Assembly: GCF_002261185.1 (NCBI RefSeq)
Contig: NZ_NEVQ01000003.1
Coordinates: 372,001 to 436,000 of the forward strand
DNA: 64,000 bases
Direction of reading: 5' to 3'
Source of the DNA: Bordetella genomosp. 4
GTDB taxonomy: Bacteria; Pseudomonadota; Gammaproteobacteria; Burkholderiales; Burkholderiaceae_B
In this document: positions 1 through 64,000 of the stretch, piece by piece
Layout of the letters: the number at the start of each line of letters is the position of its first letter
Position numbering within the stretch: the stretch's first letter is position 1
Notes under the pieces: generated by a model
The model's database searches: none
What the model was told of the DNA's origin: nothing
What the model saw: the letters and a program-made list of their open reading frames with translations, nothing else
Position numbers and translations under genes: made by a program

Positions 1-18
1 GTGGCTGTATCGGTGGTT

Positions 19-58
19 CGGGGTAAGGCTGCTTAGCGCAACCCCGCCCCTGGTTTTT
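19..58 (+). terminator. Possible terminator of an upstream + strand gene
   Basis: A 6-bp stem (CGGGGT at 19-24, ACCCCG at 41-46) with an inner AAG/CTT pairing is followed by five T at 54-58. A short open frame from base 1 ends in TAG at 34-36 and could be the C-terminus of a gene outside the window, but it is too short to identify. The hairpin lies tail-to-tail with the BCCT gene. The call is weak because the stem is short and the loop large. Confidence 0.3.
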
Positions 59-59
59 C

Positions 60-1700
60 TTAGCGTCGTGGTTCCGACATCAGCCCTTTGATAATGGCCA
101 GGGTGGCTGCCAGCAACACGATGGCAAATGGCAGCCCCGTCGATACCGCCATGGCCTGCAGGGCGACCAGCCCGCCACTGAGAATCAATGCGATGGCCAC
201 CAGCCCTTCAAACACTGCCCAGAACACGCGCTGAGGAACTGGGGCATCGACTTTGCCGCCCGCTGAGATGACGTCGATCACCAGGGACCCAGAGTCGGAG
301 GAAGTAACGAAGAACACTACCACCAGAATGATGGCGATGAAGGAGGTGATTTCCTTCAATGGCAGCGCATCGAGCATCATGAACAGCTGCAGCGGCAATT
401 CCGCATCGCGGGCGGCTTCGTAGCCGTTGCGCACGACTTGTGAGATCGCGGTTTCGCCGAACACCGTCATCCACAGGGTGCACGCCAGCGAAGGCACAAT
501 CAGCACCGAGATGATGAACTCACGCACCGTGCGGCCGCGCGATACACGTGCGATGAACATGCCGACAAAGGGCGACCAAGAGATCCACCATGCCCAATAG
601 AAGGCGGTCCAGCCTTGCAGGAAATTAGTATCCTCTCGCCCTATCGGGTTGGACAAGGCCGGCAGATACTGTAGATAGGCGCCCAGGTTCGAGAAAAATC
701 CGCTGAGGATGTCCAGCGTTGGCCCCACGGCAATGACAAACAGCAGCAGCAGTAATGCCAGCGCCATATTGATCTCGGACAGGCGCTTGACCCCCGCATC
801 CAATCCTGCGACGACTGAGAACAGCGCGATGGCTGTGATGACGACGACCAGTACGATCTGGACGGTGATGCCTTGCGGAGTACCAAACAGAAAGTGCAGG
901 CCCGAACTGGCCTGCGACGCCCCAAAGCCCAGCGAGGTGGCCAAGCCGAACAGCGTGGCTAGCACGGCGAGGATGTCGATGACGTGTCCGGGCCAGCCCC
1001 ACACGCGTTCGCCCAGCAGCGGGTAGAACACAGACCGGATCGTCAGTGGCAGTCCCTTGTTGAACGAAAACAGCGCCAGCCCTAGTGCGAGTACGGCGTA
1101 GATGGCCCACGGGTGCAGCGCCCAGTGGTAGATCGTGGCCGCCATGCCCAGGCGAGTGGCTGCCTGCGCATCGCCAGCTGCCGCGCCCAGAGGGGCCCAG
1201 TCGGTCCGTACGCCATCGGTCATTTCTATGCCGCCGAACGCAGTGCCGAAATGTGTCAAGGGTTCGGAGACACCGAAGAACATCAGCCCGATGCCCATGC
1301 CGGCGGCAAACAGCATCGAGAACCACCCTAGATAGGTATAGTCGGGCTTTGCTTCCGTGCCGCCCAGCCGTACTCGGCCTAGTGGAGAGAAGGCGACAAT
1401 CAAGCACACCAGCACAAAAATGTTGCCTGCTACAAGAAAGAATCCGTCGAGGTTGGCTGTCAGCCAGTTCTTCATCCCGCTGAAAAGCGACTCGACTTGA
1501 TCGTGAAAACCCAATGTCAACGCAACGAACAAAATCACCAGCCCGCCCGCAACGCCGAATACCGGGTTGTGTATGTCGAGGCCGAACGGCCCGACGTTGA
1601 CGATGATGTTGTCCTGACCCACTTGATAATCAGTGTCGATGGGATTGACTTCTCCATCGGGGATCATGGGATCTTTCTTTTCTGGGCGTTCTTCCGTCAT
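60..1700 (-). CDS. BCCT-family betaine/carnitine/choline transporter
   Basis: A 546-aa secondary transporter of the betaine-carnitine-choline family, an inner-membrane carrier for quaternary ammonium osmolytes or carbon sources, driven by Na+ or H+. The family signature FYWAWWISWSPFVGMFIARV is present, as is the Gly-rich GMGIGLMFFG stretch that forms the sodium/substrate site in BetP. About twelve hydrophobic segments are visible. There is a short acidic N-terminus and no long C-terminal osmosensing tail, so uptake may not be osmotically gated. The ATG at 1700 follows AAGGA. It is divergent from the LysR gene at 1916. Substrate (glycine betaine, choline or carnitine) cannot be decided from sequence. 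The sulfatase at 4050 makes a choline-sulfate link conceivable but unproven. Confidence 0.9.
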   Translation of the reverse strand: MTEERPEKKDPMIPDGEVNPIDTDYQVGQDNIIVNVGPFGLDIHNPVFGVAGGLVILFVALTLGFHDQVESLFSGMKNWLTANLDGFFLVAGNIFVLVCLIVAFSPLGRVRLGGTEAKPDYTYLGWFSMLFAAGMGIGLMFFGVSEPLTHFGTAFGGIEMTDGVRTDWAPLGAAAGDAQAATRLGMAATIYHWALHPWAIYAVLALGLALFSFNKGLPLTIRSVFYPLLGERVWGWPGHVIDILAVLATLFGLATSLGFGASQASSGLHFLFGTPQGITVQIVLVVVITAIALFSVVAGLDAGVKRLSEINMALALLLLLFVIAVGPTLDILSGFFSNLGAYLQYLPALSNPIGREDTNFLQGWTAFYWAWWISWSPFVGMFIARVSRGRTVREFIISVLIVPSLACTLWMTVFGETAISQVVRNGYEAARDAELPLQLFMMLDALPLKEITSFIAIILVVVFFVTSSDSGSLVIDVISAGGKVDAPVPQRVFWAVFEGLVAIALILSGGLVALQAMAVSTGLPFAIVLLAATLAIIKGLMSEPRR

Positions 1701-1915
1701 CCATATTTCCTTGAAGTTACCTGGAATAGGGTGGACTCATTCCGCGAGGCATGTAACGCGCACGATAAAGGACTTGCTGCGTGGCGGCAACCTGCAGGCC
1801 ATTCTGGCTCAAGATAAGCTGCTACATTTATCCCCTTGCTGACTGAACATTACGCGAATGCGCTTCGTGATAGTGGCCCCCCCACGATCAGGACGAAGGT
1901 TTCCCGTAGATTGCG

Positions 1916-2863
1916 ATGACCCCACGCCAATTACGCTATTTCCTGGAGATCGCCCACAACGGCAGCCTGTCGTTGGCGTCCGCGGCGTTGCGTATTGCGC
2001 AGCCTGCCTTGAGTCAGCATGTGGCGGCGCTCGAATCAGAGTTAGGTGTTGTTTTATTCGAGCGTCATGCCAAAGGCGTTGCCTTGACGCCTGAGGGCAA
2101 GCGGCTGCAACTACGTGCAGCGTCGATCCTCGATCAATTGGAGTCTCTGAAGGAAGACGTGCTCGGCCTGACCGGGACTCCCCGAGGGGCTGTGCGTATA
2201 TGTATGGCGCGATCGCTGGCGCAGGTGCTTGCGGCCCCGCTCGTGCGGCATGTGGAACAGACCTATCCCGAGATTCGCCTGGTGTTGTCCTCGGCGTTGT
2301 CCAGCGAGATGCGGTCCGCTGTGGAATCGCGTCAGTTGGATGTGGCACTGATGCCCAATGCGTTCGAATTGCCCGGGTTGTATTGCAAGCCGCTGTACGA
2401 GGAAGGATTTTCCCTGTTCGGTGTAGAGGCGATGTTCGATCGCCCGGGCAAGACAATCGCGTTTTCTGCCATTGGGCAACGTCCCCTGGCGGCTCCCGAT
2501 CGTGATCATGACTTGCGTAGATTGATCGAGCGCACGGCATTGGATCGGGGCTCTACGCTCAATGTGAAGTACGAGATCAATGATCCTGTCTTGAATTTTG
2601 CACTGGTGAGGGACGGCATGGCGTTCGCGATTCTGCCGGACAGTGCTGGCTGGGAATTGATGCGTGGCAATCCGGAGATGGGCGTGCGGCGCATCGTGAG
2701 TCCGGTCTTGTCCCGTACGCAGTCCATCGTCCGTATGGCCGAGAGTGAGCCCGGCCGCGCGGTGCTGGCAGTCGAGCAGAGCATAGACATCGTGCTGCGC
2801 CGTCTGATCAAAGAGAAGCTCCTGCGTGGCCGGCTGGCGCCGGTATTGAGCGCAGCGGCTTGA
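1916..2863 (+). CDS. LysR-family transcriptional regulator
   Basis: A 315-aa LysR-type regulator. The N-terminal winged helix (about residues 1-60, MTPRQLRYFLEIAHNGSLS, then AQPALSQHVAALE) is typical, followed by a periplasmic-binding-protein-like effector domain to the C-terminus. The N-terminal region resembles the Nac/Cbl-like and TTT-associated LysR proteins common in Bordetella. It sits immediately upstream of, and codirectional with, a Bug receptor and a sulfatase. An inverted repeat in the gap (2945-2964) has the size and position of a LysR site. Control of the receptor-sulfatase pair is therefore the likeliest role; the BCCT gene on the other side is an alternative target. The effector is unknown. 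Confidence 0.85.
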   Translation: MTPRQLRYFLEIAHNGSLSLASAALRIAQPALSQHVAALESELGVVLFERHAKGVALTPEGKRLQLRAASILDQLESLKEDVLGLTGTPRGAVRICMARSLAQVLAAPLVRHVEQTYPEIRLVLSSALSSEMRSAVESRQLDVALMPNAFELPGLYCKPLYEEGFSLFGVEAMFDRPGKTIAFSAIGQRPLAAPDRDHDLRRLIERTALDRGSTLNVKYEINDPVLNFALVRDGMAFAILPDSAGWELMRGNPEMGVRRIVSPVLSRTQSIVRMAESEPGRAVLAVEQSIDIVLRRLIKEKLLRGRLAPVLSAAA

Positions 2864-2944
2864 ATCGTGCTGTGCCGTCGGTCCCGGCAATCGAGGCGCC
2901 TGTGACAAGCTCCCGGCCGTAACAAGCGAAGTTATATATAGAAA

Positions 2945-2964
2945 ATCTTATATTTCCGTAAGAT
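2945..2964. promoter_or_regulatory. Inverted repeat, candidate LysR binding site
   Basis: ATCTTA (2945-2950) and TAAGAT (2959-2964) form a perfect 6-bp inverted repeat with an 8-bp spacer. It lies in unusually AT-rich DNA 80 bp before the Bug receptor start. Size and dyad symmetry fit the T-N11-A class of LysR operators. The assignment to the adjacent regulator is by position only. Confidence 0.45.
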
Positions 2965-3044
2965 AAATAATATTTGTCTTTTATGTTTGCGCCGCCTTAC
3001 GCTTGCCTAAAGAAATAGACAATACGCGAGTCACGGAGACAAGT

Positions 3045-4016
3045 ATGCAAGCACGACGCAGGCAGTTCCTGGGCGCGTTCGGCGCTGCCCTCGGCTGTAG
3101 CATGCTGCCGATACGGCGGCTATACGCGAGTGCGCCGTTACGTATGTTGGTAGGATTCGCTCCTGGCGGAGCCGTGGACCTCGTGGCGCGTGCGCTGGCC
3201 GAAGGGATGCGCGCACAGGGTTATACCACCATCGTCGAAAACAAATCGGGAGCCGGCGGCCGTATCGCGGTGGATGCCTTATTGGCGGCTGGGGGTGAGG
3301 GGAACTCAGTACTGTTGACACCCTCGACGAATCTGACGCTGTATCCGCATCTTTATAAAAACCTGGGCTATGCGCCTCATGATTTCACGCCATTAGGCAC
3401 TGCCAGCGAATTTGTTTTCGGTTTTGCGGTGGGTGCAGACAGCTCCGCCAAGACGCTGCAGGATTTTCTGGCGTTGGCGCAACGGGATGCCCGTATGGCG
3501 GTGTATGGCACACCAGGAGCGGGTACGGTCATGAGTTTCTTGGGCGCGATGCTGGCCAAGGCATCGCACGTTGCTCTGACGGCGATTCCCTATAAAGGCG
3601 GATCGCTGGCACTAAGCGATACCGTCGGTGGAACGTTGCCGTCTTTGATCACGACGCTGCCCAATCTGATTCCTATGCACAAGACGGGCAAGATACGTAT
3701 TCTGGCGACGACGGGCACGGCCCAGTCTCCGAGCGTGCCCGATGTGCCGACATTTGCGGCTGCAGGATATCCGGCTCTGACCATGACTGAGTACTTCGCC
3801 TTACTTGGCCATAAAGACATGTCGAGGGAAGCCGCGCAGACGTTGAGCCAAGCGGTGATCGACGCTGTAGGGTCGCCGGTTTTCGAACAGGCAATGCGAC
3901 AACTGTATTTCCAGCCTAAGACTACGGCGTCCGAGGCGCTGACACAGCAGCTCGACAAGGACTACGCGTTTTGGAACCAGATAGTCCAGGACAGCGGCTA
4001 TACCCCCGAGATTTGA
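3045..4016 (+). CDS. Bug/TctC-family tripartite tricarboxylate receptor
   Basis: A 323-aa Bug-type periplasmic solute receptor. The start is ATG 3045, preceded by CGGAG; an in-frame TTG at 3003 has no ribosome site and would spoil the signal. The N-terminus RRRQFLGAFGAALG looks like a twin-arginine signal, unusual for Bug proteins, which mostly use Sec. The mature part begins with the family pattern LVGFAPGGAVDLVARAL and keeps VENKSGAGGRIA and YKGGSLALSD. No TctA/TctB membrane genes are nearby, the normal situation for Bordetella Bug proteins. The sulfatase starts 33 bp downstream, so the ligand may be a sulfate ester or a carboxylate released from one; that is inference. Confidence 0.88.
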   Translation: MQARRRQFLGAFGAALGCSMLPIRRLYASAPLRMLVGFAPGGAVDLVARALAEGMRAQGYTTIVENKSGAGGRIAVDALLAAGGEGNSVLLTPSTNLTLYPHLYKNLGYAPHDFTPLGTASEFVFGFAVGADSSAKTLQDFLALAQRDARMAVYGTPGAGTVMSFLGAMLAKASHVALTAIPYKGGSLALSDTVGGTLPSLITTLPNLIPMHKTGKIRILATTGTAQSPSVPDVPTFAAAGYPALTMTEYFALLGHKDMSREAAQTLSQAVIDAVGSPVFEQAMRQLYFQPKTTASEALTQQLDKDYAFWNQIVQDSGYTPEI

Positions 4017-4049
4017 CGGGCGCAGTTGCCCGAGACTGCAGGACGCACC

Positions 4050-5498
4050 ATGAAAGGTAAGAACCTCATTGTCATCATGTCTGATGAGCATAATCCCGCG
4101 TTTATGGGCTGCTCAGGGCATCCGTTTATTCAGACTCCGCACTTGGACGCGCTGGCGGCGCGAGGCGTGCGTTTTGCGAATGCCTATACGCCGAGCCCCA
4201 TCTGTGTCCCGGCGCGGGCAGCATTCGCCACCGGGCATCGGGTCCATCAAACCCGTCATTGGGACAACGCGATGCCCTACGTTGGCGACCCGCAGGGGTG
4301 GGGGCATGTCCTGCAACAGCAGGGCATTCGCGTCGAAAGCATAGGCAAGCTGCATTATCGCAATGAGGAGGATCCGGTCGGATTCGATGCCGAGCATATC
4401 CCGATGCACGTCGTAGGCGGACACGGGATGGTATGGGCCTCTATACGTGATCCTTATCTGCCGGTCGAGGGGCGCAAACGTATGCTGGGCGATCGCATCG
4501 GCAGCGGTGAGTCCACGTACACGTCCTATGACCGATTGGTGACTGGGCGTGCATTGGATTGGTTGCGCGATGCTGCGGAGCGCAAGGAGCCGTTTGTTTT
4601 GTACGTAGGCTTGGTTGCACCGCACTTTCCGTTGATTGCGCCGCAGGAATTTTTTGATTTGTACGAGGCGCGTCAAATTCCTCAGGCGAAGCTCCATCCC
4701 AAGGACGGCTATACGCGTCATCCCTGGGTGCAGGCCTACGCCGATTTCGAGCGCAGCGAAGAGACTTTTCAGAACGAAGACGAACGTGTGCGGGCTTTTT
4801 TGGCCTACTACGGCTTGTGCAGTTTTCTGGACAGCAATGTGGGGCAGATCGTGGACGGCTTGAATGCGTTGGGCCTGGCCGATTCTACGCATGTGATTTA
4901 CACCTCGGATCATGGTGATAACGTAGGCGCCCGTGGATTGTGGGGGAAATCCACGCTTTATCAAGAAAGTGTGGGGATTCCGATGCTTCTGGCCGGGCCC
5001 GATGTGGCGCCATCGCTGTGTCATACACCAGTGGACCTGCTGGATCTATACCCGACGATATTGCAGGCGGTAGGCGTTGATCCTGGCCCTCGGATGGGCT
5101 CTCGTCCCGGGCATTCGCTATTTGACGTGTCCAGAGAGCCCGAAGACGCGACCCGCGCCGTGCTGAGCGAATATCATGCCGCGGGCAGCAATACCGCGGG
5201 ATTCATGCTTCGCAGGGGGCCGTGGAAGTATCATCACTACGTTCGTTTCGAACCAGAGCTGTTCAATCTGGATACGGACCCAGAGGAGTTGCGTGATTTG
5301 TCCGCGGATCCGGAATACGCAGAGGTGTTGGCGAATATGAGGGCTGCACTCCATGCGATATGCGATCCAGAGCAAGTCGATCGGCAGGCTAAAGCCGACC
5401 AAGCCGCGATGATCGGCCGATTGGGTGGGCCCGAGGTGGCGGGGTCGATGGGCCTGAGCGGAGCAACGCCTGCTCCTCAGGTCGAGCCAGTTGGCTGA
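4050..5498 (+). CDS. Sulfatase of the alkaline-phosphatase superfamily
   Basis: A 482-aa sulfatase hydrolysing sulfate (or possibly phosphonate) monoesters. The N-terminus MKGKNLIVIMSDEHNP carries the metal-binding Asp of the fold. The sulfatase signature SPICVPARAAFATG has Cys52, the residue converted to formylglycine, and Arg56 of C-x-P-x-R. TSDHGDN supplies the second metal-binding Asp-His, and GKSTLYQES the family Lys. There is no signal peptide, so action is cytoplasmic after import, consistent with the Bug receptor directly upstream. The start is ATG 4050 with GGA just before; an in-frame TTG at 4026 is less likely. Relatives include choline-sulfatase and arylsulfatases, and the substrate is not decided. 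A formylglycine-generating enzyme is not in the window. Confidence 0.88.
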   Translation: MKGKNLIVIMSDEHNPAFMGCSGHPFIQTPHLDALAARGVRFANAYTPSPICVPARAAFATGHRVHQTRHWDNAMPYVGDPQGWGHVLQQQGIRVESIGKLHYRNEEDPVGFDAEHIPMHVVGGHGMVWASIRDPYLPVEGRKRMLGDRIGSGESTYTSYDRLVTGRALDWLRDAAERKEPFVLYVGLVAPHFPLIAPQEFFDLYEARQIPQAKLHPKDGYTRHPWVQAYADFERSEETFQNEDERVRAFLAYYGLCSFLDSNVGQIVDGLNALGLADSTHVIYTSDHGDNVGARGLWGKSTLYQESVGIPMLLAGPDVAPSLCHTPVDLLDLYPTILQAVGVDPGPRMGSRPGHSLFDVSREPEDATRAVLSEYHAAGSNTAGFMLRRGPWKYHHYVRFEPELFNLDTDPEELRDLSADPEYAEVLANMRAALHAICDPEQVDRQAKADQAAMIGRLGGPEVAGSMGLSGATPAPQVEPVG

Positions 5499-5582
5499 AG
5501 CGGGATATGCTGGCGCCAGCCGGGTAAAGCCTATTCATTGCAAAAGGCTAAACGGGTTCTCTCAGGCAGAATTCGGCTCAAA

Positions 5583-5653
5583 ACAGCCCATTTTCGGACT
5601 AAATCAGCCCAAAAATGGGCTGAAAATTGTTAAAATGACTCGTATTGGGCTGA
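5583..5653. promoter_or_regulatory. Operator cluster upstream of the Fic gene
   Basis: A perfect inverted repeat, TCAGCCCA (5604-5611), AAAA, TGGGCTGA (5616-5623), is flanked by a further ACAGCCCA at 5583-5590 and a TGGGCTGA at 5646-5653. The last copy ends 12 bp before the Fic start codon. Two half-sites point each way. The region is AT-rich and contains GTTAAAAT as a possible -10. The neighbouring protein has its own winged helix, so autoregulation is the simplest reading. Confidence 0.6.
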
Positions 5654-5665
5654 TTTGGACCGATA

Positions 5666-7018
5666 ATGGCTATCAGAGAGCAGATTTTGCAGTTGCTGCA
5701 TGCGCAGCCGCAGCCTGACGTGCGTGGACTCAGTTCGAATGAGATAGCCCATCGCATTGCGGTCAGCGTGTCGACTGTGAAGCGTTATCTGGACGTCCTC
5801 TTGCAGACGGGGGAGATCGTTCGCGAGGGCAAAGGGCGTGCCACACGTTATCGCGTTATTGCGCCGTCTGCGGTGAGTACGATTGGCGAGCCGACCACAT
5901 CCTATGTGCCAATGGACCCGATGGCGTGGTCTGGGGCTGGGCAGGCATTGCTGCTGGAATTGCGTCAGCCTCTTGGCGCACGCGAGGTGGCGGGATATCA
6001 GCGCGCGTTCGTAGACAACTACGTACCGAATCAGAGTTCCCTGTTGCCTCCCGTTTTGGCGCAATCGCTCTATGACGAAGGACGCATGAAAGGGCAACAA
6101 CCCGCGGGGACTTATGCGCGCAAAGTCCTGGGGGCACTGCTTATTGATTTGTCATGGTCGTCGTCACGTCTGGAGGGCAATCGCTATTCACGCCTGGACA
6201 CCGAGGAGTTGTTTAAAAACGGATCGGCCGGGAACGACCTGGATGCGGTGATGCTGCTCAATCACAAGATCGCTATCGAGTTTCTGGTCGATGCGGTGCC
6301 CGAATATGGCTTGACCCAGCCCTTGATTCGCAATTTGCACGCCATGTTGATGCAAGATCTGCTGGTCGATGCCAGCCATCTGGGCAATGTACGCCAAAAG
6401 GTCGTCAATATTAGCGGGACCACGTACGTTCCATTGCAAGTCCCTTCGTTGTTGGAAGAGATGCTCGGGCTTGTCGTCGACAAGGCAAAGTTGATTAAGA
6501 ACCCAATCGAGGCAGCATTTTTTCTCTGGGTGAATCTGGCTTATCTGCAGCCCTTCGAGGACGGAAATAAACGTACCAGCCGGTTGTCAGCCAACATACC
6601 GTTGATGCTCTATAACTGCGCTCCCTTATCGTTCTTGTCCGTGGAGACTCCAGATTACGCCTATGCGATGATGGGCGTATACGAGCGCTGCAATGTCGCG
6701 CTCGCCGTGGATTTGTTTGAATCCGCGTATCGACGGTCGGTCAAGAAGTATGCGATCTTGCTGGATGCGATGGGTATTCCAGATCCCGTGAGGTTACGGT
6801 TCAGGGAGGCTTTGACTGAGTCGGTCGGCGCAGTGGTGCGCGATAGGATGAACGTCGACGCCGCGGTGGCTTTGCTTGGCTTGCCTGCGCCAGACATTCT
6901 GCAGTTTCAACCCATACTCTTGCGGGAATTACAGGCATTGGATCTCTATAACTGCGCACGCTATCGATTGACAATGACGCAGACGCGGCAATGGATCGAG
7001 GCTGGCCGTCCGCACTAA
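5666..7018 (+). CDS. Fic-domain protein with N-terminal winged helix
   Basis: A 450-aa protein. Residues 20-65 form a DNA-binding winged helix (SSNEIAHRIAVSVSTVKRYL). A Fic N-terminal region follows, with the inhibitory motif SSRLEG (Ser166, Glu170). The Fic motif is at residues 295-305 and reads QPFEDGNKRTSR. The catalytic His of HPFxxGNGRxxR is Gln and the second Gly is Lys, so classical AMP transfer is doubtful. I recall a Fic subfamily with the same Gln, which would make this a conserved state rather than damage. The inhibitory Glu is kept. The gene stands alone between a sulfatase and an exporter, with an operator cluster upstream. It may act chiefly as a transcriptional regulator whose Fic fold senses a nucleotide. 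Confidence 0.85.
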   Translation: MAIREQILQLLHAQPQPDVRGLSSNEIAHRIAVSVSTVKRYLDVLLQTGEIVREGKGRATRYRVIAPSAVSTIGEPTTSYVPMDPMAWSGAGQALLLELRQPLGAREVAGYQRAFVDNYVPNQSSLLPPVLAQSLYDEGRMKGQQPAGTYARKVLGALLIDLSWSSSRLEGNRYSRLDTEELFKNGSAGNDLDAVMLLNHKIAIEFLVDAVPEYGLTQPLIRNLHAMLMQDLLVDASHLGNVRQKVVNISGTTYVPLQVPSLLEEMLGLVVDKAKLIKNPIEAAFFLWVNLAYLQPFEDGNKRTSRLSANIPLMLYNCAPLSFLSVETPDYAYAMMGVYERCNVALAVDLFESAYRRSVKKYAILLDAMGIPDPVRLRFREALTESVGAVVRDRMNVDAAVALLGLPAPDILQFQPILLRELQALDLYNCARYRLTMTQTRQWIEAGRPH

Positions 7019-7098
7019 TTAATGGGCAATCTCCATCATTGTTCCACTTTTGTCGGCTATCCTTGGCGGATTCTTTACCCGCTTAAGATTGTTGATTA

Positions 7099-8298
7099 AT
7101 GACCTCTATCCGTACCCTGACGGTGATCCTGGCCTGTCTGGCCATGTTGGGCCCGTTTGCGACTGACGCCTATCTGCCGTCGTTTTTAAGCATAGGCAAT
7201 GAGTTCGGCGCCAGCCAGTCCATGGTGCAGCAGACTTTGAGTCTGTACCTCGCCGGCTTTGCGGTCATGAGCCTGTTCTGGGGCACGCTGTCCGATAGCT
7301 TTGGGCGGCGTCCCATCATCATTGTCTCTCTGGTGATGTTTGGCATTGGGTCCGTGGGCTCTGCGCTGGCGCCGTCGTTTGGCTGGCTATTGTTTTTCCG
7401 CATGGTGCAGGGTTGCTCCGCCGGAGCCGGCCGGGTGGTCGGGCAGGCGCTGGTGCGTGACCGCTTTCACGGGCCAGAGGCACAAAGGCTCTTCGCCAAT
7501 ATCACGATGGTCTTCAGTCTGGCGCCGGCGATTGCGCCTGTGATCGGGGGCTATCTGAATAGCCACGCGGGATGGCGATCGACGTTTGTTTTGTTGACGG
7601 TATTTACTGTCGCGCTGATTGCCGTGTGCTGGCGCCAACTGCCCGAGAGCTTGGCGCCAGAGGCGCGTCAGCCGCTGAAATTGGGAACGATACTGCGCAA
7701 TTACGTGCTCGCATTGCGTAACCCCCAGTTCCTGTTCGCGATCCTGGCGGTGGGTTTTGCGTTCTCGGGGTTTGCGCTCTATATCTCATCCGCAGCCAGC
7801 TTCATCATGGAAATCCTCAAGCTGCCGGAAACGGCGTTTGCCTGGCTGTTCATCCCGTTCATCTCTGGTATGGTGCTCGGTTCGATGATCAATTCCAAGC
7901 TCGCCGGGGGAGTCGGTGCGTCCACGTTCATACGCGTGGGTCTGATCATCATGGCATCGGGCACTGTGGTCAACGTGCTCTATAACCTCACCTGGCAAGC
8001 GACCGTGCCGTGGGCTGTAGTTCCGATTTTTATCTATGCGCTAGGGATGTCGCTGGCATTGCCGGGTATGACGGTCATGGTGTTGGGAATTTTCCCGCAG
8101 ATGCGGGGCCTGGCCTCGTCGTTGCAGAGTTCTGCGCAAATGACAATTTTTGCGACGGTATCCGGCGTCGTGGCACCGCTGTTGTTCCACAGTGCCTTGC
8201 TGCTGGCGTTGGGAATGGCCGGGAGTGCGGCGTTGTCGATAGGATGCTGGGTGGCTAGCCAGCAGATTGCGCGGCGCCAGAAATTGGCTCGGGCTTGA
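7099..8298 (+). CDS. Bcr/CflA-family multidrug efflux MFS transporter
   Basis: A 399-aa major facilitator of the drug:H+ antiporter-1 group. The opening LGPFATDAYLPSFLSIGNEF is the Bcr/CflA hallmark (a conserved TDMYLP-like stretch in TM1). The motif A equivalent GTLSDSFGRRPIII is in loop 2-3, and GRVVGQALVRDRF fits the family's motif C region. Twelve hydrophobic helices can be counted. It is an inner-membrane proton-driven exporter of drugs or metabolites such as cysteine-related dipeptides. The start at 7099 has only a weak ribosome site. The next gene begins within about 45 bp, so the two may be cotranscribed. The natural substrate cannot be told from sequence. Confidence 0.88.
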   Translation: MTSIRTLTVILACLAMLGPFATDAYLPSFLSIGNEFGASQSMVQQTLSLYLAGFAVMSLFWGTLSDSFGRRPIIIVSLVMFGIGSVGSALAPSFGWLLFFRMVQGCSAGAGRVVGQALVRDRFHGPEAQRLFANITMVFSLAPAIAPVIGGYLNSHAGWRSTFVLLTVFTVALIAVCWRQLPESLAPEARQPLKLGTILRNYVLALRNPQFLFAILAVGFAFSGFALYISSAASFIMEILKLPETAFAWLFIPFISGMVLGSMINSKLAGGVGASTFIRVGLIIMASGTVVNVLYNLTWQATVPWAVVPIFIYALGMSLALPGMTVMVLGIFPQMRGLASSLQSSAQMTIFATVSGVVAPLLFHSALLLALGMAGSAALSIGCWVASQQIARRQKLARA

Positions 8299-8342
8299 TG
8301 CCGCGGCTGAAGGTTTTTGATTTTCAATTTTTAGTATCGATC

Positions 8343-8993
8343 ATGGGTATTGCTTCGTTTGCGCGGCTATCGGGATGTCTGGCTGCGAGTGGTTTGATCA
8401 TGTCTGCGGCGCTCGCAGCGACATCTGCAGAGGATGCCGTGCGGCACGATATCGCTGCGATGATGACGGGCCAGAAAAATCAGACATCCATTGACCGTAC
8501 GGATCGGGGCGTGTTTCTGGAAACGCGCCACTGCCTCGACGGCAAACAGTCTTTGGTGCAGACGATGCGCGGGCAACTGCGGGTGGACCAAGAGGACGCG
8601 TTGCTCGCGCTTTTTCAGCGCGTGCTTTGCGCGCGTTCCGATGACGGCATGGGTAAGCTGACCGTCGCACGGTTTGGCGACGACGTTGCCGAGCCGTTTC
8701 AGACGGGGCTGGCGATGTATTCCGGGATGCTGGAGCTAGGTGGATGGCCTATCGACTGGTCGGACAGCGGCATCGGGAAAAGTCCGCGTAGCGAGGCCTT
8801 TGTTTCCATGCTGGGCTTGTCGGCAGACAGTCCGTTGTCTGCCGTATCGCGTTGGGAGGTGCTATCGCCCAGCCATGTGCGTGTGTGGTTCGGTCAGTTC
8901 AGGCAAGCCCCCTCAGATACGATGACCTATGATTTCGAGCTGCGGGGCAAACGCTGGGTATGGACCTCGGCAGTGGCCTCGACGCGGCTATGA
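8343..8993 (+). CDS. Hypothetical exported protein
   Basis: A 216-aa protein of unknown function. ATG 8343 gives a good Sec signal (MGIASFARLSGCLAASGLIM, then a cleavage-like SAALAATSA). The same frame is open back to TTG 8295 or ATG 8298, overlapping the stop of the exporter, but that would bury the signal behind a charged extension. The mature part is soluble and mixed alpha/beta, with Cys residues in RHCLDGK and RVLCARSD that could form a disulfide, and a C-terminal strand-rich stretch (SRWEVLSPSHVRVWFGQF). I recognise no domain. Position suggests cotranscription with the exporter; nothing links the two functionally. Confidence 0.65.
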   Translation: MGIASFARLSGCLAASGLIMSAALAATSAEDAVRHDIAAMMTGQKNQTSIDRTDRGVFLETRHCLDGKQSLVQTMRGQLRVDQEDALLALFQRVLCARSDDGMGKLTVARFGDDVAEPFQTGLAMYSGMLELGGWPIDWSDSGIGKSPRSEAFVSMLGLSADSPLSAVSRWEVLSPSHVRVWFGQFRQAPSDTMTYDFELRGKRWVWTSAVASTRL

Positions 8994-9114
8994 AGGCCTA
9001 CAGGCGCAATCCGCGCCCGCGCCTTCGTAGTGCGAGTATTCCTCTCTACGTGGAAGCGATGCCGCCGTCGCGGTCTTCGCGCGTATCTATGATGACGAGC
9101 CGCGGGACCTGCTC

Positions 9115-9861
9115 TTAGTCCTGATAGCCCGGATTGCGCCTGTCCAGATAGCGCAGCATTGCTGGCCATTCCATCAAGCCGAATGGCCGGCGGACGGACG
9201 GTTGATAGAGATGATGGGTTCGATCGATGACGGCCTGTGGCGGCATCGTCAGGGCGGCGCCAGAGCACATGGCGTCGACTTGCGCGCGGCAAGCCATCTC
9301 TAGCCAGTACATGGCATTGAATGCCTCGGCGATGCTGGCGGACGCGACCAAGAGTCCGTGATTGCGCAGGATCATGGCGTCCTGTGAGCCCAGATCGGCG
9401 ACTAATCGGGCGCGTTCGTCCAGGTCGATGGCGACGCTTTCGTAGTCGTGATAGGCGATGTCCTTGAATCGCATCGCCGTTTGCGTCAGGGGCAGCAGTC
9501 CATCTTTCATGCACGATACCGCCATTCCGGCGCGCGAATGCGTGTGAATCACGCAGCCTACATCGTGGCGTGCGCCATGGACGGCGCTGTGGATGACGTA
9601 GCCCGCCTGATTCAGGCCGTGGTCCGTGTGCGGGTTGTCGAGGATCTCGCCTTGGATATTGATCTTGATCAAGCTCGAAGCGGTGATCTCTTCGTACATA
9701 TACCCATAGGGGTTGATCAGGATTTCGTCGTCCGTTCCAGGAATGCGTGCGGTGATGTGGTTGTAGATCAGGTCGCTCATGCCGAACAGCGGCATCAAAC
9801 GATAACAGGCGGCGAGGTCGATACGGGTCTGGCGTTCTGCGTCGCTATAGGTCTGGGTCAT
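9115..9861 (-). CDS. Class II aldolase/adducin family protein
   Basis: A 248-aa class II aldolase fold protein, a Zn-dependent family that includes fuculose-phosphate aldolases and decarboxylases such as those acting on 3-oxo-tetronates. The metal-binding His pairs are visible in VIHTHSRAGMAV and later in ILRNHGLLV; SDLIYNHITARIPG matches the family N-terminal pattern. ATG 9861 overlaps the stop of the Bug receptor upstream by four bases (ATGA), so the two are translationally coupled. An upstream in-frame Met at 9900 is not used in my reading. The coupled receptor suggests the enzyme acts on the imported carboxylate, whose identity is unknown. Confidence 0.88.
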   Translation of the reverse strand: MTQTYSDAERQTRIDLAACYRLMPLFGMSDLIYNHITARIPGTDDEILINPYGYMYEEITASSLIKINIQGEILDNPHTDHGLNQAGYVIHSAVHGARHDVGCVIHTHSRAGMAVSCMKDGLLPLTQTAMRFKDIAYHDYESVAIDLDERARLVADLGSQDAMILRNHGLLVASASIAEAFNAMYWLEMACRAQVDAMCSGAALTMPPQAVIDRTHHLYQPSVRRPFGLMEWPAMLRYLDRRNPGYQD

Positions 9862-10841
9862 TTCTGTGTGACTCCTGCTAATTGAGCCAACGCGCCCCAA
9901 CTGCGATAGTTTTGTGCAACCATCTGCCGGAATGCGTCAGGAGAGGGACTGGACACGACCTCTGAGCCTAGTGCGACCAATTTCTGACGGACGTTCGGGT
10001 CTTGGAGGGCGCGGTTCAAGTCGGTATGGATTTTTTCAATGATAGGTGCAGGTGTGCCTTTCGGTGCGAAAAATCCCAGCCAGGCGCCGAGATTGAAGTC
10101 TTTGACACCTTGTTCTTCGATGGTGGGCACGTTCGGAGCCAATTGCGCCCGGTCGTGCGTGCTGACGGCGATGGCTTGCAGCCGCCCCTCTTTGATATGA
10201 GGCAAGGTCGAGACCACCGTGTCGAAGGTCATATCCACGTTGCCGCCGATCACGTCGGTCTGCGCCTGGCTGCTGCCTTTGTAGGGAACATGCGTGAGCT
10301 CTGTGCCGGTGCGTTTCATCAGCATCGCCATCAGTAGATGACTGGTGGTGCCGGTGCCGATCGATGCGAATGTCAATTCGCCGGGATGGGCTTGGGCGTA
10401 GTCGACGATTTTCTGAAAAGAGTCGAGCCCTTTCCTCTTGTTCGTGACCAGCATGTAGGGCAACCATGTCGTTTGGCCGATGTATTCGAAATCCGTCAAC
10501 GGATCGTAGTTCAGCTCCTTGTAGACATAGGGGTTGATATTCATCGGGGCGGTGGCGGACAGCACGAGTGTGTAGCCGTCAGGCGCGGCACGTTTGACTT
10601 GCGCAACCGCGAGACTGCCGCCTACTCCTGGCTTGTTTTCCACAATGACGGGCTGCCCCCAGTCCGCGCTGAGTTTTTCTCCGATGATGCGGGCGACGGC
10701 ATCGGTCGATGTTCCGGGGGGAAAGCCTATGACGATGGTGACAGGGCGTTGCGGATAGTCTTGCGCGGCGGCCTGAGGCGCCGCGGTGATGAACGCACTG
10801 GCGCACAGCACGCCAGCCATTGCCCTCCAAGAAATAGCCAT
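9858..10841 (-). CDS. Bug/TctC-family receptor (first of a divergent pair)
   Basis: A 327-aa periplasmic solute receptor. The start is ATG 10841, preceded by CGGAG; the open frame runs back to 11063 but without a signal or ribosome site. The signal MAISWRAMAGVLCASAFITA ends near AQA/QDYPQ. The mature start YPQRPVTIVIGFPPGTSTDAVARI and ENKPGVGGSLAV are family hallmarks. Bug proteins bind small carboxylates in the periplasm and can signal or feed a TctAB carrier, absent here. It overlaps the aldolase start by four bases. It is divergent from a second Bug gene at 11081, with promoter and palindrome in between. Confidence 0.92.
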   Translation of the reverse strand: MAISWRAMAGVLCASAFITAAPQAAAQDYPQRPVTIVIGFPPGTSTDAVARIIGEKLSADWGQPVIVENKPGVGGSLAVAQVKRAAPDGYTLVLSATAPMNINPYVYKELNYDPLTDFEYIGQTTWLPYMLVTNKRKGLDSFQKIVDYAQAHPGELTFASIGTGTTSHLLMAMLMKRTGTELTHVPYKGSSQAQTDVIGGNVDMTFDTVVSTLPHIKEGRLQAIAVSTHDRAQLAPNVPTIEEQGVKDFNLGAWLGFFAPKGTPAPIIEKIHTDLNRALQDPNVRQKLVALGSEVVSSPSPDAFRQMVAQNYRSWGALAQLAGVTQK

Positions 10842-10993
10842 CTGGTGTCTCCGTTCTTCTTTATAGGTTTGTCCCCGATTCTGGCATGGGGCATTTGGAG
10901 AGCTCAATTCGCTTGTCTGGAATGCGGTGTTTCCGGATATGGAACATTGCTGGCCTGCCGCTCCGTGGTTGTCGCTACGGGTAAGCCCGGGGC

Positions 10994-11021
10994 TTGTCAG
11001 GATGAGCAAGCTGTCTATAAT
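10994..11021 (+). promoter_or_regulatory. Sigma70-type promoter of the Bug-SDR operon
   Basis: TTGTCA at 10994-10999 and a perfect TATAAT at 11016-11021 are separated by 16 bp. Transcription would begin near 11028, about 50 bases before the Bug start at 11081, and would run through the palindrome at 11042-11060. Confidence 0.65.
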
Positions 11022-11041
11022 CTGTCCACAAAATAAACAAC

Positions 11042-11060
11042 TTGACCATAATATGGTCAA
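11042..11060. promoter_or_regulatory. Perfect 19-bp palindrome, candidate repressor operator
   Basis: TTGACCAT, AAT, ATGGTCAA form an uninterrupted 8-bp-arm inverted repeat lying just downstream of the predicted transcription start. A repressor bound here would block the Bug-SDR transcript. The IclR protein encoded at the end of the same gene group is the likeliest ligand by position, and IclR-type sites are short palindromes of this kind. Confidence 0.6.
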
Positions 11061-11080
11061 CATCTCAGATGGAGAGACAG

Positions 11081-12055
11081 ATGAAGCGTCGAGCGTTCAA
11101 TCGCTGTATGGTTTCCGCATTGCTGGGCGGCGTTGCTGCATTGGCGGCGGTACCTGCAGCGCAGGCGCAGAGTTTTCCGAGCCGGCCGGTAGAACTGGTG
11201 GTGCCGTTTGCCGCAGGCGGCGGCACGGACGCCCTGGCGCGGGCCATGAGCGATGCGTCGCGCAAGCATTTTCCGCAGCCCATCGTCATACTGAACAAAC
11301 CAGGCGCGGCAGGCGGCATAGGCCTCACCGAGGTCGCCAGGAGCGCCCCGGATGGCTACAAGCTGGCCTTGGTGACGGCAGATATGGTGATCATTCCGCA
11401 TTTGGGTTTGACCAAGACCACGTACGAAAGCTTCACGCCGATTATTCAGCTCAATGCAGACCCGTCGGCGATCACCGTAGCGGCCGATTCACCGTACAAC
11501 ACGATCGAAGAGTTTCTCGAGGCCGCCCGCGCCAAGCCCGAGACGATGCAACTAGGCAATGCGGGAGTGGGCTCCATCTGGCATTTGGCTGCGGCAGCGC
11601 TCGAGGACAAGACCGGCGTGAAGTTCAATCACATCCCGTTTACGGGCGGGAACCCCGCTGTATTGGCGCTGCTGGGAGGCCACATTGATGCGGTGGCAGT
11701 CAGCCCCGCGGAAGTCATTCAGTACGTGAAAGCCGGAAAACTAAAGACGCTGGCCGTGATGGCCGACCAACGAGTCAAAGGCTTTGAGAATGTGCCGACG
11801 CTGAAAGAGCGCAAGATCGATCTGTCTATCGGTACATGGCGAGGCATTGCTGCGCCGAAGGGCACGCCGCAGCCGGTGCTGGATACACTGGGCGAAGCTT
11901 TTCGCAAAGCGGCAGCGGAAGACAGTCTGAAGAAATTTATGGACGAACAGAATCTGGGCTACGTCGTCGAGGACCAGAAAGTGTTTACCGCACAGATCGA
12001 GCGCGACAATGCTACCTTTAAGGCTCTGATTGAAAAATTCAACATGAAGCCGTAA
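11081..12055 (+). CDS. Bug/TctC-family receptor (second of a divergent pair)
   Basis: A 324-aa Bug receptor. ATG 11081 follows GGAGAG at a spacing of about five; the longer frame from TTG 11042 starts inside the palindrome and is rejected. The Sec signal MKRRAFNRCMVSALLGGVAA leads to cleavage after AQA. The mature part opens FPSRPVELVVPFAAGGGTDA and keeps NKPGAAGGIGL and FTGGNPAVLALLGG. It has clear family identity with the divergent receptor but is not a recent duplicate. It heads a transcript with the SDR gene 78 bp downstream. The ligand is probably a small organic acid; unknown. Confidence 0.92.
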   Translation: MKRRAFNRCMVSALLGGVAALAAVPAAQAQSFPSRPVELVVPFAAGGGTDALARAMSDASRKHFPQPIVILNKPGAAGGIGLTEVARSAPDGYKLALVTADMVIIPHLGLTKTTYESFTPIIQLNADPSAITVAADSPYNTIEEFLEAARAKPETMQLGNAGVGSIWHLAAAALEDKTGVKFNHIPFTGGNPAVLALLGGHIDAVAVSPAEVIQYVKAGKLKTLAVMADQRVKGFENVPTLKERKIDLSIGTWRGIAAPKGTPQPVLDTLGEAFRKAAAEDSLKKFMDEQNLGYVVEDQKVFTAQIERDNATFKALIEKFNMKP

Positions 12056-12133
12056 GCGTTGTGTGCGGCGTGTTTGCCTCGGGGGCTGCACGCCGAAGGC
12101 GCAGCGTGGGTTTCTTTAGACGAGGAATCAAGG

Positions 12134-12925
12134 ATGGATTTAGGAATCGCGGGCAGGACCGCCCTGGTGGGTGGGGCAAGCAAGGGTCTGGGTTACGGCT
12201 GCGCGTTGGCGCTGGTGCGCGAAGGCGTGAATGTGGTGATCGTCGCACGTGGCGCAGAGGCGTTGAACGCGGCACAGCAGCAGTTGCTGCAGGCCCGCTC
12301 GAACGCTGACACCTTTGTCAAAGCCGTGGCCGTCGATATCACGACGCCGCAGGGCCGCGAGGCCGTGTTTGCCGAGCACCGCGATTACGATATCGTCGTG
12401 ACGAATGCGGGCGGCCCGCCTCCTGGTGATTTCCGCGAGTGGGACCGCGAGCAGTGGCTCAAAGCTGTCGAGGCCAACATGCTGACACCGATCGAGTTGA
12501 TCAAGGCCACGGTGGACGGCATGGCCGAGCGCGGCTTTGGGCGTATCGTCAACATCACTTCCAGTGCGGTAAAGGCGCCGATCGATGTGCTGGGCTTGTC
12601 TAATGGCGCGCGCAGCGGGCTCACCGGTTTCGTGGCGGGCGTGGCGCGCAGCGGCATCGCGGCCCGCGGCGTGACGATCAATAATTTGTTGCCCGGTGCC
12701 TTCGAGACGGATCGCCTGAAGGCCACGATGGCGGCTGCTGCCTCCAAGACCGGCAAAGAGGTCGATGCGTTGCGCGCTGCACGTTTGGCCGGAATCCCCG
12801 CCAAACGTTTCGGCAACGCCGAGGAGTTCGGCTCGATCTGCGCGTTCTTGTGCAGCGTGCAGGCCGGCTACATGACGGGCCAAAACGTGCTGGCCGATGG
12901 CGGTACGTATCCTGGCACTTTCTAA
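12134..12925 (+). CDS. Short-chain dehydrogenase/reductase with atypical active site
   Basis: A 263-aa SDR. The cofactor motif GGASKGLG (residues 13-20) and NAGG (91-94) are intact, as is the Ser region (ITSSAV, Ser143-144). The segment that aligns with catalytic YxxxK reads SNGAR (156-160), so both Tyr and Lys are replaced. This may be a real SDR subgroup with altered chemistry; I recall similar LSNGAR-type sequences in related bacteria. The start is ATG 12134 after GAGG; the frame extends to 12059 without a ribosome site. It is cotranscribed with the upstream Bug receptor and followed by the IclR gene, suggesting a role in metabolism of the receptor's ligand. Confidence 0.85.
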   Translation: MDLGIAGRTALVGGASKGLGYGCALALVREGVNVVIVARGAEALNAAQQQLLQARSNADTFVKAVAVDITTPQGREAVFAEHRDYDIVVTNAGGPPPGDFREWDREQWLKAVEANMLTPIELIKATVDGMAERGFGRIVNITSSAVKAPIDVLGLSNGARSGLTGFVAGVARSGIAARGVTINNLLPGAFETDRLKATMAAAASKTGKEVDALRAARLAGIPAKRFGNAEEFGSICAFLCSVQAGYMTGQNVLADGGTYPGTF

Positions 12926-12937
12926 GCATTCTGCGTG

Positions 12938-12967
12938 TTGGGCTTTATCTGACGGGCTCCGTACAAT
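12938..12967 (+). promoter_or_regulatory. Probable promoter of the IclR gene
   Basis: TTGGGC at 12938-12943 and TACAAT at 12962-12967 are spaced by 18 bp, just after the SDR stop, so the regulator can be expressed independently of the Bug-SDR transcript. Confidence 0.35.
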
Positions 12968-12978
12968 ACGCAAACAGT

Positions 12979-13006
12979 GTGGGCGTCTCGTCGTGTGGAC
13001 GCCCAC
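12979..13006. promoter_or_regulatory. 9-bp-arm inverted repeat in the IclR leader
   Basis: GTGGGCGTC (12979-12987) and GACGCCCAC (12998-13006) pair perfectly around a 10-base loop, 12 bases after the predicted -10 and 37 before the start codon. It could be an autoregulatory operator or a leader hairpin. It does not resemble the 19-bp palindrome at 11042. Confidence 0.4.
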
Positions 13007-13042
13007 GCTTCGCCATGTTCTGATTCGCCATCATTGATCGCC

Positions 13043-13873
13043 ATGCCAGCCTCTACGCCCGTCGCGTCCCCTCCCACAGCCCAGGTCGCAGGGACTGCTG
13101 CGTTCTCGAAGTTCATGCATATACTGCAGCTGGTGGCGGACACATCGGATCCGATGACCATTGCCGAGCTCAGCAAGCTGAGCGGTTATCCGCGTCCTAC
13201 GGTGTACCGCACCGTGGCCGCTTTGCTGGCCGAACGTTTATTGGCCGAGCATCCTCATACGGGAAAATTGACGCTGGGGCCCCGCCTGATTCAGTTGGCC
13301 AGCCGCAGCTGGGGGCGTTCGGAGTTACGTTTGGCGGCTGTCGAGGCGCTCAAACAGCTGCGTGATGTGACGGGCGAGACCGTGCATCTGGCGGTGCCCA
13401 ACGGCCAGCACATGGTCTACATCGAAAAACTCGAAAGCCCGAGTGCCGTGCAGATGAACTCGCGCATCGGGACCAATGTTTCCCTGCATTCGACGGCTGT
13501 GGGCAAGGCTTATCTGGCCATGTTGGACCGAGAGTCGCAGCAAGCCGTGTTAGAGACATTGCCGCAACCGTTACCGCACTATATGCCGAATACGGTGAAA
13601 GACCTCAAGGCCTTGCGTGGGGTGCTGGAGCAAGTCCGTCAGCGTGGCTGGTCGGTAGACGACGAGGAAAACGAGGCGGGGATTTATTGCTTTGGCGCAC
13701 CGATTTTTGGGCGTAACGGTATGCCGGTCGCGGCTATCAGTGTCAGTACACTGCGCTTTCGCCAAAAACCCGACCCGGAGACGGCGTATGTCGCGCCGTT
13801 GCTGCAGGCCTGCCGGGCGATCAGCCAGCGTTTGGCCGAGACGCCGGCGTTGTCTTCTGCGGACATGTTGTAG
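13043..13873 (+). CDS. IclR-family transcriptional regulator
   Basis: A 276-aa IclR regulator. The winged helix (TIAELSKLSGYPRPTVYRTV) covers about residues 35-80 and the GAF-like IclR effector domain covers the rest (family block IGTNVSLHSTAVGKAYLAML). A GTG at 12977 would lengthen it through the hairpin and is unlikely; ATG 13043 is used. IclR proteins in this setting usually repress adjacent catabolic and receptor genes until a carboxylate ligand binds. The obvious target is the divergent Bug region with its palindrome at 11042. It ends tail-to-tail with the TerB-like gene. Confidence 0.88.
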   Translation: MPASTPVASPPTAQVAGTAAFSKFMHILQLVADTSDPMTIAELSKLSGYPRPTVYRTVAALLAERLLAEHPHTGKLTLGPRLIQLASRSWGRSELRLAAVEALKQLRDVTGETVHLAVPNGQHMVYIEKLESPSAVQMNSRIGTNVSLHSTAVGKAYLAMLDRESQQAVLETLPQPLPHYMPNTVKDLKALRGVLEQVRQRGWSVDDEENEAGIYCFGAPIFGRNGMPVAAISVSTLRFRQKPDPETAYVAPLLQACRAISQRLAETPALSSADML

Positions 13874-13892
13874 GGCCTGTCTGACAGGCCCT
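13872..13892. terminator. Hairpin between convergent genes
   Basis: AGGGCCTG (13872-13879), loop TCTGA, CAGGCCCT (13885-13892) form an 8-bp perfect stem that begins inside the IclR stop codon and ends four bases before the stop of the convergent TerB-like gene. It lacks a clear T-run on either strand, so termination may be inefficient or Rho-assisted. Confidence 0.45.
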
Positions 13893-13896
13893 GCAA

Positions 13897-14610
13897 TTAC
13901 GCCGGTGTTTTTACCTGGCTTTCCAGATGTGCCTTCAAATCAGGCGCGAGCTTGAGTTGGCGTGCCAGTTCATCCAGATAGGCACGTTCCATGTAACTTT
14001 CTTCGTCGACCATGATGAGGCTGGCCAGGTACATTTCCGCGCCCATCTCGGGGCTTTGCGCTGCGGCGGCAATCGCGCTGGGGTCGAGCGGGCGGGCCAA
14101 TTCGGCCTCTAGCCACCTGCGATCGGCTGCGTCTGTGGACAGCTTGCCGAGTTCCGTCTCCAGTAGCTGACGTTCTTCGGGGCCGATATGGCCGTCGGCC
14201 TTGGCCGCGCCGATCATGGCTGTGAGCACGGCTGAGCTGTGCTGCTCGAGCTGGCTGGCGGGCAGGCTCTGGAAGGACTCGGCCGTCAGGGCGGGCGTCG
14301 CCGCTGCAGCCGGCACCGATGTGGGTTGCTGAGCCTGTTTCTTCTGCCAGTCGCCGTATGCGCGATAAGCCAGCGCGCCCAGTGCAGCCATGCCGCCGTA
14401 CATGGCCACCTTGCCGCCCACCTTGCGGGCCTTTTTGCTGCCTAGCAGCAGGCCTAACGCACCGGCGCCCAAGGCGCCGCCGCCGAGCCCGGTCAGAAAG
14501 GACGACGCGTTGCCGCCGCCAGAGGTGGCGGATTGCACACGCGCGCTGGCTTCACGGGCCAGACCCTGGCCGGATTGCAGAAGTTGTTCTAGTAACTGGC
14601 GGGCGCTCAT
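13897..14610 (-). CDS. DUF533/TerB-like membrane-associated protein
   Basis: A 237-aa protein of the DUF533 group, related to the tellurite-resistance TerB fold. Residues 1-35 are helical and polar; a Gly/Ala-rich hydrophobic stretch follows (FLTGLGGGALGAGALGLLLG), then a second hydrophobic segment (VAMYGGMAALGALAYRAYG), a Gln/Pro/Ala-rich linker, and a C-terminal alpha-helical TerB-like domain (MIGAAKADGHIGPEERQLL) whose Asp/Glu-rich loop could bind a metal. The start is ATG 14610, preceded at a distance by AGGAG. The biological role of DUF533 is not established; an inner-membrane stress or inclusion-body association has been suggested for the family. It is monocistronic and divergent from the OsmC gene. 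Confidence 0.8.
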   Translation of the reverse strand: MSARQLLEQLLQSGQGLAREASARVQSATSGGGNASSFLTGLGGGALGAGALGLLLGSKKARKVGGKVAMYGGMAALGALAYRAYGDWQKKQAQQPTSVPAAAATPALTAESFQSLPASQLEQHSSAVLTAMIGAAKADGHIGPEERQLLETELGKLSTDAADRRWLEAELARPLDPSAIAAAAQSPEMGAEMYLASLIMVDEESYMERAYLDELARQLKLAPDLKAHLESQVKTPA

Positions 14611-14865
14611 GAAAGACGGGCTCCTGTCGAGAATGCGGAACAATATCTGACTGCCTGGCGGGCAGGAAGTTCAGTTTTCTGTCAGGACGCAAGATTACGC
14701 GGTATCCCTCGGGGAACGCCGTCGGAAAATGCTACAAATAGCAAGAAGGCCCGTCGCATAACGTCCGCGGTACGCGAACTCACTGCAAGTCGAACCTGTC
14801 CCGCAGCGTTGCGGCTGCGTCCCTTTTCTGCCCGGTATGAATACCGAGGCTTTTCGGAGCAAAAA

Positions 14866-15264
14866 ATGACCATTCGCATCCGCCAGAATGCCCCACGTAC
14901 CATGGAATTCACAGCGACGGCCGAAGGCCACTCGCTGCCCTTGGCCATGCCTCAACCGCAAGGCGACGGACCTGATCCGCATGATTATTTCGATACGGCT
15001 TTGGGGGGATGCAAGGCGTTGACAGTGCTGTGGTACGCCCAGCGCAAGGAAATGCCGCTGGAGTCTATCGACGTCGACGTAGTGCGGGATGCGTCGGAGG
15101 AGCGCAAAGGGGTGTATCGCCTGACGGCCAAACTCACGCTGCACGGCGAACTCAGCGACGCCCAGATCGACGAATTGCATTCCGTGGCGGAGAAATGCCC
15201 GGTGCACAAGTTGATGACGGCGGTGGACGTACAGGTGTCTACCTTGGTGGTGCGGCCGCAATAG
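14866..15264 (+). CDS. OsmC/Ohr-family peroxiredoxin-like protein
   Basis: A 132-aa OsmC-family protein; members reduce organic hydroperoxides through two Cys residues. Both are present: one in LGGCKALTVLWYA and one in AEKCPVHKLM. The length matches small YhfA-like OsmC members rather than Ohr. The start is ATG 14866 with CGGAGC upstream; the frame runs back to 14809 without support. Its last 26 bases overlap the 3' end of the convergent LysR gene, so the stop codons lie inside each other's frame on opposite strands. Cytoplasmic; the electron donor is not evident. Confidence 0.85.
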   Translation: MTIRIRQNAPRTMEFTATAEGHSLPLAMPQPQGDGPDPHDYFDTALGGCKALTVLWYAQRKEMPLESIDVDVVRDASEERKGVYRLTAKLTLHGELSDAQIDELHSVAEKCPVHKLMTAVDVQVSTLVVRPQ

Positions 15265-16225
15265 CAGGCGTAGCAGGCAGCGGCGATTCTGTCCGAGCGC
15301 CAGCACGGGTGCGCAGTATCTCCAGCAAACGTGCTGTCGCCGGTGATAGCAGGCGGTCGTTACGGGTGATGAGACCGTAGTCGTCCATCTGGCAGGGCAT
15401 GGGCAGCGGCAAGATCGCGACCAGGCCGCATGCCGAGTAATACCTGGCCACATCGACAGGCAGGACCGCCAGCATGTCGCTGCGTTCAAGCAGGCTGGTG
15501 ATGAACAGCAGGGCTGGGCTTTCCACGACGCTCGTCGGCGGCCGCAGGCTGGCGTGCTGGAACATCAATTCGAAACGGTGGCGCAGCACCGAACCCATGG
15601 GCGGCACGATCCAGCTTGCGTCAGCGACCTGGGTCAATGAGAGCTCAGGCTGTTGCAATAGGGGATGATCGGGGCGCGCGACCGCGTTGACTGGCTCGAA
15701 ATCCAAGGGCTCGAAATTCAGCGCCAGCTTGTCGTGTTCGGGCGATAGGCGGCCGATAACCAGATCCAGCCGCTCCTGGGCCAGGCGTTCCAACAGCAGA
15801 TTGCTGCTTTCGACTTCAACGGTAATGGTCAGCCGCGGCCATTGTTGTTTGATCTCGGCGATCGCCGCGGGCAGCAGGCTTACCGCGGGCGAGGTGATGG
15901 CGCCGATGCGGACGTGGCCCGCCTGTCCGTCCTTGAGATGGGCAATTTCATCGCGCGCCTGATCGAGACTTTCCACCAACAGCCGTGCATGGCGGATCAG
16001 CGCCTGTCCATATTCCGTGGGCCGTACGCCGCGTGGCAGGCGTTCGAACAAGGGGACATCCAGCATATGTTCCATCTCGCGCAGCATCTTGGAGGCTGCG
16101 GGCTGTGTCATGGACAGCGCGGCGGCCGCGCGGTGGATGTTGCCGGTTTCCGCCAATGCCACGAGCAACAGCAGATGGCGTGTCTTCAGCCGCGAGCGGA
16201 TATACCAGGGCCGGGTGTTGAGCAT
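15239..16225 (-). CDS. LysR-family regulator, GbpR-like, of the sugar-acid operon
   Basis: A 328-aa LysR regulator. The winged helix lies at residues 14-72 (TRHLLLLVALAETGNIHRAA, AQPAAS-type recognition helix TQPAASKML), followed by an effector domain beginning HVRIGAITSPAVSLLPA. The sequence resembles the GbpR/PcaQ branch, whose members sense sugars or aromatic acids. It is divergent from the dehydratase-transporter-aldolase operon at 16357 with 131 bp between, the classic arrangement for activation of the divergent operon by its substrate or an intermediate. No clear palindrome stands out in that gap. The 3' end overlaps the OsmC gene by 26 bp. Confidence 0.86.
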   Translation of the reverse strand: MLNTRPWYIRSRLKTRHLLLLVALAETGNIHRAAAALSMTQPAASKMLREMEHMLDVPLFERLPRGVRPTEYGQALIRHARLLVESLDQARDEIAHLKDGQAGHVRIGAITSPAVSLLPAAIAEIKQQWPRLTITVEVESSNLLLERLAQERLDLVIGRLSPEHDKLALNFEPLDFEPVNAVARPDHPLLQQPELSLTQVADASWIVPPMGSVLRHRFELMFQHASLRPPTSVVESPALLFITSLLERSDMLAVLPVDVARYYSACGLVAILPLPMPCQMDDYGLITRNDRLLSPATARLLEILRTRAGARTESPLPATPAIAAAPPR

Positions 16226-16356
16226 AGGGTTTTCGAGAATATGTAAATTGATATCGAAAGCGGCTGGATTTTCATTAGAACGATAACAAAAAAGTATCTA
16301 CATTAGCGCTTTCTGCCGCGACGACGGCATCGCAATTCCCGGAAGAGACACACAAC

Positions 16357-18093
16357 ATGACGAACAAATCCAAGCCCAAGCTGCGTTCTGCCGAATGGTT
16401 CGGCACCAACGATAAAAACGGTTTCATGTACCGAAGCTGGATGAAGAACCAAGGGCTGCCGGATCACGCGTTCGATGGGCGTCCGGTCATCGGCATCTGT
16501 AATACCTGGTCCGAACTGACCCCCTGTAACGCGCATTTCCGCAAGATCGCGGAACACGTCAAACGCGGCGTGTACGAGGCCGGAGGTTTTCCGGTCGAGT
16601 TTCCGGTGTTCTCCAACGGGGAATCCAATCTGCGCCCCACCGCGATGCTGACGCGCAATCTGGCGGCGATGGATGTGGAGGAAGCGATACGCGGCAATCC
16701 GATCGACGCGGTGGTGTTGCTGTGCGGCTGTGACAAGACGACGCCTGCGCTGCTGATGGGCGCGGCGAGCTGCGATGTGCCGGCTCTGGTGGTGACGGGC
16801 GGTCCGATGCTTAACGGCAAACTGGATGGCAAGAATATCGGCTCGGGTACGGCGGTGTGGCAGTTGCATGAGTCGCTCAAGGCCGGCGAGATCGATCTGC
16901 ACAAGTTCCTGTCGGCCGAGGCAGGGATGTCGCGTTCCGCGGGCACCTGCAATACGATGGGCACGGCATCGACGATGGCGTGTATGGCGGAATCGCTGGG
17001 TGTGAGCCTGCCGCACAATGCTGCGATCCCTGCCGTGGATTCGCGTCGCTACGTGCTGGCGCATATGTCGGGCCGGCGCATTGTCGAGATGGCGTTGGAA
17101 GGCCTGACGCTGTCGAAAATCCTCACACGCGAAGCGTTTGAAAACGCGATTCGCACGAATGCGGCAATCGGTGGTTCGACCAATGCGGTCATCCATCTGA
17201 AGGCCATCGCGGGCCGTATGGGCGTGCCGTTGGAACTGGAAGACTGGACGCGTGTGGGGCAGGGCATGCCGACGATTGTCGATCTGATGCCCTCGGGGCG
17301 TTTCCTCATGGAAGAGTTCTACTATGCCGGGGGTCTGCCTGCCGTGCTGCGCCGCATGGGCGAGGCCGGACTGTTGCCGCATCCGCAGGCCCTCACGGTC
17401 AATGGCCATACGATCTGGGACAACGTCAAAGACGCGCCCATCTATGATGACGAGGTGATTCGCCCGCTGGATAACCCGCTGATCGACGATGGCAGCATTC
17501 GTATTCTGCGCGGCAATCTGTCGCCTCGTGGTGCGGTGCTCAAGCCTTCGGCGGCAACGCCCGAGTTGCTCAAGCATCGCGGCCGCGCCGTGGTGTTCGA
17601 AAATCTGGAGCACTACAAAGAGCGCATCGTCGACGAGGATCTGGACGTCGATGCCGACTCGGTCCTGGTCATGAAAAACTGCGGTCCGCGAGGTTATCCC
17701 GGCATGGCCGAGGTAGGCAACATGGGGCTGCCGCCGAAGCTGCTGCGCCAGGGCATCAAGGATATGGTGCGGATTTCCGATGCGCGTATGAGCGGCACGG
17801 CATATGGCACGGTCGTGCTGCACGTGGCGCCCGAGGCAGCGGCTGGCGGACCGCTCGCCATCGTGCAAGACGGCGACTGGATCGAACTCGATAGCGATGC
17901 TGGCCGCCTGCATCTCGATATTCCCGAAGACGAGTATCAGCGTCGCATGGCGACGGTGCAGAAGAATGCTGCGCCCGCCGACGGCGGCTATCGGCGCCTC
18001 TACGTCGATCACGTGCTGCAGGCCGACGAAGGTTGCGATCTGGACTTTCTCGTCGGTTGCCGCGGGTCGGCAGTGCCGCGCCATTCTCATTGA
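16357..18093 (+). CDS. IlvD/Edd-family sugar-acid dehydratase, L-arabinonate type
   Basis: A 578-aa iron-sulfur dehydratase that would remove water from an aldonic acid to give a 2-keto-3-deoxy acid. The cluster-binding cysteines appear in GICNTWSELTPC (Cys48, Cys57), LLCGCDKTTPA (Cys125) and SAGTCNTMGTAS (Cys198). The CDK Lys that is carbamylated in relatives is Lys127. Length and overall sequence match L-arabinonate (D-fuconate, D-galactonate-type) dehydratases rather than IlvD. It heads an operon with an ACS-family transporter and a KDA-dehydratase homologue, which supports the L-arabinonate route. Substrate specificity among C5/C6 aldonates remains uncertain. Confidence 0.88.
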   Translation: MTNKSKPKLRSAEWFGTNDKNGFMYRSWMKNQGLPDHAFDGRPVIGICNTWSELTPCNAHFRKIAEHVKRGVYEAGGFPVEFPVFSNGESNLRPTAMLTRNLAAMDVEEAIRGNPIDAVVLLCGCDKTTPALLMGAASCDVPALVVTGGPMLNGKLDGKNIGSGTAVWQLHESLKAGEIDLHKFLSAEAGMSRSAGTCNTMGTASTMACMAESLGVSLPHNAAIPAVDSRRYVLAHMSGRRIVEMALEGLTLSKILTREAFENAIRTNAAIGGSTNAVIHLKAIAGRMGVPLELEDWTRVGQGMPTIVDLMPSGRFLMEEFYYAGGLPAVLRRMGEAGLLPHPQALTVNGHTIWDNVKDAPIYDDEVIRPLDNPLIDDGSIRILRGNLSPRGAVLKPSAATPELLKHRGRAVVFENLEHYKERIVDEDLDVDADSVLVMKNCGPRGYPGMAEVGNMGLPPKLLRQGIKDMVRISDARMSGTAYGTVVLHVAPEAAAGGPLAIVQDGDWIELDSDAGRLHLDIPEDEYQRRMATVQKNAAPADGGYRRLYVDHVLQADEGCDLDFLVGCRGSAVPRHSH

Positions 18094-18192
18094 CATCAAG
18101 ACCAGGATGACGATTCGTGCCGGGCCCTTTGTTGCAGGGCTCGCGTAGCGCTGAGTCGTCATGCTGTACAGAAATTAAAACGGAGACCATTC

Positions 18193-19515
18193 ATGACTAC
18201 TGTCGCATCCAGCGGCCGGTTGGCCGCGCCCGCAGCCGCCGAGCAAGGAGAAGAGTCACGCATCATCGGCATGCTCGTGCGCAAGCTGCTGCCTTTTTTG
18301 GCATTGATCTATATCGTGGCGTATATCGATCGCGCTGTGGTTGGTTTTGCCAAGCTGCATATGAATGCCGACATCGGCATCAGCGAAACCGCCTATGGCA
18401 TTGGCGCGGGATTGTTTTTCATCGGTTATTTCTTGTTTGAAGTCCCCAGCAATCTGGCGCTGGAGCGTTTTGGCGCGCGTCGGTGGTTTGCGCGTATTTT
18501 GTTCACGTGGGGCGCGATTACGATGGCCATGGCGTTGATTCACAACGCCACGACGTTCTATATCGCGCGGTTCTTGTTGGGTGCGGCTGAAGCGGGGCTG
18601 TACCCCGGCATTCTGTATTTCCTGACCAAGTGGTTTCCGCTGCGCCATCGCGCGCGCATCATTGGACTGTTGGTGCTGGCTCAGCCGATCGCCTTGATCG
18701 TGACGGGGCCGATGGCGGGCTTGTTGCTGGATGGCAGTGGATGGTTCGGGCTTTCGCCTTGGCAGACGCTGTTTGTGGTGAGCGGTCTGCCTGCGGTATT
18801 GCTGTGTTTGCCGACCTTGCGCATTTTGCCGGAGTCGCCTGCGACGGCGAAATGGTTGAGCGCGGATGATCGCGCCTGGATCGAACGCGAGCTGGCTGCC
18901 GATGCGTCCACGCATGCGCTGAAATCACACGGCAATCCGCTCAAGGCGTTGGCCGATAAACGCGTGCTGATGCTGGCATTGCTGTTTCTGCCGTTTCCAC
19001 TGGCGATTTACGGCCTGTCGATGTGGTTGCCGACCATCATCAAGCAGTTCGGTGTGACCGACTCGATGACGGGATTCTTGTCGGCGGTGCCTTATTTGTT
19101 CGCGGTGGTGGGCCTGCTCGTCGTGCCTCGGCATTCGGACAAGCACGGCGAGCGCTATTGGCATATCGCTATCGTGTCAGGGGCTGCGGCGATTACCTTG
19201 GCCGCCAGCGCCTGGTTTACGTCGCCGGCGCTGCAGTTTCTCTTTATTTGCCTGACCGCATTTTCCATTTACTCTATCCAGGCCGTGGTCTGGGCGCTGC
19301 CAGGGCAGTTCCTCACCGGCGGCAGCGCTGCTGTGGGTATTGCGATGATCAATTCGCTGGCGAACCTGGGCGGATATATTGGCCCGTTCGGCGTGGGCTA
19401 TATCAAGGACGCTACCGGCAGCACCTCGGGCGGTTTGTATTTTCTGGCCATCATGCTGGTGTTTGCGGTGGTGATGACCTTTGTCGTGCGTGCCGCGCTA
19501 GATGGCAAGCGCTGA
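18193..19515 (+). CDS. MFS transporter, anion:cation symporter family
   Basis: A 440-aa major facilitator of the ACS (hexuronate/galactonate/tartrate) group. The N-terminal block LALIYIVAYIDRAVVGFAKL, the ACS signature region EVPSNLALERFGARRWFARI and the RFLLGAAEAGLYPGILYFLT stretch are all typical. Twelve transmembrane helices fit. It is the middle gene of the sugar-acid operon, 99 bp after the dehydratase and 29 bp before the aldolase. The logical cargo is the aldonate used by the dehydratase, imported with protons. Phthalate-like aromatic acids are handled by related carriers but would not suit the neighbours. Confidence 0.88.
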   Translation: MTTVASSGRLAAPAAAEQGEESRIIGMLVRKLLPFLALIYIVAYIDRAVVGFAKLHMNADIGISETAYGIGAGLFFIGYFLFEVPSNLALERFGARRWFARILFTWGAITMAMALIHNATTFYIARFLLGAAEAGLYPGILYFLTKWFPLRHRARIIGLLVLAQPIALIVTGPMAGLLLDGSGWFGLSPWQTLFVVSGLPAVLLCLPTLRILPESPATAKWLSADDRAWIERELAADASTHALKSHGNPLKALADKRVLMLALLFLPFPLAIYGLSMWLPTIIKQFGVTDSMTGFLSAVPYLFAVVGLLVVPRHSDKHGERYWHIAIVSGAAAITLAASAWFTSPALQFLFICLTAFSIYSIQAVVWALPGQFLTGGSAAVGIAMINSLANLGGYIGPFGVGYIKDATGSTSGGLYFLAIMLVFAVVMTFVVRAALDGKR

Positions 19516-19544
19516 TTTGATTGATTTGATACGGAACACATAAC

Positions 19545-20471
19545 ATGGCTCATCCTTCGACGCCTTATCGTGGCATTTTCCCGGTCGTGCCGACCACGTT
19601 TCATGAGGACGGTACGCTGGATCTGGCGAGCCAGAAGCGCGCCATCGACTTCATGATCGACGCCGGTGTGGACGGCCTGGCGATTCTGGCCAATTTTTCC
19701 GAACAGTTTTCGCTGGCCGATGATGAGCGCGACGTGCTGACGCGTACAGCGCTCGAGCATGTGGCGGGGCGTGTCCCGGTGATCGTGACGACCTCTCACT
19801 ATGCCAGCCAGGTCTGCGCACAGCGCAGCCGTCGCGCGCAGGATATGGGGGCGGCGATGGTGATGGTGATGCCGCCCTACCACGGTGCGACTTTTCGGGT
19901 GCCCGAGGCCGGCATAGCGGAGTTTTATGCTCGTGTGTCAGATGCCATCGACATCCCGATCATGGTGCAGGACGCGCCTGCCAGCGGTACAGTCCTGTCC
20001 GCCGCATTCTTGGCGAAACTGGCGCGTGAGGTTGAGCACGTTTCGTATTTCAAGATCGAAACCGCGGGAGCAGCAGCCAAGCTGCGCGAGTTGATCCGTC
20101 TGGGCGGCGATGCGATCGAGGGCCCTTGGGACGGCGAAGAGGCCATTACGCTGTTGGCCGATCTGCATGCCGGCGCAACTGGTTCGATGACGGGGGGCGG
20201 TTTCCCCGACGGGATTCGCCCCATCATCGAAGCGTTCCAAACCGGCGACACCGATGCGGCCTTTACGCTGTATCAGCGTTGGTTGCCACTGATCAACCAC
20301 GAAAACCGGCAGGCCGGCATGCTGGCAGCCAAGGCGCTGATGAAGGAGGGCGGCGTGATTGCCTGCGACGCGCCCCGCCATCCTCTGCCGCCTATGCACC
20401 CTGAAACACGGCGCGAGCTGCTCGATATCGCTCGCCGACTCGATCCGCTGGTATTGCGCTGGGGGCGGTGA
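19545..20471 (+). CDS. DHDPS-family 2-keto-3-deoxy-L-arabinonate dehydratase-like enzyme
   Basis: A 308-aa class I aldolase-fold enzyme. The Schiff-base Lys is Lys170 in VSYFKIETAG. The N-terminal PYRGIFPVVPTTFHEDG and the GPWDGEEA block match L-KDA dehydratase of the Azospirillum/Burkholderia L-arabinose pathway, which yields alpha-ketoglutaric semialdehyde. The usual DHDPS Tyr region reads IPIMVQDAP, as in that subgroup. A pyruvate-forming aldolase activity is the alternative. The semialdehyde dehydrogenase needed next, and the arabinose dehydrogenase and lactonase that would come first, are not in the window. The operon ends at two terminator hairpins. Confidence 0.86.
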   Translation: MAHPSTPYRGIFPVVPTTFHEDGTLDLASQKRAIDFMIDAGVDGLAILANFSEQFSLADDERDVLTRTALEHVAGRVPVIVTTSHYASQVCAQRSRRAQDMGAAMVMVMPPYHGATFRVPEAGIAEFYARVSDAIDIPIMVQDAPASGTVLSAAFLAKLAREVEHVSYFKIETAGAAAKLRELIRLGGDAIEGPWDGEEAITLLADLHAGATGSMTGGGFPDGIRPIIEAFQTGDTDAAFTLYQRWLPLINHENRQAGMLAAKALMKEGGVIACDAPRHPLPPMHPETRRELLDIARRLDPLVLRWGR

Positions 20472-20607
20472 GATTTTTCGGTGAAAGTTGGTTTGTCGTC
20501 TGGTATGAGCGCGTTGCATCGATCCCGTACCGCCACCGTCACCACTCGGGTGCAGAAACGGCCTGCCGGGTAGCAAAAAAGCCCCCACGCCGCGCCTTCG
20601 GCCTGCT

Positions 20608-20628
20608 GCCCCCCAAGGGGGCGTTTTT
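20608..20628 (+). terminator. Terminator of the sugar-acid operon
   Basis: A GC-only stem, GCCCC/GGGGC around CCAAGG-type sequence at 20608-20622, is followed by GTTTTT. It lies in a GC-rich intergenic block (about 20560-20650) that also contains CCTGCCGGG and CCCGGCGG arms, reminiscent of the CCCCCAAGGGGG intergenic strings common in Bordetella genomes. Confidence 0.65.
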
Positions 20629-20650
20629 GCCTTGGGGCGGCCCGGCGGTA

Positions 20651-20680
20651 AAAAAAACGCCCCGACGAGGGCGTTTTTTG
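20651..20680. terminator. Bidirectional terminator between the aldolase and fabI
   Basis: An A-run and ACGCCC (20657-20662), a six-base loop, then GGGCGT and a T-run (20669-20679) form a stem with poly-A on one side and poly-T on the other. It can end transcripts from both directions: the sugar-acid operon and fabI. Confidence 0.8.
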
Positions 20681-20720
20681 TTGATCGCTGATCTCAGTGG
20701 CGGGACGCCATCCGAGCAGC

Positions 20721-21503
20721 TTATTCCATGCCAGGCGTGACCGTCGAGAAACCCGCATCGACGTGCGTGATTTCACCCGTCACACCAGCGGCCAGGTCCG
20801 ACAGCAGGAAGGCGGCGACGTTGCCGACTTCTTCGATGGTGACATTGCGGCGCAGTGGAGCATGGGCCTCGACGAATTTCAGGATCGAGGAGAAGTCCTT
20901 GATCCCGCTGGCGGCCAGGGTCTTGATGGGGCCGGCAGAGATGCCATTGGAGCGGATGCCGCGCGGGCCGAGTGCTGTCGCCAGATAGCGGACACTGGCT
21001 TCGAGCGAGGCCTTGGCCAGGCCCATGGTGTTGTAGTTGGGGACAACACGTTCGGCGCCGAGGTAGGTCAAGGTCAATACGGAAGCCTTGCGTCCCTCCA
21101 TCAGGGGCAGGGCGGCCTTGGCCAGGGCTGGGAAACTGTAGGCCGAGATATCGTGGGCGATGCGAAAGCCCTCACGTGAGAGTCCATCCAGAAAATCGCC
21201 TGCGATGGCTTCGCGCGGCGCAAAGCCGATCGAATGCACCAGGCCATCCAGCCCATCCCAGCGTTTGCCTAGTTCAGCGAATGTTTCCTCGATCTGGCTG
21301 TCTTCGGCCACATCGCAGGGCAGCACGATATCGCTGCCGAATTGGGCAGCGAACTCGCTGACGCGGTCTTTGAAACGGTCGCCCACATAGGTGAAAGCCA
21401 GTTCGGCGCCTTGTTGGTGGCAGGCTTGTGCAATGCCGTAGGCGATGGAACGGTTGGAAAGCACCCCGGTGACCAGAATGCGTTTGCCGGCGAGAAAGCC
21501 CAT
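20721..21503 (-). CDS. fabI: Enoyl-[acyl-carrier-protein] reductase (NADH)
   Basis: A 260-aa FabI, which completes each fatty-acid elongation cycle by reducing trans-2-enoyl-ACP. The divergent SDR cofactor loop [13 protein letters not shown] is present, with catalytic Tyr147, Tyr157 and Lys164 in [20 protein letters not shown], equivalent to Tyr146/156/163 of the E. coli enzyme. SIGFAP (about 91-96) lines the substrate and triclosan pocket. Length is standard. It is a single gene ending at the bidirectional terminator at 20651, and is codirectional with mltD and gloB upstream. Confidence 0.96.
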
Positions 21504-21557
21504 GTGTCGTGTCCTATGAATTCCGTGCGGAAAGGCAGCTATTTTAAAGCGTAACGA

Positions 21558-22937
21558 TCAGCCTCGCGTGCCGGTGCCCGGCACGCGCAGTTGTGCGCCG
21601 ACTTTCAGGTTGCTGCCCTTCATGTTGTTGAGCGCGCGCAAGGCGTCGACCGAGGTGCCATAGCGCCGGGCGACGCTGCTCAGGGTGTCGCCTGAGCGTA
21701 CCTTGTGGGTCCGTACATTGGGACGTGTTGCCGTGGTGCGTCGGGCGGAGCGAGAGGCCGGCGAGACGGTCACGCCAGCCGGGGTTTCGAGGGAGGCGAG
21801 CTGAACGCCGCCAGGCTCGCTGGTGGGAATCAGCAGGGCTGCGCCGCTGGCGGATTTGGTGCGGCGGGATATGCCGTTGGCGCTGCGCAGCGCGGCCTCG
21901 GTGACGCCAAAACGTTTGGCGATCGCGGCATAGGATTCACCGCGGCTGGCCTGATAGACCTTCCAGGAGGTCAGATCGCCTTTGTAGGCTTGCAGATTGG
22001 CATTGAACTTGTCCACTCGATCTGTCGGCAACAGCAGCGTGGGCTGGTGTTCGCCGCGGATAACCGGACGGTTGAACGAGGGATTCAGGGCCTTGAATTC
22101 CTCGAGCGGCATTTCGGCGAGCCGGGCTGCGACTTCGAGGTCAATGTCGCGGTTCTTGCGCACCATGGCGAAATAGGGCGAATTGTCGACAGGTGGCAGA
22201 ACGACAGCGTATTTCCGTGGATTGGCGATGATGTTCTTGATGGCCTGCAGTTTGGGCACGTAGTTGCGCGTTTCCTCGGGCATGTTCAGCGACAGATAGT
22301 CCGAGGGCAGGTTGGCAGCTTCGTTTCGGGCCATCGCGCGCTGTACCGAGCCTTCGCCCCAGTTGTACGACGCCAGGGCCAGGTACCAGTCACCCTGCAT
22401 TTCGAAGAGCTTTTCCAGGTAGTCAAGCGCCGCGTAGGTCGAGGCAATGGGATCGCGCCGTTCGTCGCGCCACCAGTCTTGCTTCAGATTGAAATACTGG
22501 CCCGTCGCGGGGACAAACTGCCAGAGGCCGGACGCCTGCGAGCGCGACAGCGCCGTCGGGTTGTAGGCGCTTTCGACAAAAGGCAGCAGGGCCAGCTCGG
22601 TAGGCAGGCCGCGGCGGTTGATTTCGTCAACGATGAAATACAGATATTTGCCGGCCCGCTCGGCCATGCGCTGCACCGATTCGGGGTGGGCCGCATAGTA
22701 GTCGGTCCATTCCTGCGCCAGTTCGGTATTCAGATTGGGGATGGCGAAGCCGCGGCGGATGCGGTCCCAGGCATCTACGGGGGGATTGGTCAGATCGACA
22801 GTACGCGAGGTGTCCGCTGCGACATACTGCTGCTTGTTGTTGGTGGCGGCTGCCGGTGTGGCCGAGTGGCGCGGCGTGCCGGCACAACCGGCAAGGATGG
22901 CGAGAACAACAGGTAGCAGAAGTCTAAACAGGGTCAT
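21558..22937 (-). CDS. mltD: Membrane-bound lytic murein transglycosylase D, lipoprotein
   Basis: A 459-aa outer-membrane lipoprotein that cleaves peptidoglycan with formation of 1,6-anhydromuramic ends. ATG 22937 gives a lipoprotein signal with lipobox LAGC (Cys18); the frame runs on to 22985 inside gloB but that loses the signal. The goose-lysozyme-like SLT domain contains the catalytic Glu in LLPFVESAYNPTAL, then GLWQFVPATGQ and ALASYNWGEGSV. Two LysM-type repeats follow: a degenerate one near VYQASRGESYAAIAKRFG and a canonical C-terminal one, HKVRSGDTLSSVARRYG. It starts 10 bp after the gloB stop, so the two form an operon as in E. coli. Confidence 0.95.
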   Translation of the reverse strand: MTLFRLLLPVVLAILAGCAGTPRHSATPAAATNNKQQYVAADTSRTVDLTNPPVDAWDRIRRGFAIPNLNTELAQEWTDYYAAHPESVQRMAERAGKYLYFIVDEINRRGLPTELALLPFVESAYNPTALSRSQASGLWQFVPATGQYFNLKQDWWRDERRDPIASTYAALDYLEKLFEMQGDWYLALASYNWGEGSVQRAMARNEAANLPSDYLSLNMPEETRNYVPKLQAIKNIIANPRKYAVVLPPVDNSPYFAMVRKNRDIDLEVAARLAEMPLEEFKALNPSFNRPVIRGEHQPTLLLPTDRVDKFNANLQAYKGDLTSWKVYQASRGESYAAIAKRFGVTEAALRSANGISRRTKSASGAALLIPTSEPGGVQLASLETPAGVTVSPASRSARRTTATRPNVRTHKVRSGDTLSSVARRYGTSVDALRALNNMKGSNLKVGAQLRVPGTGTRG

Positions 22938-22947
22938 CGGGTCATTG

Positions 22948-23763
22948 TCACTTGAAATCGTTTTTCCATTCACGCAAAGCCGCAAACGTGGCCACAGGCG
23001 TGTCCAGCGCTTGTCCGGACTGCTGGCGGGCAGCCTGAATGACAGCGGCTTGGCTGGTGCGCAAGAACGGATTGGTGTCCAATTCTAGTGCCATAGTGGT
23101 CGGCACGGTGGGACAGTCGTGTTCGCGTAATTGCTGGGCCCGCTGATACCACTGTTGCAGGGTATGGTTGGCAGGTTCAACTGCCATGGCCCAGCGCAAG
23201 TTGGATAGAGTGTACTCGTGCGCACAGCAAACCTGTGTATCGGCGGGTAAGGATATGAATTTTGCCAGAGAGGCGTGCATTTGTGCGGGCGAGCCCTCAA
23301 ATAACCGGCCACATCCGCCCGCAAACAGGGTATCGCCGCAAAATAATACGGGTTTTTCCTGGTCTTGCAGCCGGCCAAAGTAAGCAATGTGTCCAGCTGT
23401 ATGTCCCGGAACGTCCAGGACAGATAGCGTCAGGCCCACCTCGGGCAGGGCTACCCGGTCGCCTTCGACGAGCCGGACGTCGCAGTGCGGCAGACGCTCG
23501 TTCGCAGGGCCGTAGACGGTGGCCGGGGCATGGCGCAGCAATTCCAGCACTCCCCCCACATGGTCGCCGTGATGATGGGTGAGTAGAATGGCGCGCAGTT
23601 GCAGCCCGCGCTGCGCGATCAGGTCCAGCACCGGTCCGGCTTCGCCCGGGTCCACCACGACGGCATTATTTCCGCGCACGATGGCCCAGATATAGTTGTC
23701 GGAAAAGGCGGGCAGCGGCAGGATAGTGCCGTCGCCATTCGTGACGGGCAGGGTTTGCATCAT
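22948..23763 (-). CDS. gloB: Hydroxyacylglutathione hydrolase (glyoxalase II)
   Basis: A 271-aa metallo-beta-lactamase-fold thioesterase that hydrolyses S-lactoylglutathione in methylglyoxal detoxification. The metal motif THHHGDH, the later His in DVPGHTAGHIAYFG, Asp in FCGDTLFAGGCGRLFEGS and the C-terminal glutathione-binding region (HEYTLSNLRWA) all match GloB. Two adjacent ATG codons (23763, 23760) are possible starts. It is divergent from the methyltransferase gene, with 18 bp between starts, so promoters must overlap the coding ends. The gloB / methyltransferase / rnhA neighbourhood is conserved across proteobacteria. Confidence 0.95.
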   Translation of the reverse strand: MMQTLPVTNGDGTILPLPAFSDNYIWAIVRGNNAVVVDPGEAGPVLDLIAQRGLQLRAILLTHHHGDHVGGVLELLRHAPATVYGPANERLPHCDVRLVEGDRVALPEVGLTLSVLDVPGHTAGHIAYFGRLQDQEKPVLFCGDTLFAGGCGRLFEGSPAQMHASLAKFISLPADTQVCCAHEYTLSNLRWAMAVEPANHTLQQWYQRAQQLREHDCPTVPTTMALELDTNPFLRTSQAAVIQAARQQSGQALDTPVATFAALREWKNDFK

Positions 23764-23781
23764 TTTTTCAGGAACGTCGAC

Positions 23782-24558
23782 GTGACCGAGGAAACTCCGC
23801 CGATTGTAGAACTAGCCGAGTGGTTCCAGACACCGCCAGGACAGTACGTACTGGCGTGGGAGCGCTCGCAGTTCGACGCCATCGTGGCAGATGTGTTCGG
23901 ATATTACGCTTGGCAAGTCGGTTTTGCAGAGTTTAATTTGCTGCAGGCCAACCGGATGCCCTTCAAGGGCTGGGTGGGGACGCAGATGCCTGGTCCCGAG
24001 CAGGCGGCCCTGTGGCAGGGATGTGTGGTGGCGCGGCCAGACGCATTGCCGTTCGAATCGCAAAGCGTGGACTTGCTGGTGTTGCCGCATGCATTCGAAT
24101 GCACGGACTCGCCGCACGACGTGTTGCGCGAGGCCGAACGTGTGCTGGTGCCAGAAGGGCGGGTGGTGATCTCGGGTTTCAATCCCTGGAGCCTCTGGGG
24201 TGCCCGTAACTGGACGCCCGGTATGGAGCCGTGGCTGCCATTGCCGCCTTCGGCTCAGGTATCCTTGCCACGCTTGAAAGACTGGCTGAAGCTCATGTCG
24301 TTCAATGTAGGGTCGGGCCGGTTTGGCTGCTACGCCCCGGCATGCCGGACCGAAAAATGGCTGCAGCGATGGCAGTTCATGGAAACCTATGGGCAGCGCT
24401 GGTGGGCGGTGGGCGGTGCGGTCTATGTCGTGTCCGCCGTCAAGCGGGTGGCGGGTATGCGATTGGTCGGCCCCGCCTGGAAATCCGCTAAACGCCGCCG
24501 GCGCACCCGCGCCGCACCGGTCGTTGTCAACCGCGAGGCCGGGCCAGGCAAAACGTGA
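23782..24558 (+). CDS. SAM-dependent methyltransferase, YafS-like
   Basis: A 258-aa class I methyltransferase-like protein of the group encoded between gloB and rnhA (E. coli yafS position). The start is GTG 23782, with AGGA upstream; the open frame to 23599 is antisense to gloB and not credible. The post-I region reads ARPDALPFESQSVDLLVLPH, and VLREAERVLVPEGRVVISGF is the strand-4/helix motif of the Methyltransf_11 family. The usual Gly-rich motif I is poorly kept near GYYAWQVGFAEFN, so catalytic activity is not assured. The C-terminus is very basic (AKRRRRTRAAP). Substrate unknown. Confidence 0.82.
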   Translation: MTEETPPIVELAEWFQTPPGQYVLAWERSQFDAIVADVFGYYAWQVGFAEFNLLQANRMPFKGWVGTQMPGPEQAALWQGCVVARPDALPFESQSVDLLVLPHAFECTDSPHDVLREAERVLVPEGRVVISGFNPWSLWGARNWTPGMEPWLPLPPSAQVSLPRLKDWLKLMSFNVGSGRFGCYAPACRTEKWLQRWQFMETYGQRWWAVGGAVYVVSAVKRVAGMRLVGPAWKSAKRRRRTRAAPVVVNREAGPGKT

Positions 24559-24600
24559 TGAGGCGTCAAGGATGCCTCGTCTGATTTAACAGTAGGAACA

Positions 24601-25062
24601 ATGCAAACAAACAACGATAACGGTCCGCAGGTTGAAATGTGGACGGATGGGGCATGCAAAGGCAATCCTGGGCCAGGTGGCTGGGGCGTGTTGATGCGTG
24701 CTGGCGCGCACGAGAAAACGCTGTATGGCGGCCAGGCCGGCACGACCAACAACCGCATGGAGTTGCTGGCCGTGATCGAAGGCCTGCGCGCGCTCAAGCG
24801 GCCGTGCAAGGTACGGATTCATACCGATTCGCAATATGTCATGAAAGGCATGACCGAGTGGCTGGTCAACTGGAAACGCCGCGGGTGGATGACTGCTGAT
24901 AAAAAGCCGGTGAAAAACGCGGAACTCTGGCAGGCGCTGGATGAGCAGGTCTCGCGCCACCAGGTGGACTGGCGCTGGGTGCGCGGCCATGCCGGGGATC
25001 CGGGCAACGAGCGTGCTGATGCATTGGCGAACCAGGGTGTGGAAAGCGTGCGAAAAGGCTGA
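24601..25062 (+). CDS. rnhA: Ribonuclease HI
   Basis: A 153-aa RNase HI, removing RNA from RNA-DNA hybrids. The four catalytic acidic residues are present: Asp16 ([17 protein letters not shown]), Glu54 (NNRMELLAV), Asp76 ([12 protein letters not shown]) and Asp140 ([10 protein letters not shown]). The His-containing flap [11 protein letters not shown] is intact. Length is normal. It follows the methyltransferase gene by 42 bp. In many relatives dnaQ comes directly next; here an RND efflux pair intervenes. Confidence 0.96.
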
Positions 25063-25243
25063 TTTTTACGGCGATTTTCATGCGGGAATACCCTGGAAAT
25101 AGTCCGCAGATCGTTCTCGCCGGCCAACTTTGTGCCAGTATGTAAACCGCTGGTGCTAAAGTGCCAGGTCCATAGCTTGTTTCCACCCCGTCGGGCCAGC
25201 AACGCGCGCGGCTCGGCATGTTTACGCACCGCGATCATTGCGC

Positions 25244-26392
25244 ATGAAAAAAGCTGTACTGCTGACCGCCATTGCGGTCGGGCTCGCCGCGGGCGCGGCC
25301 TTGGGGTTTTGGGTCCCGCGCTGGTTGGCGACCCCCGCGGGGCCTGTTGCGGGTGCTGCTTCTACGGCGGTATCGCCCACACCGAAAGCCAAACCCTTGG
25401 ATACGGTGCGGATAGAAGTGGCACAAGTCCAGCAACTGAAATTCACGCGCGGTATCTCTGCGGTCGGCAGTCTGCGCTCTGACGAGTCGGTCGTGTTGCG
25501 TCCCGAAGTCGCGGGCCGCATTCAGTCTATCGATTTCAAAGAAGGCCAGCCGGTTGAGCGGGGGCAGGTGCTGATTCGGTTGGATGATTCGGTGTCCCGG
25601 GCCGAATTCGATCAGGCGCGCGCCAATTTAGCGTTGGCGCAAACACATTATCGCCGTGCAGTCGAGTTGCAAGGCCGCGGTTTTGTCAGCCAGCAGGCGC
25701 GAGACGAGGCCGGCAGCAACCTGAAAGTGCAACAGGCGGCCACGGCATTGGCCCAGGCGCGCCTCGACAAGATGACGATACGTGCGCCTTTTGCAGGTAT
25801 TGTGGGACTGCGCAGTGTGTCGGTTGGCGATTATGTCGATCAGGGGCAGGATCTCGCGCCGTTGGAGGCGATTGATCCTCTGAAGGTCGATTTCCGTGTG
25901 CCCGAAATGTATTTCAACAAAATCCAGGTTGGCCAGTCGCTGACCATCCGCCTGGATGCTCTGCCTGGCTCAGAGCGCCAGGGGCAGGTATATGCCGTGA
26001 GTCCGCTGGTGGATGCAGGAGGCCGCTCGATCCTGCTGCGGGCCACGATCCCGAACCCGGATTCGCGGTTGCGGCCAGGTATGTTTGCTCGCGTGCAACT
26101 CTTGTTTGGGGCCGACGATGTGCTGGCCGTGCCGGAAGCAGCGCTCGCGCCCTCGGGCCAGGCTCAGTACGTTTTCACGGTGCGAGAGGGGCACGCCCAC
26201 CGCACCGAAGTCACCCTGGGCGAGCGCCGGGATGGGCAGGTCGAGATCCTGACGGGCGTTGCCGCGGGTGACCAGGTCGTGGTCGCCGGCTTTCAGCGGC
26301 TGACTGACGGCGCACCGGTCGAGGTGGCCCCGGCGGCCGCTACAAGGCCGGCGCAGAGCAAGGCGCAGGGACAACAGGCGAGTCGATCATGA
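25244..26392 (+). CDS. RND efflux periplasmic adaptor (membrane fusion protein)
   Basis: A 382-aa adaptor of an RND pump. The N-terminal hydrophobic segment MKKAVLLTAIAVGLAAGAAL acts as an uncleaved anchor or signal. A lipoyl/hairpin domain follows (VVLRPEVAGRIQSIDFKEGQ and the paired ADAPTOR half KMTIRAPFAGIVGLRSVSVG), then beta-barrel and membrane-proximal domains. The coiled-coil hairpin is short. There is no lipobox. The start is ATG 25244; an in-frame TTG two codons earlier is disregarded. The stop overlaps the pump start by ATGA. Sequence style is closest to MdtA/MexE-like single-hairpin adaptors that serve heavy-metal-independent drug pumps. Confidence 0.92.
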   Translation: MKKAVLLTAIAVGLAAGAALGFWVPRWLATPAGPVAGAASTAVSPTPKAKPLDTVRIEVAQVQQLKFTRGISAVGSLRSDESVVLRPEVAGRIQSIDFKEGQPVERGQVLIRLDDSVSRAEFDQARANLALAQTHYRRAVELQGRGFVSQQARDEAGSNLKVQQAATALAQARLDKMTIRAPFAGIVGLRSVSVGDYVDQGQDLAPLEAIDPLKVDFRVPEMYFNKIQVGQSLTIRLDALPGSERQGQVYAVSPLVDAGGRSILLRATIPNPDSRLRPGMFARVQLLFGADDVLAVPEAALAPSGQAQYVFTVREGHAHRTEVTLGERRDGQVEILTGVAAGDQVVVAGFQRLTDGAPVEVAPAAATRPAQSKAQGQQASRS

Positions 26393-29300
26393 TTCTGTCC
26401 GAGGTCTGCATCAAGCGGCCGGTATTTGCATCGGTCTTGTCATTGATCATTGTCTTGATCGGCCTGATCTCATATTCGCGCTTGACGGTGCGCGAATATC
26501 CGAACATCGACGAGCCCATCGTCTCGGTCAGCACGACCTATAAAGGCGCCTCTCCTGAGGTCATCGAATCGCAGGTCACCAAACCCCTCGAAGACCAGCT
26601 GGCCGGTATCGAAGGGGTGAACGTGATGACCTCGCGCAGCCGGTCAGAACGCAGCTATATCAACATCAAATTCAATCTGTCGCGGGATCCCGATGCCGCC
26701 GCCGCCGAGGTGCGCGACAAAGTATCCCGCGCGCGCCGCTATCTGCCGGACGAGATCGACGAGCCCATCATCGGCAAGGTCGAGGCCGATGCCACGCCGG
26801 TCATCTATATCGCGGTAGAGTCCGGCTCGCTATCTGTGATCCAGACGTCCGACTACATCAACCGCTATATCAAGACACGCCTGTCGGTGTTACCCGGGGC
26901 CGCGGAGGTGCGCGTGTACGGCGAACGCCTGCCGTCGATGCGGATATACGTCGATCGAGCGAAGCTCGCGGCCTATCAATTGACCGTTCAGGATGTCGAG
27001 AACGCGCTGTCCAGCCAGAACGTGGAGATTCCCGCGGGCCGCATCGAGTCGCGTGATCGCGAGTTCACGGTCGTGTCGTCGACCGATCTGCAGACGCCTG
27101 CACAGTTCGCTGATATCGTGGTCGCCAACGTCAAGGGCTATCCCGTACGGATGCGCGATGTGGCCAGGGTCGAGGTCGGTGCGGCAGATGATCGCGTGTT
27201 GTCACGCTTTAATGGCAAGAACGCGATCAATATCGGGTTGACCAAGCAATCCACCGCTAACCCCCTGGATCTGTCCAAAGCGGTGCGTGACGAGGTGGCG
27301 CTCTTGAATGAAACCTTGCCCGACGGGATGAGGTTGAATATCGCCTACGACACGTCCACATTCATCGAGCGTTCCATCAGCTCGGTGTACCACACCATCC
27401 TCGAGGCCATTGTGCTGGTGGTGCTGGTCATTTTCTTTTTCCTGCGCAATTTGCGGGCCAGCATCATTCCCATCGTGACGATCCCGGTGTCGCTGATCGG
27501 TGCTTGCGGCCTGATGTACATGTTTGGCTTTTCGATCAACACGCTGACGTTGTTGGCCATGGTGTTGGCGATCGGTCTGGTGGTCGATGACGCCATCGTG
27601 GTGCTCGAGAATATTTTCCGACATATCGAAAACGGCATGCCACGCCGCGAGGCGGCACTGCAGGGGTCGAAAGAAATCGGTTTTGCCGTGGTGGCGATGA
27701 CGCTGACCCTGGTCACGGTGTATGCGCCGCTGGCATTCGCAACGGGGCGTACCGGCAAGCTGTTCATCGAGTTCGCCCTGACGTTGGCCGGCGCGGTACT
27801 GGTGTCGGGTTTTGTCGCGCTGACGCTGACACCCATGATGTGCTCAGTCTTGTTGCGCCATCAATCCAGCCATAGCCGCTGGTACAACCTGATCGAGGGT
27901 TGGCTTAATGGCTTGGCGAACGGCTATCGCCGCACTTTGCTGTGGGCCCTGCATCAACGGGCGCTCATCGTGATCATCGGTCTGCTTGTGGCGGCAGGCA
28001 GCGGCGTCTTGTTTTCAGTGGTCAAAAGCGAGCTGGCGCCCGTCGAAGACCGCGGGGCGATTTACGGCAGGGTGACCTCGCCCGAGGGCGCGACCCTGGG
28101 TTACATGCTCGAGAGCGTGCAGCAGATCGAACAGTTCTACGCCCAGATCCCGGAAACCGAGGCCTATCAGTCGTCGATCGGTTTTCCGACTGTCACGGAC
28201 GGTACGGCGATTCTGCGCTTGGCCCCTTGGGAGCAGCGCGATCGCAAACAACAGGAGATCGCGCGCGAGCTGCAGTCCAAGTTCGCTTCGCTGCCCGGGG
28301 TCAAGGCCTTTCCGACGAATCCGCCGTCGCTGGGGCAATCCTCACGCTCCAAACCGGTCGAGTTCATCATCATGAGCCAGTCCTCGTATGCTGAGTTGGA
28401 CAAGCTCGTGAACGTGTATGTGAACGCGTTGCGTGATTATCCTGGCTTAATCAACCTGGATACGGATCTGCGTTTGAATACGCCAGAGCTGCGTGTGCAG
28501 GTGGATCGAGACAAAATGGCCGACGTGGGCGCGGCGGTCGACGTCGTGGGCCGTACGCTGGAGTCGATGCTGGGCGGACGGCAGGTGACGCGCTACAAAG
28601 ACGACGGCGAACAGTACGACGTGATCGTGCAAGTCTTGCCGCAAGACCGCAGCAACACGACGGATATTTCGGGTATTTATGTCCGCACGCGCGACGGCAG
28701 CATGGTGCAGCTGGACAATCTGCTGTCGGTGCATGAGAGTGTCTCGCCTCAATCGCTGAACCACTTCAATCGCCTGCGCGCAGTGAAGATCGAGGCCGAG
28801 GTGGCCCCGGGCTACGCGCTGGGCGAAGTCCTCTCTCACATGCAAGACGTGGCGCGTCAGGTACTGCCCCATACCTTGCAGACCGATCTGGACGGCCAGT
28901 CACGCGAGTTCCGCGATTCGTCGGGCAGTATCTATCTCGTGTTCGCCATGGCGCTGGCGTTCATCTATTTGGTGATGGCCGCGCAATTCGAGAGCTGGCG
29001 CAATCCGTTCATCATCATGTTGTCGGTGCCCTTGTCCATGACGGGGGCGTTGCTGGCGCTCTGGCTGAGTGGGGGCACCTTGTCGATCTATAGCCAGATT
29101 GGTTTGATCACGCTGGTCGGTTTGATCACAAAACACGGCATCCTGATCGTCGAGTTCGCTAATCAATTGCGGGACGAGGGGCATGAGCTGTTCGACGCTG
29201 TCATCGAGGCCAGTGTGCTGCGCCTGCGTCCGATTTTGATGACCACAGGGGCGATGGTGTTGGGTACCCTGCCGCTCGCAGTTTCCACCGGTGCGGGGGC

Positions 29301-29487
29301 AGAGTCCCGGCAGCAGATTGGTTGGGTGCTGGTCGGCGGGCTGATGCTCGGTACGTTTCTGACCTTGTTCGTAGTGCCTGTGGCGTACACGTTGATCGCA
29401 AAAGCCCGTCTGCCCCGCGATGCGAGCGGCGACGACAAGGCGCACGCTGCCGGCAGCGCGCAGGCTGCGCCATCCAGCGAGCACTAA
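26389..29487 (+). CDS. RND-family multidrug efflux pump, inner-membrane permease
   Basis: A 1032-aa HAE1-type RND transporter, a trimeric proton-drug antiporter spanning the inner membrane. The proton-relay Asp pair is Asp400-Asp401 in LAIGLVVDDAIVVLENIF. Two RND halves are clear, each with a large periplasmic loop; the second transmembrane block includes GLITKHGILIVEFANQLRDEG. The N-terminus SEVCIKRPVFASVLSLIIV is typical. Translation is coupled to the adaptor (ATGA overlap). No outer-membrane channel gene follows, so a TolC/OprM partner must come from elsewhere. No dedicated regulator gene is adjacent. Confidence 0.94.
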   Translation: MILSEVCIKRPVFASVLSLIIVLIGLISYSRLTVREYPNIDEPIVSVSTTYKGASPEVIESQVTKPLEDQLAGIEGVNVMTSRSRSERSYINIKFNLSRDPDAAAAEVRDKVSRARRYLPDEIDEPIIGKVEADATPVIYIAVESGSLSVIQTSDYINRYIKTRLSVLPGAAEVRVYGERLPSMRIYVDRAKLAAYQLTVQDVENALSSQNVEIPAGRIESRDREFTVVSSTDLQTPAQFADIVVANVKGYPVRMRDVARVEVGAADDRVLSRFNGKNAINIGLTKQSTANPLDLSKAVRDEVALLNETLPDGMRLNIAYDTSTFIERSISSVYHTILEAIVLVVLVIFFFLRNLRASIIPIVTIPVSLIGACGLMYMFGFSINTLTLLAMVLAIGLVVDDAIVVLENIFRHIENGMPRREAALQGSKEIGFAVVAMTLTLVTVYAPLAFATGRTGKLFIEFALTLAGAVLVSGFVALTLTPMMCSVLLRHQSSHSRWYNLIEGWLNGLANGYRRTLLWALHQRALIVIIGLLVAAGSGVLFSVVKSELAPVEDRGAIYGRVTSPEGATLGYMLESVQQIEQFYAQIPETEAYQSSIGFPTVTDGTAILRLAPWEQRDRKQQEIARELQSKFASLPGVKAFPTNPPSLGQSSRSKPVEFIIMSQSSYAELDKLVNVYVNALRDYPGLINLDTDLRLNTPELRVQVDRDKMADVGAAVDVVGRTLESMLGGRQVTRYKDDGEQYDVIVQVLPQDRSNTTDISGIYVRTRDGSMVQLDNLLSVHESVSPQSLNHFNRLRAVKIEAEVAPGYALGEVLSHMQDVARQVLPHTLQTDLDGQSREFRDSSGSIYLVFAMALAFIYLVMAAQFESWRNPFIIMLSVPLSMTGALLALWLSGGTLSIYSQIGLITLVGLITKHGILIVEFANQLRDEGHELFDAVIEASVLRLRPILMTTGAMVLGTLPLAVSTGAGAESRQQIGWVLVGGLMLGTFLTLFVVPVAYTLIAKARLPRDASGDDKAHAAGSAQAAPSSEH

Positions 29488-29491
29488 CGAT

Positions 29492-29731
29492 TCAGCGGTC
29501 TTGCTTGTCCGACTGTGACGTGTCCAACATGTCGTCTTCGGGGGTAATCACGCCCGGTTCGCCGGGTGGCGTGATGACGCGCCCTTGACGGGGACGCCCA
29601 GCTACCTTGGGTGCGTCATCCGGCATAGGCATGATGCCGGTGCCATGGACCGGGTCGGTAGGCGTTTTGGGCGGCCGGGCATCGGCGGCAGTGTGCTCTG
29701 AGGGGGCATTCTCTCGGGCAGTTTTTTCCAT
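29492..29731 (-). CDS. Small disordered hypothetical protein
   Basis: A 79-aa hydrophilic protein, rich in Pro, Asp, Glu and Arg, with no predicted fold; the middle PKVAGRPRQGRVITPPGEPG is basic and the C-terminus acidic. ATG 29731 is preceded by AGGAG at six bases, a strong site, which argues for real expression. A longer frame to 29770 has no such signal. It ends four bases from the RND pump stop on the opposite strand. I do not recognise the family. Confidence 0.6.
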   Translation of the reverse strand: MEKTARENAPSEHTAADARPPKTPTDPVHGTGIMPMPDDAPKVAGRPRQGRVITPPGEPGVITPEDDMLDTSQSDKQDR

Positions 29732-30033
29732 GATGAACTCCTGGTGAGCAATGAGTGCGGTGCGGACCACAGCCGTTTACCTGCTTAGGTGGGCAGCGGC
29801 TCGACGGCCATGACGGTATGTATCCCTAGCAAGTCGCATGCCGGTGCAGCATGATCGAAGGAGTGAAATCCGGATGGACCTGCTCGAAGGAGAGATGCTG
29901 GGTACACTAATGGCTTCGCTTGTGGCGCCGTAGCCGGCCCGCTGAGAGCGGCTGCCATGCCGTTCCAGTGTGTTGGTCCGGGTGCCAACCATGCCGCACC
30001 CTGCGGCATACCTCTAGTTACCAATAGCCTGAC

Positions 30034-30765
30034 ATGCGCCAAATCATTTTCGATACTGAAACCACCGGCCTGGACCCTGCGCAGGGGCACCGGATTGTTG
30101 AAATCGGCTGCGTCGAGATCGTCAACCGGACCGTCACCGGGAACAATCTGCACATTTATTTGAATCCGGACCGCGACAGCGACCCCGAGGCGCTGGCGGT
30201 ACACGGTCTGACGACCGAGTTTTTATCCGACAAGCCGCGTTTCAGTGACGTGGCGGACCAGTTTCTCGAATTCATCGCCGGCGCAGAGCTCATCGCCCAT
30301 AACGCGGCGTTTGACGTGAAATTCTTCAATGCCGAGCTCAAACGCATCGGCCGCGGCGAATTGGCCGAGCTGTGCGGCAAGATCACGGATTCGCTGTTGT
30401 TTGCGCGGACGCTGTATCCAGGTAAACGGAACTCGCTGGACGCCTTGTGTGATCGTCTGGGGGTGTCCAATGCGCACCGGACGCTGCACGGCGCTTTGCT
30501 TGACTCGCAACTGTTGGGAGAAGTCTGGCTGGCCATGACCCGCGGGCAGGATGCGCTGTTGATCGATGTCGACGACAGCGGACCGTCCACGGGGGCTGGG
30601 GTGACGCTGAAAGCGTTTGACGGCAGTGTATTGCCAGTGTTGGCGGCCTCCGCGGAGGAATTGGCCGAGCATGAGGAATATTTGGCCAGTCTGGATAAAT
30701 CCGTAGGGGGTGACTGCGTGTGGCGTAGTCTGGAGGCGCCTAAAGCGGTGGTCGCCGCCGCGTGA
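30034..30765 (+). CDS. dnaQ: DNA polymerase III epsilon subunit, 3'-5' proofreading exonuclease
   Basis: A 243-aa proofreading subunit that binds the polymerase alpha subunit. Exo I is FDTETTGLDP (Asp7, Glu9), Exo II NAAFDVKFFNAEL, and Exo III epsilon HRTLHGALLDSQLL with the catalytic His and Asp. The C-terminal tail, including EHEEYLASLDKSVGGDCVW, is the alpha-binding segment. Length matches the family. It is separated from rnhA by the RND genes and the small ORF, and is followed by the tRNA-Val gene. The 262 bp before it carry no clear gene or hairpin. Confidence 0.95.
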   Translation: MRQIIFDTETTGLDPAQGHRIVEIGCVEIVNRTVTGNNLHIYLNPDRDSDPEALAVHGLTTEFLSDKPRFSDVADQFLEFIAGAELIAHNAAFDVKFFNAELKRIGRGELAELCGKITDSLLFARTLYPGKRNSLDALCDRLGVSNAHRTLHGALLDSQLLGEVWLAMTRGQDALLIDVDDSGPSTGAGVTLKAFDGSVLPVLAASAEELAEHEEYLASLDKSVGGDCVWRSLEAPKAVVAAA

Positions 30766-30833
30766 TGCGGGATTGCTCCCGGTGACGTCATTTTTACTGG
30801 GAGAAAACCGAGAGGCGCCGCGCCCAGCGGTAT

Positions 30834-30863
30834 TTGCCGGGCTGGCTTTTTCTATGCTAGAAT
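30834..30863 (+). promoter_or_regulatory. Promoter of the tRNA-Val gene
   Basis: TTGCCG at 30834-30839 and TAGAAT at 30858-30863 are separated by 18 bp, placing the start about five bases before the mature tRNA. Confidence 0.45.
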
Positions 30864-30874
30864 TCCGCTTCTTT

Positions 30875-30949
30875 GGGTGGTTAGCTCAGTGGTAGAGCAC
30901 TGCCTTCACACGGCAGGGGTCACAAGTTCGAACCTTGTACCACCCACCA
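30875..30949 (+). tRNA. tRNA-Val(CAC)
   Basis: The acceptor arms GGGTGGT (30875-30881) and ACCACCC (30939-30945) pair fully; discriminator A and encoded CCA follow. The anticodon stem CTGCC/GGCAG encloses loop TTCACAC with anticodon CAC, which reads GUG valine codons. The T-loop GTTCGAACC is canonical. Its own promoter precedes it and a strong terminator follows at 30966. Confidence 0.97.
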
Positions 30950-30965
30950 GGATATCCAAAGAAAA

Positions 30966-30997
30966 GGGCCTGATCGCATAGATCAGGCCCTTTTTTT
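30966..30997 (+). terminator. Rho-independent terminator of tRNA-Val
   Basis: GGGCCTGATC, loop GCATA, GATCAGGCCC, then seven T form a perfect 10-bp stem with a T-tract, 17 bases after the tRNA. Confidence 0.92.
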
Positions 30998-31035
30998 CGT
31001 GTGTGCAGCAGGCGGGTTCTACCCCGCAAACCGGC

Positions 31036-31125
31036 TTAAGTGCCGTTGCTTTGCTGTTGCGAGGCGATTCGCTCTTTTACTGCCTCGTACATCCAAAGTA
31101 ATCCAATGATCAGAAAACCGGCCAT
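31036..31125 (-). CDS. 29-residue small membrane protein
   Basis: A 29-codon frame on the minus strand encodes a short polypeptide that begins MAGFLIIGLLWMYEAVK and ends in a polar RIASQQQSNGT tail. The first 15 residues are strongly hydrophobic, a single membrane segment. Just upstream (minus strand) is GGGAGAGG at about seven bases from the ATG at 31125, one of the best ribosome sites in this region. It lies between the tRNA-Val terminator and a hypothetical gene and would be missed by length cut-offs. Function unknown; the size and layout resemble regulatory or stabilising small membrane proteins. Confidence 0.55.
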   Translation of the reverse strand: MAGFLIIGLLWMYEAVKERIASQQQSNGT

Positions 31126-31237
31126 CCCGCCTCTCCCTTGTGTAAATTCCATCCGTGCTGCCCGGTATCTGTCTTTACCGTGTCACTGACACTGGTCTTC
31201 GCAGGGCAGATCCAGCGTCAGGCAGTCTGTTGTCGTT

Positions 31238-31462
31238 CTATCGCTTGAAGTAGTAGTCCAGCATCTCGCCAGTAGGGTACTGGCGTTTTGGGTATCGCCT
31301 TGCCAGATAGGCCTTCAGCTCGTCTTCTGCGCTCGGCGGTCGAAAGGCGTTGGTAGGCGCCCCCATCAGGCGTTGAGCCTCCTGTAACGTGCGTTGCGCG
31401 CACAGCTCTCCCGCGCTGACAGGGGCATTTCTCATATTCTTCTTCTGGTCGAAGCTTTCCAT
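31238..31462 (-). CDS. Hypothetical 74-aa protein
   Basis: A small soluble, charged protein with a helix-forming middle (ELCAQRTLQEAQRLMG) and a basic-aromatic C-terminus (RRYPKRQYPTGEMLDYYFKR). No domain is recognised. The start is uncertain: ATG 31462 has a poor ribosome site, while Met10 at 31435 is preceded by GAAGAAGA. It is codirectional with the exported protein upstream (31521-31982) and the 29-residue ORF downstream. Coding potential is plausible but not certain. Confidence 0.45.
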   Translation of the reverse strand: MESFDQKKNMRNAPVSAGELCAQRTLQEAQRLMGAPTNAFRPPSAEDELKAYLARRYPKRQYPTGEMLDYYFKR

Positions 31463-31520
31463 TTTTGTCGTCAGAGATCAGTTGGCAAAGGAGTGACTGA
31501 AAATTCGTGCCCGGCGCCGG

Positions 31521-31982
31521 CTATTTCTTTCGATGTGCGCGCACCACTTCAACGTTGGCCCGCTGTTGCGCGGTAAACGATGCCAGGGCCTGCGGACCAG
31601 CGCTCTGCTCCACCGCCAGATACATGCCAGCGTGCAGGACGGCCAGCGTGGCCGAAACATATTGCTGGCTCGACAATCCGTGCCGCGCCAATGCCGCACG
31701 TGCCTCCGGCCGGGCATTGAGCCGGCGCGCGAGGTCTTCGACTGAATCGGCGGCGTCGCTTTCATCATCGTCATCGTTGTCGTCTGCGTCGCTGTCGTCC
31801 GCCATCTGCACGGTGCCTAGTTCCGCCGTCACGGCGGCCATGCGGTCCAGCATGGCGGGAGTCAGGACAAAGCTTGCCGGGTCGGCATCCGACGAAGCCC
31901 AAACCTGGTCTGTGGCCATCACGAACATCAAACCCAAGGCCGCGACAAAGCGCCGAGAAAAAGAACTGCTGGAGAAAGACAT
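31521..31982 (-). CDS. Hypothetical exported protein with acidic linker
   Basis: A 153-aa protein. ATG 31982 follows GGAAAG and gives a signal peptide (SFSRRFVAALGLMFVMATDQ, cleavage after VWA). The mature part is helical and is split by an Asp/Ser-rich acidic run of about 20 residues near the middle (ADDSDADDNDDDDESDAAD). The C-terminal half (LARHGLSSQQYVSATLAVL) is Ala-rich helix. Probably periplasmic; no family recognised. It is divergent from the LuxR-type gene at 32160. Confidence 0.65.
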   Translation of the reverse strand: MSFSSSSFSRRFVAALGLMFVMATDQVWASSDADPASFVLTPAMLDRMAAVTAELGTVQMADDSDADDNDDDDESDAADSVEDLARRLNARPEARAALARHGLSSQQYVSATLAVLHAGMYLAVEQSAGPQALASFTAQQRANVEVVRAHRKK

Positions 31983-32159
31983 GGTTCTTTCCATTCAAGA
32001 ACACCACATAGAGGCCCGCAATCTACCTGTCCGTCATGCGCTGCGCCCCACCCCGGCGGGGTAGGTGTCGCAAAATGGTAACGATGGCGCTCGCCTGTTC
32101 CTGGCGTGGATAAAATCCGCCCAGCGTTGTTTCGAAGGGAAGTCCAACGGAGATCGTCC

Positions 32160-33251
32160 ATGTCTACCCGCCGTTCCACGAGTCGTGCGCTGGCAAGCCT
32201 GCATCAGATGACCTGTCTGGATACGGGCGGTCCGCAGTTGATTCAGCCTTTGCTGCAAAGCATGCACCAATTGATCGGCTTTGAATCGGGGGGGTATTTC
32301 TATCCGGGCGGCGATGGCGAGTTGGAAGCGCACATGGAAGATCCCGGTGTTGCCGCTGCTGTGCCAGAGCATTTTGATCCGTGTCTCCTGCGCAGCGAAA
32401 GCCAGATGTTCCACAACACCTTGCGCCAATCCAGCGATATCGCTCTGCATGAATACGGTCCTCGCACGCTGGATCAGATGCTCAGAGGGACGTATTCCGG
32501 ACTGCTTCGCAGTGACTATTACAACGTGGTCATGCGTCCTGCGGGCGTCGCCGACTGGTTGTGCCTGGCATTGCGCACGCAGCAGGGGCAGGGCATAGGC
32601 ATGTTGTTCCTCTTTCGTCCGGCGGGCGCGCAGCCCTTCCAGCAGGCCGAGGTCGCGGCGCTGGCGCGTCTCGAATCCCATTTGGCGAGCGCCCTGCAGC
32701 CCGGCGCATCCGACTCGGGCGAGCGGGACGCGCATCGCCAAGGGTTGTTGATCGCCACTCTCGACGCGAAGCCGTTGTGGATCTGCCCCGAGGCCGAGGT
32801 GCTCATGCCACTGGCGTTCGGCTGGCGTTGGCGGCGCGGCGCGGAATTGCCCGAGGTTGTGAAAGCGCTGTTGCAACGGCTTGTTCCGCGGCCGGGAACC
32901 TTGCCGCCCCCGCCGTACATGGATTGGTGCAACGCGCAAGGCCGATTCTCACTGCGCGCCGTACGCCTGGCCGCGGCCCTAGGCCATGGCGAAGCCGTGG
33001 GGGTACACATCACTCAGCACGTAGCGCGCGGCGTGCGCCTGATGTCGGCATTGAGCGCGCTGCGCCTGCCGCAACGCCAATATGAACTGGCCTATTGGCT
33101 GGCGCGAGGCCTGTCGGAATCACAAATCGCCCAACGCATGGATATCAGCCTCAACACGGTGGTCTATCATCGCCGCCAGCTCTATAACCGATTGGGGGCG
33201 AATAACCGCATCGAACTGCTGACGAAGTTGGGGTTGTACGGTCGCCCATAA
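32160..33251 (+). CDS. LuxR-type helix-turn-helix transcriptional regulator
   Basis: A 363-aa regulator with a C-terminal LuxR/GerE DNA-binding domain (residues about 300-360: LPQRQYELAYWLARGLSESQ, then NTVVYHRRQLYNRLG). The N-terminal 200 residues look like a GAF/PAS-type sensor fold, not an autoinducer-binding domain. There is no receiver Asp. The start is ATG 32160 with GGAG upstream; the frame extends to 32106. It is a standalone gene, divergent from an exported hypothetical, followed by the ChbG/HpnK gene 98 bp away, which might be a target. The signal sensed is unknown. Confidence 0.82.
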   Translation: MSTRRSTSRALASLHQMTCLDTGGPQLIQPLLQSMHQLIGFESGGYFYPGGDGELEAHMEDPGVAAAVPEHFDPCLLRSESQMFHNTLRQSSDIALHEYGPRTLDQMLRGTYSGLLRSDYYNVVMRPAGVADWLCLALRTQQGQGIGMLFLFRPAGAQPFQQAEVAALARLESHLASALQPGASDSGERDAHRQGLLIATLDAKPLWICPEAEVLMPLAFGWRWRRGAELPEVVKALLQRLVPRPGTLPPPPYMDWCNAQGRFSLRAVRLAAALGHGEAVGVHITQHVARGVRLMSALSALRLPQRQYELAYWLARGLSESQIAQRMDISLNTVVYHRRQLYNRLGANNRIELLTKLGLYGRP

Positions 33252-33349
33252 TAGTAGCGGCCGTTCCCTGTCACAGGATTGATGCCGTCACTTGGTCTGG
33301 TTCTGTAGTTTGATTGAGCGCTGCAATCTGCGCGACATACGGAGCGGTT

Positions 33350-34297
33350 ATGGTCATGGCTGAAACCGCCACAGTGGCGGAAAGTGAGCCCAGCATGCCC
33401 GACGGCAACGTCCCAGCCAGACTATTCGATTACTGCCCCCAGGGTGCTCAGCCACCCGCTGGCAGTCCCTCATTGGCAGAGGGCACTGGGCAGTGGTGGA
33501 AACGCATTGTGGTATGCGGCGATGATTTTGGCATGAACGCCAGCATTGACGCCGGGATAATGAGACTCGCTCGACTGGGGCGTTTGAGCGCCGTCAGTTG
33601 TTTATCGCAGGGGCAGACATTTGCCGACCACGGGCCGAATTTACGCGAATTCGATCTGGATTTAGGCGTACATCTGAATCTGACCCAGAGCTTGGGCGAT
33701 CCTGCCCAGACGCCGATCATGTCTTTGCCTGTCCTGATCGCACGCGCCTATGCAGGACGCCTGGACGAGGCATGGATCGATGCTCAGCTGGCGCGCCAGT
33801 TCGACGCCTTTGAGGCCGTGATGGGCCGCGCTCCCGATTATGTAGATGGGCATCAGCACGTGCATCAACTGCCTGGGGTGCTGCCGCGCTTGCTGCAACT
33901 GCTGGAGTCCCGCTACGGCACGCATGCGCCTTGGCTGCGTCATACGGCGCCGGGCATGCAGGACGGCATTCCCTTGCGCGAGTCGGCCAAGGCGCGTCTG
34001 GTTGGCGCATTGGGTGCGAGCGCCATCGCTCGGGTGTCCGATCGAGACGGGTGGCGCACGAATCGCCGGCTATTGGGCGTGTATGAACAGCAGGGGGGCG
34101 GACGGCGTTATTCCCGGCTGTTGCAGCGGTGGTTGCACAATGCGCGCGATGGAGACCTGGTCATGTGTCATCCGGCATTGCCTGGCGGCTGCGATGCGCT
34201 GGCATCGCAGCGCGCGGCCGAGTTCGAGGTGCTGTCGCGCCCTGACCTCGGCGATTGGATGCGTTGCAATGGGGTGCGAGTGGCGCGGCCGGCCTGA
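33350..34297 (+). CDS. ChbG/HpnK family (YdjC-like) deacetylase
   Basis: A 315-aa protein of the carbohydrate deacetylase family that includes ChbG (chitooligosaccharide) and HpnK (hopanoid-associated). Metal-binding residues are visible in VVCGDDFGMNASIDAG (Asp pair), LGVHLNLTQS (His) and DGHQHVHQLPG (His). It has an extra N-terminal segment of about 55 residues before the domain, low in structure. ATG 33350 follows GGAG at five bases; the frame opens at 33314. No hopanoid or chitobiose genes are adjacent, so the substrate is open. Confidence 0.85.
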   Translation: MVMAETATVAESEPSMPDGNVPARLFDYCPQGAQPPAGSPSLAEGTGQWWKRIVVCGDDFGMNASIDAGIMRLARLGRLSAVSCLSQGQTFADHGPNLREFDLDLGVHLNLTQSLGDPAQTPIMSLPVLIARAYAGRLDEAWIDAQLARQFDAFEAVMGRAPDYVDGHQHVHQLPGVLPRLLQLLESRYGTHAPWLRHTAPGMQDGIPLRESAKARLVGALGASAIARVSDRDGWRTNRRLLGVYEQQGGGRRYSRLLQRWLHNARDGDLVMCHPALPGGCDALASQRAAEFEVLSRPDLGDWMRCNGVRVARPA

Positions 34298-34394
34298 CAG
34301 CAGCGTACGGCTGAGCGGACACCCTTGATCTCAGCCGTCATCCGCCACGATCCGGCAGGCGTTTGGCACGGGCAGAAAATTTGCTGCGTTGCCC

Positions 34395-35165
34395 TCAACG
34401 CCGCCGGAACGTAGGTGAACGTTTTTCCTGAAATGCCCGACGTCCTTCCATGGCGTCCGCAGTGGCAAAGCAGATGGTTTGCAGATCTCGTTCGTATGCC
34501 GTGGCTTGCTCCATCGGCATGCTCAGTGCCGCGCGCAGGTTGACCTTGGCGGTTTCCGCTGCAATGGGCGCGCGGGCCGCGATTGCGCCGGCAATCGCGG
34601 CGGCACGTTCGCGTAATGCATCGGAAGCAACAACTTCACTGACCAAGCCCCAACTCAAGGCCTGTTGCGCCGAGATAGGGTCGCCTGTCATCACCATCAG
34701 CGCTGCGTTCGAGGCGCCGATGGAATGCAGCAGTTGTGCCGTCATGCCGCCGCCGCCAATCCAGCCTAGCTTGATTTCGGGAGAGCCGAGCTTGGCATTG
34801 TCCGAAGCGATGCGAATATCGCACGCCAGCGCCATTTCAAGACCGCCGCCAAATGCATAGCCGTTGATTGCCGCAATGGCGGGTTTCTTGAGTGCGCGGA
34901 TCAAATCGCAGTAATCGCGGCGGTTGCGGAAATCCCATGGTGTGGCGTAGCTGTCGAGTTCTACGATATCCGAGCCTGCGCAGAATGACTTGGGTCCCGC
35001 ACCGGTCAGGATGACGGTACGTACGTCATCGCTTTGATTGCAAGTCTGAACGGCTTGAACCAGCAGCTCCGCCATCTCCGGCGTCATCGCATTGAGTTTT
35101 TCGGGCCGGTTCAGCTCGATCCAGGCCACATGATTTTGAATATGCAGGTTGACGAGACTAGTCAC
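34395..35165 (-). CDS. Enoyl-CoA hydratase/isomerase family protein
   Basis: A 256-aa crotonase-fold enzyme. The oxyanion-hole segments are SFCAGSDIVEL and INGYAFGGGLEMALACD, and SPEIKLGWIGGGGMTAQLL carries the Glu used in hydration. The most likely start is GTG 35165, with AAGGA six bases before it. It overlaps the 3' end of the solute-binding-like gene by eight bases. It is the last gene of the seven-gene operon, after a CoA-transferase, so it probably hydrates or cleaves the CoA-linked intermediate. The exact substrate is unknown. The 97-bp convergent gap to the deacetylase gene shows no clear terminator. Confidence 0.88.
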   Translation of the reverse strand: MTSLVNLHIQNHVAWIELNRPEKLNAMTPEMAELLVQAVQTCNQSDDVRTVILTGAGPKSFCAGSDIVELDSYATPWDFRNRRDYCDLIRALKKPAIAAINGYAFGGGLEMALACDIRIASDNAKLGSPEIKLGWIGGGGMTAQLLHSIGASNAALMVMTGDPISAQQALSWGLVSEVVASDALRERAAAIAGAIAARAPIAAETAKVNLRAALSMPMEQATAYERDLQTICFATADAMEGRRAFQEKRSPTFRRR

Positions 35166-36306
35166 AGAGATTCCTTTCAGCAATCGTGGAGTGCGGCGCG
35201 CACAGCGTGTTCAAGCCGTCGGCCAGTTTTGCAGGCGAGGCGTGATTGAACAGCCCTTCGCGCAGAAATGCCGACGCGCGGCTTTGCAAAGCAATGAATC
35301 CATCATGACGAGGCCGCAGGCTGGCCGCACTCAGGGTGTCGAACGTATCGAAATAGAAATGGCTGCTGTCTGCATTGACGGCTGGGTCTCGCCAGCTGGA
35401 TAGGTGGCTAGGCTGGCCGGCATGCTGTGGAATGAAATGAGTTTGCGTGTCTTCGCTGAGCAGCCACAGCAGATGCTCGATCAGTGACGCATCGACCGCG
35501 CAGCGTCGCGAAATCGCGATACCAGTGCCGCCGAGAATAGAGCCGGGCGCATGCGATGCGACGCGCGGTGCATTGTGAAACGTCAATGCGGTACCTGCGG
35601 CGGCTCGTGTGTAGTTTACGTAGCCATAGACCAAGGGACATAGCACCACGTCGTCGTGCATGGTCATGTGATGCAGCAGGGAAATCGGGTTGGCGTCTCG
35701 TACGGAAACGGGGCTGAGTGCAGCAAGTTCGACCAGCCATTCGCAGGCTTGTTGAAGGACTGCCGGCTGATGCCAGCGTCTGCCGTCATCTAAATTGAGG
35801 TCCGGGTCCAGCGCGGCGCACATCGACAACAGCGTCAGAAAGGCATGTGGACCCGCCAGCGACAGGGCGACTTGCTTAGTTTGTCGTGACAGCGCCAGTA
35901 CATCCTGCCATTGCACAGGCACGGCATGATCGCCTCGCTTCAGCAGATCCGGACGTACTGCCATCACTTGTGTTGCCGCATCCAGCGGCAGCGCCCATTG
36001 CTGGCCAGCCATGTGATAGCTGGCGTAGGTCAGCCCGATGCTGTTGCGTTCTATCGAACGCAATGCCTCATCGGGCAAGAGCCGATTCAGAGGTTGCAGG
36101 CAGCCTTGGGTCAAGGCTTCGCCCAAGTGCGGGTGATCGAGCACGATCAGATCGTACTGCTCGCACAATTGCGCGATGGGGGCGGATTCGAAGCCTTCGA
36201 GCGAATGCGTATGCCAGTCGATTAATCCAGTCTGGTCTGCAGCGGCTTGTAAAGCGGCATAACCTCTAGGGTGATCCCAGGTCAAGCCTCGCCAACGCCG
36301 GCTCAT
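35158..36306 (-). CDS. Extracellular-solute-binding-protein-like protein without signal peptide
   Basis: A 382-aa protein with the family 1 solute-binding fold (extracellular sugar-type SBP). The N-terminus MSRRWRGLTWDHPRGYAALQ is charged and has no secretion signal, so it should be cytoplasmic. ATG 36306 overlaps the CoA-transferase stop as ATGA. No ABC permease genes are present. The fold is suggested by DLIVLDHPHLGEALTQGCLQ, WALPLDAATQVMAVRPDLL and the hinge-like later blocks. A role as intracellular ligand-binding or enzyme-accessory protein of the CoA pathway is inferred from context. I recall similar signal-less SBP proteins beside CaiB genes in other bacteria. Confidence 0.72.
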   Translation of the reverse strand: MSRRWRGLTWDHPRGYAALQAAADQTGLIDWHTHSLEGFESAPIAQLCEQYDLIVLDHPHLGEALTQGCLQPLNRLLPDEALRSIERNSIGLTYASYHMAGQQWALPLDAATQVMAVRPDLLKRGDHAVPVQWQDVLALSRQTKQVALSLAGPHAFLTLLSMCAALDPDLNLDDGRRWHQPAVLQQACEWLVELAALSPVSVRDANPISLLHHMTMHDDVVLCPLVYGYVNYTRAAAGTALTFHNAPRVASHAPGSILGGTGIAISRRCAVDASLIEHLLWLLSEDTQTHFIPQHAGQPSHLSSWRDPAVNADSSHFYFDTFDTLSAASLRPRHDGFIALQSRASAFLREGLFNHASPAKLADGLNTLCAPHSTIAERNLCD

Positions 36307-37499
36307 GCCTGTTCTCCGCACACAATGGCGCCGTGCGCTTCAAAGGACGCGATACGATCCGCATCGAAGCCGTACTCACGCAGAATCTGCGCGCTGTGTT
36401 GGCCAGTCAAGGGCGCACCGCGCTCCACTCGCGCAGGCGTTTTGGTAAAACGAATGGGAAACCCCGGCGTTTTGACGTGGCCTTCAGTGGGGTGGTCATA
36501 TTCGACAAAAGTCCCGTTGTGCGCGATCTGCGGGTCGGCCACCAACTCGGCATAGCCGTAGACAGGGCTGCACCAGATACCGGCGACGTTGAGCCGTTCG
36601 AACCAGTCCTTTGTCGTGCGCTGTGTCATCGCCTCGCGCACCAGACGGAAAATCTCGTCCCGGTGATTCCAGCCAGCTGCCTCATCGGCATAGTCGAGCA
36701 GCGCGGGCTGTTCCAGCTCGCGCGCCAGCACGGCCATGTCAGGCATGGCCAGCGCCAGATAGCCGTCTTGCGTCGCAAAGGTGCCGTAGGGCGCGCGAAT
36801 ATAGCTGTGCGCATGGGGTTCGGCGCTGCGGGTCTGTGGCTTGCCGCCGACCGTGAAGACGGACAATTCCTGCATTTGCAGCGTTGTAATCGCGTCCAGC
36901 ATGTTGACTTCGACTTTCTGGCCTTCGCCGGTGCGTTCGCGATGAAGCAGCGCGGCCAATACGCCCTCAAAGGCGCAGTAGGCAGTGACCGCGTCCACCA
37001 GGTATTGACCAGCGGCACGCGGCGCCTCGCCATCGCGGCCGGCCGACAGCATGGCGCCGGACATGGCCTGCAACAGCAAATCCTGTCCGGGCCGGCGGGC
37101 ATAGGGCCCGTCTTCGCCGAATCCCGACATCGAGACATATATCAGCCTCGGATTCAACGCCGACAGGCTTTCATAGTCGACGCCCAGGCGCTGAGCGACG
37201 CCGGGACGGTAGTTTTGAATGAACACATCGGCCTGGCTCGCCATCTGGCGAATGATGGTCTGGCCGTCCTCGCTTTTCAGGTCGACGGCGAGCGAGCGTT
37301 TGTTGCGGTTGAGCGAAAGAAAGGACACATTGATTTTGTTGCCTTTGATCCCGCCCGCAGGCGCATGGCGTTGCCATTCGCCTTCCTTGGGTTCGATCTT
37401 GATCACGTCCGCGCCCAGGTCGCCCAGCCGCTGTGCGGCAAATGGACCTGCCATGGCAATCGAGCAATCCAGGACCTTGTAACCCGTCAAAATTCCCAT
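36303..37499 (-). CDS. CaiB/BaiF-type class III CoA-transferase
   Basis: A 398-aa class III CoA-transferase, which moves CoA between carboxylic acids. Asp169 in QYLVDAVTAYCAFEGVLAAL occupies the position of the catalytic Asp of formyl-CoA transferase. The N-terminal MGILTGYKVLDCSIAMAGPF, then LGDLGADVIKIEPKEGE and LNRNKRSLAVDL, are standard family blocks. The start is ATG 37499, 11 bp after the SDR stop; the open frame much further upstream is antisense-like noise. It overlaps the next gene by ATGA. In this operon it should activate a carboxylic acid made by the preceding oxidation steps. Confidence 0.92.
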   Translation of the reverse strand: MGILTGYKVLDCSIAMAGPFAAQRLGDLGADVIKIEPKEGEWQRHAPAGGIKGNKINVSFLSLNRNKRSLAVDLKSEDGQTIIRQMASQADVFIQNYRPGVAQRLGVDYESLSALNPRLIYVSMSGFGEDGPYARRPGQDLLLQAMSGAMLSAGRDGEAPRAAGQYLVDAVTAYCAFEGVLAALLHRERTGEGQKVEVNMLDAITTLQMQELSVFTVGGKPQTRSAEPHAHSYIRAPYGTFATQDGYLALAMPDMAVLARELEQPALLDYADEAAGWNHRDEIFRLVREAMTQRTTKDWFERLNVAGIWCSPVYGYAELVADPQIAHNGTFVEYDHPTEGHVKTPGFPIRFTKTPARVERGAPLTGQHSAQILREYGFDADRIASFEAHGAIVCGEQA

Positions 37500-37510
37500 G
37501 ATGAAACCTT

Positions 37511-38281
37511 TCAGTGCATGACCCAGCCGCCGTTGACAGCGAGGGTCTGGCCGGTGATGAAACCCGCTTCTTCGGAAGCGAGGAATACGATGGCAGCCGC
37601 GATGTCGTTGGCGTGGCCGCGCCGTTTGATGGACTGGCGCTCGAGAACCATGCGCTCGTAGCCGGGCAGGTCGGGATGGATAGCCTCTGCCGCGGTAGGA
37701 AAGGCGCCTGGCGAGATGGCGTTGCAGGTGATGCCCGATGCGCCGAATTCCCGTGCCAGGGCGCGTGTGTTGCCGAGCATGGCGCCCTTGGATTCGACAT
37801 ACGGCTGCAGCAGTTCCCAGCCGCCCGACAGCGTGATGGACACGATGTTGATGATGCGGCCCCACTGTTGTTGCTGCATGCCGGGCAGGGCGGCGCGTAC
37901 GATCTGCAATGCGGCCGAGACGTTGATGCGATGAATCAGCGCGCGATCATCGTCGCTGTAGTCTTCGAAACGTTTGGATGGGTAGATGGCGGCATTGTTG
38001 ATCACGACATCGATGGCGTGATCAGCAGTCATCGAATCCAACGTGCGTTGCAGCGCAGCGGTATCGGCCAGATCCACGGACAGGGCCTGCAATTGACTGG
38101 CGAGTTCGGCAGGCACGGCCTCTTGCAATTGTCGCAGTGCTTCGGCATCGCGGTCCAAGGCAAACAGTTGTGCGCCTTGGCGCAGCAGCGCCAGGCTGAC
38201 GCCGTGCCCTAGCCCTCCGCCAGCCCCCGTCAGCAGGACGCGGCGGCCTTGCAAGGAGAACGACATGCCCGATGTGTTCAT
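37511..38281 (-). CDS. Short-chain dehydrogenase/reductase
   Basis: A 256-aa classical SDR. Cofactor motif TGAGGGLGHG, NNAAIYPSKRF, catalytic Ser in NIVSITLSGG and YVESK (Tyr and Lys of YxxxK) are all present. ALDRD after strand 2 suggests NAD(H) preference. ATG 38281 overlaps the stop of the epimerase-like gene by four bases, so translation is coupled. Probably oxidises a secondary alcohol on a sugar-derived intermediate. The C-terminus FITGQTLAVNGGWVMH is typical. Confidence 0.9.
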   Translation of the reverse strand: MNTSGMSFSLQGRRVLLTGAGGGLGHGVSLALLRQGAQLFALDRDAEALRQLQEAVPAELASQLQALSVDLADTAALQRTLDSMTADHAIDVVINNAAIYPSKRFEDYSDDDRALIHRINVSAALQIVRAALPGMQQQQWGRIINIVSITLSGGWELLQPYVESKGAMLGNTRALAREFGASGITCNAISPGAFPTAAEAIHPDLPGYERMVLERQSIKRRGHANDIAAAIVFLASEEAGFITGQTLAVNGGWVMH

Positions 38282-39474
38282 GTCGAGGCTCCCGAGTCTG
38301 TGCTGCGGTTCAGGGGTAGAAACTCGCCGGAGAGCGCTGGATAGTCTTCTCCTGGCTGCGGTGCGATGGCGCGTATGCGTTGTTCGCATTGCGCGATGTC
38401 GTTGGCATCGCCCAGGATGCGGATGCACGTGTCGTAACGGCGTTCTTCTGCATGCTCTAGCCAGATGAGTTCGCCGCGTTCACGGGCTGCGCCTTCGCCC
38501 AGCACATGATTGGTGGACGGCTCGATTCCCATGGCATATTGCCCGGCTTGAAAATTCTGCCATTGATATTGGCAAGGGAATTGATCTTTGCGCGTGGTGA
38601 CTTCGATACCGATATTCAGGCGATCATTCACCAGCGCGACGGGCACGTAGCCGTCCCCGTCCGCTTTCATTTCGTGCTGCCACACTTGTTCGTGGAATCC
38701 CAGTTGCGGTGCAGGCATGCGTTGATAGCCTACGCCTTGTGCACGGTAGTCATTGGCATGGGCGGCCCAGACGACGTCCTGGATAGGGGCGAGATAACGA
38801 GAAGCCTCATCCAGCACGGGATAGCCGACGTTCAAGTGATAGCAGAACATGTGCGGCGTGCGGTAAAAACCACGATTGACGACCCGGTCGTGCAATTGAA
38901 TATCGTTGGTGCCGACCTCGATTTCGATACGCCGGTGCAGCTCCAGATGTTCGCCAAACACAGTGCCTTGCGACACCATGCCCTCGGCCCATAGAAAGCA
39001 TCTGTCGCCGTCCCAGCGTTCGCCATAGCCTGTCAGGCGCGCGGGAATGGTGCCGACGCGGCCGTGAATCGAGTGCTGTACCTTTTCTCGAGGCTTATAG
39101 ACGTAGTTGTCCGCCGGCGAATCATGCATAAACAGGATGTGATCCAGGCCACACGTGATCATCAGGCCAGAGAACGATCGCATCCATCCCAGCCCTGATT
39201 CGCCCTCGTATTCATGCAGCCCGGGATGGCGAAAGCCCGCCGGCGAATGCCAGCCCACGGCATAGCCACGGAACTCGCATTCGGCGATGTCCATGGCGCG
39301 ATCGACCAGCACGGTAAATCGCAGTCCTGTGCCGCTGCGAAACTCCAGCAGCCGGATATCCCGTTCAACGCCGTCCTGCAGCGTGACGAGCCGCACGCCG
39401 GCAAACTGCGCCAGTTGTCCGCAGCGCGATTCGATTTGTTGCCGGTTCATGGCGGTGGCATATAACTGTGCCAT
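38278..39474 (-). CDS. DUF4432-type aldose-1-epimerase-like protein
   Basis: A 398-aa protein of the DUF4432 group in the galactose-mutarotase superfamily. Recognisable blocks are FTVLVDRAMDIAECEFRGY, WHSPAGFRHPGLHEYEG and GLMITCGLDHILF at the N-terminus, HGRVGTIPARLTGY in the middle, and YHLNVGYPVLDE with the likely catalytic His/Glu region. Such proteins are found in sugar catabolic operons and probably interconvert anomers or other epimers. It sits 77 bp after the TIM-barrel gene and overlaps the SDR start by ATGA. Biochemical role not established. Confidence 0.8.
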   Translation of the reverse strand: MAQLYATAMNRQQIESRCGQLAQFAGVRLVTLQDGVERDIRLLEFRSGTGLRFTVLVDRAMDIAECEFRGYAVGWHSPAGFRHPGLHEYEGESGLGWMRSFSGLMITCGLDHILFMHDSPADNYVYKPREKVQHSIHGRVGTIPARLTGYGERWDGDRCFLWAEGMVSQGTVFGEHLELHRRIEIEVGTNDIQLHDRVVNRGFYRTPHMFCYHLNVGYPVLDEASRYLAPIQDVVWAAHANDYRAQGVGYQRMPAPQLGFHEQVWQHEMKADGDGYVPVALVNDRLNIGIEVTTRKDQFPCQYQWQNFQAGQYAMGIEPSTNHVLGEGAARERGELIWLEHAEERRYDTCIRILGDANDIAQCEQRIRAIAPQPGEDYPALSGEFLPLNRSTDSGAST

Positions 39475-39551
39475 GGATGCTTCTACTCCAGAGGCCGGTG
39501 CGCTACTGCACCGGAGATGGTGAAATGACTAGAGGTGCGCGTGTATACAGA

Positions 39552-40466
39552 TCACACGCCGTTGGCCAGCAGCTTGCCGTCCAGGAATGCCTTGGCGCGC
39601 GGGACGTCGTCTTCGGTCAAGTGCTCGATGATGATGGGGATGTTGGGATGGCGTTTGGCCAGGCGCTGCAAATACAGGTCGTAATTCAGGCTGCCCAGTC
39701 CCGGAGCCGGCAATTCGATTTCGCCCACGCCTCGGAACGTATGGCTTTCAGCAGCATCAGCATCGCCGATATCGCTGTGTTTTTCGGATTTATCGCCCTC
39801 GGCGCGCTTGACGTCTTTGGCGTGTGCAATGCAGATCTTGTCGGACAGCGCATCGAAGACCTGATTGAGCGTCTTGTCCATATCGTCGATGTTGTGATCT
39901 TCGAAATAATTCGTCGGGTCCATCAACAAACCCAGGCCAGGATGATTGACCTCGGCAAACATGCGCAGCGTTTCCTCTACCGAGCCCACGACGTTGTTGA
40001 CGTAGGTCTCCAGCAAAAATATCGCGCCATGATCGTAGGCATGTTGTGCCAGGTCTTGAATCACCGAACGGCATTGTTCCCAGCCTTCTTCGGTCTTGTT
40101 TTTCGGGTGATGCACCCAATCGCTATCGGTGGCGAACGTGCCGGTCTCAGAGATCACGTAGGGGGATCCCAGATACTGAGCGTGCGCGATGATTTCCTTC
40201 AGGTAGCCATTGCGACGTTGCCGTTCTGCGGGCTCGGGATGCACGATGTTGGTGTAGGCCGAGATACAAGAGATGGGCAGGTTATGTTCGCGAAAGGTAT
40301 CGCGGATGCGTTTGCATTTTTCAGGAGTGATCTGGCCTGCGCTGAGGTCCATGTCCTTGAAATGCAGGTCCAATTGCACGGTGTTGAAGCCTTGTGCCCG
40401 GATTTTGGCGGCCGAGGTGGCGAGGTCGTACGGGAAATAGCCTGAAAAAATGCCGGTTTGAATCAC
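39552..40466 (-). CDS. Sugar phosphate isomerase/epimerase (xylose-isomerase-like TIM barrel)
   Basis: A 304-aa AP endonuclease 2/xylose-isomerase-like TIM barrel. Likely divalent-metal ligands are Glu in FLLETYVNNV, Asp in LLMDPTNYFED, His in CIAHAKDVKR and Glu in IIIEHLTEDD. Family members include inosose dehydratase, inosose isomerase, hydroxypyruvate isomerase and 3-keto-sugar-acting lyases. It follows the Gfo/Idh gene by 39 bp, a pairing typical of inositol-like or 3-keto-sugar chemistry. Substrate unknown. Confidence 0.85.
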   Translation of the reverse strand: MIQTGIFSGYFPYDLATSAAKIRAQGFNTVQLDLHFKDMDLSAGQITPEKCKRIRDTFREHNLPISCISAYTNIVHPEPAERQRRNGYLKEIIAHAQYLGSPYVISETGTFATDSDWVHHPKNKTEEGWEQCRSVIQDLAQHAYDHGAIFLLETYVNNVVGSVEETLRMFAEVNHPGLGLLMDPTNYFEDHNIDDMDKTLNQVFDALSDKICIAHAKDVKRAEGDKSEKHSDIGDADAAESHTFRGVGEIELPAPGLGSLNYDLYLQRLAKRHPNIPIIIEHLTEDDVPRAKAFLDGKLLANGV

Positions 40467-40505
40467 GTTTGTCTCCTTGGTGCAGGGCGGTGCCGCCCCT
40501 TTGGT

Positions 40506-41600
40506 TTACTTGTGTTGGATCGGAACTTCGTCCAGGCGTACCGTCCGGCGCTCGGCATCGGATAGATACGCAGCCTCGACCAGCGCCATGGTTTTGACGT
40601 TGTCGGCAACCGTCAGCGCGGGCTCGGTGCCGCTGGCCAGTGCGTACTGCAGTTGTTCCATCACACCGATAAAGGCCTGCGGAAACCACATGGAGGACCA
40701 TTCGGGCGTGACCCATTGGCCTTGCGTAGCCTGTTTCGACGTGTAGGACAGCGTGGAGGGCTGGCCGTGCGGCCAGCCTATAGTGCCCTTTGCCACGCCC
40801 TCGGTACCCTCGACTCGCCAATGGATGTATTGGTCGTCGGCGTGGCCCTCGCCGCGAGGCCCGGCCCATACGTCTTCCAATGACAAGGCCATGAGCCCGG
40901 ATGCGAATTGCAGCGTCGTGGTGACGATGCCGTCGTGATGGGGAAATGTCGTGCGCGGGTCGCTGCGGGTGAGGGTGGTAACGTGAGTCGGCTCGCCAAA
41001 CAGATAGCGCAGCACGTCCAGGTGATGCACGCTCATGTTCGAGAGCGTGAGGCGATCATAGTCAGCTAAGAAACCCTGCCAGTGTGGAATGGCATGCATG
41101 TCGATCTGGGCCAGCACAGGGGTACCGAGCACGCCTTGGTCGAGTAACTGCTTGAGCACGCGCATGGATTGGTCATAGCGCATGTTCTGATTGACCGATA
41201 GCAGTTTGCCGGCGCGCTGAGCCTCATCACGCAATGCGATGGCTTCCGGCAAAGACAACGCTAATGGTTTCTGCGCCAGGATTGCTTTGACGTTGGGTGC
41301 GGCAAGTGCAGCGCGGATCAGTGCGGGTTGCTGATCCGGCGGGAAAGCAATATCGACGATGTCGACGTCAGGATCGTTGATGAGCGCTTGGGGCGAATCA
41401 TGGACCCGCCCGATCTCCCATCGTTGCGCGACGGCCTGCGCTTTGCTCGGCGTGCGCGAGGCAATGGCGACCACTTGAAAACCCGCTTCACGATAGGCCG
41501 CGAGATGACATTCCGCCATGATCATCCCTGCGCCGATGCAACCAATACGAAACTGGCGTTCTCGCACCGGCGGGTCGGGCTGGAGGGTAAGAGGGGGCAT
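40506..41600 (-). CDS. Gfo/Idh/MocA-family oxidoreductase
   Basis: A 364-aa NAD(P)-dependent sugar oxidoreductase. The Rossmann motif GCIGAGMIMAECHL is near the N-terminus, AILAQKPLALSL holds the EKP-type Lys, and NMSVHHLDVLRYLFGEP matches the catalytic His/Asp helix of the family. The start is ATG 41600 with GGAG six bases upstream. It is the first gene of the seven-gene operon and divergent from the LacI regulator, with 365 bp of regulatory DNA between. It probably oxidises a ring hydroxyl of the imported compound as the opening step. Confidence 0.9.
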   Translation of the reverse strand: MPPLTLQPDPPVRERQFRIGCIGAGMIMAECHLAAYREAGFQVVAIASRTPSKAQAVAQRWEIGRVHDSPQALINDPDVDIVDIAFPPDQQPALIRAALAAPNVKAILAQKPLALSLPEAIALRDEAQRAGKLLSVNQNMRYDQSMRVLKQLLDQGVLGTPVLAQIDMHAIPHWQGFLADYDRLTLSNMSVHHLDVLRYLFGEPTHVTTLTRSDPRTTFPHHDGIVTTTLQFASGLMALSLEDVWAGPRGEGHADDQYIHWRVEGTEGVAKGTIGWPHGQPSTLSYTSKQATQGQWVTPEWSSMWFPQAFIGVMEQLQYALASGTEPALTVADNVKTMALVEAAYLSDAERRTVRLDEVPIQHK

Positions 41601-41691
41601 GGCGGTCTCCGATGGCTGGCCAGTCTTGCGAGTCAGGCAGAAAGCCCAACTCGAAGCGAGCGCTTGATTGATCTAATTGGAGGTCATTATT

Positions 41692-41729
41692 ACATCATTT
41701 CCATCTTTAAATAACATCAATAAACATCA
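41692..41729. promoter_or_regulatory. Three ACATCA half-sites upstream of the catabolic operon
   Basis: ACATCA occurs at 41692-41697, 41714-41719 and 41724-41729, all in one orientation, in AT-rich DNA 92-129 bp before the Gfo/Idh start. The same hexamer forms the arms of the palindrome at 41884-41898 near the LacI gene. This fits repression of both divergent transcripts by one regulator. Confidence 0.5.
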
Positions 41730-41879
41730 GAAATAGCCCTTATCGACAGAAAGAAAGTCATTCTTTACGTGCAGCAGGCCTGTGCCGGCCGCGCGCAGTG
41801 GCATCAGAGGGCGCGCTGCGCACTGCCTATTACCCGAGCACACAGCGCAAAATCCCTTGGTGTTCGCATTCTTGATTCA

Positions 41880-41919
41880 ATCACATCATTTTGATGTAAT
41901 TAAATCAAATTGATGTGAT
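41880..41919. promoter_or_regulatory. 40-bp nested inverted repeat, LacI-type operator
   Basis: The 16-base arms ATCACATCATTTTGAT (41880-41895) and ATCAAATTGATGTGAT (41904-41919) match as an inverted repeat at 15 of 16 positions around GTAATTAA. Each arm contains its own dyad: ACATCA-TTT-TGATGT at 41884-41898 and ATCAA-A-TTGAT at 41904-41914. It lies 46 bp before the regulator's start codon. The rest of the 365-bp gap (41601-41965) holds the half-sites at 41692-41729 and no gene. Confidence 0.65.
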
Positions 41920-41965
41920 ATGATCCATCCCCATACCGACTGATGATGACGTTAAGGTGACCACG

Positions 41966-42976
41966 ATGGCGCGAGCCACCATCACGACGATTGCCGAGGC
42001 CGCGGGGGTCTCTACTGCCACCGTCGACCGTGTGCTGAATGGGCGCGAAGGCGTACGCCGCCAGACGCGGGACCACGTCTTGGCGATCGCGCGCAAGCTG
42101 GGGTACGGCGCCGAGCTGGGCCAATCCGAGAGCACCGCCATGCGCCTCGATTTTGTGCTGCCCGCCGGCGATAACAGTTTTATGGTGCTGTTGCGCCAGC
42201 ATCTGCAGGCCGAGGCGCAACGCCGCCCAGATATTCAGGCGAGATTGCATTTGGTTGAGGGCTTTAATGCCGACAAGCTGGCGGCGCAGCTCTATCAACT
42301 GAAGGGCAATACCGATGGCGTCGGGCTGGTCGGGCTGGACGACCCTCAGGTTCGAGACGCCATCGCTGCATTGCAAGTCGGCGGTATTCCCGTGTGCACC
42401 TTGGTGTCGGATATTCCGACGTCATCGCGCATCGGTTATGTGGGTATAGATAATCGCGCGGCGGGGCGGCTGGCTGCCAGCTTGCTGGGGCGCTTTTTGC
42501 CGCCGGGCGTATCGCAGGGGGTGACGGTATTTCTGGGCTCGCTCGCCTACCGTGGACACGAGGAGCGCGAAATGGGTTTTCGAGCGTTGCTCAACGAGGA
42601 GTTCCCGCACCTGAAGATCGAGCGCATGCTGGAAATCGGTGATGATCGCGCTCGTGCTTATGAGTTGACTCGGCAGGTGTTGCAGCAGTCCACGCCGGCG
42701 GGCATCTATAACGTCGGTGCCGGCAACTCAGGCATCGGCCGCGCCTTGCAAGAGGCCGGCGTGCAGCGCCAGGTCGTGTTTGTGGGACACGATCTGACGA
42801 CGACCTCGCGGCAGTTTCTGCTGGATCGCACGATGGATGCGGTGATAGATCAAAATCCTCGCGTCGAGGCGCGCGAGGCGATCAGCATGCTTGCTGCAGC
42901 GGTGCGAGGATTGTCTGAGCCGACATATATGCCACGGCTGCAAGTGATTTTTCGCGAAAACATTCCATCGAGCTGA
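41966..42976 (+). CDS. LacI-family transcriptional regulator
   Basis: A 336-aa LacI/GalR regulator. The HTH and hinge are at residues 1-55 (TTIAEAAGVSTATVDRVLNG, then RRQTRDHVLAIARKLGYG), followed by a type I periplasmic-binding-protein domain (GLVGLDDPQVRDAIAAL, GYVGIDNRAAGRLAASLLG). The TVDRVLNGR recognition is the CelR/inositol-type variant seen in regulators of sugar and polyol use. ATG 41966 follows AAGG at eight bases; GTG 41957 is an alternative. It is divergent from the seven-gene operon and has a palindromic operator in its own promoter, so it should repress both until a sugar-like ligand binds. Confidence 0.9.
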   Translation: MARATITTIAEAAGVSTATVDRVLNGREGVRRQTRDHVLAIARKLGYGAELGQSESTAMRLDFVLPAGDNSFMVLLRQHLQAEAQRRPDIQARLHLVEGFNADKLAAQLYQLKGNTDGVGLVGLDDPQVRDAIAALQVGGIPVCTLVSDIPTSSRIGYVGIDNRAAGRLAASLLGRFLPPGVSQGVTVFLGSLAYRGHEEREMGFRALLNEEFPHLKIERMLEIGDDRARAYELTRQVLQQSTPAGIYNVGAGNSGIGRALQEAGVQRQVVFVGHDLTTTSRQFLLDRTMDAVIDQNPRVEAREAISMLAAAVRGLSEPTYMPRLQVIFRENIPSS

Positions 42977-42989
42977 CGCGCCGCAGTTT

Positions 42990-43904
42990 TTATCCCGCCG
43001 ACTGCGAGGCGGTATTGTCGGCAGCTGCAGCTGGATAGGCCTTGCCCGCGTCGCGAATAAAGTCCCGCACAGCGGTCTCGTAAACTGCACCGCTGCGGAT
43101 CGCGCCGGAATGCGAGGCACCCTCGATTTTGATGACGCGTTTGAGATTTTCCGGGACTTTGACGGCTGCTGCGAAAAGTTCATCGCTCATGGTGTGCGGC
43201 ACGACGCGGTCTGCCGTGCCGTGTAAAAACAGCATAGGCGTGTTTAACGTTGCCAGCTTTTCCACGGACGCAAAGGGCTGCGTCACCAACAGACTCGCAC
43301 CGGGAAGCTTGCCCCATTTCAACGTACCCAGCATGGCGGCAATGCTGGTAAAACTGGATTCGACGATCAACCCCGCAAAGGCAGGCATATCGGGACGCGA
43401 CGCCAGATCGATCGCAATTGCGCCGCCCAGGCTATGGCCGTAGACAAATCGCTTGGCGGGATCGGGTTGGCGGCGAGCGAGTTCGTGTAACGCTGCAGAG
43501 GCGTCCTCGAATGCGGAGTCTTCCGATGGCAATCGCGGTGTCGATTGGCCAAAGCCGCGGTAGTCGATGGCCAGCACCGAATAGCCCATGCGAGTCCAGC
43601 CGGACATGCGAAAGGCGCTACCGTTCAGATTCCAGCGCGCGCCGTGCAGATAGAGCACGGTCGGGGCCGACGTGTTCGGATGTTGCCAATACCAGGCATG
43701 GACCTTGTCGCCGTCTTCCAGCGTCAGATCAAAAACCTTCGTGCCGGTCGGCGGCTCGCTCCACCAACGCTGCGGTTCGGGCTCGGGAGAAAAAATCGCT
43801 TGCCGTTGCCAGGCATCGAGTTGCGTGCAGCCGACCACGCTGGCACAAGCCAGCAGACCGACGACGATAAGGCGCCGTAAAGAGAATCGCGGCAGCAAAG
43901 ACAT
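42990..43904 (-). CDS. Alpha/beta-hydrolase lipoprotein
   Basis: A 304-aa serine hydrolase. ATG 43904 gives an N-terminal signal ending in the lipobox-like SVVGC, so it is likely a lipoprotein anchored in the envelope. The core has YLHGARWNLNG (oxyanion region), nucleophile elbow GHSLGG, a late Asp in FLHGTADRVVPH and a His in EGASHSGAI. It resembles the BEM46/YfhR-like family of membrane-associated peptidase/hydrolases. A GTG at 43961 extends the frame without benefit. It is convergent with the LacI gene at only 13 bp. Natural substrate unknown. Confidence 0.8.
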   Translation of the reverse strand: MSLLPRFSLRRLIVVGLLACASVVGCTQLDAWQRQAIFSPEPEPQRWWSEPPTGTKVFDLTLEDGDKVHAWYWQHPNTSAPTVLYLHGARWNLNGSAFRMSGWTRMGYSVLAIDYRGFGQSTPRLPSEDSAFEDASAALHELARRQPDPAKRFVYGHSLGGAIAIDLASRPDMPAFAGLIVESSFTSIAAMLGTLKWGKLPGASLLVTQPFASVEKLATLNTPMLFLHGTADRVVPHTMSDELFAAAVKVPENLKRVIKIEGASHSGAIRSGAVYETAVRDFIRDAGKAYPAAAADNTASQSAG

Positions 43905-44062
43905 AAGCAAGGTGGCCACAGTCTCTGCGGCCGAATACGGAATGCGTTGTCGATCATACACTGCGTCGCGTCATCAAGGCGCGAGCCGGTTGCGCAGCGT
44001 AATGGCGATGTATTTGCCGCCGAGGTGACGAGCTAGGGACGACGTCGACGAACGGATCGTTC

Positions 44063-44698
44063 CTAGATCATGTCCTGCACAATGGGATATAGCGATGCGA
44101 CCAGCAACAAGGCCATGCCGATATTGAACATCCGTATCGCGTGCGGGCGGTGCAGAAATTTCTGCAGAGCGGCGCCAAAAGCGACCCAGACGCCCAGGCT
44201 GGGCAGGTTGACCAGGCAGCACACCAGCGCCGCAAGCATCAGGTTCCAGTAAAACCCCGTTTGCGGGGTATACGTGACGATGATGCCCACGGTCATGATC
44301 CATGCTTTCGGATTGACCCATTGGAACAGTGCGGCCTGCAGAAAGCTGAAGGGCCGGCTGCGCTGCTCACCGCTTTCGAGGGGGCCGGATTGGGCAATTT
44401 TCCAGGCCAGGTAAAGCAGATAGGCAGCGCCCACGTATTTCAGCACGGTATAGAGCCACGGGAACTGATGAAAGACGGTATCCAGTCCGAGTCCGACCAG
44501 GATCAGCATGAGCGTGAACCCCAGGTTCACCCCTAGCATGTGGGGAATCGTGCGGCGAAAGCCAAAGTTCAGGCCCGATGAGGCCAGCATGATGTTGTTC
44601 GGCCCGGGCGTGATGGAGGTGACCAGAGCGAATAGCGATAGCGGGCCCAGCAAGAGCCAGAGTTGTTCGCTGGAGGGCATGGCGGTGGCGAGAGACAT
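44063..44698 (-). CDS. LysE/RhtB-family amino-acid exporter
   Basis: A 211-aa inner-membrane exporter. The family signature ALVTSITPGPNNIMLASSG is at the N-terminus; FLQAALFQWVNPKAWIMTVG is the conserved loop after helix 3. Six transmembrane segments fit. Members export Lys, Thr, homoserine lactone or other amino acids. It is a single gene; its upstream region contains hexamer and heptamer repeats (44713-44781), which may affect promoter spacing. The substrate cannot be assigned. Confidence 0.88.
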   Translation of the reverse strand: MSLATAMPSSEQLWLLLGPLSLFALVTSITPGPNNIMLASSGLNFGFRRTIPHMLGVNLGFTLMLILVGLGLDTVFHQFPWLYTVLKYVGAAYLLYLAWKIAQSGPLESGEQRSRPFSFLQAALFQWVNPKAWIMTVGIIVTYTPQTGFYWNLMLAALVCCLVNLPSLGVWVAFGAALQKFLHRPHAIRMFNIGMALLLVASLYPIVQDMI

Positions 44699-44712
44699 GA
44701 TGGATCGAGGCC

Positions 44713-44730
44713 AATGACAATGACAATGAC
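44713..44730. repeat. Three AATGAC hexamers
   Basis: Three perfect tandem AATGAC units begin 15 bp before the LysE gene start and lie next to the heptamer array. Two short-unit arrays side by side suggest a slippage-prone stretch. Confidence 0.85.
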
Positions 44731-44734
44731 TGAG

Positions 44735-44781
44735 TGCTAGGTGCTAGGTGCTAGGTGCTAGGTGCTAGGTGCTAGGTGCTA
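44735..44781. repeat. Heptanucleotide tandem repeat (TGCTAGG)
   Basis: Six full TGCTAGG units and a partial TGCTA run without error between the LysE start (44698) and the EamA gene. The last unit supplies the EamA stop codon (TAG on the minus strand at 44779-44781). A unit of seven is not a multiple of three, so inside a gene a copy-number change would shift the frame; here it would alter promoter spacing of the LysE gene or leave EamA's end unchanged. Confidence 0.95.
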
Positions 44782-45702
44782 AGCTGCTTTTTTCACGATA
44801 GCGCGGCGGCCGCCTGCGATGATGGCAATGACAGCCAGCGCAAACACAAAAGTCATCGGCTCAACCGGCTCATGAAACAACCACGCAGCGGCCAATACGG
44901 TCAAAAAGGGCTGCAACAGTTGTACCTGCCCGACGCGCGCGATACCGCCAATCGCCAAGCCGCGATACCACGCGAAAAACCCCAGGAACATCGACCCGAA
45001 CGCCAGATAGGCAAATGCGCCGAGGACGCCTATGTCGGGCCAGCCGCTGGTCGTGACCAGATCCACGCCCATCCAGATGACGGGAACGGCCAGGACAGGT
45101 GCGCTGATGACCAGCGCCCAACAAATCGTCCGTGCGCCGCCGAGGGTGCGCGAGGCCCGGGCGCCTTCGGCGTACCCCATGCCGCCGAGGATGACGGCCA
45201 CCAATAGCCACAGATCACCCGTCTGCAGGCTGCCATGGCCTTGGCGCAACGCATAAGTCATGACCAGAATAGCTCCCGCGCCGGCCCAGCCCCAGAATGC
45301 GCCCGACGGGCGTTCGCCGCTGCGCCACGCTGCAAAAATCGCCGTGCAAAGCGGCAGCAATCCATTAAAGACTGCGCCGTGCGAGGACGACACGGTGGCC
45401 ATGGCCAGTGTTGAGGTCAGTGGCCACCCGACGACAATGCCCAGGGCGGCCAGAACCACTCCGCGCCACTCGTCGCGATTCGGCAGCCGGCTACGGCCCA
45501 GCCACAGCAGCAGGGCGGCCGGTACAGCCGCCACCAGCGCGCGCCCCAGGCCGATCAACAGTGGCGACATCTCAGCCACGGCAATCCGCGTCATGGGCAG
45601 GGTGAGAGAAAACACCAATACCCCGATCAGGCCGTAGCTATAACCCTCCCAGAGTGGCGAAGCGGCAGGGGCGGGCACAGCATAAGTGGTCGGGCGCGAC
45701 AT
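44779..45702 (-). CDS. EamA-domain drug/metabolite transporter
   Basis: A 307-aa DMT-superfamily carrier with two EamA repeats and about ten transmembrane helices (GYSYGLIGVLVFSLTLPMTR at the N-terminus; FAYLAFGSMFLGFFAWYRGL and GQVQLLQPFLTVLAAAWLF in the second repeat). Members export amino acids or other metabolites. It is divergent from a MocR-type regulator with 114 bp between, a frequent pairing in which the regulator controls the carrier. Its stop codon lies inside the heptamer repeat. Confidence 0.88.
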   Translation of the reverse strand: MSRPTTYAVPAPAASPLWEGYSYGLIGVLVFSLTLPMTRIAVAEMSPLLIGLGRALVAAVPAALLLWLGRSRLPNRDEWRGVVLAALGIVVGWPLTSTLAMATVSSSHGAVFNGLLPLCTAIFAAWRSGERPSGAFWGWAGAGAILVMTYALRQGHGSLQTGDLWLLVAVILGGMGYAEGARASRTLGGARTICWALVISAPVLAVPVIWMGVDLVTTSGWPDIGVLGAFAYLAFGSMFLGFFAWYRGLAIGGIARVGQVQLLQPFLTVLAAAWLFHEPVEPMTFVFALAVIAIIAGGRRAIVKKAA

Positions 45703-45758
45703 GATTTCGGCAGGCGTAGGTGAACGTTGTGATTTCCCACACTCTACGCAAATAAAGC

Positions 45759-45769
45759 GGTACAGTACC
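45759..45769. promoter_or_regulatory. Palindrome GGTACAGTACC between EamA and MocR genes
   Basis: A perfect 11-bp palindrome sits midway between the divergent starts, followed by CTATAC as a possible -10 for the MocR gene. MocR-type proteins often bind such sites; the assignment is by position. Confidence 0.4.
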
Positions 45770-45816
45770 TATACACTTTTTCAGTTCACTTTGATGTCTG
45801 GCCTGGTAAAACAACC

Positions 45817-47256
45817 ATGACAGTTGAAATATCTCCCCCTACGTCCAACTGGCGGCCGGTGCGTCAGGCCGATGCCACGCTGGTGGCCCAGTTGGCCGAC
45901 GACGTTGCACGCCGTATCGATGACCAAGGTCTGCGTCCGGGAACCCGGCTGCCGTCCATTCGTACGATGGCCGAGCAGACTGGCGTCAGCCGATTCACGG
46001 TCGTCGAGGCCTACGATCGCCTGGTCGCGCGCGGTCTGGTGCAGTCGCGCCGTGGGGCAGGCTTTTTTGTGCGCGCGCGTCGCGAGCCGCTGAGCGCCGA
46101 GCAGGCTGCCAAGCCAGATTCCTTGGCGCCGCCGGCCCGCATTGATGTGACGTGGTTGCTGCGGAGCATGTTTCGCGAGCCCACGACCTCGTCCATGCCC
46201 GGGGGCGCGGGTCTTTTGCCGGCGGATTGGCTGGATCCGGACATGGTCTCGGCCGCTGTCCGTGCCGTCGGGCGTTCTGTACGCGGTAATCTGGTGTCCT
46301 ATGGTTCGCCGCAGGGATACGCTCCGCTGCGTCAACAGTTGGCGTCGCGTCTGCAGGCCGAGGGCGTGCCTGCTCATCCCGAACACAATCTGCTGACCAC
46401 CAACGGTGTCACGCATGGCCTGGATCTGGTCGGCCGGCATTTCGTGCAACCAGGCGACGCCGTGCTGGTCGAGGATCCCGCCTGGTTCGTGATTTTTGGG
46501 CGCTTGGCGGCGTTTGGCGCGCGCTTGATCGGGGTGCCCCGAGGGCCGGATGGCCCGGATCTGGAACAACTGGACAGGCTCGCGGCGCTGCATAAGCCGC
46601 GTTTATTCATCACCAATACGACGGTGCACAATCCGACCGGCCATACCCTGTCGGCGGGCGCTGCGTACGATATTTTGCGTTTGGCGGAGCGGCACGATTT
46701 TTGGGTGGTCGAGGACGATACGTACGGGGAATTACATCCCGGCGGCGCCGTCAAGTTGGCATCGTTGGACCGGCTGAACCGCGTCATCCTGGCCGGCGGA
46801 TTCTCCAAGATGCTGGCAGCCAGTTTGCGCGTGGGTTACCTGGCGGCCAATGCCGAGGTGTTGCGCAGACTAGGGGATCTGAAAATGCTGGCAGGCCTGA
46901 CGACGCCTGAATTGGGCGAGCGGGTGGTGCATCGGGTGTTGATCGAGGGCCAGTATCGCCGGCACGTCGAACGGGTGCGCGCGCGCGTCAATGCGGCTCG
47001 TGAACAGTGCCTGGCCCAACTGACGTCGTTGGGAATGACGGTGCCGCACGAGCCGCACGCCGGAATGTTTGTCTGGGCGGATTGCGGCCGTGATGCCGAG
47101 GTGCTGGCCCGCACGGCGGCCGATCGCGGCCTGTTGCTGGCACCCGGCAGTTTGTTTTCGCCTTCTCAGGCGCCCTCGACCATGTTGCGGTTCTCTGTTT
47201 CGATGGTGGACACGCCGGGAATTTGGCCGGCCTTGTCTGCAGTCTTGGCGGCCTAG
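45817..47256 (+). CDS. MocR-type regulator (GntR winged helix fused to PLP aminotransferase fold)
   Basis: A 479-aa two-domain regulator. Residues 20-90 are a GntR winged helix (RPGTRLPSIRTMAEQTGVSR, then RGAGFFVRAR). From about residue 130 a fold-type I aminotransferase domain follows: SYGSPQGYAPLRQQLASRLQ, Asn and Asp at NPTGHTL and VVEDDTYGE, and the PLP Lys331 in AGGFSKMLAASLRVGY. Such proteins use PLP or an amino-acid adduct as effector rather than catalysing transamination. It is divergent from the EamA exporter, its likely target. Related proteins control pyridoxal, taurine or GABA genes, none of which is adjacent. Confidence 0.92.
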   Translation: MTVEISPPTSNWRPVRQADATLVAQLADDVARRIDDQGLRPGTRLPSIRTMAEQTGVSRFTVVEAYDRLVARGLVQSRRGAGFFVRARREPLSAEQAAKPDSLAPPARIDVTWLLRSMFREPTTSSMPGGAGLLPADWLDPDMVSAAVRAVGRSVRGNLVSYGSPQGYAPLRQQLASRLQAEGVPAHPEHNLLTTNGVTHGLDLVGRHFVQPGDAVLVEDPAWFVIFGRLAAFGARLIGVPRGPDGPDLEQLDRLAALHKPRLFITNTTVHNPTGHTLSAGAAYDILRLAERHDFWVVEDDTYGELHPGGAVKLASLDRLNRVILAGGFSKMLAASLRVGYLAANAEVLRRLGDLKMLAGLTTPELGERVVHRVLIEGQYRRHVERVRARVNAAREQCLAQLTSLGMTVPHEPHAGMFVWADCGRDAEVLARTAADRGLLLAPGSLFSPSQAPSTMLRFSVSMVDTPGIWPALSAVLAA

Positions 47257-47332
47257 GTCCGTCCAGACGCCCTATACTGATTGCTTACTGTGACCGTTTT
47301 TTCTTTCTACGTATTTACCCGAGGAAATCTTC

Positions 47333-47680
47333 ATGTCTGACGTCCAAATTCGCCCATTGACTGAGCAGTTCGCGGTGGCCCCGCAGTTGTCGCCTGCAGA
47401 CATGGCGGGAGTGGCTGCCGCGGGTTACAAGAGTGTGATCATCAATCGTCCCGACTATGAGGGCGGCCCCGACCAGCCTACGGCTGCGGATGTTTCCGCT
47501 GCGGCGCGCCAAGCGGGGCTGCAGGTGGAGTACCAGCCCGTGGTCGGCAGTGCGATGACCGCTGATGATGTGGTCCGATTTGCGGAGTTGCTGCGCACGC
47601 TGCCCGGTCCGGTGTTGGCATATTGCCGTACCGGTACGCGTTGCACGAATTTGTTCGTTGCCTCGCAGCAGCTTCCTTGA
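47333..47680 (+). CDS. DUF442/beta-lactamase-hydrolase-like phosphatase domain protein
   Basis: A 115-aa TIGR01244-type protein. The P-loop-like active site reads AYCRTGTRC (Cys and Arg of a cysteine-phosphatase or sulfurtransferase loop). YKSVIINRPDYEGGPDQP is the hallmark N-terminal block. In relatives such as Blh and BigR-operon proteins this domain is tied to persulfide or sulfide handling. Here it stands alone. It follows the MocR gene by 76 bp and precedes a universal stress protein. A 6-bp hairpin (TTGCGG/CCGCAA, 47694-47710) without a T-run lies after it. Confidence 0.82.
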   Translation: MSDVQIRPLTEQFAVAPQLSPADMAGVAAAGYKSVIINRPDYEGGPDQPTAADVSAAARQAGLQVEYQPVVGSAMTADDVVRFAELLRTLPGPVLAYCRTGTRCTNLFVASQQLP

Positions 47681-47771
47681 TCGGCATCAAATATTGCGGA
47701 AAGCCCGCAATGTTGCGGCCGGCGTTTTCCGGTAGCATGGCATTTCCTACTAGCAGACAGGAGCAGGCATT

Positions 47772-48239
47772 ATGTTCAAGAAAGTCTTGATTCCTACCGA
47801 CGGCTCCCCGCTCTCGGCTCAGGCCGCCAATGCGGGTATCTGCTTTGCCCGGTCCGTCGGCGCCGAGGTCGTTGCCCTGCATGTGACACAGCCTTTTGCT
47901 GCCACCATCGGATTTGATGGGATGGCTGCGGCCTACGCTATCACTGACGAAGACTACGAGAAAGCGTCGGCGGAGCAGGCGGAAAAGTATCTGAAGCAGA
48001 TCCTCGCGCGGGCGGAGACGGCCGGCGTCAAGGCCGACTCGCGCGCGGTGTCCAATTTCAATGTGGCCGACGGGATTGTGCAGGCGGCCAGCGAGAATGG
48101 ATGCGATTTGATTTTTATTGGCAGCCACGGGCGTAGCGGGTTGTCGCGCTTGCTGCTGGGCAGCGTGACGGCGAAGGTGTTGTCCTTGGCTACCAGTGCT
48201 GTGCTGGTTTATCGCGTTAAAGAAGAAAAAAAGAAATAG
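47772..48239 (+). CDS. Universal stress protein, UspA family
   Basis: A 155-aa single-domain Usp. The ATP-binding motif G-2x-G-9x-G-S/T is present in GSHGRSGLSRLLLGSVTAK, placing it with ATP-binding (UspFG/MJ0577-type) members. The N-terminal FKKVLIPTDGSPLSAQA is typical. The start follows CAGGAGCAGG. Its role is in stress survival; the exact action is unknown. It is the last gene before the 520-bp non-coding gap that holds structured repeat copy 1. Confidence 0.92.
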   Translation: MFKKVLIPTDGSPLSAQAANAGICFARSVGAEVVALHVTQPFAATIGFDGMAAAYAITDEDYEKASAEQAEKYLKQILARAETAGVKADSRAVSNFNVADGIVQAASENGCDLIFIGSHGRSGLSRLLLGSVTAKVLSLATSAVLVYRVKEEKKK

Positions 48240-48345
48240 CTAGGAGCTCTGTGCCGTTCTCGGGTTGAAAAGTGGCCTCTCTCTTTTGCGGGGGGGGCGG
48301 GTCGACGAGCGGCGAAGGGGCGTTTGTTGCGGCCGGACGGGAGCT

Positions 48346-48523
48346 TTTGCTGGCGAGAGAGAGGCGTTCTTTTGGCGCCGCCGTCCGCCGTGTAAAGGCC
48401 TCATCGGCCCTATCGCACGGACTCGCCCCGTTAGCAGGGGGCTCGGTCCGCTGCGCGGACTGGGATCCGTGCTCTACGGGCCGGTGAGGCCTTTACACGG
48501 CGGACGACGGCTCGCGGTGGGGG
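48346..48523 (+). repeat. Structured intergenic repeat, copy 1
   Basis: Outer stem: 48377-48410 pairs with 48478-48511, 34 bp with one C/A mismatch and one wobble. Core 5' to 3': TATC; helix GCACGGA/TCCGTGC (48415-48421, 48466-48472); CTC; helix GCCCC/GGGGC with loop GTTAGCAG (48425-48442); TCG; helix GTCCGC/GCGGAC with loop TGC (48446-48460); TCTAC. TTGCTGGC precedes the stem at 48347-48354, and TCGCGGTGGGG follows directly. A weak hairpin CTCGCG/CGCGAG with TTTT (48511-48544) comes after. The rest of the gap 48240-48761, before EF-G, shows no gene. It lies 218 bp before the EF-G start and is probably transcribed. Confidence 0.85.
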
Positions 48524-48761
48524 AATGCCATCGTCGCGAGTTTTGCCGGGCTGCTTTGATTTGTCCTGCGGATTTTTGATTTTCAACGGTCTTGTTGGGT
48601 GCGCTCCTCGCTGTGGTTTGGCGCGTCTTGACGCGCCCTTTTGCAAACCTATTGCGAGGATAGGGCTATAGGGGGTGGGCGTTATTTTGTGGGCGTAATA
48701 TGCTTTGAGCGCAGGTCTATGACTGCGCTGCATCACTGGATTGAATTCACCAGGAAAGGCT

Positions 48762-50873
48762 ATGACTCGCAAAACGCGCATCGATCAATATCGCAATATC
48801 GGTATCAGTGCCCATATCGACGCGGGCAAGACGACGACGACTGAGCGCATTCTTTTCTATACCGGGATCACCCATAAATTGGGCGAGGTGCATAACGGCG
48901 CCGCGGTGATGGACTGGATGGAGCAGGAGCAAGAGCGCGGTATTACGATCACGTCGGCGGCGACGACGGCGTTCTGGCGTGGGATGGCGGGGAATTATCC
49001 TGAACACCGCATCAATATCATTGACACCCCGGGACACGTCGATTTCACGATCGAGGTCGAGCGCTCGATGCGCGTGCTGGATGGCGCTTGTATGGTGTAC
49101 GACGCGGTGGGCGGTGTGCAGCCGCAATCCGAGACGGTGTGGCGGCAGGCGAATAAATACGCTGTGCCGCGCATTGCGTTCGTGAACAAGATGGATCGTA
49201 TCGGCGCGGATTTCTTTCGGGTGCAAAAGCAGATCGTCGATCGCCTGAGAGGCGATGCAGTGCCGATTCAGATTCCGGTAGGGGCCGAGGACCATTTCCA
49301 AGGTGTGGTCGATCTGGTCAAGATGAAATCCATCATCTGGGATGACGAGAGTCAGGGTGTGCGGTTCGAGTACCGCGATATTCCGGACGAGCTGCAGGAT
49401 GTGGCGCGCCGATGGCATGACCATATGGTTGAAAAGGCCGCAGAGGCCGACGAGGAACTGCTGGAGAAATATCTGGCAGGCGAGGCCCTGTCCGAGGACG
49501 ATATCAAGCGTGGTTTGCGCAAGCGCACGATCGCCAATGAAATCGTGCCGATGCTGTGCGGCAGCGCGTTTAAGAACAAAGGCGTGCAGGCCATGCTGGA
49601 TGCGGTGATCGATTATCTGCCGTCGCCGGTGGATGTGCCCGCCATCAAGGGGCACGATGAGAAAGACCGCGACATCGAACGCCATCCGGATGACAAGGAG
49701 CCGTTTTCGGCTTTGGCATTCAAGATCATGACGGATCCCTTCGTGGGACAGCTGGTGTTCTTCCGCGTGTATTCCGGGGTGGTTAAGTCCGGCGACTCGG
49801 TGTTGAATCCGCTCAAGGGCAAAAAGGAACGTCTGGGGCGTCTATTGCAGATGCATGCCAACGAACGGCGCGAGATCAGCGAGGTGTATGCAGGCGATAT
49901 CGCCGCCGCGGTGGGAATCAAAGAGGTCACCACGGGCGACACGCTGACTGACCCAGCGCATGTGATCATTCTGGAACGCATGACGTTCCCCGAGCCGGTG
50001 ATTTCTCAGGCGGTGGAGCCTAAGACGAAAGCCGACCAGGAAAAGATGAGCTTGGCGCTCAACCGGTTGGCGCAGGAGGATCCTTCGTTCCGGGTGCGCA
50101 CGGACGAAGAGTCCGGCCAGACGATTATTTCCGGTATGGGTGAGTTGCACCTGGAGATCTTGGTCGACCGCATGAAGCGTGAGTTCGGCGTCGAGGCCAC
50201 GGTGGGCAAGCCGCAGGTGGCGTATCGCGAAACCATACGCAAGACCTGCGACGAGGTCGAGGGCAAGTTCGTGAAGCAATCGGGCGGGCGCGGCCAGTAT
50301 GGTCACGTGGTGCTGAAACTCGAGCCCCAAGAGCCCGGCAAAGGCTATGAGTTCGTCGACGCGATCAAGGGCGGTGTGGTGCCGCGCGAATATATCCCGG
50401 CGGTGGACCGCGGTGTGCGCGAGAGTTTGAATGCCGGGGTGCTGGCGGGCTATCCGGTGGTGGATATCAAGGTCACGTTGGTGTTCGGTTCGTACCACGA
50501 TGTCGACTCCAACGAAAACGCATTCCGGATGGCGGCTTCGATGGCGTTCAAGGAAGGCATGCGGCGCGCCAAGCCGGTGCTGCTGGAACCCATGATGCAG
50601 GTCGAGGTGGAGACGCCAGAGGAGTTCACCGGGCACGTGATGGGCGATCTGTCGTCGCGTCGGGGGATGGTGCAGGGGATGGAGGACATCGCGGGCGGCG
50701 GAGGCAAGCTCGTGCGCGCCGAGGTGCCGCTATCGGAGATGTTTGGCTATTCCACGTCGCTGCGTTCACTGACGCAGGGGCGGGCGACTTATACGATGGA
50801 GTTCAAGCACTATGCCGAGACGCCTAATCAGGTGGCGGAGCAGGTTATTGCTGCGCATGGTGGGGGGCGTTAA
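48762..50873 (+). CDS. fusA: Elongation factor G paralogue
   Basis: A 703-aa EF-G, the GTPase that drives ribosomal translocation and, with RRF, ribosome recycling. G1 is [16 protein letters not shown]3 [20 protein letters not shown] and G4 [13 protein letters not shown]. Domains II-V are complete, including [22 protein letters not shown] 48762 follows AGGAAAGG. No rpsL, rpsG or tuf lies beside it, so it is not the str-operon copy and is probably a second EF-G, as other Bordetella relatives have. Overall sequence remains close to standard EF-G, unlike divergent EF-G2. Structured repeat copies lie on both sides. Symbol given for the family; fusA2 would be the usual name if a str copy exists. 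Confidence 0.93.
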
Positions 50874-50982
50874 GGGGGGCGGCTTTGTGGTGTGTGGAGG
50901 GAGTTTGCTGACGTAGGGCGCGATGCTGCTGTTGAGCGGGCTGGGCTTTTGCGTACGTGGGGAGCGGTGTTTGGGGGAGGCG

Positions 50983-51157
50983 TTTGCTGGCGTCGAGTGT
51001 CGCTGTCGAGACGTCCCGGCTGGGTGCCAGGAAGGCGCACCGCCCCTATCACAGCGGCTCGGCCCATGAGCAGGGGCCTCGGTCGCCTTCGGCGACTTCC
51101 CGCTGTTCAACGGGGCGGCGCGCCTTCCTGGCACCCAGCCGGGACTCGCAGTCGTGA
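50983..51157 (+). repeat. Structured intergenic repeat, copy 2
   Basis: Outer stem: 51013-51046 pairs with 51112-51145, 34 bp with one A/C mismatch. Core: TATC; helix ACAGCGG/CCGCTGT (51051-51057, 51100-51106); CTC; helix GGCCC/GGGCC with loop ATGAGCAG (51061-51078); TCG; helix GTCGCC/GGCGAC with loop TTC (51082-51096); TTC; TCAAC. TTGCTGGC at 50984-50991 precedes the stem by 21 bases, and TCGCAGTCGTG follows it directly. It lies 110 bp after the EF-G stop, in the same orientation as copy 1. There is no T-run, so it is not a standard terminator. Confidence 0.87.
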
Positions 51158-51168
51158 CTGGCCACGAG

Positions 51169-51234
51169 TAGTACGCGGACGGTTGTAAGGCCAGTCTCGG
51201 GCAGTGGACGGGCGGTTGTTAAGGCTGGCCCCGG
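51169..51234. repeat. Degenerate tandem pair after repeat copy 2
   Basis: Two imperfect units of about 32-34 bp lie head to tail: one with GGACGGTTGTAAGGCCAG and one with GGGCGGTTGTTAAGGCTGG, each ending in a CTCGG/CCCGG-like string. They fill part of the 450-bp non-coding gap 50874-51322 between EF-G and the hydrolase. The remaining bases of that gap show nothing I can assign. Confidence 0.45.
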
Positions 51235-51322
51235 ACGTACTCCGAGGGTTGCATTTTTCGGGGCTGCGCGGAGCGAAAGGCTGCTGCGGCAATCGATCTG
51301 GATCCGCCTCGGGTGGCCGGTG

Positions 51323-52126
51323 TCAGATCAAGAAGTTCTCGATCGCACTGTTGAAGGCGCGTGGGTTGCCCAGGTTCATGCCGTGGGACGAGCCCACGAT
51401 GACCTCTTTGTGGGCCGAGGGCAGCCATTCTGACAGCGTTTGCAGCACGGCGGGGTAGGGGGCCGGGCTGAGTGCGCCGCCGATCAATAGCAGCGGCATG
51501 GCCAGCTTTTGGATTTGTTCGCGGCTCAGCGAGTTGAGCATTTCTGTGGCCTGCCCACGCAGTGTGGTGGCATTGTCTCGGACCATTTCTTGAAACCAAG
51601 GCACCATGCGGCGCCACGTGTCGGGGCCAGACACGGTGTCGACAAAGAGCGCCAGGCCGGCATCCAGTTCGCCGTCGTCGATCAATTTCAGTGAGCGCTG
51701 ACGAAAGCCGCCACGATCGTCGGCGGACGGGTTGGGCGCCAATGGCCCGGGATCCGCGAGTGTCAGCGTGCGGACGCGTCTGGGTTCGCGCAGGGCGGCC
51801 TCGAGGGCGACGCGGGCGCCACGAGAGTGGCCGACGACATGCGCTGCGCCTTCGCCGACTGTCTCGATAAAGGCCAGCAGGTCGTCGACGTGTTGATCGA
51901 CGGAAAAGGGACCGCCGTCCCACTCTTGCGGCCAATAGTGGCGCAGGCTGGGGGCAAGCACGCGAAAGGACCGGCCCAGTGGGCCCATCTGAGATTTCCA
52001 ATACCTGCAGTCACACAATGACCCGTGCACCAAAACCAGCGGCGTGCCCTGACCGTGTTCGGTGTAGGTCATCGCATAGTCGTTGATATAAGTGGTTTGC
52101 AGGGGCAGTTGAGGTTCAGAACGCAT
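51323..52126 (-). CDS. Alpha/beta hydrolase
   Basis: A 267-aa hydrolase of the esterase/epoxide-hydrolase-like group. The oxyanion block is LVLVHGSLCDCRYW, the nucleophile elbow GHSRGARVAL, the acid region LLLIGGALSPAPYP, and the catalytic His in VGSSHGMNLGNPRAF. No signal peptide, so cytoplasmic. The start at 52126 is chosen as the first Met giving a normal N-terminus (MRSEPQLPLQTTYINDYAMT); the ribosome site is poor, and the frame runs far upstream. It is divergent from the YbaK gene. Substrate unknown. Confidence 0.83.
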   Translation of the reverse strand: MRSEPQLPLQTTYINDYAMTYTEHGQGTPLVLVHGSLCDCRYWKSQMGPLGRSFRVLAPSLRHYWPQEWDGGPFSVDQHVDDLLAFIETVGEGAAHVVGHSRGARVALEAALREPRRVRTLTLADPGPLAPNPSADDRGGFRQRSLKLIDDGELDAGLALFVDTVSGPDTWRRMVPWFQEMVRDNATTLRGQATEMLNSLSREQIQKLAMPLLLIGGALSPAPYPAVLQTLSEWLPSAHKEVIVGSSHGMNLGNPRAFNSAIENFLI

Positions 52127-52266
52127 GGTGGGCACGGAGGGAATCAAGCTCGTGATTCTAGCGCTCCGGGCGGTTTCAGGTCTTTGCGCCCCAGTCGCTG
52201 ATACACTCATTGCCCTCGCGCCGTATTGCCGGCCGCGATGTATTCGACCACACGGAATCGCCAAGC

Positions 52267-52788
52267 ATGTCAGCTGAATCTGCCTCTGCTTTACCCGAAT
52301 CTGCACAGCGTGTGGCCCAATTGCTGCAATCATTGGGCCATGAGCATCCTATCGTCATCCTGCCGCAAACCGGCCGCACCTCGGCCGAGGCCGCTCAGGG
52401 CCTCGGTTGCGAGGTTGCTCAAATTGCCAAGTCCATCATCTTTCGGCGTCGATCCGACGATGCACCGGTATTGGTCATCGCCAGCGGCGCCAATCGCGTC
52501 GATGAAACCAAAGTTGCCGAGATCGTGGGCGAACTGGGCAAGGCCGATGCGCGTTTCGTCCGAGAGATGACCGGCTACGCCATCGGCGGTGTGTGCCCGA
52601 TCGGTCATGCGGTCAAACCCGTCATGCTGCTCGATGAGGATCTCTTTCAATACGACACCTTGTGGGCCGCGGCAGGCCATCCGCACGCCGTATTCCGTCT
52701 GAGTCCTCAACAACTGGCCGCTATGACAGGCGCGCCCGTGGCCGACGTGGCATTACGCGTTTCCGCAGCTGATAGAGCACCAGAATGA
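52267..52788 (+). CDS. YbaK/EbsC-family aminoacyl-tRNA deacylase
   Basis: A 173-aa free-standing editing domain of the YbaK/ProX type, which hydrolyses mischarged tRNA (such as Cys-tRNA-Pro or Ala-tRNA-Pro). The Lys in VAQIAKSIIFRR, the block ANRVDETKVAEIVGE and the GxxP-like GYAIGGVCPIGH are family signatures. It starts at ATG 52267 and overlaps the EamA start by ATGA. The window's ProRS has its own YbaK-like insertion, so the two may cover different mischarged species. Confidence 0.88.
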   Translation: MSAESASALPESAQRVAQLLQSLGHEHPIVILPQTGRTSAEAAQGLGCEVAQIAKSIIFRRRSDDAPVLVIASGANRVDETKVAEIVGELGKADARFVREMTGYAIGGVCPIGHAVKPVMLLDEDLFQYDTLWAAAGHPHAVFRLSPQQLAAMTGAPVADVALRVSAADRAPE

Positions 52789-53693
52789 CCGATTGGGCCT
52801 GGATCTGGATTCCCGCCACCCTGGCGGCTGCCGCCGCTCAAGCCGGCCGCAATGCGGTGCAGCGCAGTCTAACGGCTACGCTGGGTACCTTGGGGGCAAC
52901 ACAAGTTCGTTTTCTCTTCGGATTTCCGTTTGCGCTCCTGTTCCTGGCCATCGTATTTGCCATCGATGGCGGCCCGCTACCCGGCATCCATTCAGAATTC
53001 CTACTCTTTGTCGTCGGCGGCGCCGTCGCGCAGATCGCAGCTACCGGTCTCATGCTCGCTGCCATGCGAGAGCGTTCCTTTGTCGTCGTCACCGCCTGGA
53101 CCAAAACCGAGCCGATCCAAGTCGCCTTGTTTGGTTTCGTAGTCCTGGGTGATCCGCTATCGATCACAGGGGTGTTGGCCGTCATTCTCGCCACATTAGG
53201 CGTCGTCCTGATGTCAGGCAATCCTGCCTCCGCCACCGGTCGTGGCAGCCTGCGCCCGGCATTGTTGGGCCTGGTGTCCGGCGCCTGCTTTGCGCTTTCC
53301 GCCATCGGCTTTCGGGGCGCGATTCTGACGCTCGACAGCGGCAGCTTTGTCCTGCAAGCCACCTGGACGCTCGCGTGGTCCCTGGGCATACAGACCTTGA
53401 TCCTGGCCGTCTGGATGATTCTTTTCAATCGCACCCTGCTCATCGCCTGCATGGCGGCCTGGCGCACCTCCATCTGGGGCGGCCTGCTGGGTGCCACGGC
53501 CTCTCAGGGCTGGTTCATCGGCTTCGCCCTTACCGCTGCCGCGAATGTCCGTACCCTGGGTCTTGTAGAGGTTCTATTCGCCCAAATCCTCTCCCGCCGC
53601 GTCTTCTCACACGCCACCAGCCGTCGAGAACTGTTAGGCATCGCGCTAATCATCATCGGCGTTGCAGCGTTGCTAATCGCCTCTGCACACTAA
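52785..53693 (+). CDS. EamA-family membrane transporter
   Basis: A 302-aa DMT-superfamily carrier with about ten membrane helices. Recognisable are FGFPFALLFLAIVFAIDGGP, WTKTEPIQVALFGFVVLGDP (EamA repeat 1 end) and VEVLFAQILSRRVFSHATSR (repeat 2 end). ATG 52785 overlaps the YbaK stop, so the two are translated together. The direction and cargo of transport are unknown. Repeat copy 3 begins 38 bp after the stop, inverted relative to this gene. Confidence 0.85.
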   Translation: MTDWAWIWIPATLAAAAAQAGRNAVQRSLTATLGTLGATQVRFLFGFPFALLFLAIVFAIDGGPLPGIHSEFLLFVVGGAVAQIAATGLMLAAMRERSFVVVTAWTKTEPIQVALFGFVVLGDPLSITGVLAVILATLGVVLMSGNPASATGRGSLRPALLGLVSGACFALSAIGFRGAILTLDSGSFVLQATWTLAWSLGIQTLILAVWMILFNRTLLIACMAAWRTSIWGGLLGATASQGWFIGFALTAAANVRTLGLVEVLFAQILSRRVFSHATSRRELLGIALIIIGVAALLIASAH

Positions 53694-53731
53694 CCGGGGT
53701 CGTGATACCTCAGGCCTGAAGCCTCAGCAAT

Positions 53732-53907
53732 TCACTACTGTGAGCCCCTGTCGGGTGCCGGGAAGCCACGCCGGCCCGTTGAGCGCGGATTTAGCCCGCG
53801 AAGCGGGCCGAGGCCCCTGGTCATGGGCCGAGTCCGTGCGATAGGGCCGGCGTGGCTTCCCGGCACCCGGCAGGGGCGGCTTAAGAGATATCCTCTAGGC
53901 CAGCAAG
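53732..53907 (-). repeat. Structured intergenic repeat, copy 3 (inverted)
   Basis: Outer stem: 53744-53777 pairs with 53844-53877, 34 bp with only one wobble pair. Read on the minus strand the core is TATC; helix GCACGGA/TCCGCGC (one mismatch); CTC; helix GGCCC/GGGCC with loop ATGACCAG; TCG; helix GCCCGC/GCGGGC with loop TTC; TAAA; TCAAC. TTGCTGGC on the minus strand (53899-53906) precedes the stem by 21 bases, and TCACAGTAGTG follows it directly. It fills the gap between the EamA gene and the convergent cpoB gene. Its outer stem shares GGGTGCC(A/G)GGAAG with copy 2; copy 1 does not. Confidence 0.87.
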
Positions 53908-53936
53908 AGAATAGCGCCCCATGCCAGCACCAACCG

Positions 53937-54620
53937 CTACTGCAGCAACTGCAACCGATTCTTAGCCGTCCCCGCCGCCTGGCTATTAGGATAATTCTTA
54001 ACAATCCGCTCCAGCGAAGCCTTGGCCCCCGCCCGATTGTTCAGCTCGATCTGGCTACCAGCGATCACCAACAACGCATCCGGCGCCCGAGCATCGTTCG
54101 GCGTCTGCTGCACGAGTTGATTCAGCTCTTCGATAGCGCCCTTATAGTCCTTGATTGCATACCGGCTGCTGCCCAGATAAAACTTGGCCGTCGGTGCCAA
54201 CTGGCTATTGGGATACAACGCGAGAAACGCGGCGAACGAATCAGCTGCGTCCTGGTATTGCGCCTGACGGAATTGATCGATCGCGCCATCATAGGCCGAC
54301 TGCTCGCTGGGATCGCTAGCCGTGGCTCCAGGCGGATTCGCCGAACCATGGCTCGCCTGCCCGCTAGGCTGTTGGCGCGACACCAACTCTAATTGCTCGC
54401 GCAACTGAGTGATTTCCTGTTGCATCGACTGCATTTGATCCGCCAGTTGCAGCCGTGCGCGTTGATTTTGTTCGTTTTGTTGTCTTACTTGTTCGCGCAA
54501 GTCCAGAATGGCCCGACGGGCCTCATCGTCGGAAAAGGCATGAGCTGGTGCTGCAATGGCAGAGAGGGCCAGCGTGGCGGTGACGACCAGGGTACGTAAG
54601 GACAAGACTTTATCGCGCAT
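53937..54620 (-). CDS. cpoB: Cell division coordinator CpoB (YbgF)
   Basis: A 227-aa periplasmic protein that links Tol-Pal to septal peptidoglycan synthesis. A signal peptide ends near AHA/FSDDEA. Residues about 30-85 are a Gln/Arg-rich trimeric coiled coil (QVRQQNEQNQRARLQLADQM), then a disordered Ser/Pro linker, then a C-terminal TPR domain (YDGAIDQFRQAQYQDAADSF). It is the last gene of the tol-pal set, but a strong terminator separates it from pal. It ends 29 bp from repeat copy 3. Confidence 0.93.
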   Translation of the reverse strand: MRDKVLSLRTLVVTATLALSAIAAPAHAFSDDEARRAILDLREQVRQQNEQNQRARLQLADQMQSMQQEITQLREQLELVSRQQPSGQASHGSANPPGATASDPSEQSAYDGAIDQFRQAQYQDAADSFAAFLALYPNSQLAPTAKFYLGSSRYAIKDYKGAIEELNQLVQQTPNDARAPDALLVIAGSQIELNNRAGAKASLERIVKNYPNSQAAGTAKNRLQLLQ

Positions 54621-54636
54621 GAGGAATTCCAGAGTC

Positions 54637-54679
54637 CAAAAAACAAAAACGTCGGAACGGCCGCTTGACCGTTCCGACG
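54637..54679 (-). terminator. Terminator between pal and cpoB
   Basis: Read on the minus strand, CGTCGGAACGG, an eight-base loop, CCGTTCCGACG and a T-rich tail form a perfect 11-bp stem (54650-54660 with 54669-54679; T-run at 54637-54649). It lies inside the conserved tol-pal-cpoB order, so cpoB is read through partially or has its own promoter. Confidence 0.88.
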
Positions 54680-54705
54680 CGCGGCAGAGCTAGTGCGCGA
54701 AAAGC

Positions 54706-55209
54706 TTAGCGCTGATATTCGATATCGGCGCGGCGGTTTTCCGCGAAATCAGCTTCGGTGGAGCCCGTCGAACGGGGTTTTTCCTTGCCGAAGCTGATGG
54801 TCTCGATCTGAGCGTCGGTGGCGCCCAGCAGCGTCATCATGCGACGCACTGCGTCGGCACGGCGTTGGCCCAAGGCCAGATTGTATTCGGCGCCGCCGCG
54901 TTCGTCAGTGTTGCCTTGGATCTGCACGCGCTGTTGCTGGTGCGAAGCCAGGTAACGGGCATGGGTTTCCACCAGGCTGCGGTACTGTTCAGGCACCGTG
55001 TAGCTGTCGAAATCAAAGTAGACCGAGCGCTGTTGCGCCAGGATGCTTTGCGGGTTGAACGGATCCAGGATCTGGCCGGAGGCCGAGCCACCTGTGCCGC
55101 TGCCCGTGGTCGAACCAGCGTTTTGGTCATCTAGCGGTACCGAACTGCAAGCTGCCAATGTGGCGGCCAAGGCGGCAATGGTCAAGCTTTTGGCAATGCG
55201 CGTCTTCAT
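54706..55209 (-). CDS. pal: Peptidoglycan-associated lipoprotein Pal
   Basis: A 167-aa outer-membrane lipoprotein. The lipobox is LAAC with Cys21. The OmpA-like peptidoglycan-binding domain (about 65-167) includes VYFDFDSYTVPEQYRSLVE, QGNTDERGGAEYNLALGQRR (Asp and Arg that hold the meso-diaminopimelate) and ISFGKEKPRSTGSTEADFAE. ATG 55209 is the natural start; the frame opens 27 bases earlier. It binds TolB and tethers the outer membrane. It lies 33 bp after tolB. Confidence 0.96.
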   Translation of the reverse strand: MKTRIAKSLTIAALAATLAACSSVPLDDQNAGSTTGSGTGGSASGQILDPFNPQSILAQQRSVYFDFDSYTVPEQYRSLVETHARYLASHQQQRVQIQGNTDERGGAEYNLALGQRRADAVRRMMTLLGATDAQIETISFGKEKPRSTGSTEADFAENRRADIEYQR

Positions 55210-55242
55210 GATGTTTCCTTTGCAAAGAAGGGTCATGCGTGT

Positions 55243-56562
55243 TTAGCGGGTAAAAGGGCCCCACGTGGGTTCACGTATTTCCCCGTTCAGTACGGAGAGC
55301 GTTTGCCGCACACGTCCATCACTAGATACTCCTGCCAGCACGCTGCGGCCGTTTTGCACAGCAGCGTACAGGATTTGCATGCCGTTGGGAGCGAAGCTGG
55401 GTGACTGGTCATCACGACCATCGGTCAGCAGGGCTTCGTTCCCAGAGGCTAGTTGTAATGACGCGATGCGGAACGAGCCGTCGCGTTTGGAAACGTACAG
55501 CAGCGTGGAACCGTCGGGGGAAATTCGGGGTGAGATGTTGTAACTACCGTTAAAAGTCAGCCGACGGGCATCGCCTCCGTCGAGGCTGGTTTGATAGATT
55601 TGCGGTCCACCGCTGCGATCACTCGTAAAGATAATAGAACGGCCATCCGGCGTAAAGATCGGTTCGGTATCAATGCCCGGAGAACGCGTTAAACGGCGCA
55701 TATTTGAGCTTCCGTCAGCGCCAACGATGTAAATTTGCGACAAACCATCGCGGGTCAGAGCCACGGCCAGTTTGGAGCCATCGGGCGACCAGGCGGGGGC
55801 GCTGTTGTTGCCTTTGAAATTTGCAACAGGGATGCGGGCGCTGGTTGCCAAGGTGTGCACATAAACAACAGGTTTGCCCGATTCGAAGCTTACATAAGCG
55901 AGCTTGCTGCCATCAGGCGACCAGGCCGGTGAGATGACAGGTTCGCGCGAACGCAGGGCGACTTGCGGGTTTTGGCCATCGGCATCGGCAATTTGCAGTT
56001 CGTAGGTGTTGCCACGCTTGAGTACGTAGGCAATACGCGTCGAGAACACGCCCCGAACGCCGGTGATCTTTTCGTAGATGCGGTCGGCGATCTGGTGCGC
56101 GACGCGCCGCAGTTCCTGTTCGCTGCCGGAGAAGGCAACGCCATCCAGTTGGCCTTTCTTGATCGTGTCGCCTAAGCGGTAGCGCACGTCGTAGCGGCCA
56201 TCGGCGCCACGGGTGATGCTGCCATAGGCCAGGAAATCCGCGCCCTTGTTGCGCCAGTCGTCATAGTTGACCTGCGAGTCGACGTTCAGCCCGGCGCCAG
56301 AGGCATTGATCAGGCGAAATTGGCCGGTCCGGGTCAAATCAGCGCGGATAACGTCCGCAATAGCGCGGCCATGCACGTCATCTACGGCGAAGTCGGCGAT
56401 CGCTACCGGGTACTGTGTAGCTCCGGTCCCGGAGATATCAACCCGCAATTGGGCGTGAGCGGGCTGCCAGACCAGCAGAGCGATTGCCGTCAGCAGGGTA
56501 AATAGCATGCCATAGGCACGCGCAAGCCCCATGGTCGAGGGGCGGCTGGAGGCGGGAGTCAT
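55243..56562 (-). CDS. tolB: Tol-Pal system translocation protein TolB
   Basis: A 439-aa periplasmic protein. A signal of about 38 residues (MLFTLLTAIALLVWQPAHA at its end) precedes the D1 domain (RVDISGTGATQYPVAIADF) and the six-bladed beta-propeller with repeated SPDGSKLA/FTPDGRSIIFTSDR blades. It binds Pal and, when contacted by TolA, releases it. ATG 56562 has AGGAG at ten bases; longer frames into tolA are rejected. It lies 16 bp after the tolA stop. Confidence 0.95.
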   Translation of the reverse strand: MTPASSRPSTMGLARAYGMLFTLLTAIALLVWQPAHAQLRVDISGTGATQYPVAIADFAVDDVHGRAIADVIRADLTRTGQFRLINASGAGLNVDSQVNYDDWRNKGADFLAYGSITRGADGRYDVRYRLGDTIKKGQLDGVAFSGSEQELRRVAHQIADRIYEKITGVRGVFSTRIAYVLKRGNTYELQIADADGQNPQVALRSREPVISPAWSPDGSKLAYVSFESGKPVVYVHTLATSARIPVANFKGNNSAPAWSPDGSKLAVALTRDGLSQIYIVGADGSSNMRRLTRSPGIDTEPIFTPDGRSIIFTSDRSGGPQIYQTSLDGGDARRLTFNGSYNISPRISPDGSTLLYVSKRDGSFRIASLQLASGNEALLTDGRDDQSPSFAPNGMQILYAAVQNGRSVLAGVSSDGRVRQTLSVLNGEIREPTWGPFTR

Positions 56563-56578
56563 TATCAGCAATCTCCTG

Positions 56579-57757
56579 TCAGTCATACATTCTGTACACA
56601 ACGTCGATAACGGACGGATAGGCGCCCGTCGAGGGTTTGGGGAACGGATTGCAGCGGCGGATCCCCGTTTCGACCGCACGGTCAAATACGGAGTTGCCCG
56701 ACGAGCCGGTCAGATTCAAGCCGGTTACCTTGCCGTCTGAACTCAACTGTACCCGGTATTGGGCTGTCGGGTTAGCCGTACCGCTACGGGGAGGCGTATC
56801 AAAAACCACGCCGGGGCGTACGCAGGTGCGCACCTTGGCGGCATAGCCACTGTCGTTGCCACCACCGCCTCGCTGGTTGCGGTCGGCCGTGCCGCCCGGG
56901 ATGCCGGCAGCACCCAGCGCATCGCCTCGCATGGCGTCGCGCAAAGCCTTGTCGGCGGCTGCTTTTTTCGCTGCGGCTGCCTTTTCCGCTGCTGCCTTCT
57001 TTTCGGCTGCAGCTTTTTCAGCTGCGGCTTTCTTCTCGGCAGCGGCTTTTTCGGCTGCGGCCTTCTCTGCGGCGGCTTTCTTTTCGGCAGCAGCCTTTTC
57101 CGCGGCCGCTTTTTGTGCGGCAGCTTTCTCGGCAGCGGCTTTCTCTGCAGCGGCTTTTTCTGCCGCAGCCTTTTGAGCAGCGGCCTTTTCAGCGGCTGCC
57201 TTCTTCGCGGCGGCTGCCTTTTCGGCTTCTGCTTCCTTGCGCTCTTGCTCCAGGCGTTGCTGTTCCTTCAGCTCGGCTTGTTTGCGTATTTCGTCTTGGC
57301 GGGCCTTTTCTGCCGCGGCTTCAGCGGCCAATCGGGCTTTTTCCTCTTGTTCGCGTTTCTTGCGCGCGGCCTCGAGCGCGATTTCGGGGTCGGGCTGAGG
57401 ATCGGGTTGTGCGACCGGTGGCGGCGTCTTGGGTTGAGGCGCGGGCTGCGGTTCCGGTTCGGGCTGAGGCGCGGGTTCAGGCTCCGGCTCAGGTTCGGGC
57501 TCGGGCGGCTGAGGCTCGGGGGTGACTTTAGGCTCGTCGGGCTGTTCTTCGGGAGGGCGCGAATTAGGCGTATCGCCGTTGGCCCATAGTTCTACCTGGA
57601 CCGGCCCGGGATTTTCAGTATGCCAACTAACGCCAAAAATCAGGGCGATCAGCAGCAGCACGTGCGCCAGGATGGCCAGGCCCAGCGCTTTGCGATTGTC
57701 CTGCGCGGCGGGGGAGTGCGGCGCGGTGCTGTCGTGTCGAAAGAGAGGCGGGGTCAT
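56579..57757 (-). CDS. tolA: Tol-Pal system inner-membrane protein TolA
   Basis: A 392-aa protein with one N-terminal membrane helix (LGLAILAHVLLLIALIFGVS), a Pro/Glu-rich segment of about 60 residues (PEPQPPEPEPEPEPEPAP), a long Ala/Lys/Glu-rich helix built from KAAAEKAAAEK-type repeats (DNA about 56950-57240), and a C-terminal globular domain (VRTCVRPGVVFDTPP, ETGIRRCNPFPKP) that contacts TolB and Pal. Energised by TolQR proton flow. The repeats are the normal rigid stalk; their number often varies among strains. Confidence 0.95.
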   Translation of the reverse strand: MTPPLFRHDSTAPHSPAAQDNRKALGLAILAHVLLLIALIFGVSWHTENPGPVQVELWANGDTPNSRPPEEQPDEPKVTPEPQPPEPEPEPEPEPAPQPEPEPQPAPQPKTPPPVAQPDPQPDPEIALEAARKKREQEEKARLAAEAAAEKARQDEIRKQAELKEQQRLEQERKEAEAEKAAAAKKAAAEKAAAQKAAAEKAAAEKAAAEKAAAQKAAAEKAAAEKKAAAEKAAAEKAAAEKKAAAEKAAAEKKAAAEKAAAAKKAAADKALRDAMRGDALGAAGIPGGTADRNQRGGGGNDSGYAAKVRTCVRPGVVFDTPPRSGTANPTAQYRVQLSSDGKVTGLNLTGSSGNSVFDRAVETGIRRCNPFPKPSTGAYPSVIDVVYRMYD

Positions 57758-57790
57758 AAATGATGTGGCAAAGCGGCGCGCACCAGCGCG

Positions 57791-58267
57791 TCAGCGCCCT
57801 CTGGTTTGCTGTGGTGCGGACTGAGTCGATTGCTGGGCGGCAGCGCCGCCTTGGTCAACCAGCAGGCCCAGGCGCGTCACGCCGTTGCTGCGCAACTCGT
57901 CCATGACTTTGACCACGGTTTCGTAGGGCACCTTGCCGTCGGCGGCAATGACCACAGGAGTCTCAGCGGTGATTCGTTGACGGACTTGGTCCACCAATTG
58001 ATCGCGTGGGATGTCTTGCAGCGTGGCGCCTGCCTCGCGCATGCGCAACGCCAGTTGACCATCCTCTGAGATTTGGACCTCCAGCGGCGTGGCAGGCACG
58101 TCCGAGGCTTGGCCCACCGACGGGAGGTTGATCAGGCCTGGCGTGATCAGCGGAGCGGTAACCATGAAGATCACCAGCAGCACCAGCATCACGTCAATGT
58201 AGGGCACGACATTGATGTCGGCCTTCATGCGTCGGCCCGCGCGGCCGTTCGACCGTACCGAAGGCAT
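57791..58267 (-). CDS. tolR: Tol-Pal system protein TolR (ExbD family)
   Basis: A 158-aa protein with one N-terminal membrane helix and a periplasmic domain. The proton-handling Asp is Asp25 in VPYIDVMLVLLVIFMVTAP. It forms a motor with TolQ. The start codon shares one base with the tolQ stop. The C-terminus is Gln/Ser-rich. It lies 33 bp before tolA. Confidence 0.95.
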   Translation of the reverse strand: MPSVRSNGRAGRRMKADINVVPYIDVMLVLLVIFMVTAPLITPGLINLPSVGQASDVPATPLEVQISEDGQLALRMREAGATLQDIPRDQLVDQVRQRITAETPVVIAADGKVPYETVVKVMDELRSNGVTRLGLLVDQGGAAAQQSTQSAPQQTRGR

Positions 58268-58947
58268 TAGCGCACCTGGCGTTGGAGGATGTTCAGGAAC
58301 TCATCGACAAAGCTGTCGAAACGAATCGACAGGCGGTCGATATCGTGCGTGTAGCGGTTGTAGGCTACCACCGCCGGGATGGCGGCAAACAGACCGATGG
58401 CAGTGGCGATCAGCGCTTCGGCAATCCCCGGCGCCACCGATGCCAGCGTGGCCTGCTGCATGTTCGACAGGCCGATGAAGGCGTGCATGATGCCCCACAC
58501 TGTACCCAGCAGACCGATATAAGGGCTGACCGAACCGGCCGAAGCCAGGAAGTTGAGGTGGGATTCCAGCGAGTCCATTTCTCGTTGATAAGCGGCACGC
58601 ATGGCACGGCGCGGGCCATCCAGGATGGTGTTGACGTCGCCATTGGTGTTGGCACGACGCGCCTTCAGGAATTCGGTCATGCCGGCATCGAAGATGCGGG
58701 CCAGGGCGCCTTGTTCTTCACGGCGGCTGGCGACGGCCTGTTGCAGCATCGACAGATCTCCACCCGACCAGAAATCGTCTTCGAAGCGGCGGGTTTGCGT
58801 GTGTGCACGCTTGATCGCCAACCGCTTGGCGAAGATGTATGTCCAGGACATGATGGAAATGCCCAGCAGCAGCAACATGATGAGCTGGACGGGAAGGCTG
58901 GCGTGCGTGACCAGCGAAATCAACGACATGTCGTTGGAGACTTGCAT
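58267..58947 (-). CDS. tolQ: Tol-Pal system protein TolQ (ExbB/MotA family)
   Basis: A 226-aa inner-membrane channel protein with three helices: N-terminal (LPVQLIMLLLLGISIMSWTY) and a pair in the second half (PYIGLLGTVWGIMHAFIGL; ALIATAIGLFAAIPAVVAY) carrying the conserved Thr/Ser residues of the family. It couples the proton gradient to TolA through TolR. It starts 3 bp after ybgC and overlaps tolR by one base. Confidence 0.95.
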   Translation of the reverse strand: MQVSNDMSLISLVTHASLPVQLIMLLLLGISIMSWTYIFAKRLAIKRAHTQTRRFEDDFWSGGDLSMLQQAVASRREEQGALARIFDAGMTEFLKARRANTNGDVNTILDGPRRAMRAAYQREMDSLESHLNFLASAGSVSPYIGLLGTVWGIMHAFIGLSNMQQATLASVAPGIAEALIATAIGLFAAIPAVVAYNRYTHDIDRLSIRFDSFVDEFLNILQRQVR

Positions 58948-58950
58948 GGG

Positions 58951-59373
58951 TTATTCCTGAAGGGATTCCAATTTGGCGCGTACGACAGCAGGTAGTGCCG
59001 CCGGACGCAAATGCACTGCATCAACACAACAGATTTGGATATTGCCACGCGCGAGCAGTTCCCCGTCGCGTTCCGCGCGTTGGTCGAAATGTATCGACGC
59101 GCGGCCCACACGGGTCACTCGGCTGCGTATGGTAATCAAATCGTCCAATCGTGCCGGTTTACGGTATGACATGTCCAGCGAATGGACGACAAACATCCGT
59201 GATTCATCTGCGACCAACGCCGACTGCTGAACGCCCAGTTCGCGCAGCCATTCGGTGCGGGCGCGCTCCAGGAATTTCAGATAGTTGGCGTAGAACACGA
59301 CGCCACCTGCATCCGTGTCTTCGTAATAGACACGGATATTAAAGGTGGCTTCGGTGGACGTCGATTCAATCAC
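58951..59373 (-). CDS. ybgC: Acyl-CoA thioesterase YbgC
   Basis: A 140-aa hot-dog-fold thioesterase, first gene of the tol-pal operon. The 4HBT/YbgC signature VYYEDTDAGGVVFYANYLKF carries the catalytic Asp. Members hydrolyse short-chain acyl-CoA and associate with the membrane; the link with Tol-Pal is conserved but unexplained. It lies downstream of proS with 49 bp between. Confidence 0.93.
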   Translation of the reverse strand: MIESTSTEATFNIRVYYEDTDAGGVVFYANYLKFLERARTEWLRELGVQQSALVADESRMFVVHSLDMSYRKPARLDDLITIRSRVTRVGRASIHFDQRAERDGELLARGNIQICCVDAVHLRPAALPAVVRAKLESLQE

Positions 59374-59422
59374 AGTGAGAGAGCAGCCTTATCAGCACGC
59401 CTAGCTTGGTGGGCTGGGCAGT

Positions 59423-61153
59423 CTACAGTGTTTCCAGCTTGTCCAGCACCTGATTCAGGGCGGACTCGACAGGAATTTTTACAGCGTCGCTTTCGCGACG
59501 GGCCTGCAATTCCACCACACCGTCGTTCAGGCCGCGTTCTCCAACTGTTACGCGCAAGGGGACCCCTATCAGCTCCCATTCAGCGAACATCACCCCTGGC
59601 CTGGCGTCACGATCGTCCAGAATGACATCTACGCCACGGGCTCGCAGTTCGTCATAGAGTTTTACGGCCTCGTTACGAACAGTTTCATTTTTGCCCCAGC
59701 CTACCGGGCAAATCACGACTTCGAAGGGGGCAATCGCCTTGGGCCAGATGATGCCGCGGGCGTCATGATTCTGTTCAATGGCGGCGCCTGCAATCCGGGT
59801 GATCCCGATACCGTAGCAGCCCATTTGCAGGGTGGCGGGCTTGCCGGTTTCGTCCAGGAAGGTCGCCTTCAGCGCGTCGGAGTACTTCGTACCCAGGAAA
59901 AAGACGTGTCCTACCTCGATGCCGCGCTGGATCGCCAGGTGGCCCACGCCATCGGGGGACGGGTCGCCCGCCACCACGTTGCGCAGGTCAGCGACGATTT
60001 CAGGTTCCGGCAGGTCCCGGCCCCAGTTGGCGCCGGTGTAGTGGTAGTCCTCGCGATTGGCGCCGCAGACAAAATCGGCCATGTTGGCGACGGTGCGGTC
60101 GGCGACGACTCGTACCGGCAGGGCCGTGCCGATCGGCCCCAGATAGCCGGGTTTGCAGCCAAAATGCTCGACGATTTCGGATTCGGTGGCAAAGCGGAAG
60201 TCTGCCAGGCCAGGGACTTTGCCGGCTTTGATTTCATTGAGTTCGTGGTCGCCGCGCAGCATCAGCAGCCAGATCTGAACCTTGCCGGGCTCGGGCTCGG
60301 TCGCCAGCACCAGCGATTTGAGGGTGCGCTCCAGGGGCAAGCCCAGCAGTTTGGCGACGTCCTCGCACTTGGCGGCGCCAGGCGTAGGGGTGGCCTCCAG
60401 CTTCTCGGCCGGTGCGGCCCGCTCGGCCAACAGGCAGGGGGCCTCGGCCAATTCGATGTTGGCGGCATACTGGGAGTCGGGGTTGTACACCAGCAGGTCC
60501 TCGCCTGTGTCGGCAATGACCTGGAACTCGTGGCTGCGCGTGCCGCCAATCGAGCCCGTATCGGCCGCAACAGCGCGGAATTCCAGCCCCAGACGGCTGA
60601 AAATGCGCATGTACGCCTCGTACATCTTGTCGTAGCTTTGCTGGGCGCTGGCTTCGTCGCGGTCGAACGAATACGCGTCCTTCATGGTGAATTCCCGGCC
60701 GCGCATCAGCCCGAAACGAGGGCGGCGCTCGTCACGGAACTTGGTCTGGATGTGATAGAAATTCAGGGGCAGTTGCCGATAGCTGTGGATTTCATTGCGG
60801 GCGATATCGGTGATGACTTCTTCTGAGGTCGGCTGCAGGACGAAATCGCGTTGATGGCGGTCCTTGATGCGCAGCAATTCGGGGCCGTATTGCACCCAGC
60901 GGCCGGATTCCTGCCAGAGCTCGGCCGGCTGCACCACGGGCATCAGCAGCTCGATCCCGCCTGCGGCGTTCATCTCGTCGCGGACGATGGCTTCGATTTT
61001 GCGGATGACCTTCAAACCCAGAGGCATATAGGTGTAGATCCCGCCCGCCAATTTGCGGATCATGCCGGCCCGGGTCATCAGCTGGTGGCTGACGACTTCG
61101 GCTTCCGAGGGGGCTTCTTTCAGCGTATTGAGATGGTAGGTAGATGCGCGCAT
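59423..61153 (-). CDS. proS: Prolyl-tRNA synthetase, bacterial type with editing domain
   Basis: A 576-aa class II synthetase. Motif 2 is [20 protein letters not shown] and motif 3 [18 protein letters not shown]; the C-terminal anticodon domain contains [20 protein letters not shown]. Between motifs 2 and 3 is the YbaK-like editing insertion (about residues 225-395, with [20 protein letters not shown]) that clears Ala-tRNA-Pro. Length is standard. It is divergent from rppH with 64 bp between. Confidence 0.96.
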
Positions 61154-61182
61154 AGTTAAAGGTGGCTACGGATACGTATAAT
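61153..61182 (+). promoter_or_regulatory. Possible rppH promoter
   Basis: A perfect TATAAT at 61177-61182 lies 36 bp before the rppH start. The -35 at the right spacing is poor (TAGTTA, 18 bp). The complementary strand also reads TTATA-like sequence that could serve proS. Confidence 0.3.
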
Positions 61183-61217
61183 CGACTGTAATTGTATTGA
61201 ATTCGGTGGGGGTGGCC

Positions 61218-61793
61218 ATGCTTGATCGTGAAGGCTACCGTCCCAATGTCGGCATTATTCTCGTCAACAGCAAAAACGAGGTCTTTTGGGGCAAGCGAAT
61301 CCGGGAACATGCATGGCAGTTTCCGCAGGGCGGCATCAAATATGGCGAAAGCCCGGTGCAGGCCATGTATCGCGAGCTCCACGAAGAAGTAGGCTTAAAG
61401 CCTGAACATGTCCGTATTTTGGGGCGCACACGCGATTGGTTGCGTTATAACGTGCCGGACCATTTCGTCCGGCGAGAGTGGCGAGGGCACTATAAGGGTC
61501 AAAAGCAGATCTGGTTTTTGTTGCGTCTGGTAGGGCGCGACTGCGACGTGTGCCTGCGCGCGACGCAGCATCCGGAGTTCGATGCTTGGCGTTGGAGCCA
61601 GTATTGGGTGCCTCTGGACGCAGTCATCGAGTTCAAACGCGAGGTATACACCCTGGCGCTGAACGAGCTTTCGAGCATTCTGTTCCGGCGCCAGCACGAA
61701 ACCCGCTATCTGCGCCAACGGGTCCATGGCCCGGCGCGGGTCGCCGATAGCCTTTCTGCCGACTCAGACGGCCATGCGCATATTGCTGGTTGA
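61218..61793 (+). CDS. rppH: RNA pyrophosphohydrolase RppH
   Basis: A 191-aa Nudix enzyme that removes pyrophosphate from 5' mRNA ends and triggers decay. The Nudix box is complete from [20 protein letters not shown] through VGL, and FPQGG precedes it. The core of 160 residues matches NudH/RppH. ATG 61218 has GGGGGTGG upstream; TTG 61197 is less likely. The C-terminal 30 residues are an Alcaligenaceae-type extension. Its last 20 bases overlap the response-regulator gene in another frame. Confidence 0.94.
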
Positions 61794-62460
61794 AGACGAG
61801 CTCGAAATGGCCTCCTGGCTGGTGCGAGCGTTGGCGCAAAGCGGGTTTACCCCCGATCACGCGCCGGACGCCCGCAGTGCCGAGGCCATGATGAGCGCTC
61901 ACGAATACGACGCCATCGTCATGGACCTGCGCTTGCCCGACAAGCACGGGCTGGTGGTGCTGCGCGACATGCGTAATCGTGACGACCGCACGCCAGTACT
62001 GCTGCTGACGGCGCAGGGCGCCTTGCAAGACCGTGTGCGGGGGCTCAATCTCGGCGCCGACGATTTCCTGACCAAGCCTTTCGCCCTGGAGGAGCTCGAG
62101 GCTCGTGTCGCGGCCTTGGTGCGCCGCAGCCGCGGGCGCCAGCAGCCCAGGCTGCAATGCGGTTCGTTGTCTTATGACGGCGAGAGCCGTGCTTTCACCC
62201 TGGACGGTGTGCTGCTGCTGCTCACGCCGCGAGAGCACGCCGCCCTGGTGGCCCTGCTGACGCGCAGCGGCTATCCCGTCGACAAGGCCCAGTTGTTCGG
62301 CAAGGTATTTACCCAGGACAGCGAGTCCAGCCTGGACGCCATCGAAGTCGTGTTGCACCGGTTGCGTAAAAAACTGGCAGGAAGCGACGTACGCATCGTG
62401 ACGGTGCGTGGATTGGGATACATGCTGGAAAGCAGCGTCAGTGAAACTGCCGAGCTCTGA
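61774..62460 (+). CDS. OmpR-family response regulator, TctD-like
   Basis: A 228-aa two-domain regulator. Phospho-acceptor Asp51 is in [13 protein letters not shown], with acidic pocket Asp8-Glu9 (LLVEDELEM) and Lys in [17 protein letters not shown]. The C-terminal winged helix has [17 protein letters not shown] and [20 protein letters not shown]. It resembles TctD/QseB. ATG 61774 lies inside the end of rppH (20-base overlap), and the kinase start overlaps its own end by 20 bases. With its kinase it may control tricarboxylate-type uptake, in line with the many Bug receptors. Confidence 0.9.
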
Positions 62461-64000
62461 CCGTTTTCGCTTGCCACTGTTCGGCATCCGCACGCTGTTG
62501 ATCACCCTGTTGTTGCCGGGAGTGATCCTGTTGTTGGTGATCGATAGTTGGAACGACTATCGAACCCTGTCTGCAATCACTAACGAAGCCTACGACAGTG
62601 CACTGCTCGAGCCCGCACGCGTACTGGAAAGCAGCATCGAATTCACCGAAGCGGGGCAGTTGATCGTGACCACGCCGGTATATGCGCAGGTGATCCTGGA
62701 GTCCAAGGCAGGGCTGCGAAAATATTTTCGCATCGAAGAAATCTCTCCTCCGCTTCCCGAAGGCGCTGAAGTCGTACCTCCCTCGGGGCGGACGCTGGCC
62801 GGTATGCCCGAACTGCCTCGTCCCCCCTCGTGGCCGTCTGCCCGGGGCGAGCCTATGTTTTTCAACAGCGTCTATCGCGATGATCCGGTGCGCGTGGTAG
62901 CCGTGTTACGCGACTTGTATTATCGAGGCCAACATCGGCAGGTGCTGGTGCTGGTGGCCGAAAGCATAGGCCGGCGGCTGCAGGCCGAGGAGGCGGCGCG
63001 GCGCCAGGAGTTGCTGCGTGATGCGCGTATGCTGGCGTTGGTTGCTATTCTGGTGTGGTGGGGTGTGGCCTGGTCGTTACGGCCGTTGACCCGATTGCGT
63101 AATGATATCCGCGCTCGCTCTCCGGAGGACATGACGCCGTTGGATGCCTCGCGCGTTCCCAGCGAGGTGATTCCTCTGGTCGAGGCGGTGAACTATCACA
63201 TCGAACGGCACCGGCGCGTGCTCGACGAGCAGGCGCAGTTCCTGGCCGATGCTTCGCATCAGTTGCGTACGCCAATGGCGATCATCCTCACGCAGGCGCA
63301 ATATGCGCTGCGAGAGCCCGATCCCAAACGGGCTCAAGAAGGATTGCGCGCGATCGTGGATCAGCTGGGGCGGACACGGCGTTTGACCGAGCAGTTATTG
63401 TCCTTGGCTCATGCCAGCCAGGGCGACTCCACTCCTCGCCAGCTATTGGATCTGAATGCGGTGGCGCGCAATGTCGTTTTGCAGTATCTGCCCTTGTCGC
63501 ATGAAAAAGGGCAGGATCTGGGGTGGGTGGCGGCTGAGCCTACCGATGTGACAGTCCGCAATGCCCGGGCATTGCGTGCAGAGGAAACTGCCGGGACAAC
63601 ATCCGGTACTCCCGCCGAAACGAGTGAGGGCTTTGACGGGGACGACAGTGCTTCGGCCGTGCCGGTGTTGCCTGTGTTCGGCAGCGAGGCTGAATTGCAT
63701 GAGGCATTATCGAATCTCTTGCACAACGCCATCCATTACGCACCTGTAGGTGCGCGGATCACCGTATCGGCGGCCTTGGCCGGTGATCGGGCCGAGATAT
63801 CGGTATCTGATAACGGTCCAGGCATTGATGTCGCATCACGCCATCGCGCATTTGCCCGTTTCGATCGCCTGGGTTCGGGACGCGGTTCGGTGTCGTCTGG
63901 GTCGGGGTTGGGACTGTCCATCGCCCGAGCCTATGCGCGCCGCAATGCTGGCGACATCACACTGCGCGATGGCGAGCCCAATGCTCAGGGCGGTGTCGGG
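62441..64000 (+). CDS. TctE-like sensor histidine kinase (3' end outside the window)
   Basis: 520 codons are visible from GTG 62441; no stop is reached. TM1 is at about 13-34 (FGIRTLLITLLLPGVILLLV). A periplasmic sensor (35-195, 2CSK_N-like) and TM2 (197-213, MLALVAILVWWGVAWSL) follow, then a HAMP-like stretch (SLRPLTRLRNDI), phospho-acceptor His273 (LADASHQLRTPMAII), and the N box SNLLHNAIHYAP, G1 DNGPGID and G2 SGSGLGLSIARAY of the ATPase. An acidic, Ser/Thr/Gly-rich insert (about 378-408) sits before the N box. The pairing and 20-base overlap with the response regulator are clear. Confidence 0.9.
   Translation, partial: MKLPSSDRFRLPLFGIRTLLITLLLPGVILLLVIDSWNDYRTLSAITNEAYDSALLEPARVLESSIEFTEAGQLIVTTPVYAQVILESKAGLRKYFRIEEISPPLPEGAEVVPPSGRTLAGMPELPRPPSWPSARGEPMFFNSVYRDDPVRVVAVLRDLYYRGQHRQVLVLVAESIGRRLQAEEAARRQELLRDARMLALVAILVWWGVAWSLRPLTRLRNDIRARSPEDMTPLDASRVPSEVIPLVEAVNYHIERHRRVLDEQAQFLADASHQLRTPMAIILTQAQYALREPDPKRAQEGLRAIVDQLGRTRRLTEQLLSLAHASQGDSTPRQLLDLNAVARNVVLQYLPLSHEKGQDLGWVAAEPTDVTVRNARALRAEETAGTTSGTPAETSEGFDGDDSASAVPVLPVFGSEAELHEALSNLLHNAIHYAPVGARITVSAALAGDRAEISVSDNGPGIDVASRHRAFARFDRLGSGRGSVSSGSGLGLSIARAYARRNAGDITLRDGEPNAQGGVG

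What the first reader, a model, noticed from the sequence alone, without database searches (positions are those of the whole stretch)
48346..53907. Family of three structured intergenic repeats with compensatory changes
Copies at 48377-48511, 51013-51145 and 53744-53877 (minus strand) fold into the same shape: a 34-bp outer stem, then helices of 7, 5 and 6 bp. Unpaired strings TATC, CTC, CAG, TCG and TCAAC/TCTAC stay almost fixed. The paired bases change between copies but pairing is kept: GCACGGA/TCCGTGC versus ACAGCGG/CCGCTGT; GTCCGC/GCGGAC versus GTCGCC/GGCGAC versus GCCCGC/GCGGGC. The outer stem of copy 1 shares almost no sequence with the other two, yet pairs over the same length. This is the pattern of a conserved structured RNA or a structure-recognised DNA element. 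I cannot match it to a named family.
Basis: seen in the sequence. Interest (0 to 1): 0.92.

Follow-up and report, generated by a model that had tools for sequence, protein, structure and literature searches.

The report
Paired T-shaped hairpin repeats, Bordetella relatives
Three intergenic hairpins in this bacterial DNA are members of a dispersed repeat family whose folded shape, on one particular strand, is kept while its letters change; it resembles the known REP-type repeats but is larger, built differently, and abundant in genomes where their usual transposase was not found.

Summary
The three hairpins (48377-48511, 51013-51145, 53744-53877) belong to a family of at least 68 hairpins at 50 loci in this genome, found in 9 of 9 genomes of the genus and in two more genera. 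Pairing is kept while sequence changes. (2) 36 of the 68 form 18 inverted doublets, one A-type and one B-type unit around a 60-222-bp spacer. (3) They avoid promoters (1 of 49 loci divergent, 29 convergent); the site of copy 3 is empty in 8 of 8 relatives. This is BIME/REPIN-like, but no Y1 transposase was found in eight element-bearing genomes, the two richest included. Best reading: a non-autonomous repeat maintained through a folded single strand by an unidentified factor; RNA versus DNA action undecided. No Rfam match; the published Bor-2 repeat might be the same family (sequence not readable here).

The parts
48346..48376 (+). 5' flank of unit 1 (TTTTGCTGG at -31; GTTCTTTTGGC at -11..-1)
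48512..48540 (+). 3' flank of unit 1 (TCGCGGTGGGGGAATGCC...)
50983..51012 (+). 5' flank of unit 2 (TTTGCTGGC at -30; CGCTGTCGAGAC before the stem)
51146..51172 (+). 3' flank of unit 2 (TCGCAGTCGTGACTGGCCACG...)
53878..53907 (-). 5' flank of unit 3 (TTGCTGGCC at -29; TATCTCTTAAGCC before the stem)
53717..53743 (-). 3' flank of unit 3 (TCACAGTAGTGAATTGC...)

Best explanation
The three hairpins are singlet copies of a non-coding interspersed repeat. Each unit is about 190-200 bp: a short conserved 5' flank, a T-shaped hairpin (34-bp stem of freely changing sequence, conserved unpaired strings, two small arms) and a 3' flank conserved over some 25 bp. Two homologous unit types, A and B, often stand as an inverted doublet with 3' flanks inward. 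Shown: the family, the doublets, the strand asymmetry, the intergenic placement, one orthologous site without the element in eight relatives. Inferred: copies spread, or spread in the past, as a non-autonomous element whose recognised form is the folded complement strand, bound by an unidentified factor (transposase- or endonuclease-like) that reads stem length, junction strings and the GNA-capped arm rather than stem sequence; copies survive mostly behind genes because insertions elsewhere are selected against. In a doublet each DNA strand then carries one functional hairpin, the one nearer its 3' end.
For: At least 68 distinct hairpins in this genome (69 catalogued, one a contig-overlap duplicate). 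Arms 33-34 bp in 73 of 90 hairpins whatever the core (46, 62-74 or 140-151 nt). 18 doublets in this genome: 17 scored A+B; the 18th (L122) scored B+B and reads as A+B once its misregistered arms are allowed for. All 23 doublets catalogued in the genus are inverted with 3' flanks inward (21 by script, L122 and L154 by eye); 7 of 7 oriented pairs in two other genera are inverted too. Near-identical B copies share about 35-55 bp upstream and 5-35 bp downstream and then diverge. 50 loci: 29 convergent, 19 codirectional, 1 divergent, 1 undefined, none enclosed in a predicted gene. No hairpin at the orthologous site of copy 3 in 8 of 8 relatives. Strand asymmetry: 57 against 10 in arms, with 15 other mismatches (p 4e-9); 86 of 90; GNA loop 69 of 72; in other genera 17 against 2 and 18 of 19.
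Against: No mobiliser found: Y1 transposase (PF01797, E up to 0.01) not found in G000, G003, G007 nor in G098, G200, G226, G014, G220; no gene-carrying version seen among the loci fetched. No target duplication could be defined; orthologous intergenic regions are too diverged. Gain and loss cannot be told apart at the one empty site, and the copy-2 site (fusA next to the hydrolase) does not exist as such in the relatives. Three near-identical doublets give mixed signals: L016 and L017 have identical spacers (0 of 163) but hairpins differing at 6 and 3 of 134, while L021 differs from L016 at 10 of 163 in the spacer and 4 and 3 of 134 in the hairpins; gene conversion is possible. Other spacers are unrelated, so the doublet is not one fixed mobile unit. 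In relatives the preference for convergent sites is weaker (6 of 20 loci).
Confidence: 0.47

Rival explanations
1. RNA-level 3'-end element: the structure works in read-through transcripts as a processing, stabilising or insulating signal between neighbouring genes (as proposed for REP, ERIC, NEMIS). In a convergent doublet each incoming transcript meets the functional fold of the distal unit last, before running antisense into the neighbour.
For: Strong strand-specific fold with G-U tolerated on one strand; placement behind genes, 29 of 49 defined loci convergent; among codirectional singlets of this genome 9 have the functional strand in the sense of the neighbouring genes and 4 do not, a weak lean; 34 bp of near-perfect duplex would be an RNase III-type substrate (general knowledge).
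Against: No T-tract in the flank consensus after the stem on either strand and no terminator-like hit at the three hairpins. The copy-3 site lacks the element in 8 of 8 relatives. No RNA data available.
Confidence: 0.3
2. Arms are kept complementary by DNA-level correction (template switching between the arms, quasi-palindrome correction), so the covariation reflects replication mechanics and not selection on the fold.
For: Among 22 pairs of copies differing at 3-5 arm pairs, 3.55 on average are changed on both sides and 0.86 on one; the mean of single-sided changes stays at about 0.9-1.4 for nearly all greater distances. L016 and L017 differ in their hairpins but not in the spacer.
Against: Correction alone predicts no strand preference, yet mismatches are 57 to 10 and 17 to 2 in other genera; a strand-biased mutation process could mimic part of this. 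It does not explain the GNA loop, conserved junction strings or constant arm length.
Confidence: 0.13
3. RAYT-mobilised REP/REPIN in the strict sense.
For: Inverted doublets, extragenic placement, compensatory changes, as described for REPINs in passages of PMC3116915.
Against: No Y1 transposase found in eight element-bearing genomes. Where hairpins were found near the relatives' Y1 genes (5 of 6 loci) they are of a different, shorter type built on GGTGTC-GACACC repeats. Unit several times larger than the 20-40 bp REP of PMC3733652 (abstract start in the listing).
Confidence: 0.06

Closest known systems
REPIN / BIME (REP doublets; PMC3116915, passages read)
   Same: Interspersed, extragenic, inverted doublets with a less conserved spacer, hairpin kept by compensatory changes, singlets also present; two unit types in inverted order as Y and Z in E. 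coli BIMEs (recalled)
   Different: Hairpin about 134 nt with 34-bp stem and T-shaped core instead of a 20-40 bp palindrome; no RAYT found in the richest genomes; conserved letters sit in the core and flanks
Bor repeats (26-30 bp; PMC1590033, passages) and Bor-1 / Bor-2 (table rows 117 and 167 with 196(92) and 17(6) for B. bronchiseptica, which I take as length and members; PMC2267715, passages)
   Same: Bordetella, intergenic, predicted common structure; Bor-2 length and number would fit
   Different: Sequences are only in a figure or supplement not readable here, so identity is untested; no doublets, strand or T shape in the passages seen
BRE, Beta-proteobacterial repeat element (PMC3110155, section 14 read)
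   Same: Repeated mainly in intergenic regions of Bordetella
   Different: 75-91 bp, at some loci in tandem with variable number, also reported in Comamonadaceae and Azoarcus
NEMIS, ERIC (recalled; named in passages)
   Same: Structured intergenic repeats able to fold in RNA
   Different: As I recall them, single stem-loops without a T-shaped core or A/B doublets
Parvovirus terminal repeats (recalled)
   Same: T-shaped hairpin with two small arms at both inverted ends of an element
   Different: No replication gene, no virus-like context; analogy of shape only

Membership tests
REP/REPIN | inverted doublets of extragenic palindromes | tested here: met
   23 of 23 doublets inverted (21 by script, 2 by eye); 36 of 68 hairpins of this genome are in doublets
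REP/REPIN | associated Y1 transposase (RAYT) in the genome | tested here: not met
   PF01797 not found in G000, G003, G007, G098, G200, G226, G014, G220; found in 6 of 9 genus genomes, near other hairpins in 5 of the 6 loci
REP/REPIN | 20-40 bp palindrome with GTAG or CGTC tag | tested here: not met
   134-nt hairpin; flanks GTTCTTTAGGC / TCRCARTG; the tag was judged by reading only
Intrinsic terminator | GC hairpin followed by T-tract | tested here: not met
   flank consensus of 68 and 23 hairpins shows no T-tract after the stem on either strand; no terminator-like hit at the three copies
Any Rfam family | covariance-model score above gathering cut-off | tested here: not met
   only a tRNA in the window; in 7 loci at E up to 5 only sub-threshold hits, those on the hairpins being miRNA-precursor models
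Bor-2 | sequence identity with the published 167-bp family | not testable with these tools
BRE | 75-91 bp unit, at some loci in tandem | tested here: not met
   hairpin 134 nt; units stand singly or as inverted pairs; sequence not compared
NEMIS/ERIC | processing of the RNA by RNase III or RNase E (recalled) | not testable with these tools
   no RNA data

The most novel reading that the evidence does not exclude
The doublets are minimal genomes of a bacterial single-stranded element that copies itself by hairpin priming: every strand of a doublet carries its functional T-shaped hairpin towards its own 3' end, and copying one arm from the other would keep 34-bp arms almost perfectly complementary while their sequence drifts, much as in parvovirus terminal repeats (recalled), driven by an undiscovered host or helper nuclease. 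One copy in G001 (L154 2008-2139) has its core inverted relative to its flanks, a flip-flop-like arrangement, though simple inversion between the arms would also give it.
Probability: 0.06. Interest if true: 0.92.

Novelty: new variant of a known kind. Interest (0 to 1): 0.6.

Why it matters
REP-type repeats are usually explained by a resident Y1 transposase. Here is a family with the same genomic habits, a more elaborate fold and strand-specific conservation, abundant in genomes where that enzyme was not found. That makes the mobilising or maintaining factor a well-posed target, and the strand asymmetry of stem mismatches offers a simple test, usable on other bacterial palindromes, for which strand is the folded one.

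Tried and rejected
RAYT as resident mobiliser: rejected for the eight genomes named. Autonomous element between distant hairpins: the 4.2-kb pair in contig 16 (L117) encloses an autotransporter-like gene, a YaeQ-like gene and a chorismate-lyase-like gene (names recalled from the ORF translations), so not a transposon. Relatives in other phyla: the only genome-contig hit (L060) shares the 20-base pattern and no hairpin on reading, and I take it as chance. Plasmids, phages, viral contigs: no match. Rfam: none. tRNA-like, riboswitch, integron attC: considered only, not tested; the flanks of the stem are not complementary to each other on reading. Literature searches; none of the listings or passages that I read describes this structure, which is not proof that it is unpublished. 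The first codon model gave hardly any genes because of a frame error and was repeated.

Counting notes; 90 of 94 catalogued hairpins (L132, L148, L150 and one L154 copy dropped because of doubtful orientation or register; the duplicate L022 was still in, so 89 distinct); 90 of 94 (L148, L150, L022, L132 dropped; one L154 copy turned by its core). Undropped counts are 59 against 10. After removing near-identical copies: 83 hairpins, 55 against 10. In the 7-bp inner helix the bias is weaker: 31 against 12, with 19 other mismatches, over 71 cores; 72 cores of 62-69 nt examined, 3 without a match; 16 loci given, duplicates skipped; 21 hairpins printed, 19 oriented (L192 and L198 not); L195 repeats the pair in L184, L196 gave none. 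In one search the second hairpin of the L136 pair was not separated and is not counted. Copy numbers are lower bounds, since the genome search scored at most 150 candidates per genome.
Full report
CHECK OF THE OBSERVATION. A scan of the window for long-armed hairpins returns exactly these three. Arms are 34 bp with 2, 1 and 1 mismatches.

FAMILY SIZE. A DNA search of the own genome with copy 1 gave 48 matches, which include opposite-strand echoes of palindromes. A covariance model from 27 copies and a hairpin scan of the fetched loci gave 69 hairpins in this genome; L022 and the first hairpin of L021 are the same copy read at two overlapping contig ends, leaving 68. With the same model 9 of 9 genomes of the genus, this one included, have matches at E 0.001, and I recognised the core on reading at least one locus of each. 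In 200 genomes drawn from the family 11 match at E 1e-8, from three genera; stricter filters there lose weak copies, as G005 shows. In the second genus 5 of 15 genomes match at E 1e-7. Copies in other species share the architecture and parts of the core with little stem similarity. The genus is probably Bordetella in the wide sense: one relative is a single contig of 5,287,950 bases, which I recall as the size of B. petrii DSM 12804; a look in the genome paper did not confirm the figure.

ANATOMY. Arms are 31-37 bp in 87 of 90 and 42 bp in 3; cores are 62-74 nt in 75, 140-151 nt in 14 and 46 nt in one. The long cores also fold with two arms, both extended. Two unit types, A and B, are told apart by flanks and outer stem; copy 1 is B, copies 2 and 3 are A (types by the script and by reading).

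DOUBLETS. Thirty-six of the 68 hairpins form 18 doublets; 32 are singlets (22 A, 10 B). Seventeen doublets score as A plus B; the eighteenth (L122) scores B plus B because its arms were cut out of register, and reads as A plus B. In relatives of the genus 2 of 5 doublets score A plus B and 3 score B plus B; the type motifs come from G000 and fit the relatives poorly. Orientation is the same in all 23: the script finds 21, and the two exceptions (L122, L154) are register errors on reading. Spacers are 60-225 bp and unrelated except near the units, apart from three near-identical doublets. Inverted order holds in convergent and codirectional surroundings alike. In the second and third genus 7 of 7 oriented pairs are inverted.

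WHICH STRAND. Folded as RNA the complement is more stable in 86 of 90, mean 7 kcal/mol; with DNA parameters 83 against 7. The 6-bp arm carries a C-GNA-G loop on the complement in 69 of 72 short cores (GCA 34, GAA 27, GTA 7, GGA 1). GNA loops on at least two G-C pairs give very stable DNA mini-hairpins according to passages of PMC4686876. Copies from other genera show 17 against 2 and 18 of 19. A strand-biased mutation process could produce part of the mismatch bias, but hardly the loop.

COVARIATION. On 27 copies 97.3% of cells pair, 36 of 53 pairs have changes on both sides, and the covariation score is 0.553, against 0.164 in shuffles and at most 0.082 in slid controls; the number of further pair types (60) does not exceed the shuffles (61.8). 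Among near copies differing at 3-5 arm pairs two-sided changes already outnumber one-sided ones, so mismatches are removed fast, by selection or by copying between the arms. Between L016 and L017 the spacer is identical while the hairpins differ at 6 and 3 positions; against L021 the spacer differs more (10 of 163) than the hairpins (3-4 of 134 each).

PLACEMENT AND AGE. Codon-based gene calls enclose none of the hairpins. Of 50 loci, a doublet counted once, 29 are convergent, 19 codirectional, 1 divergent and 1 undefined, against 12.7, 19.0 and 17.3 expected for the 49 from intergenic length in this window (the window's own intergenic bases include the three elements). In relatives, where only part of the copies was fetched, 6 of 20 loci are convergent, 12 codirectional and 2 divergent, a weaker trend. 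At the site of copy 3 none of 8 relatives has a hairpin. The junction that holds copy 2 does not exist in the relatives: the hydrolase is followed by other genes and no such hairpin lies within the 3.8-kb loci of 8 of 8. G007 has the universal-stress gene next to the hydrolase, so the fusA paralogue with copies 1 and 2 lies in a segment absent from G007 at that place.

MECHANISM. The habits are those of BIMEs and REPINs (PMC3116915 passages), so I read the family as a non-autonomous repeat spread or kept through a folded single strand, here the complement. The usual enzyme was not found in G000, G003, G007, G098, G200, G226, G014 or G220 (PF01797, E up to 0.01), and where hairpins were found near the relatives' Y1 genes they are of another type. 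The factor is unknown. RNA-level action in read-through transcripts remains the main rival; no expression data are at hand.

NOVELTY. Rfam has no match. Known Bordetella repeats are Bor (26-30 bp), Bor-1, Bor-2 and BRE. Bor-2, listed with length 167 for B. bronchiseptica, may be this family; its sequences could not be read. I therefore call it a new variant of a known kind and not categorically new.

Noticed in passing
window 48741-50873 with 48377-48511 and 51013-51145: A fusA (EF-G) gene with one hairpin on each side lies between a universal-stress gene and a hydrolase that are neighbours in G007; the segment is absent at that place there.
   Followed up: partly
L154 2008-2139 (G001): Core inverted relative to the conserved flanks, the one clear case among 75 scorable hairpins (three other discordant scores I read as register errors).
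   Followed up: partly
L021 1-154 and L022 1497-1610 (contigs C6 start, C8 end): Two contigs end within and overlap at the same hairpin, so the repeat breaks the assembly.
   Followed up: partly
L158, L159, L160: Y1 (RAYT-like) genes of relatives lie near hairpins built on GGTGTCTGAC/GTCAGACACC repeats, perhaps the published Bor REP-like repeats (sequence not compared); the L158 Y1 match holds an internal stop.
   Followed up: partly
L019 1803-2021, L130, L133 and others: Long-core variants carry an extra stem ending in a CATGTTTGAGCG..GCGAGTTTG hairpin that looks like a separate recurrent motif.
   Followed up: no
L033 1511-1624: A near-identical B copy whose 46-nt core lacks the P3 arm while keeping the 34-bp stem.
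   Followed up: no
window 56937-57252: 15-18 bp periodic repeat inside an ORF rich in alanine and lysine (TolA-like, name recalled).
   Followed up: no
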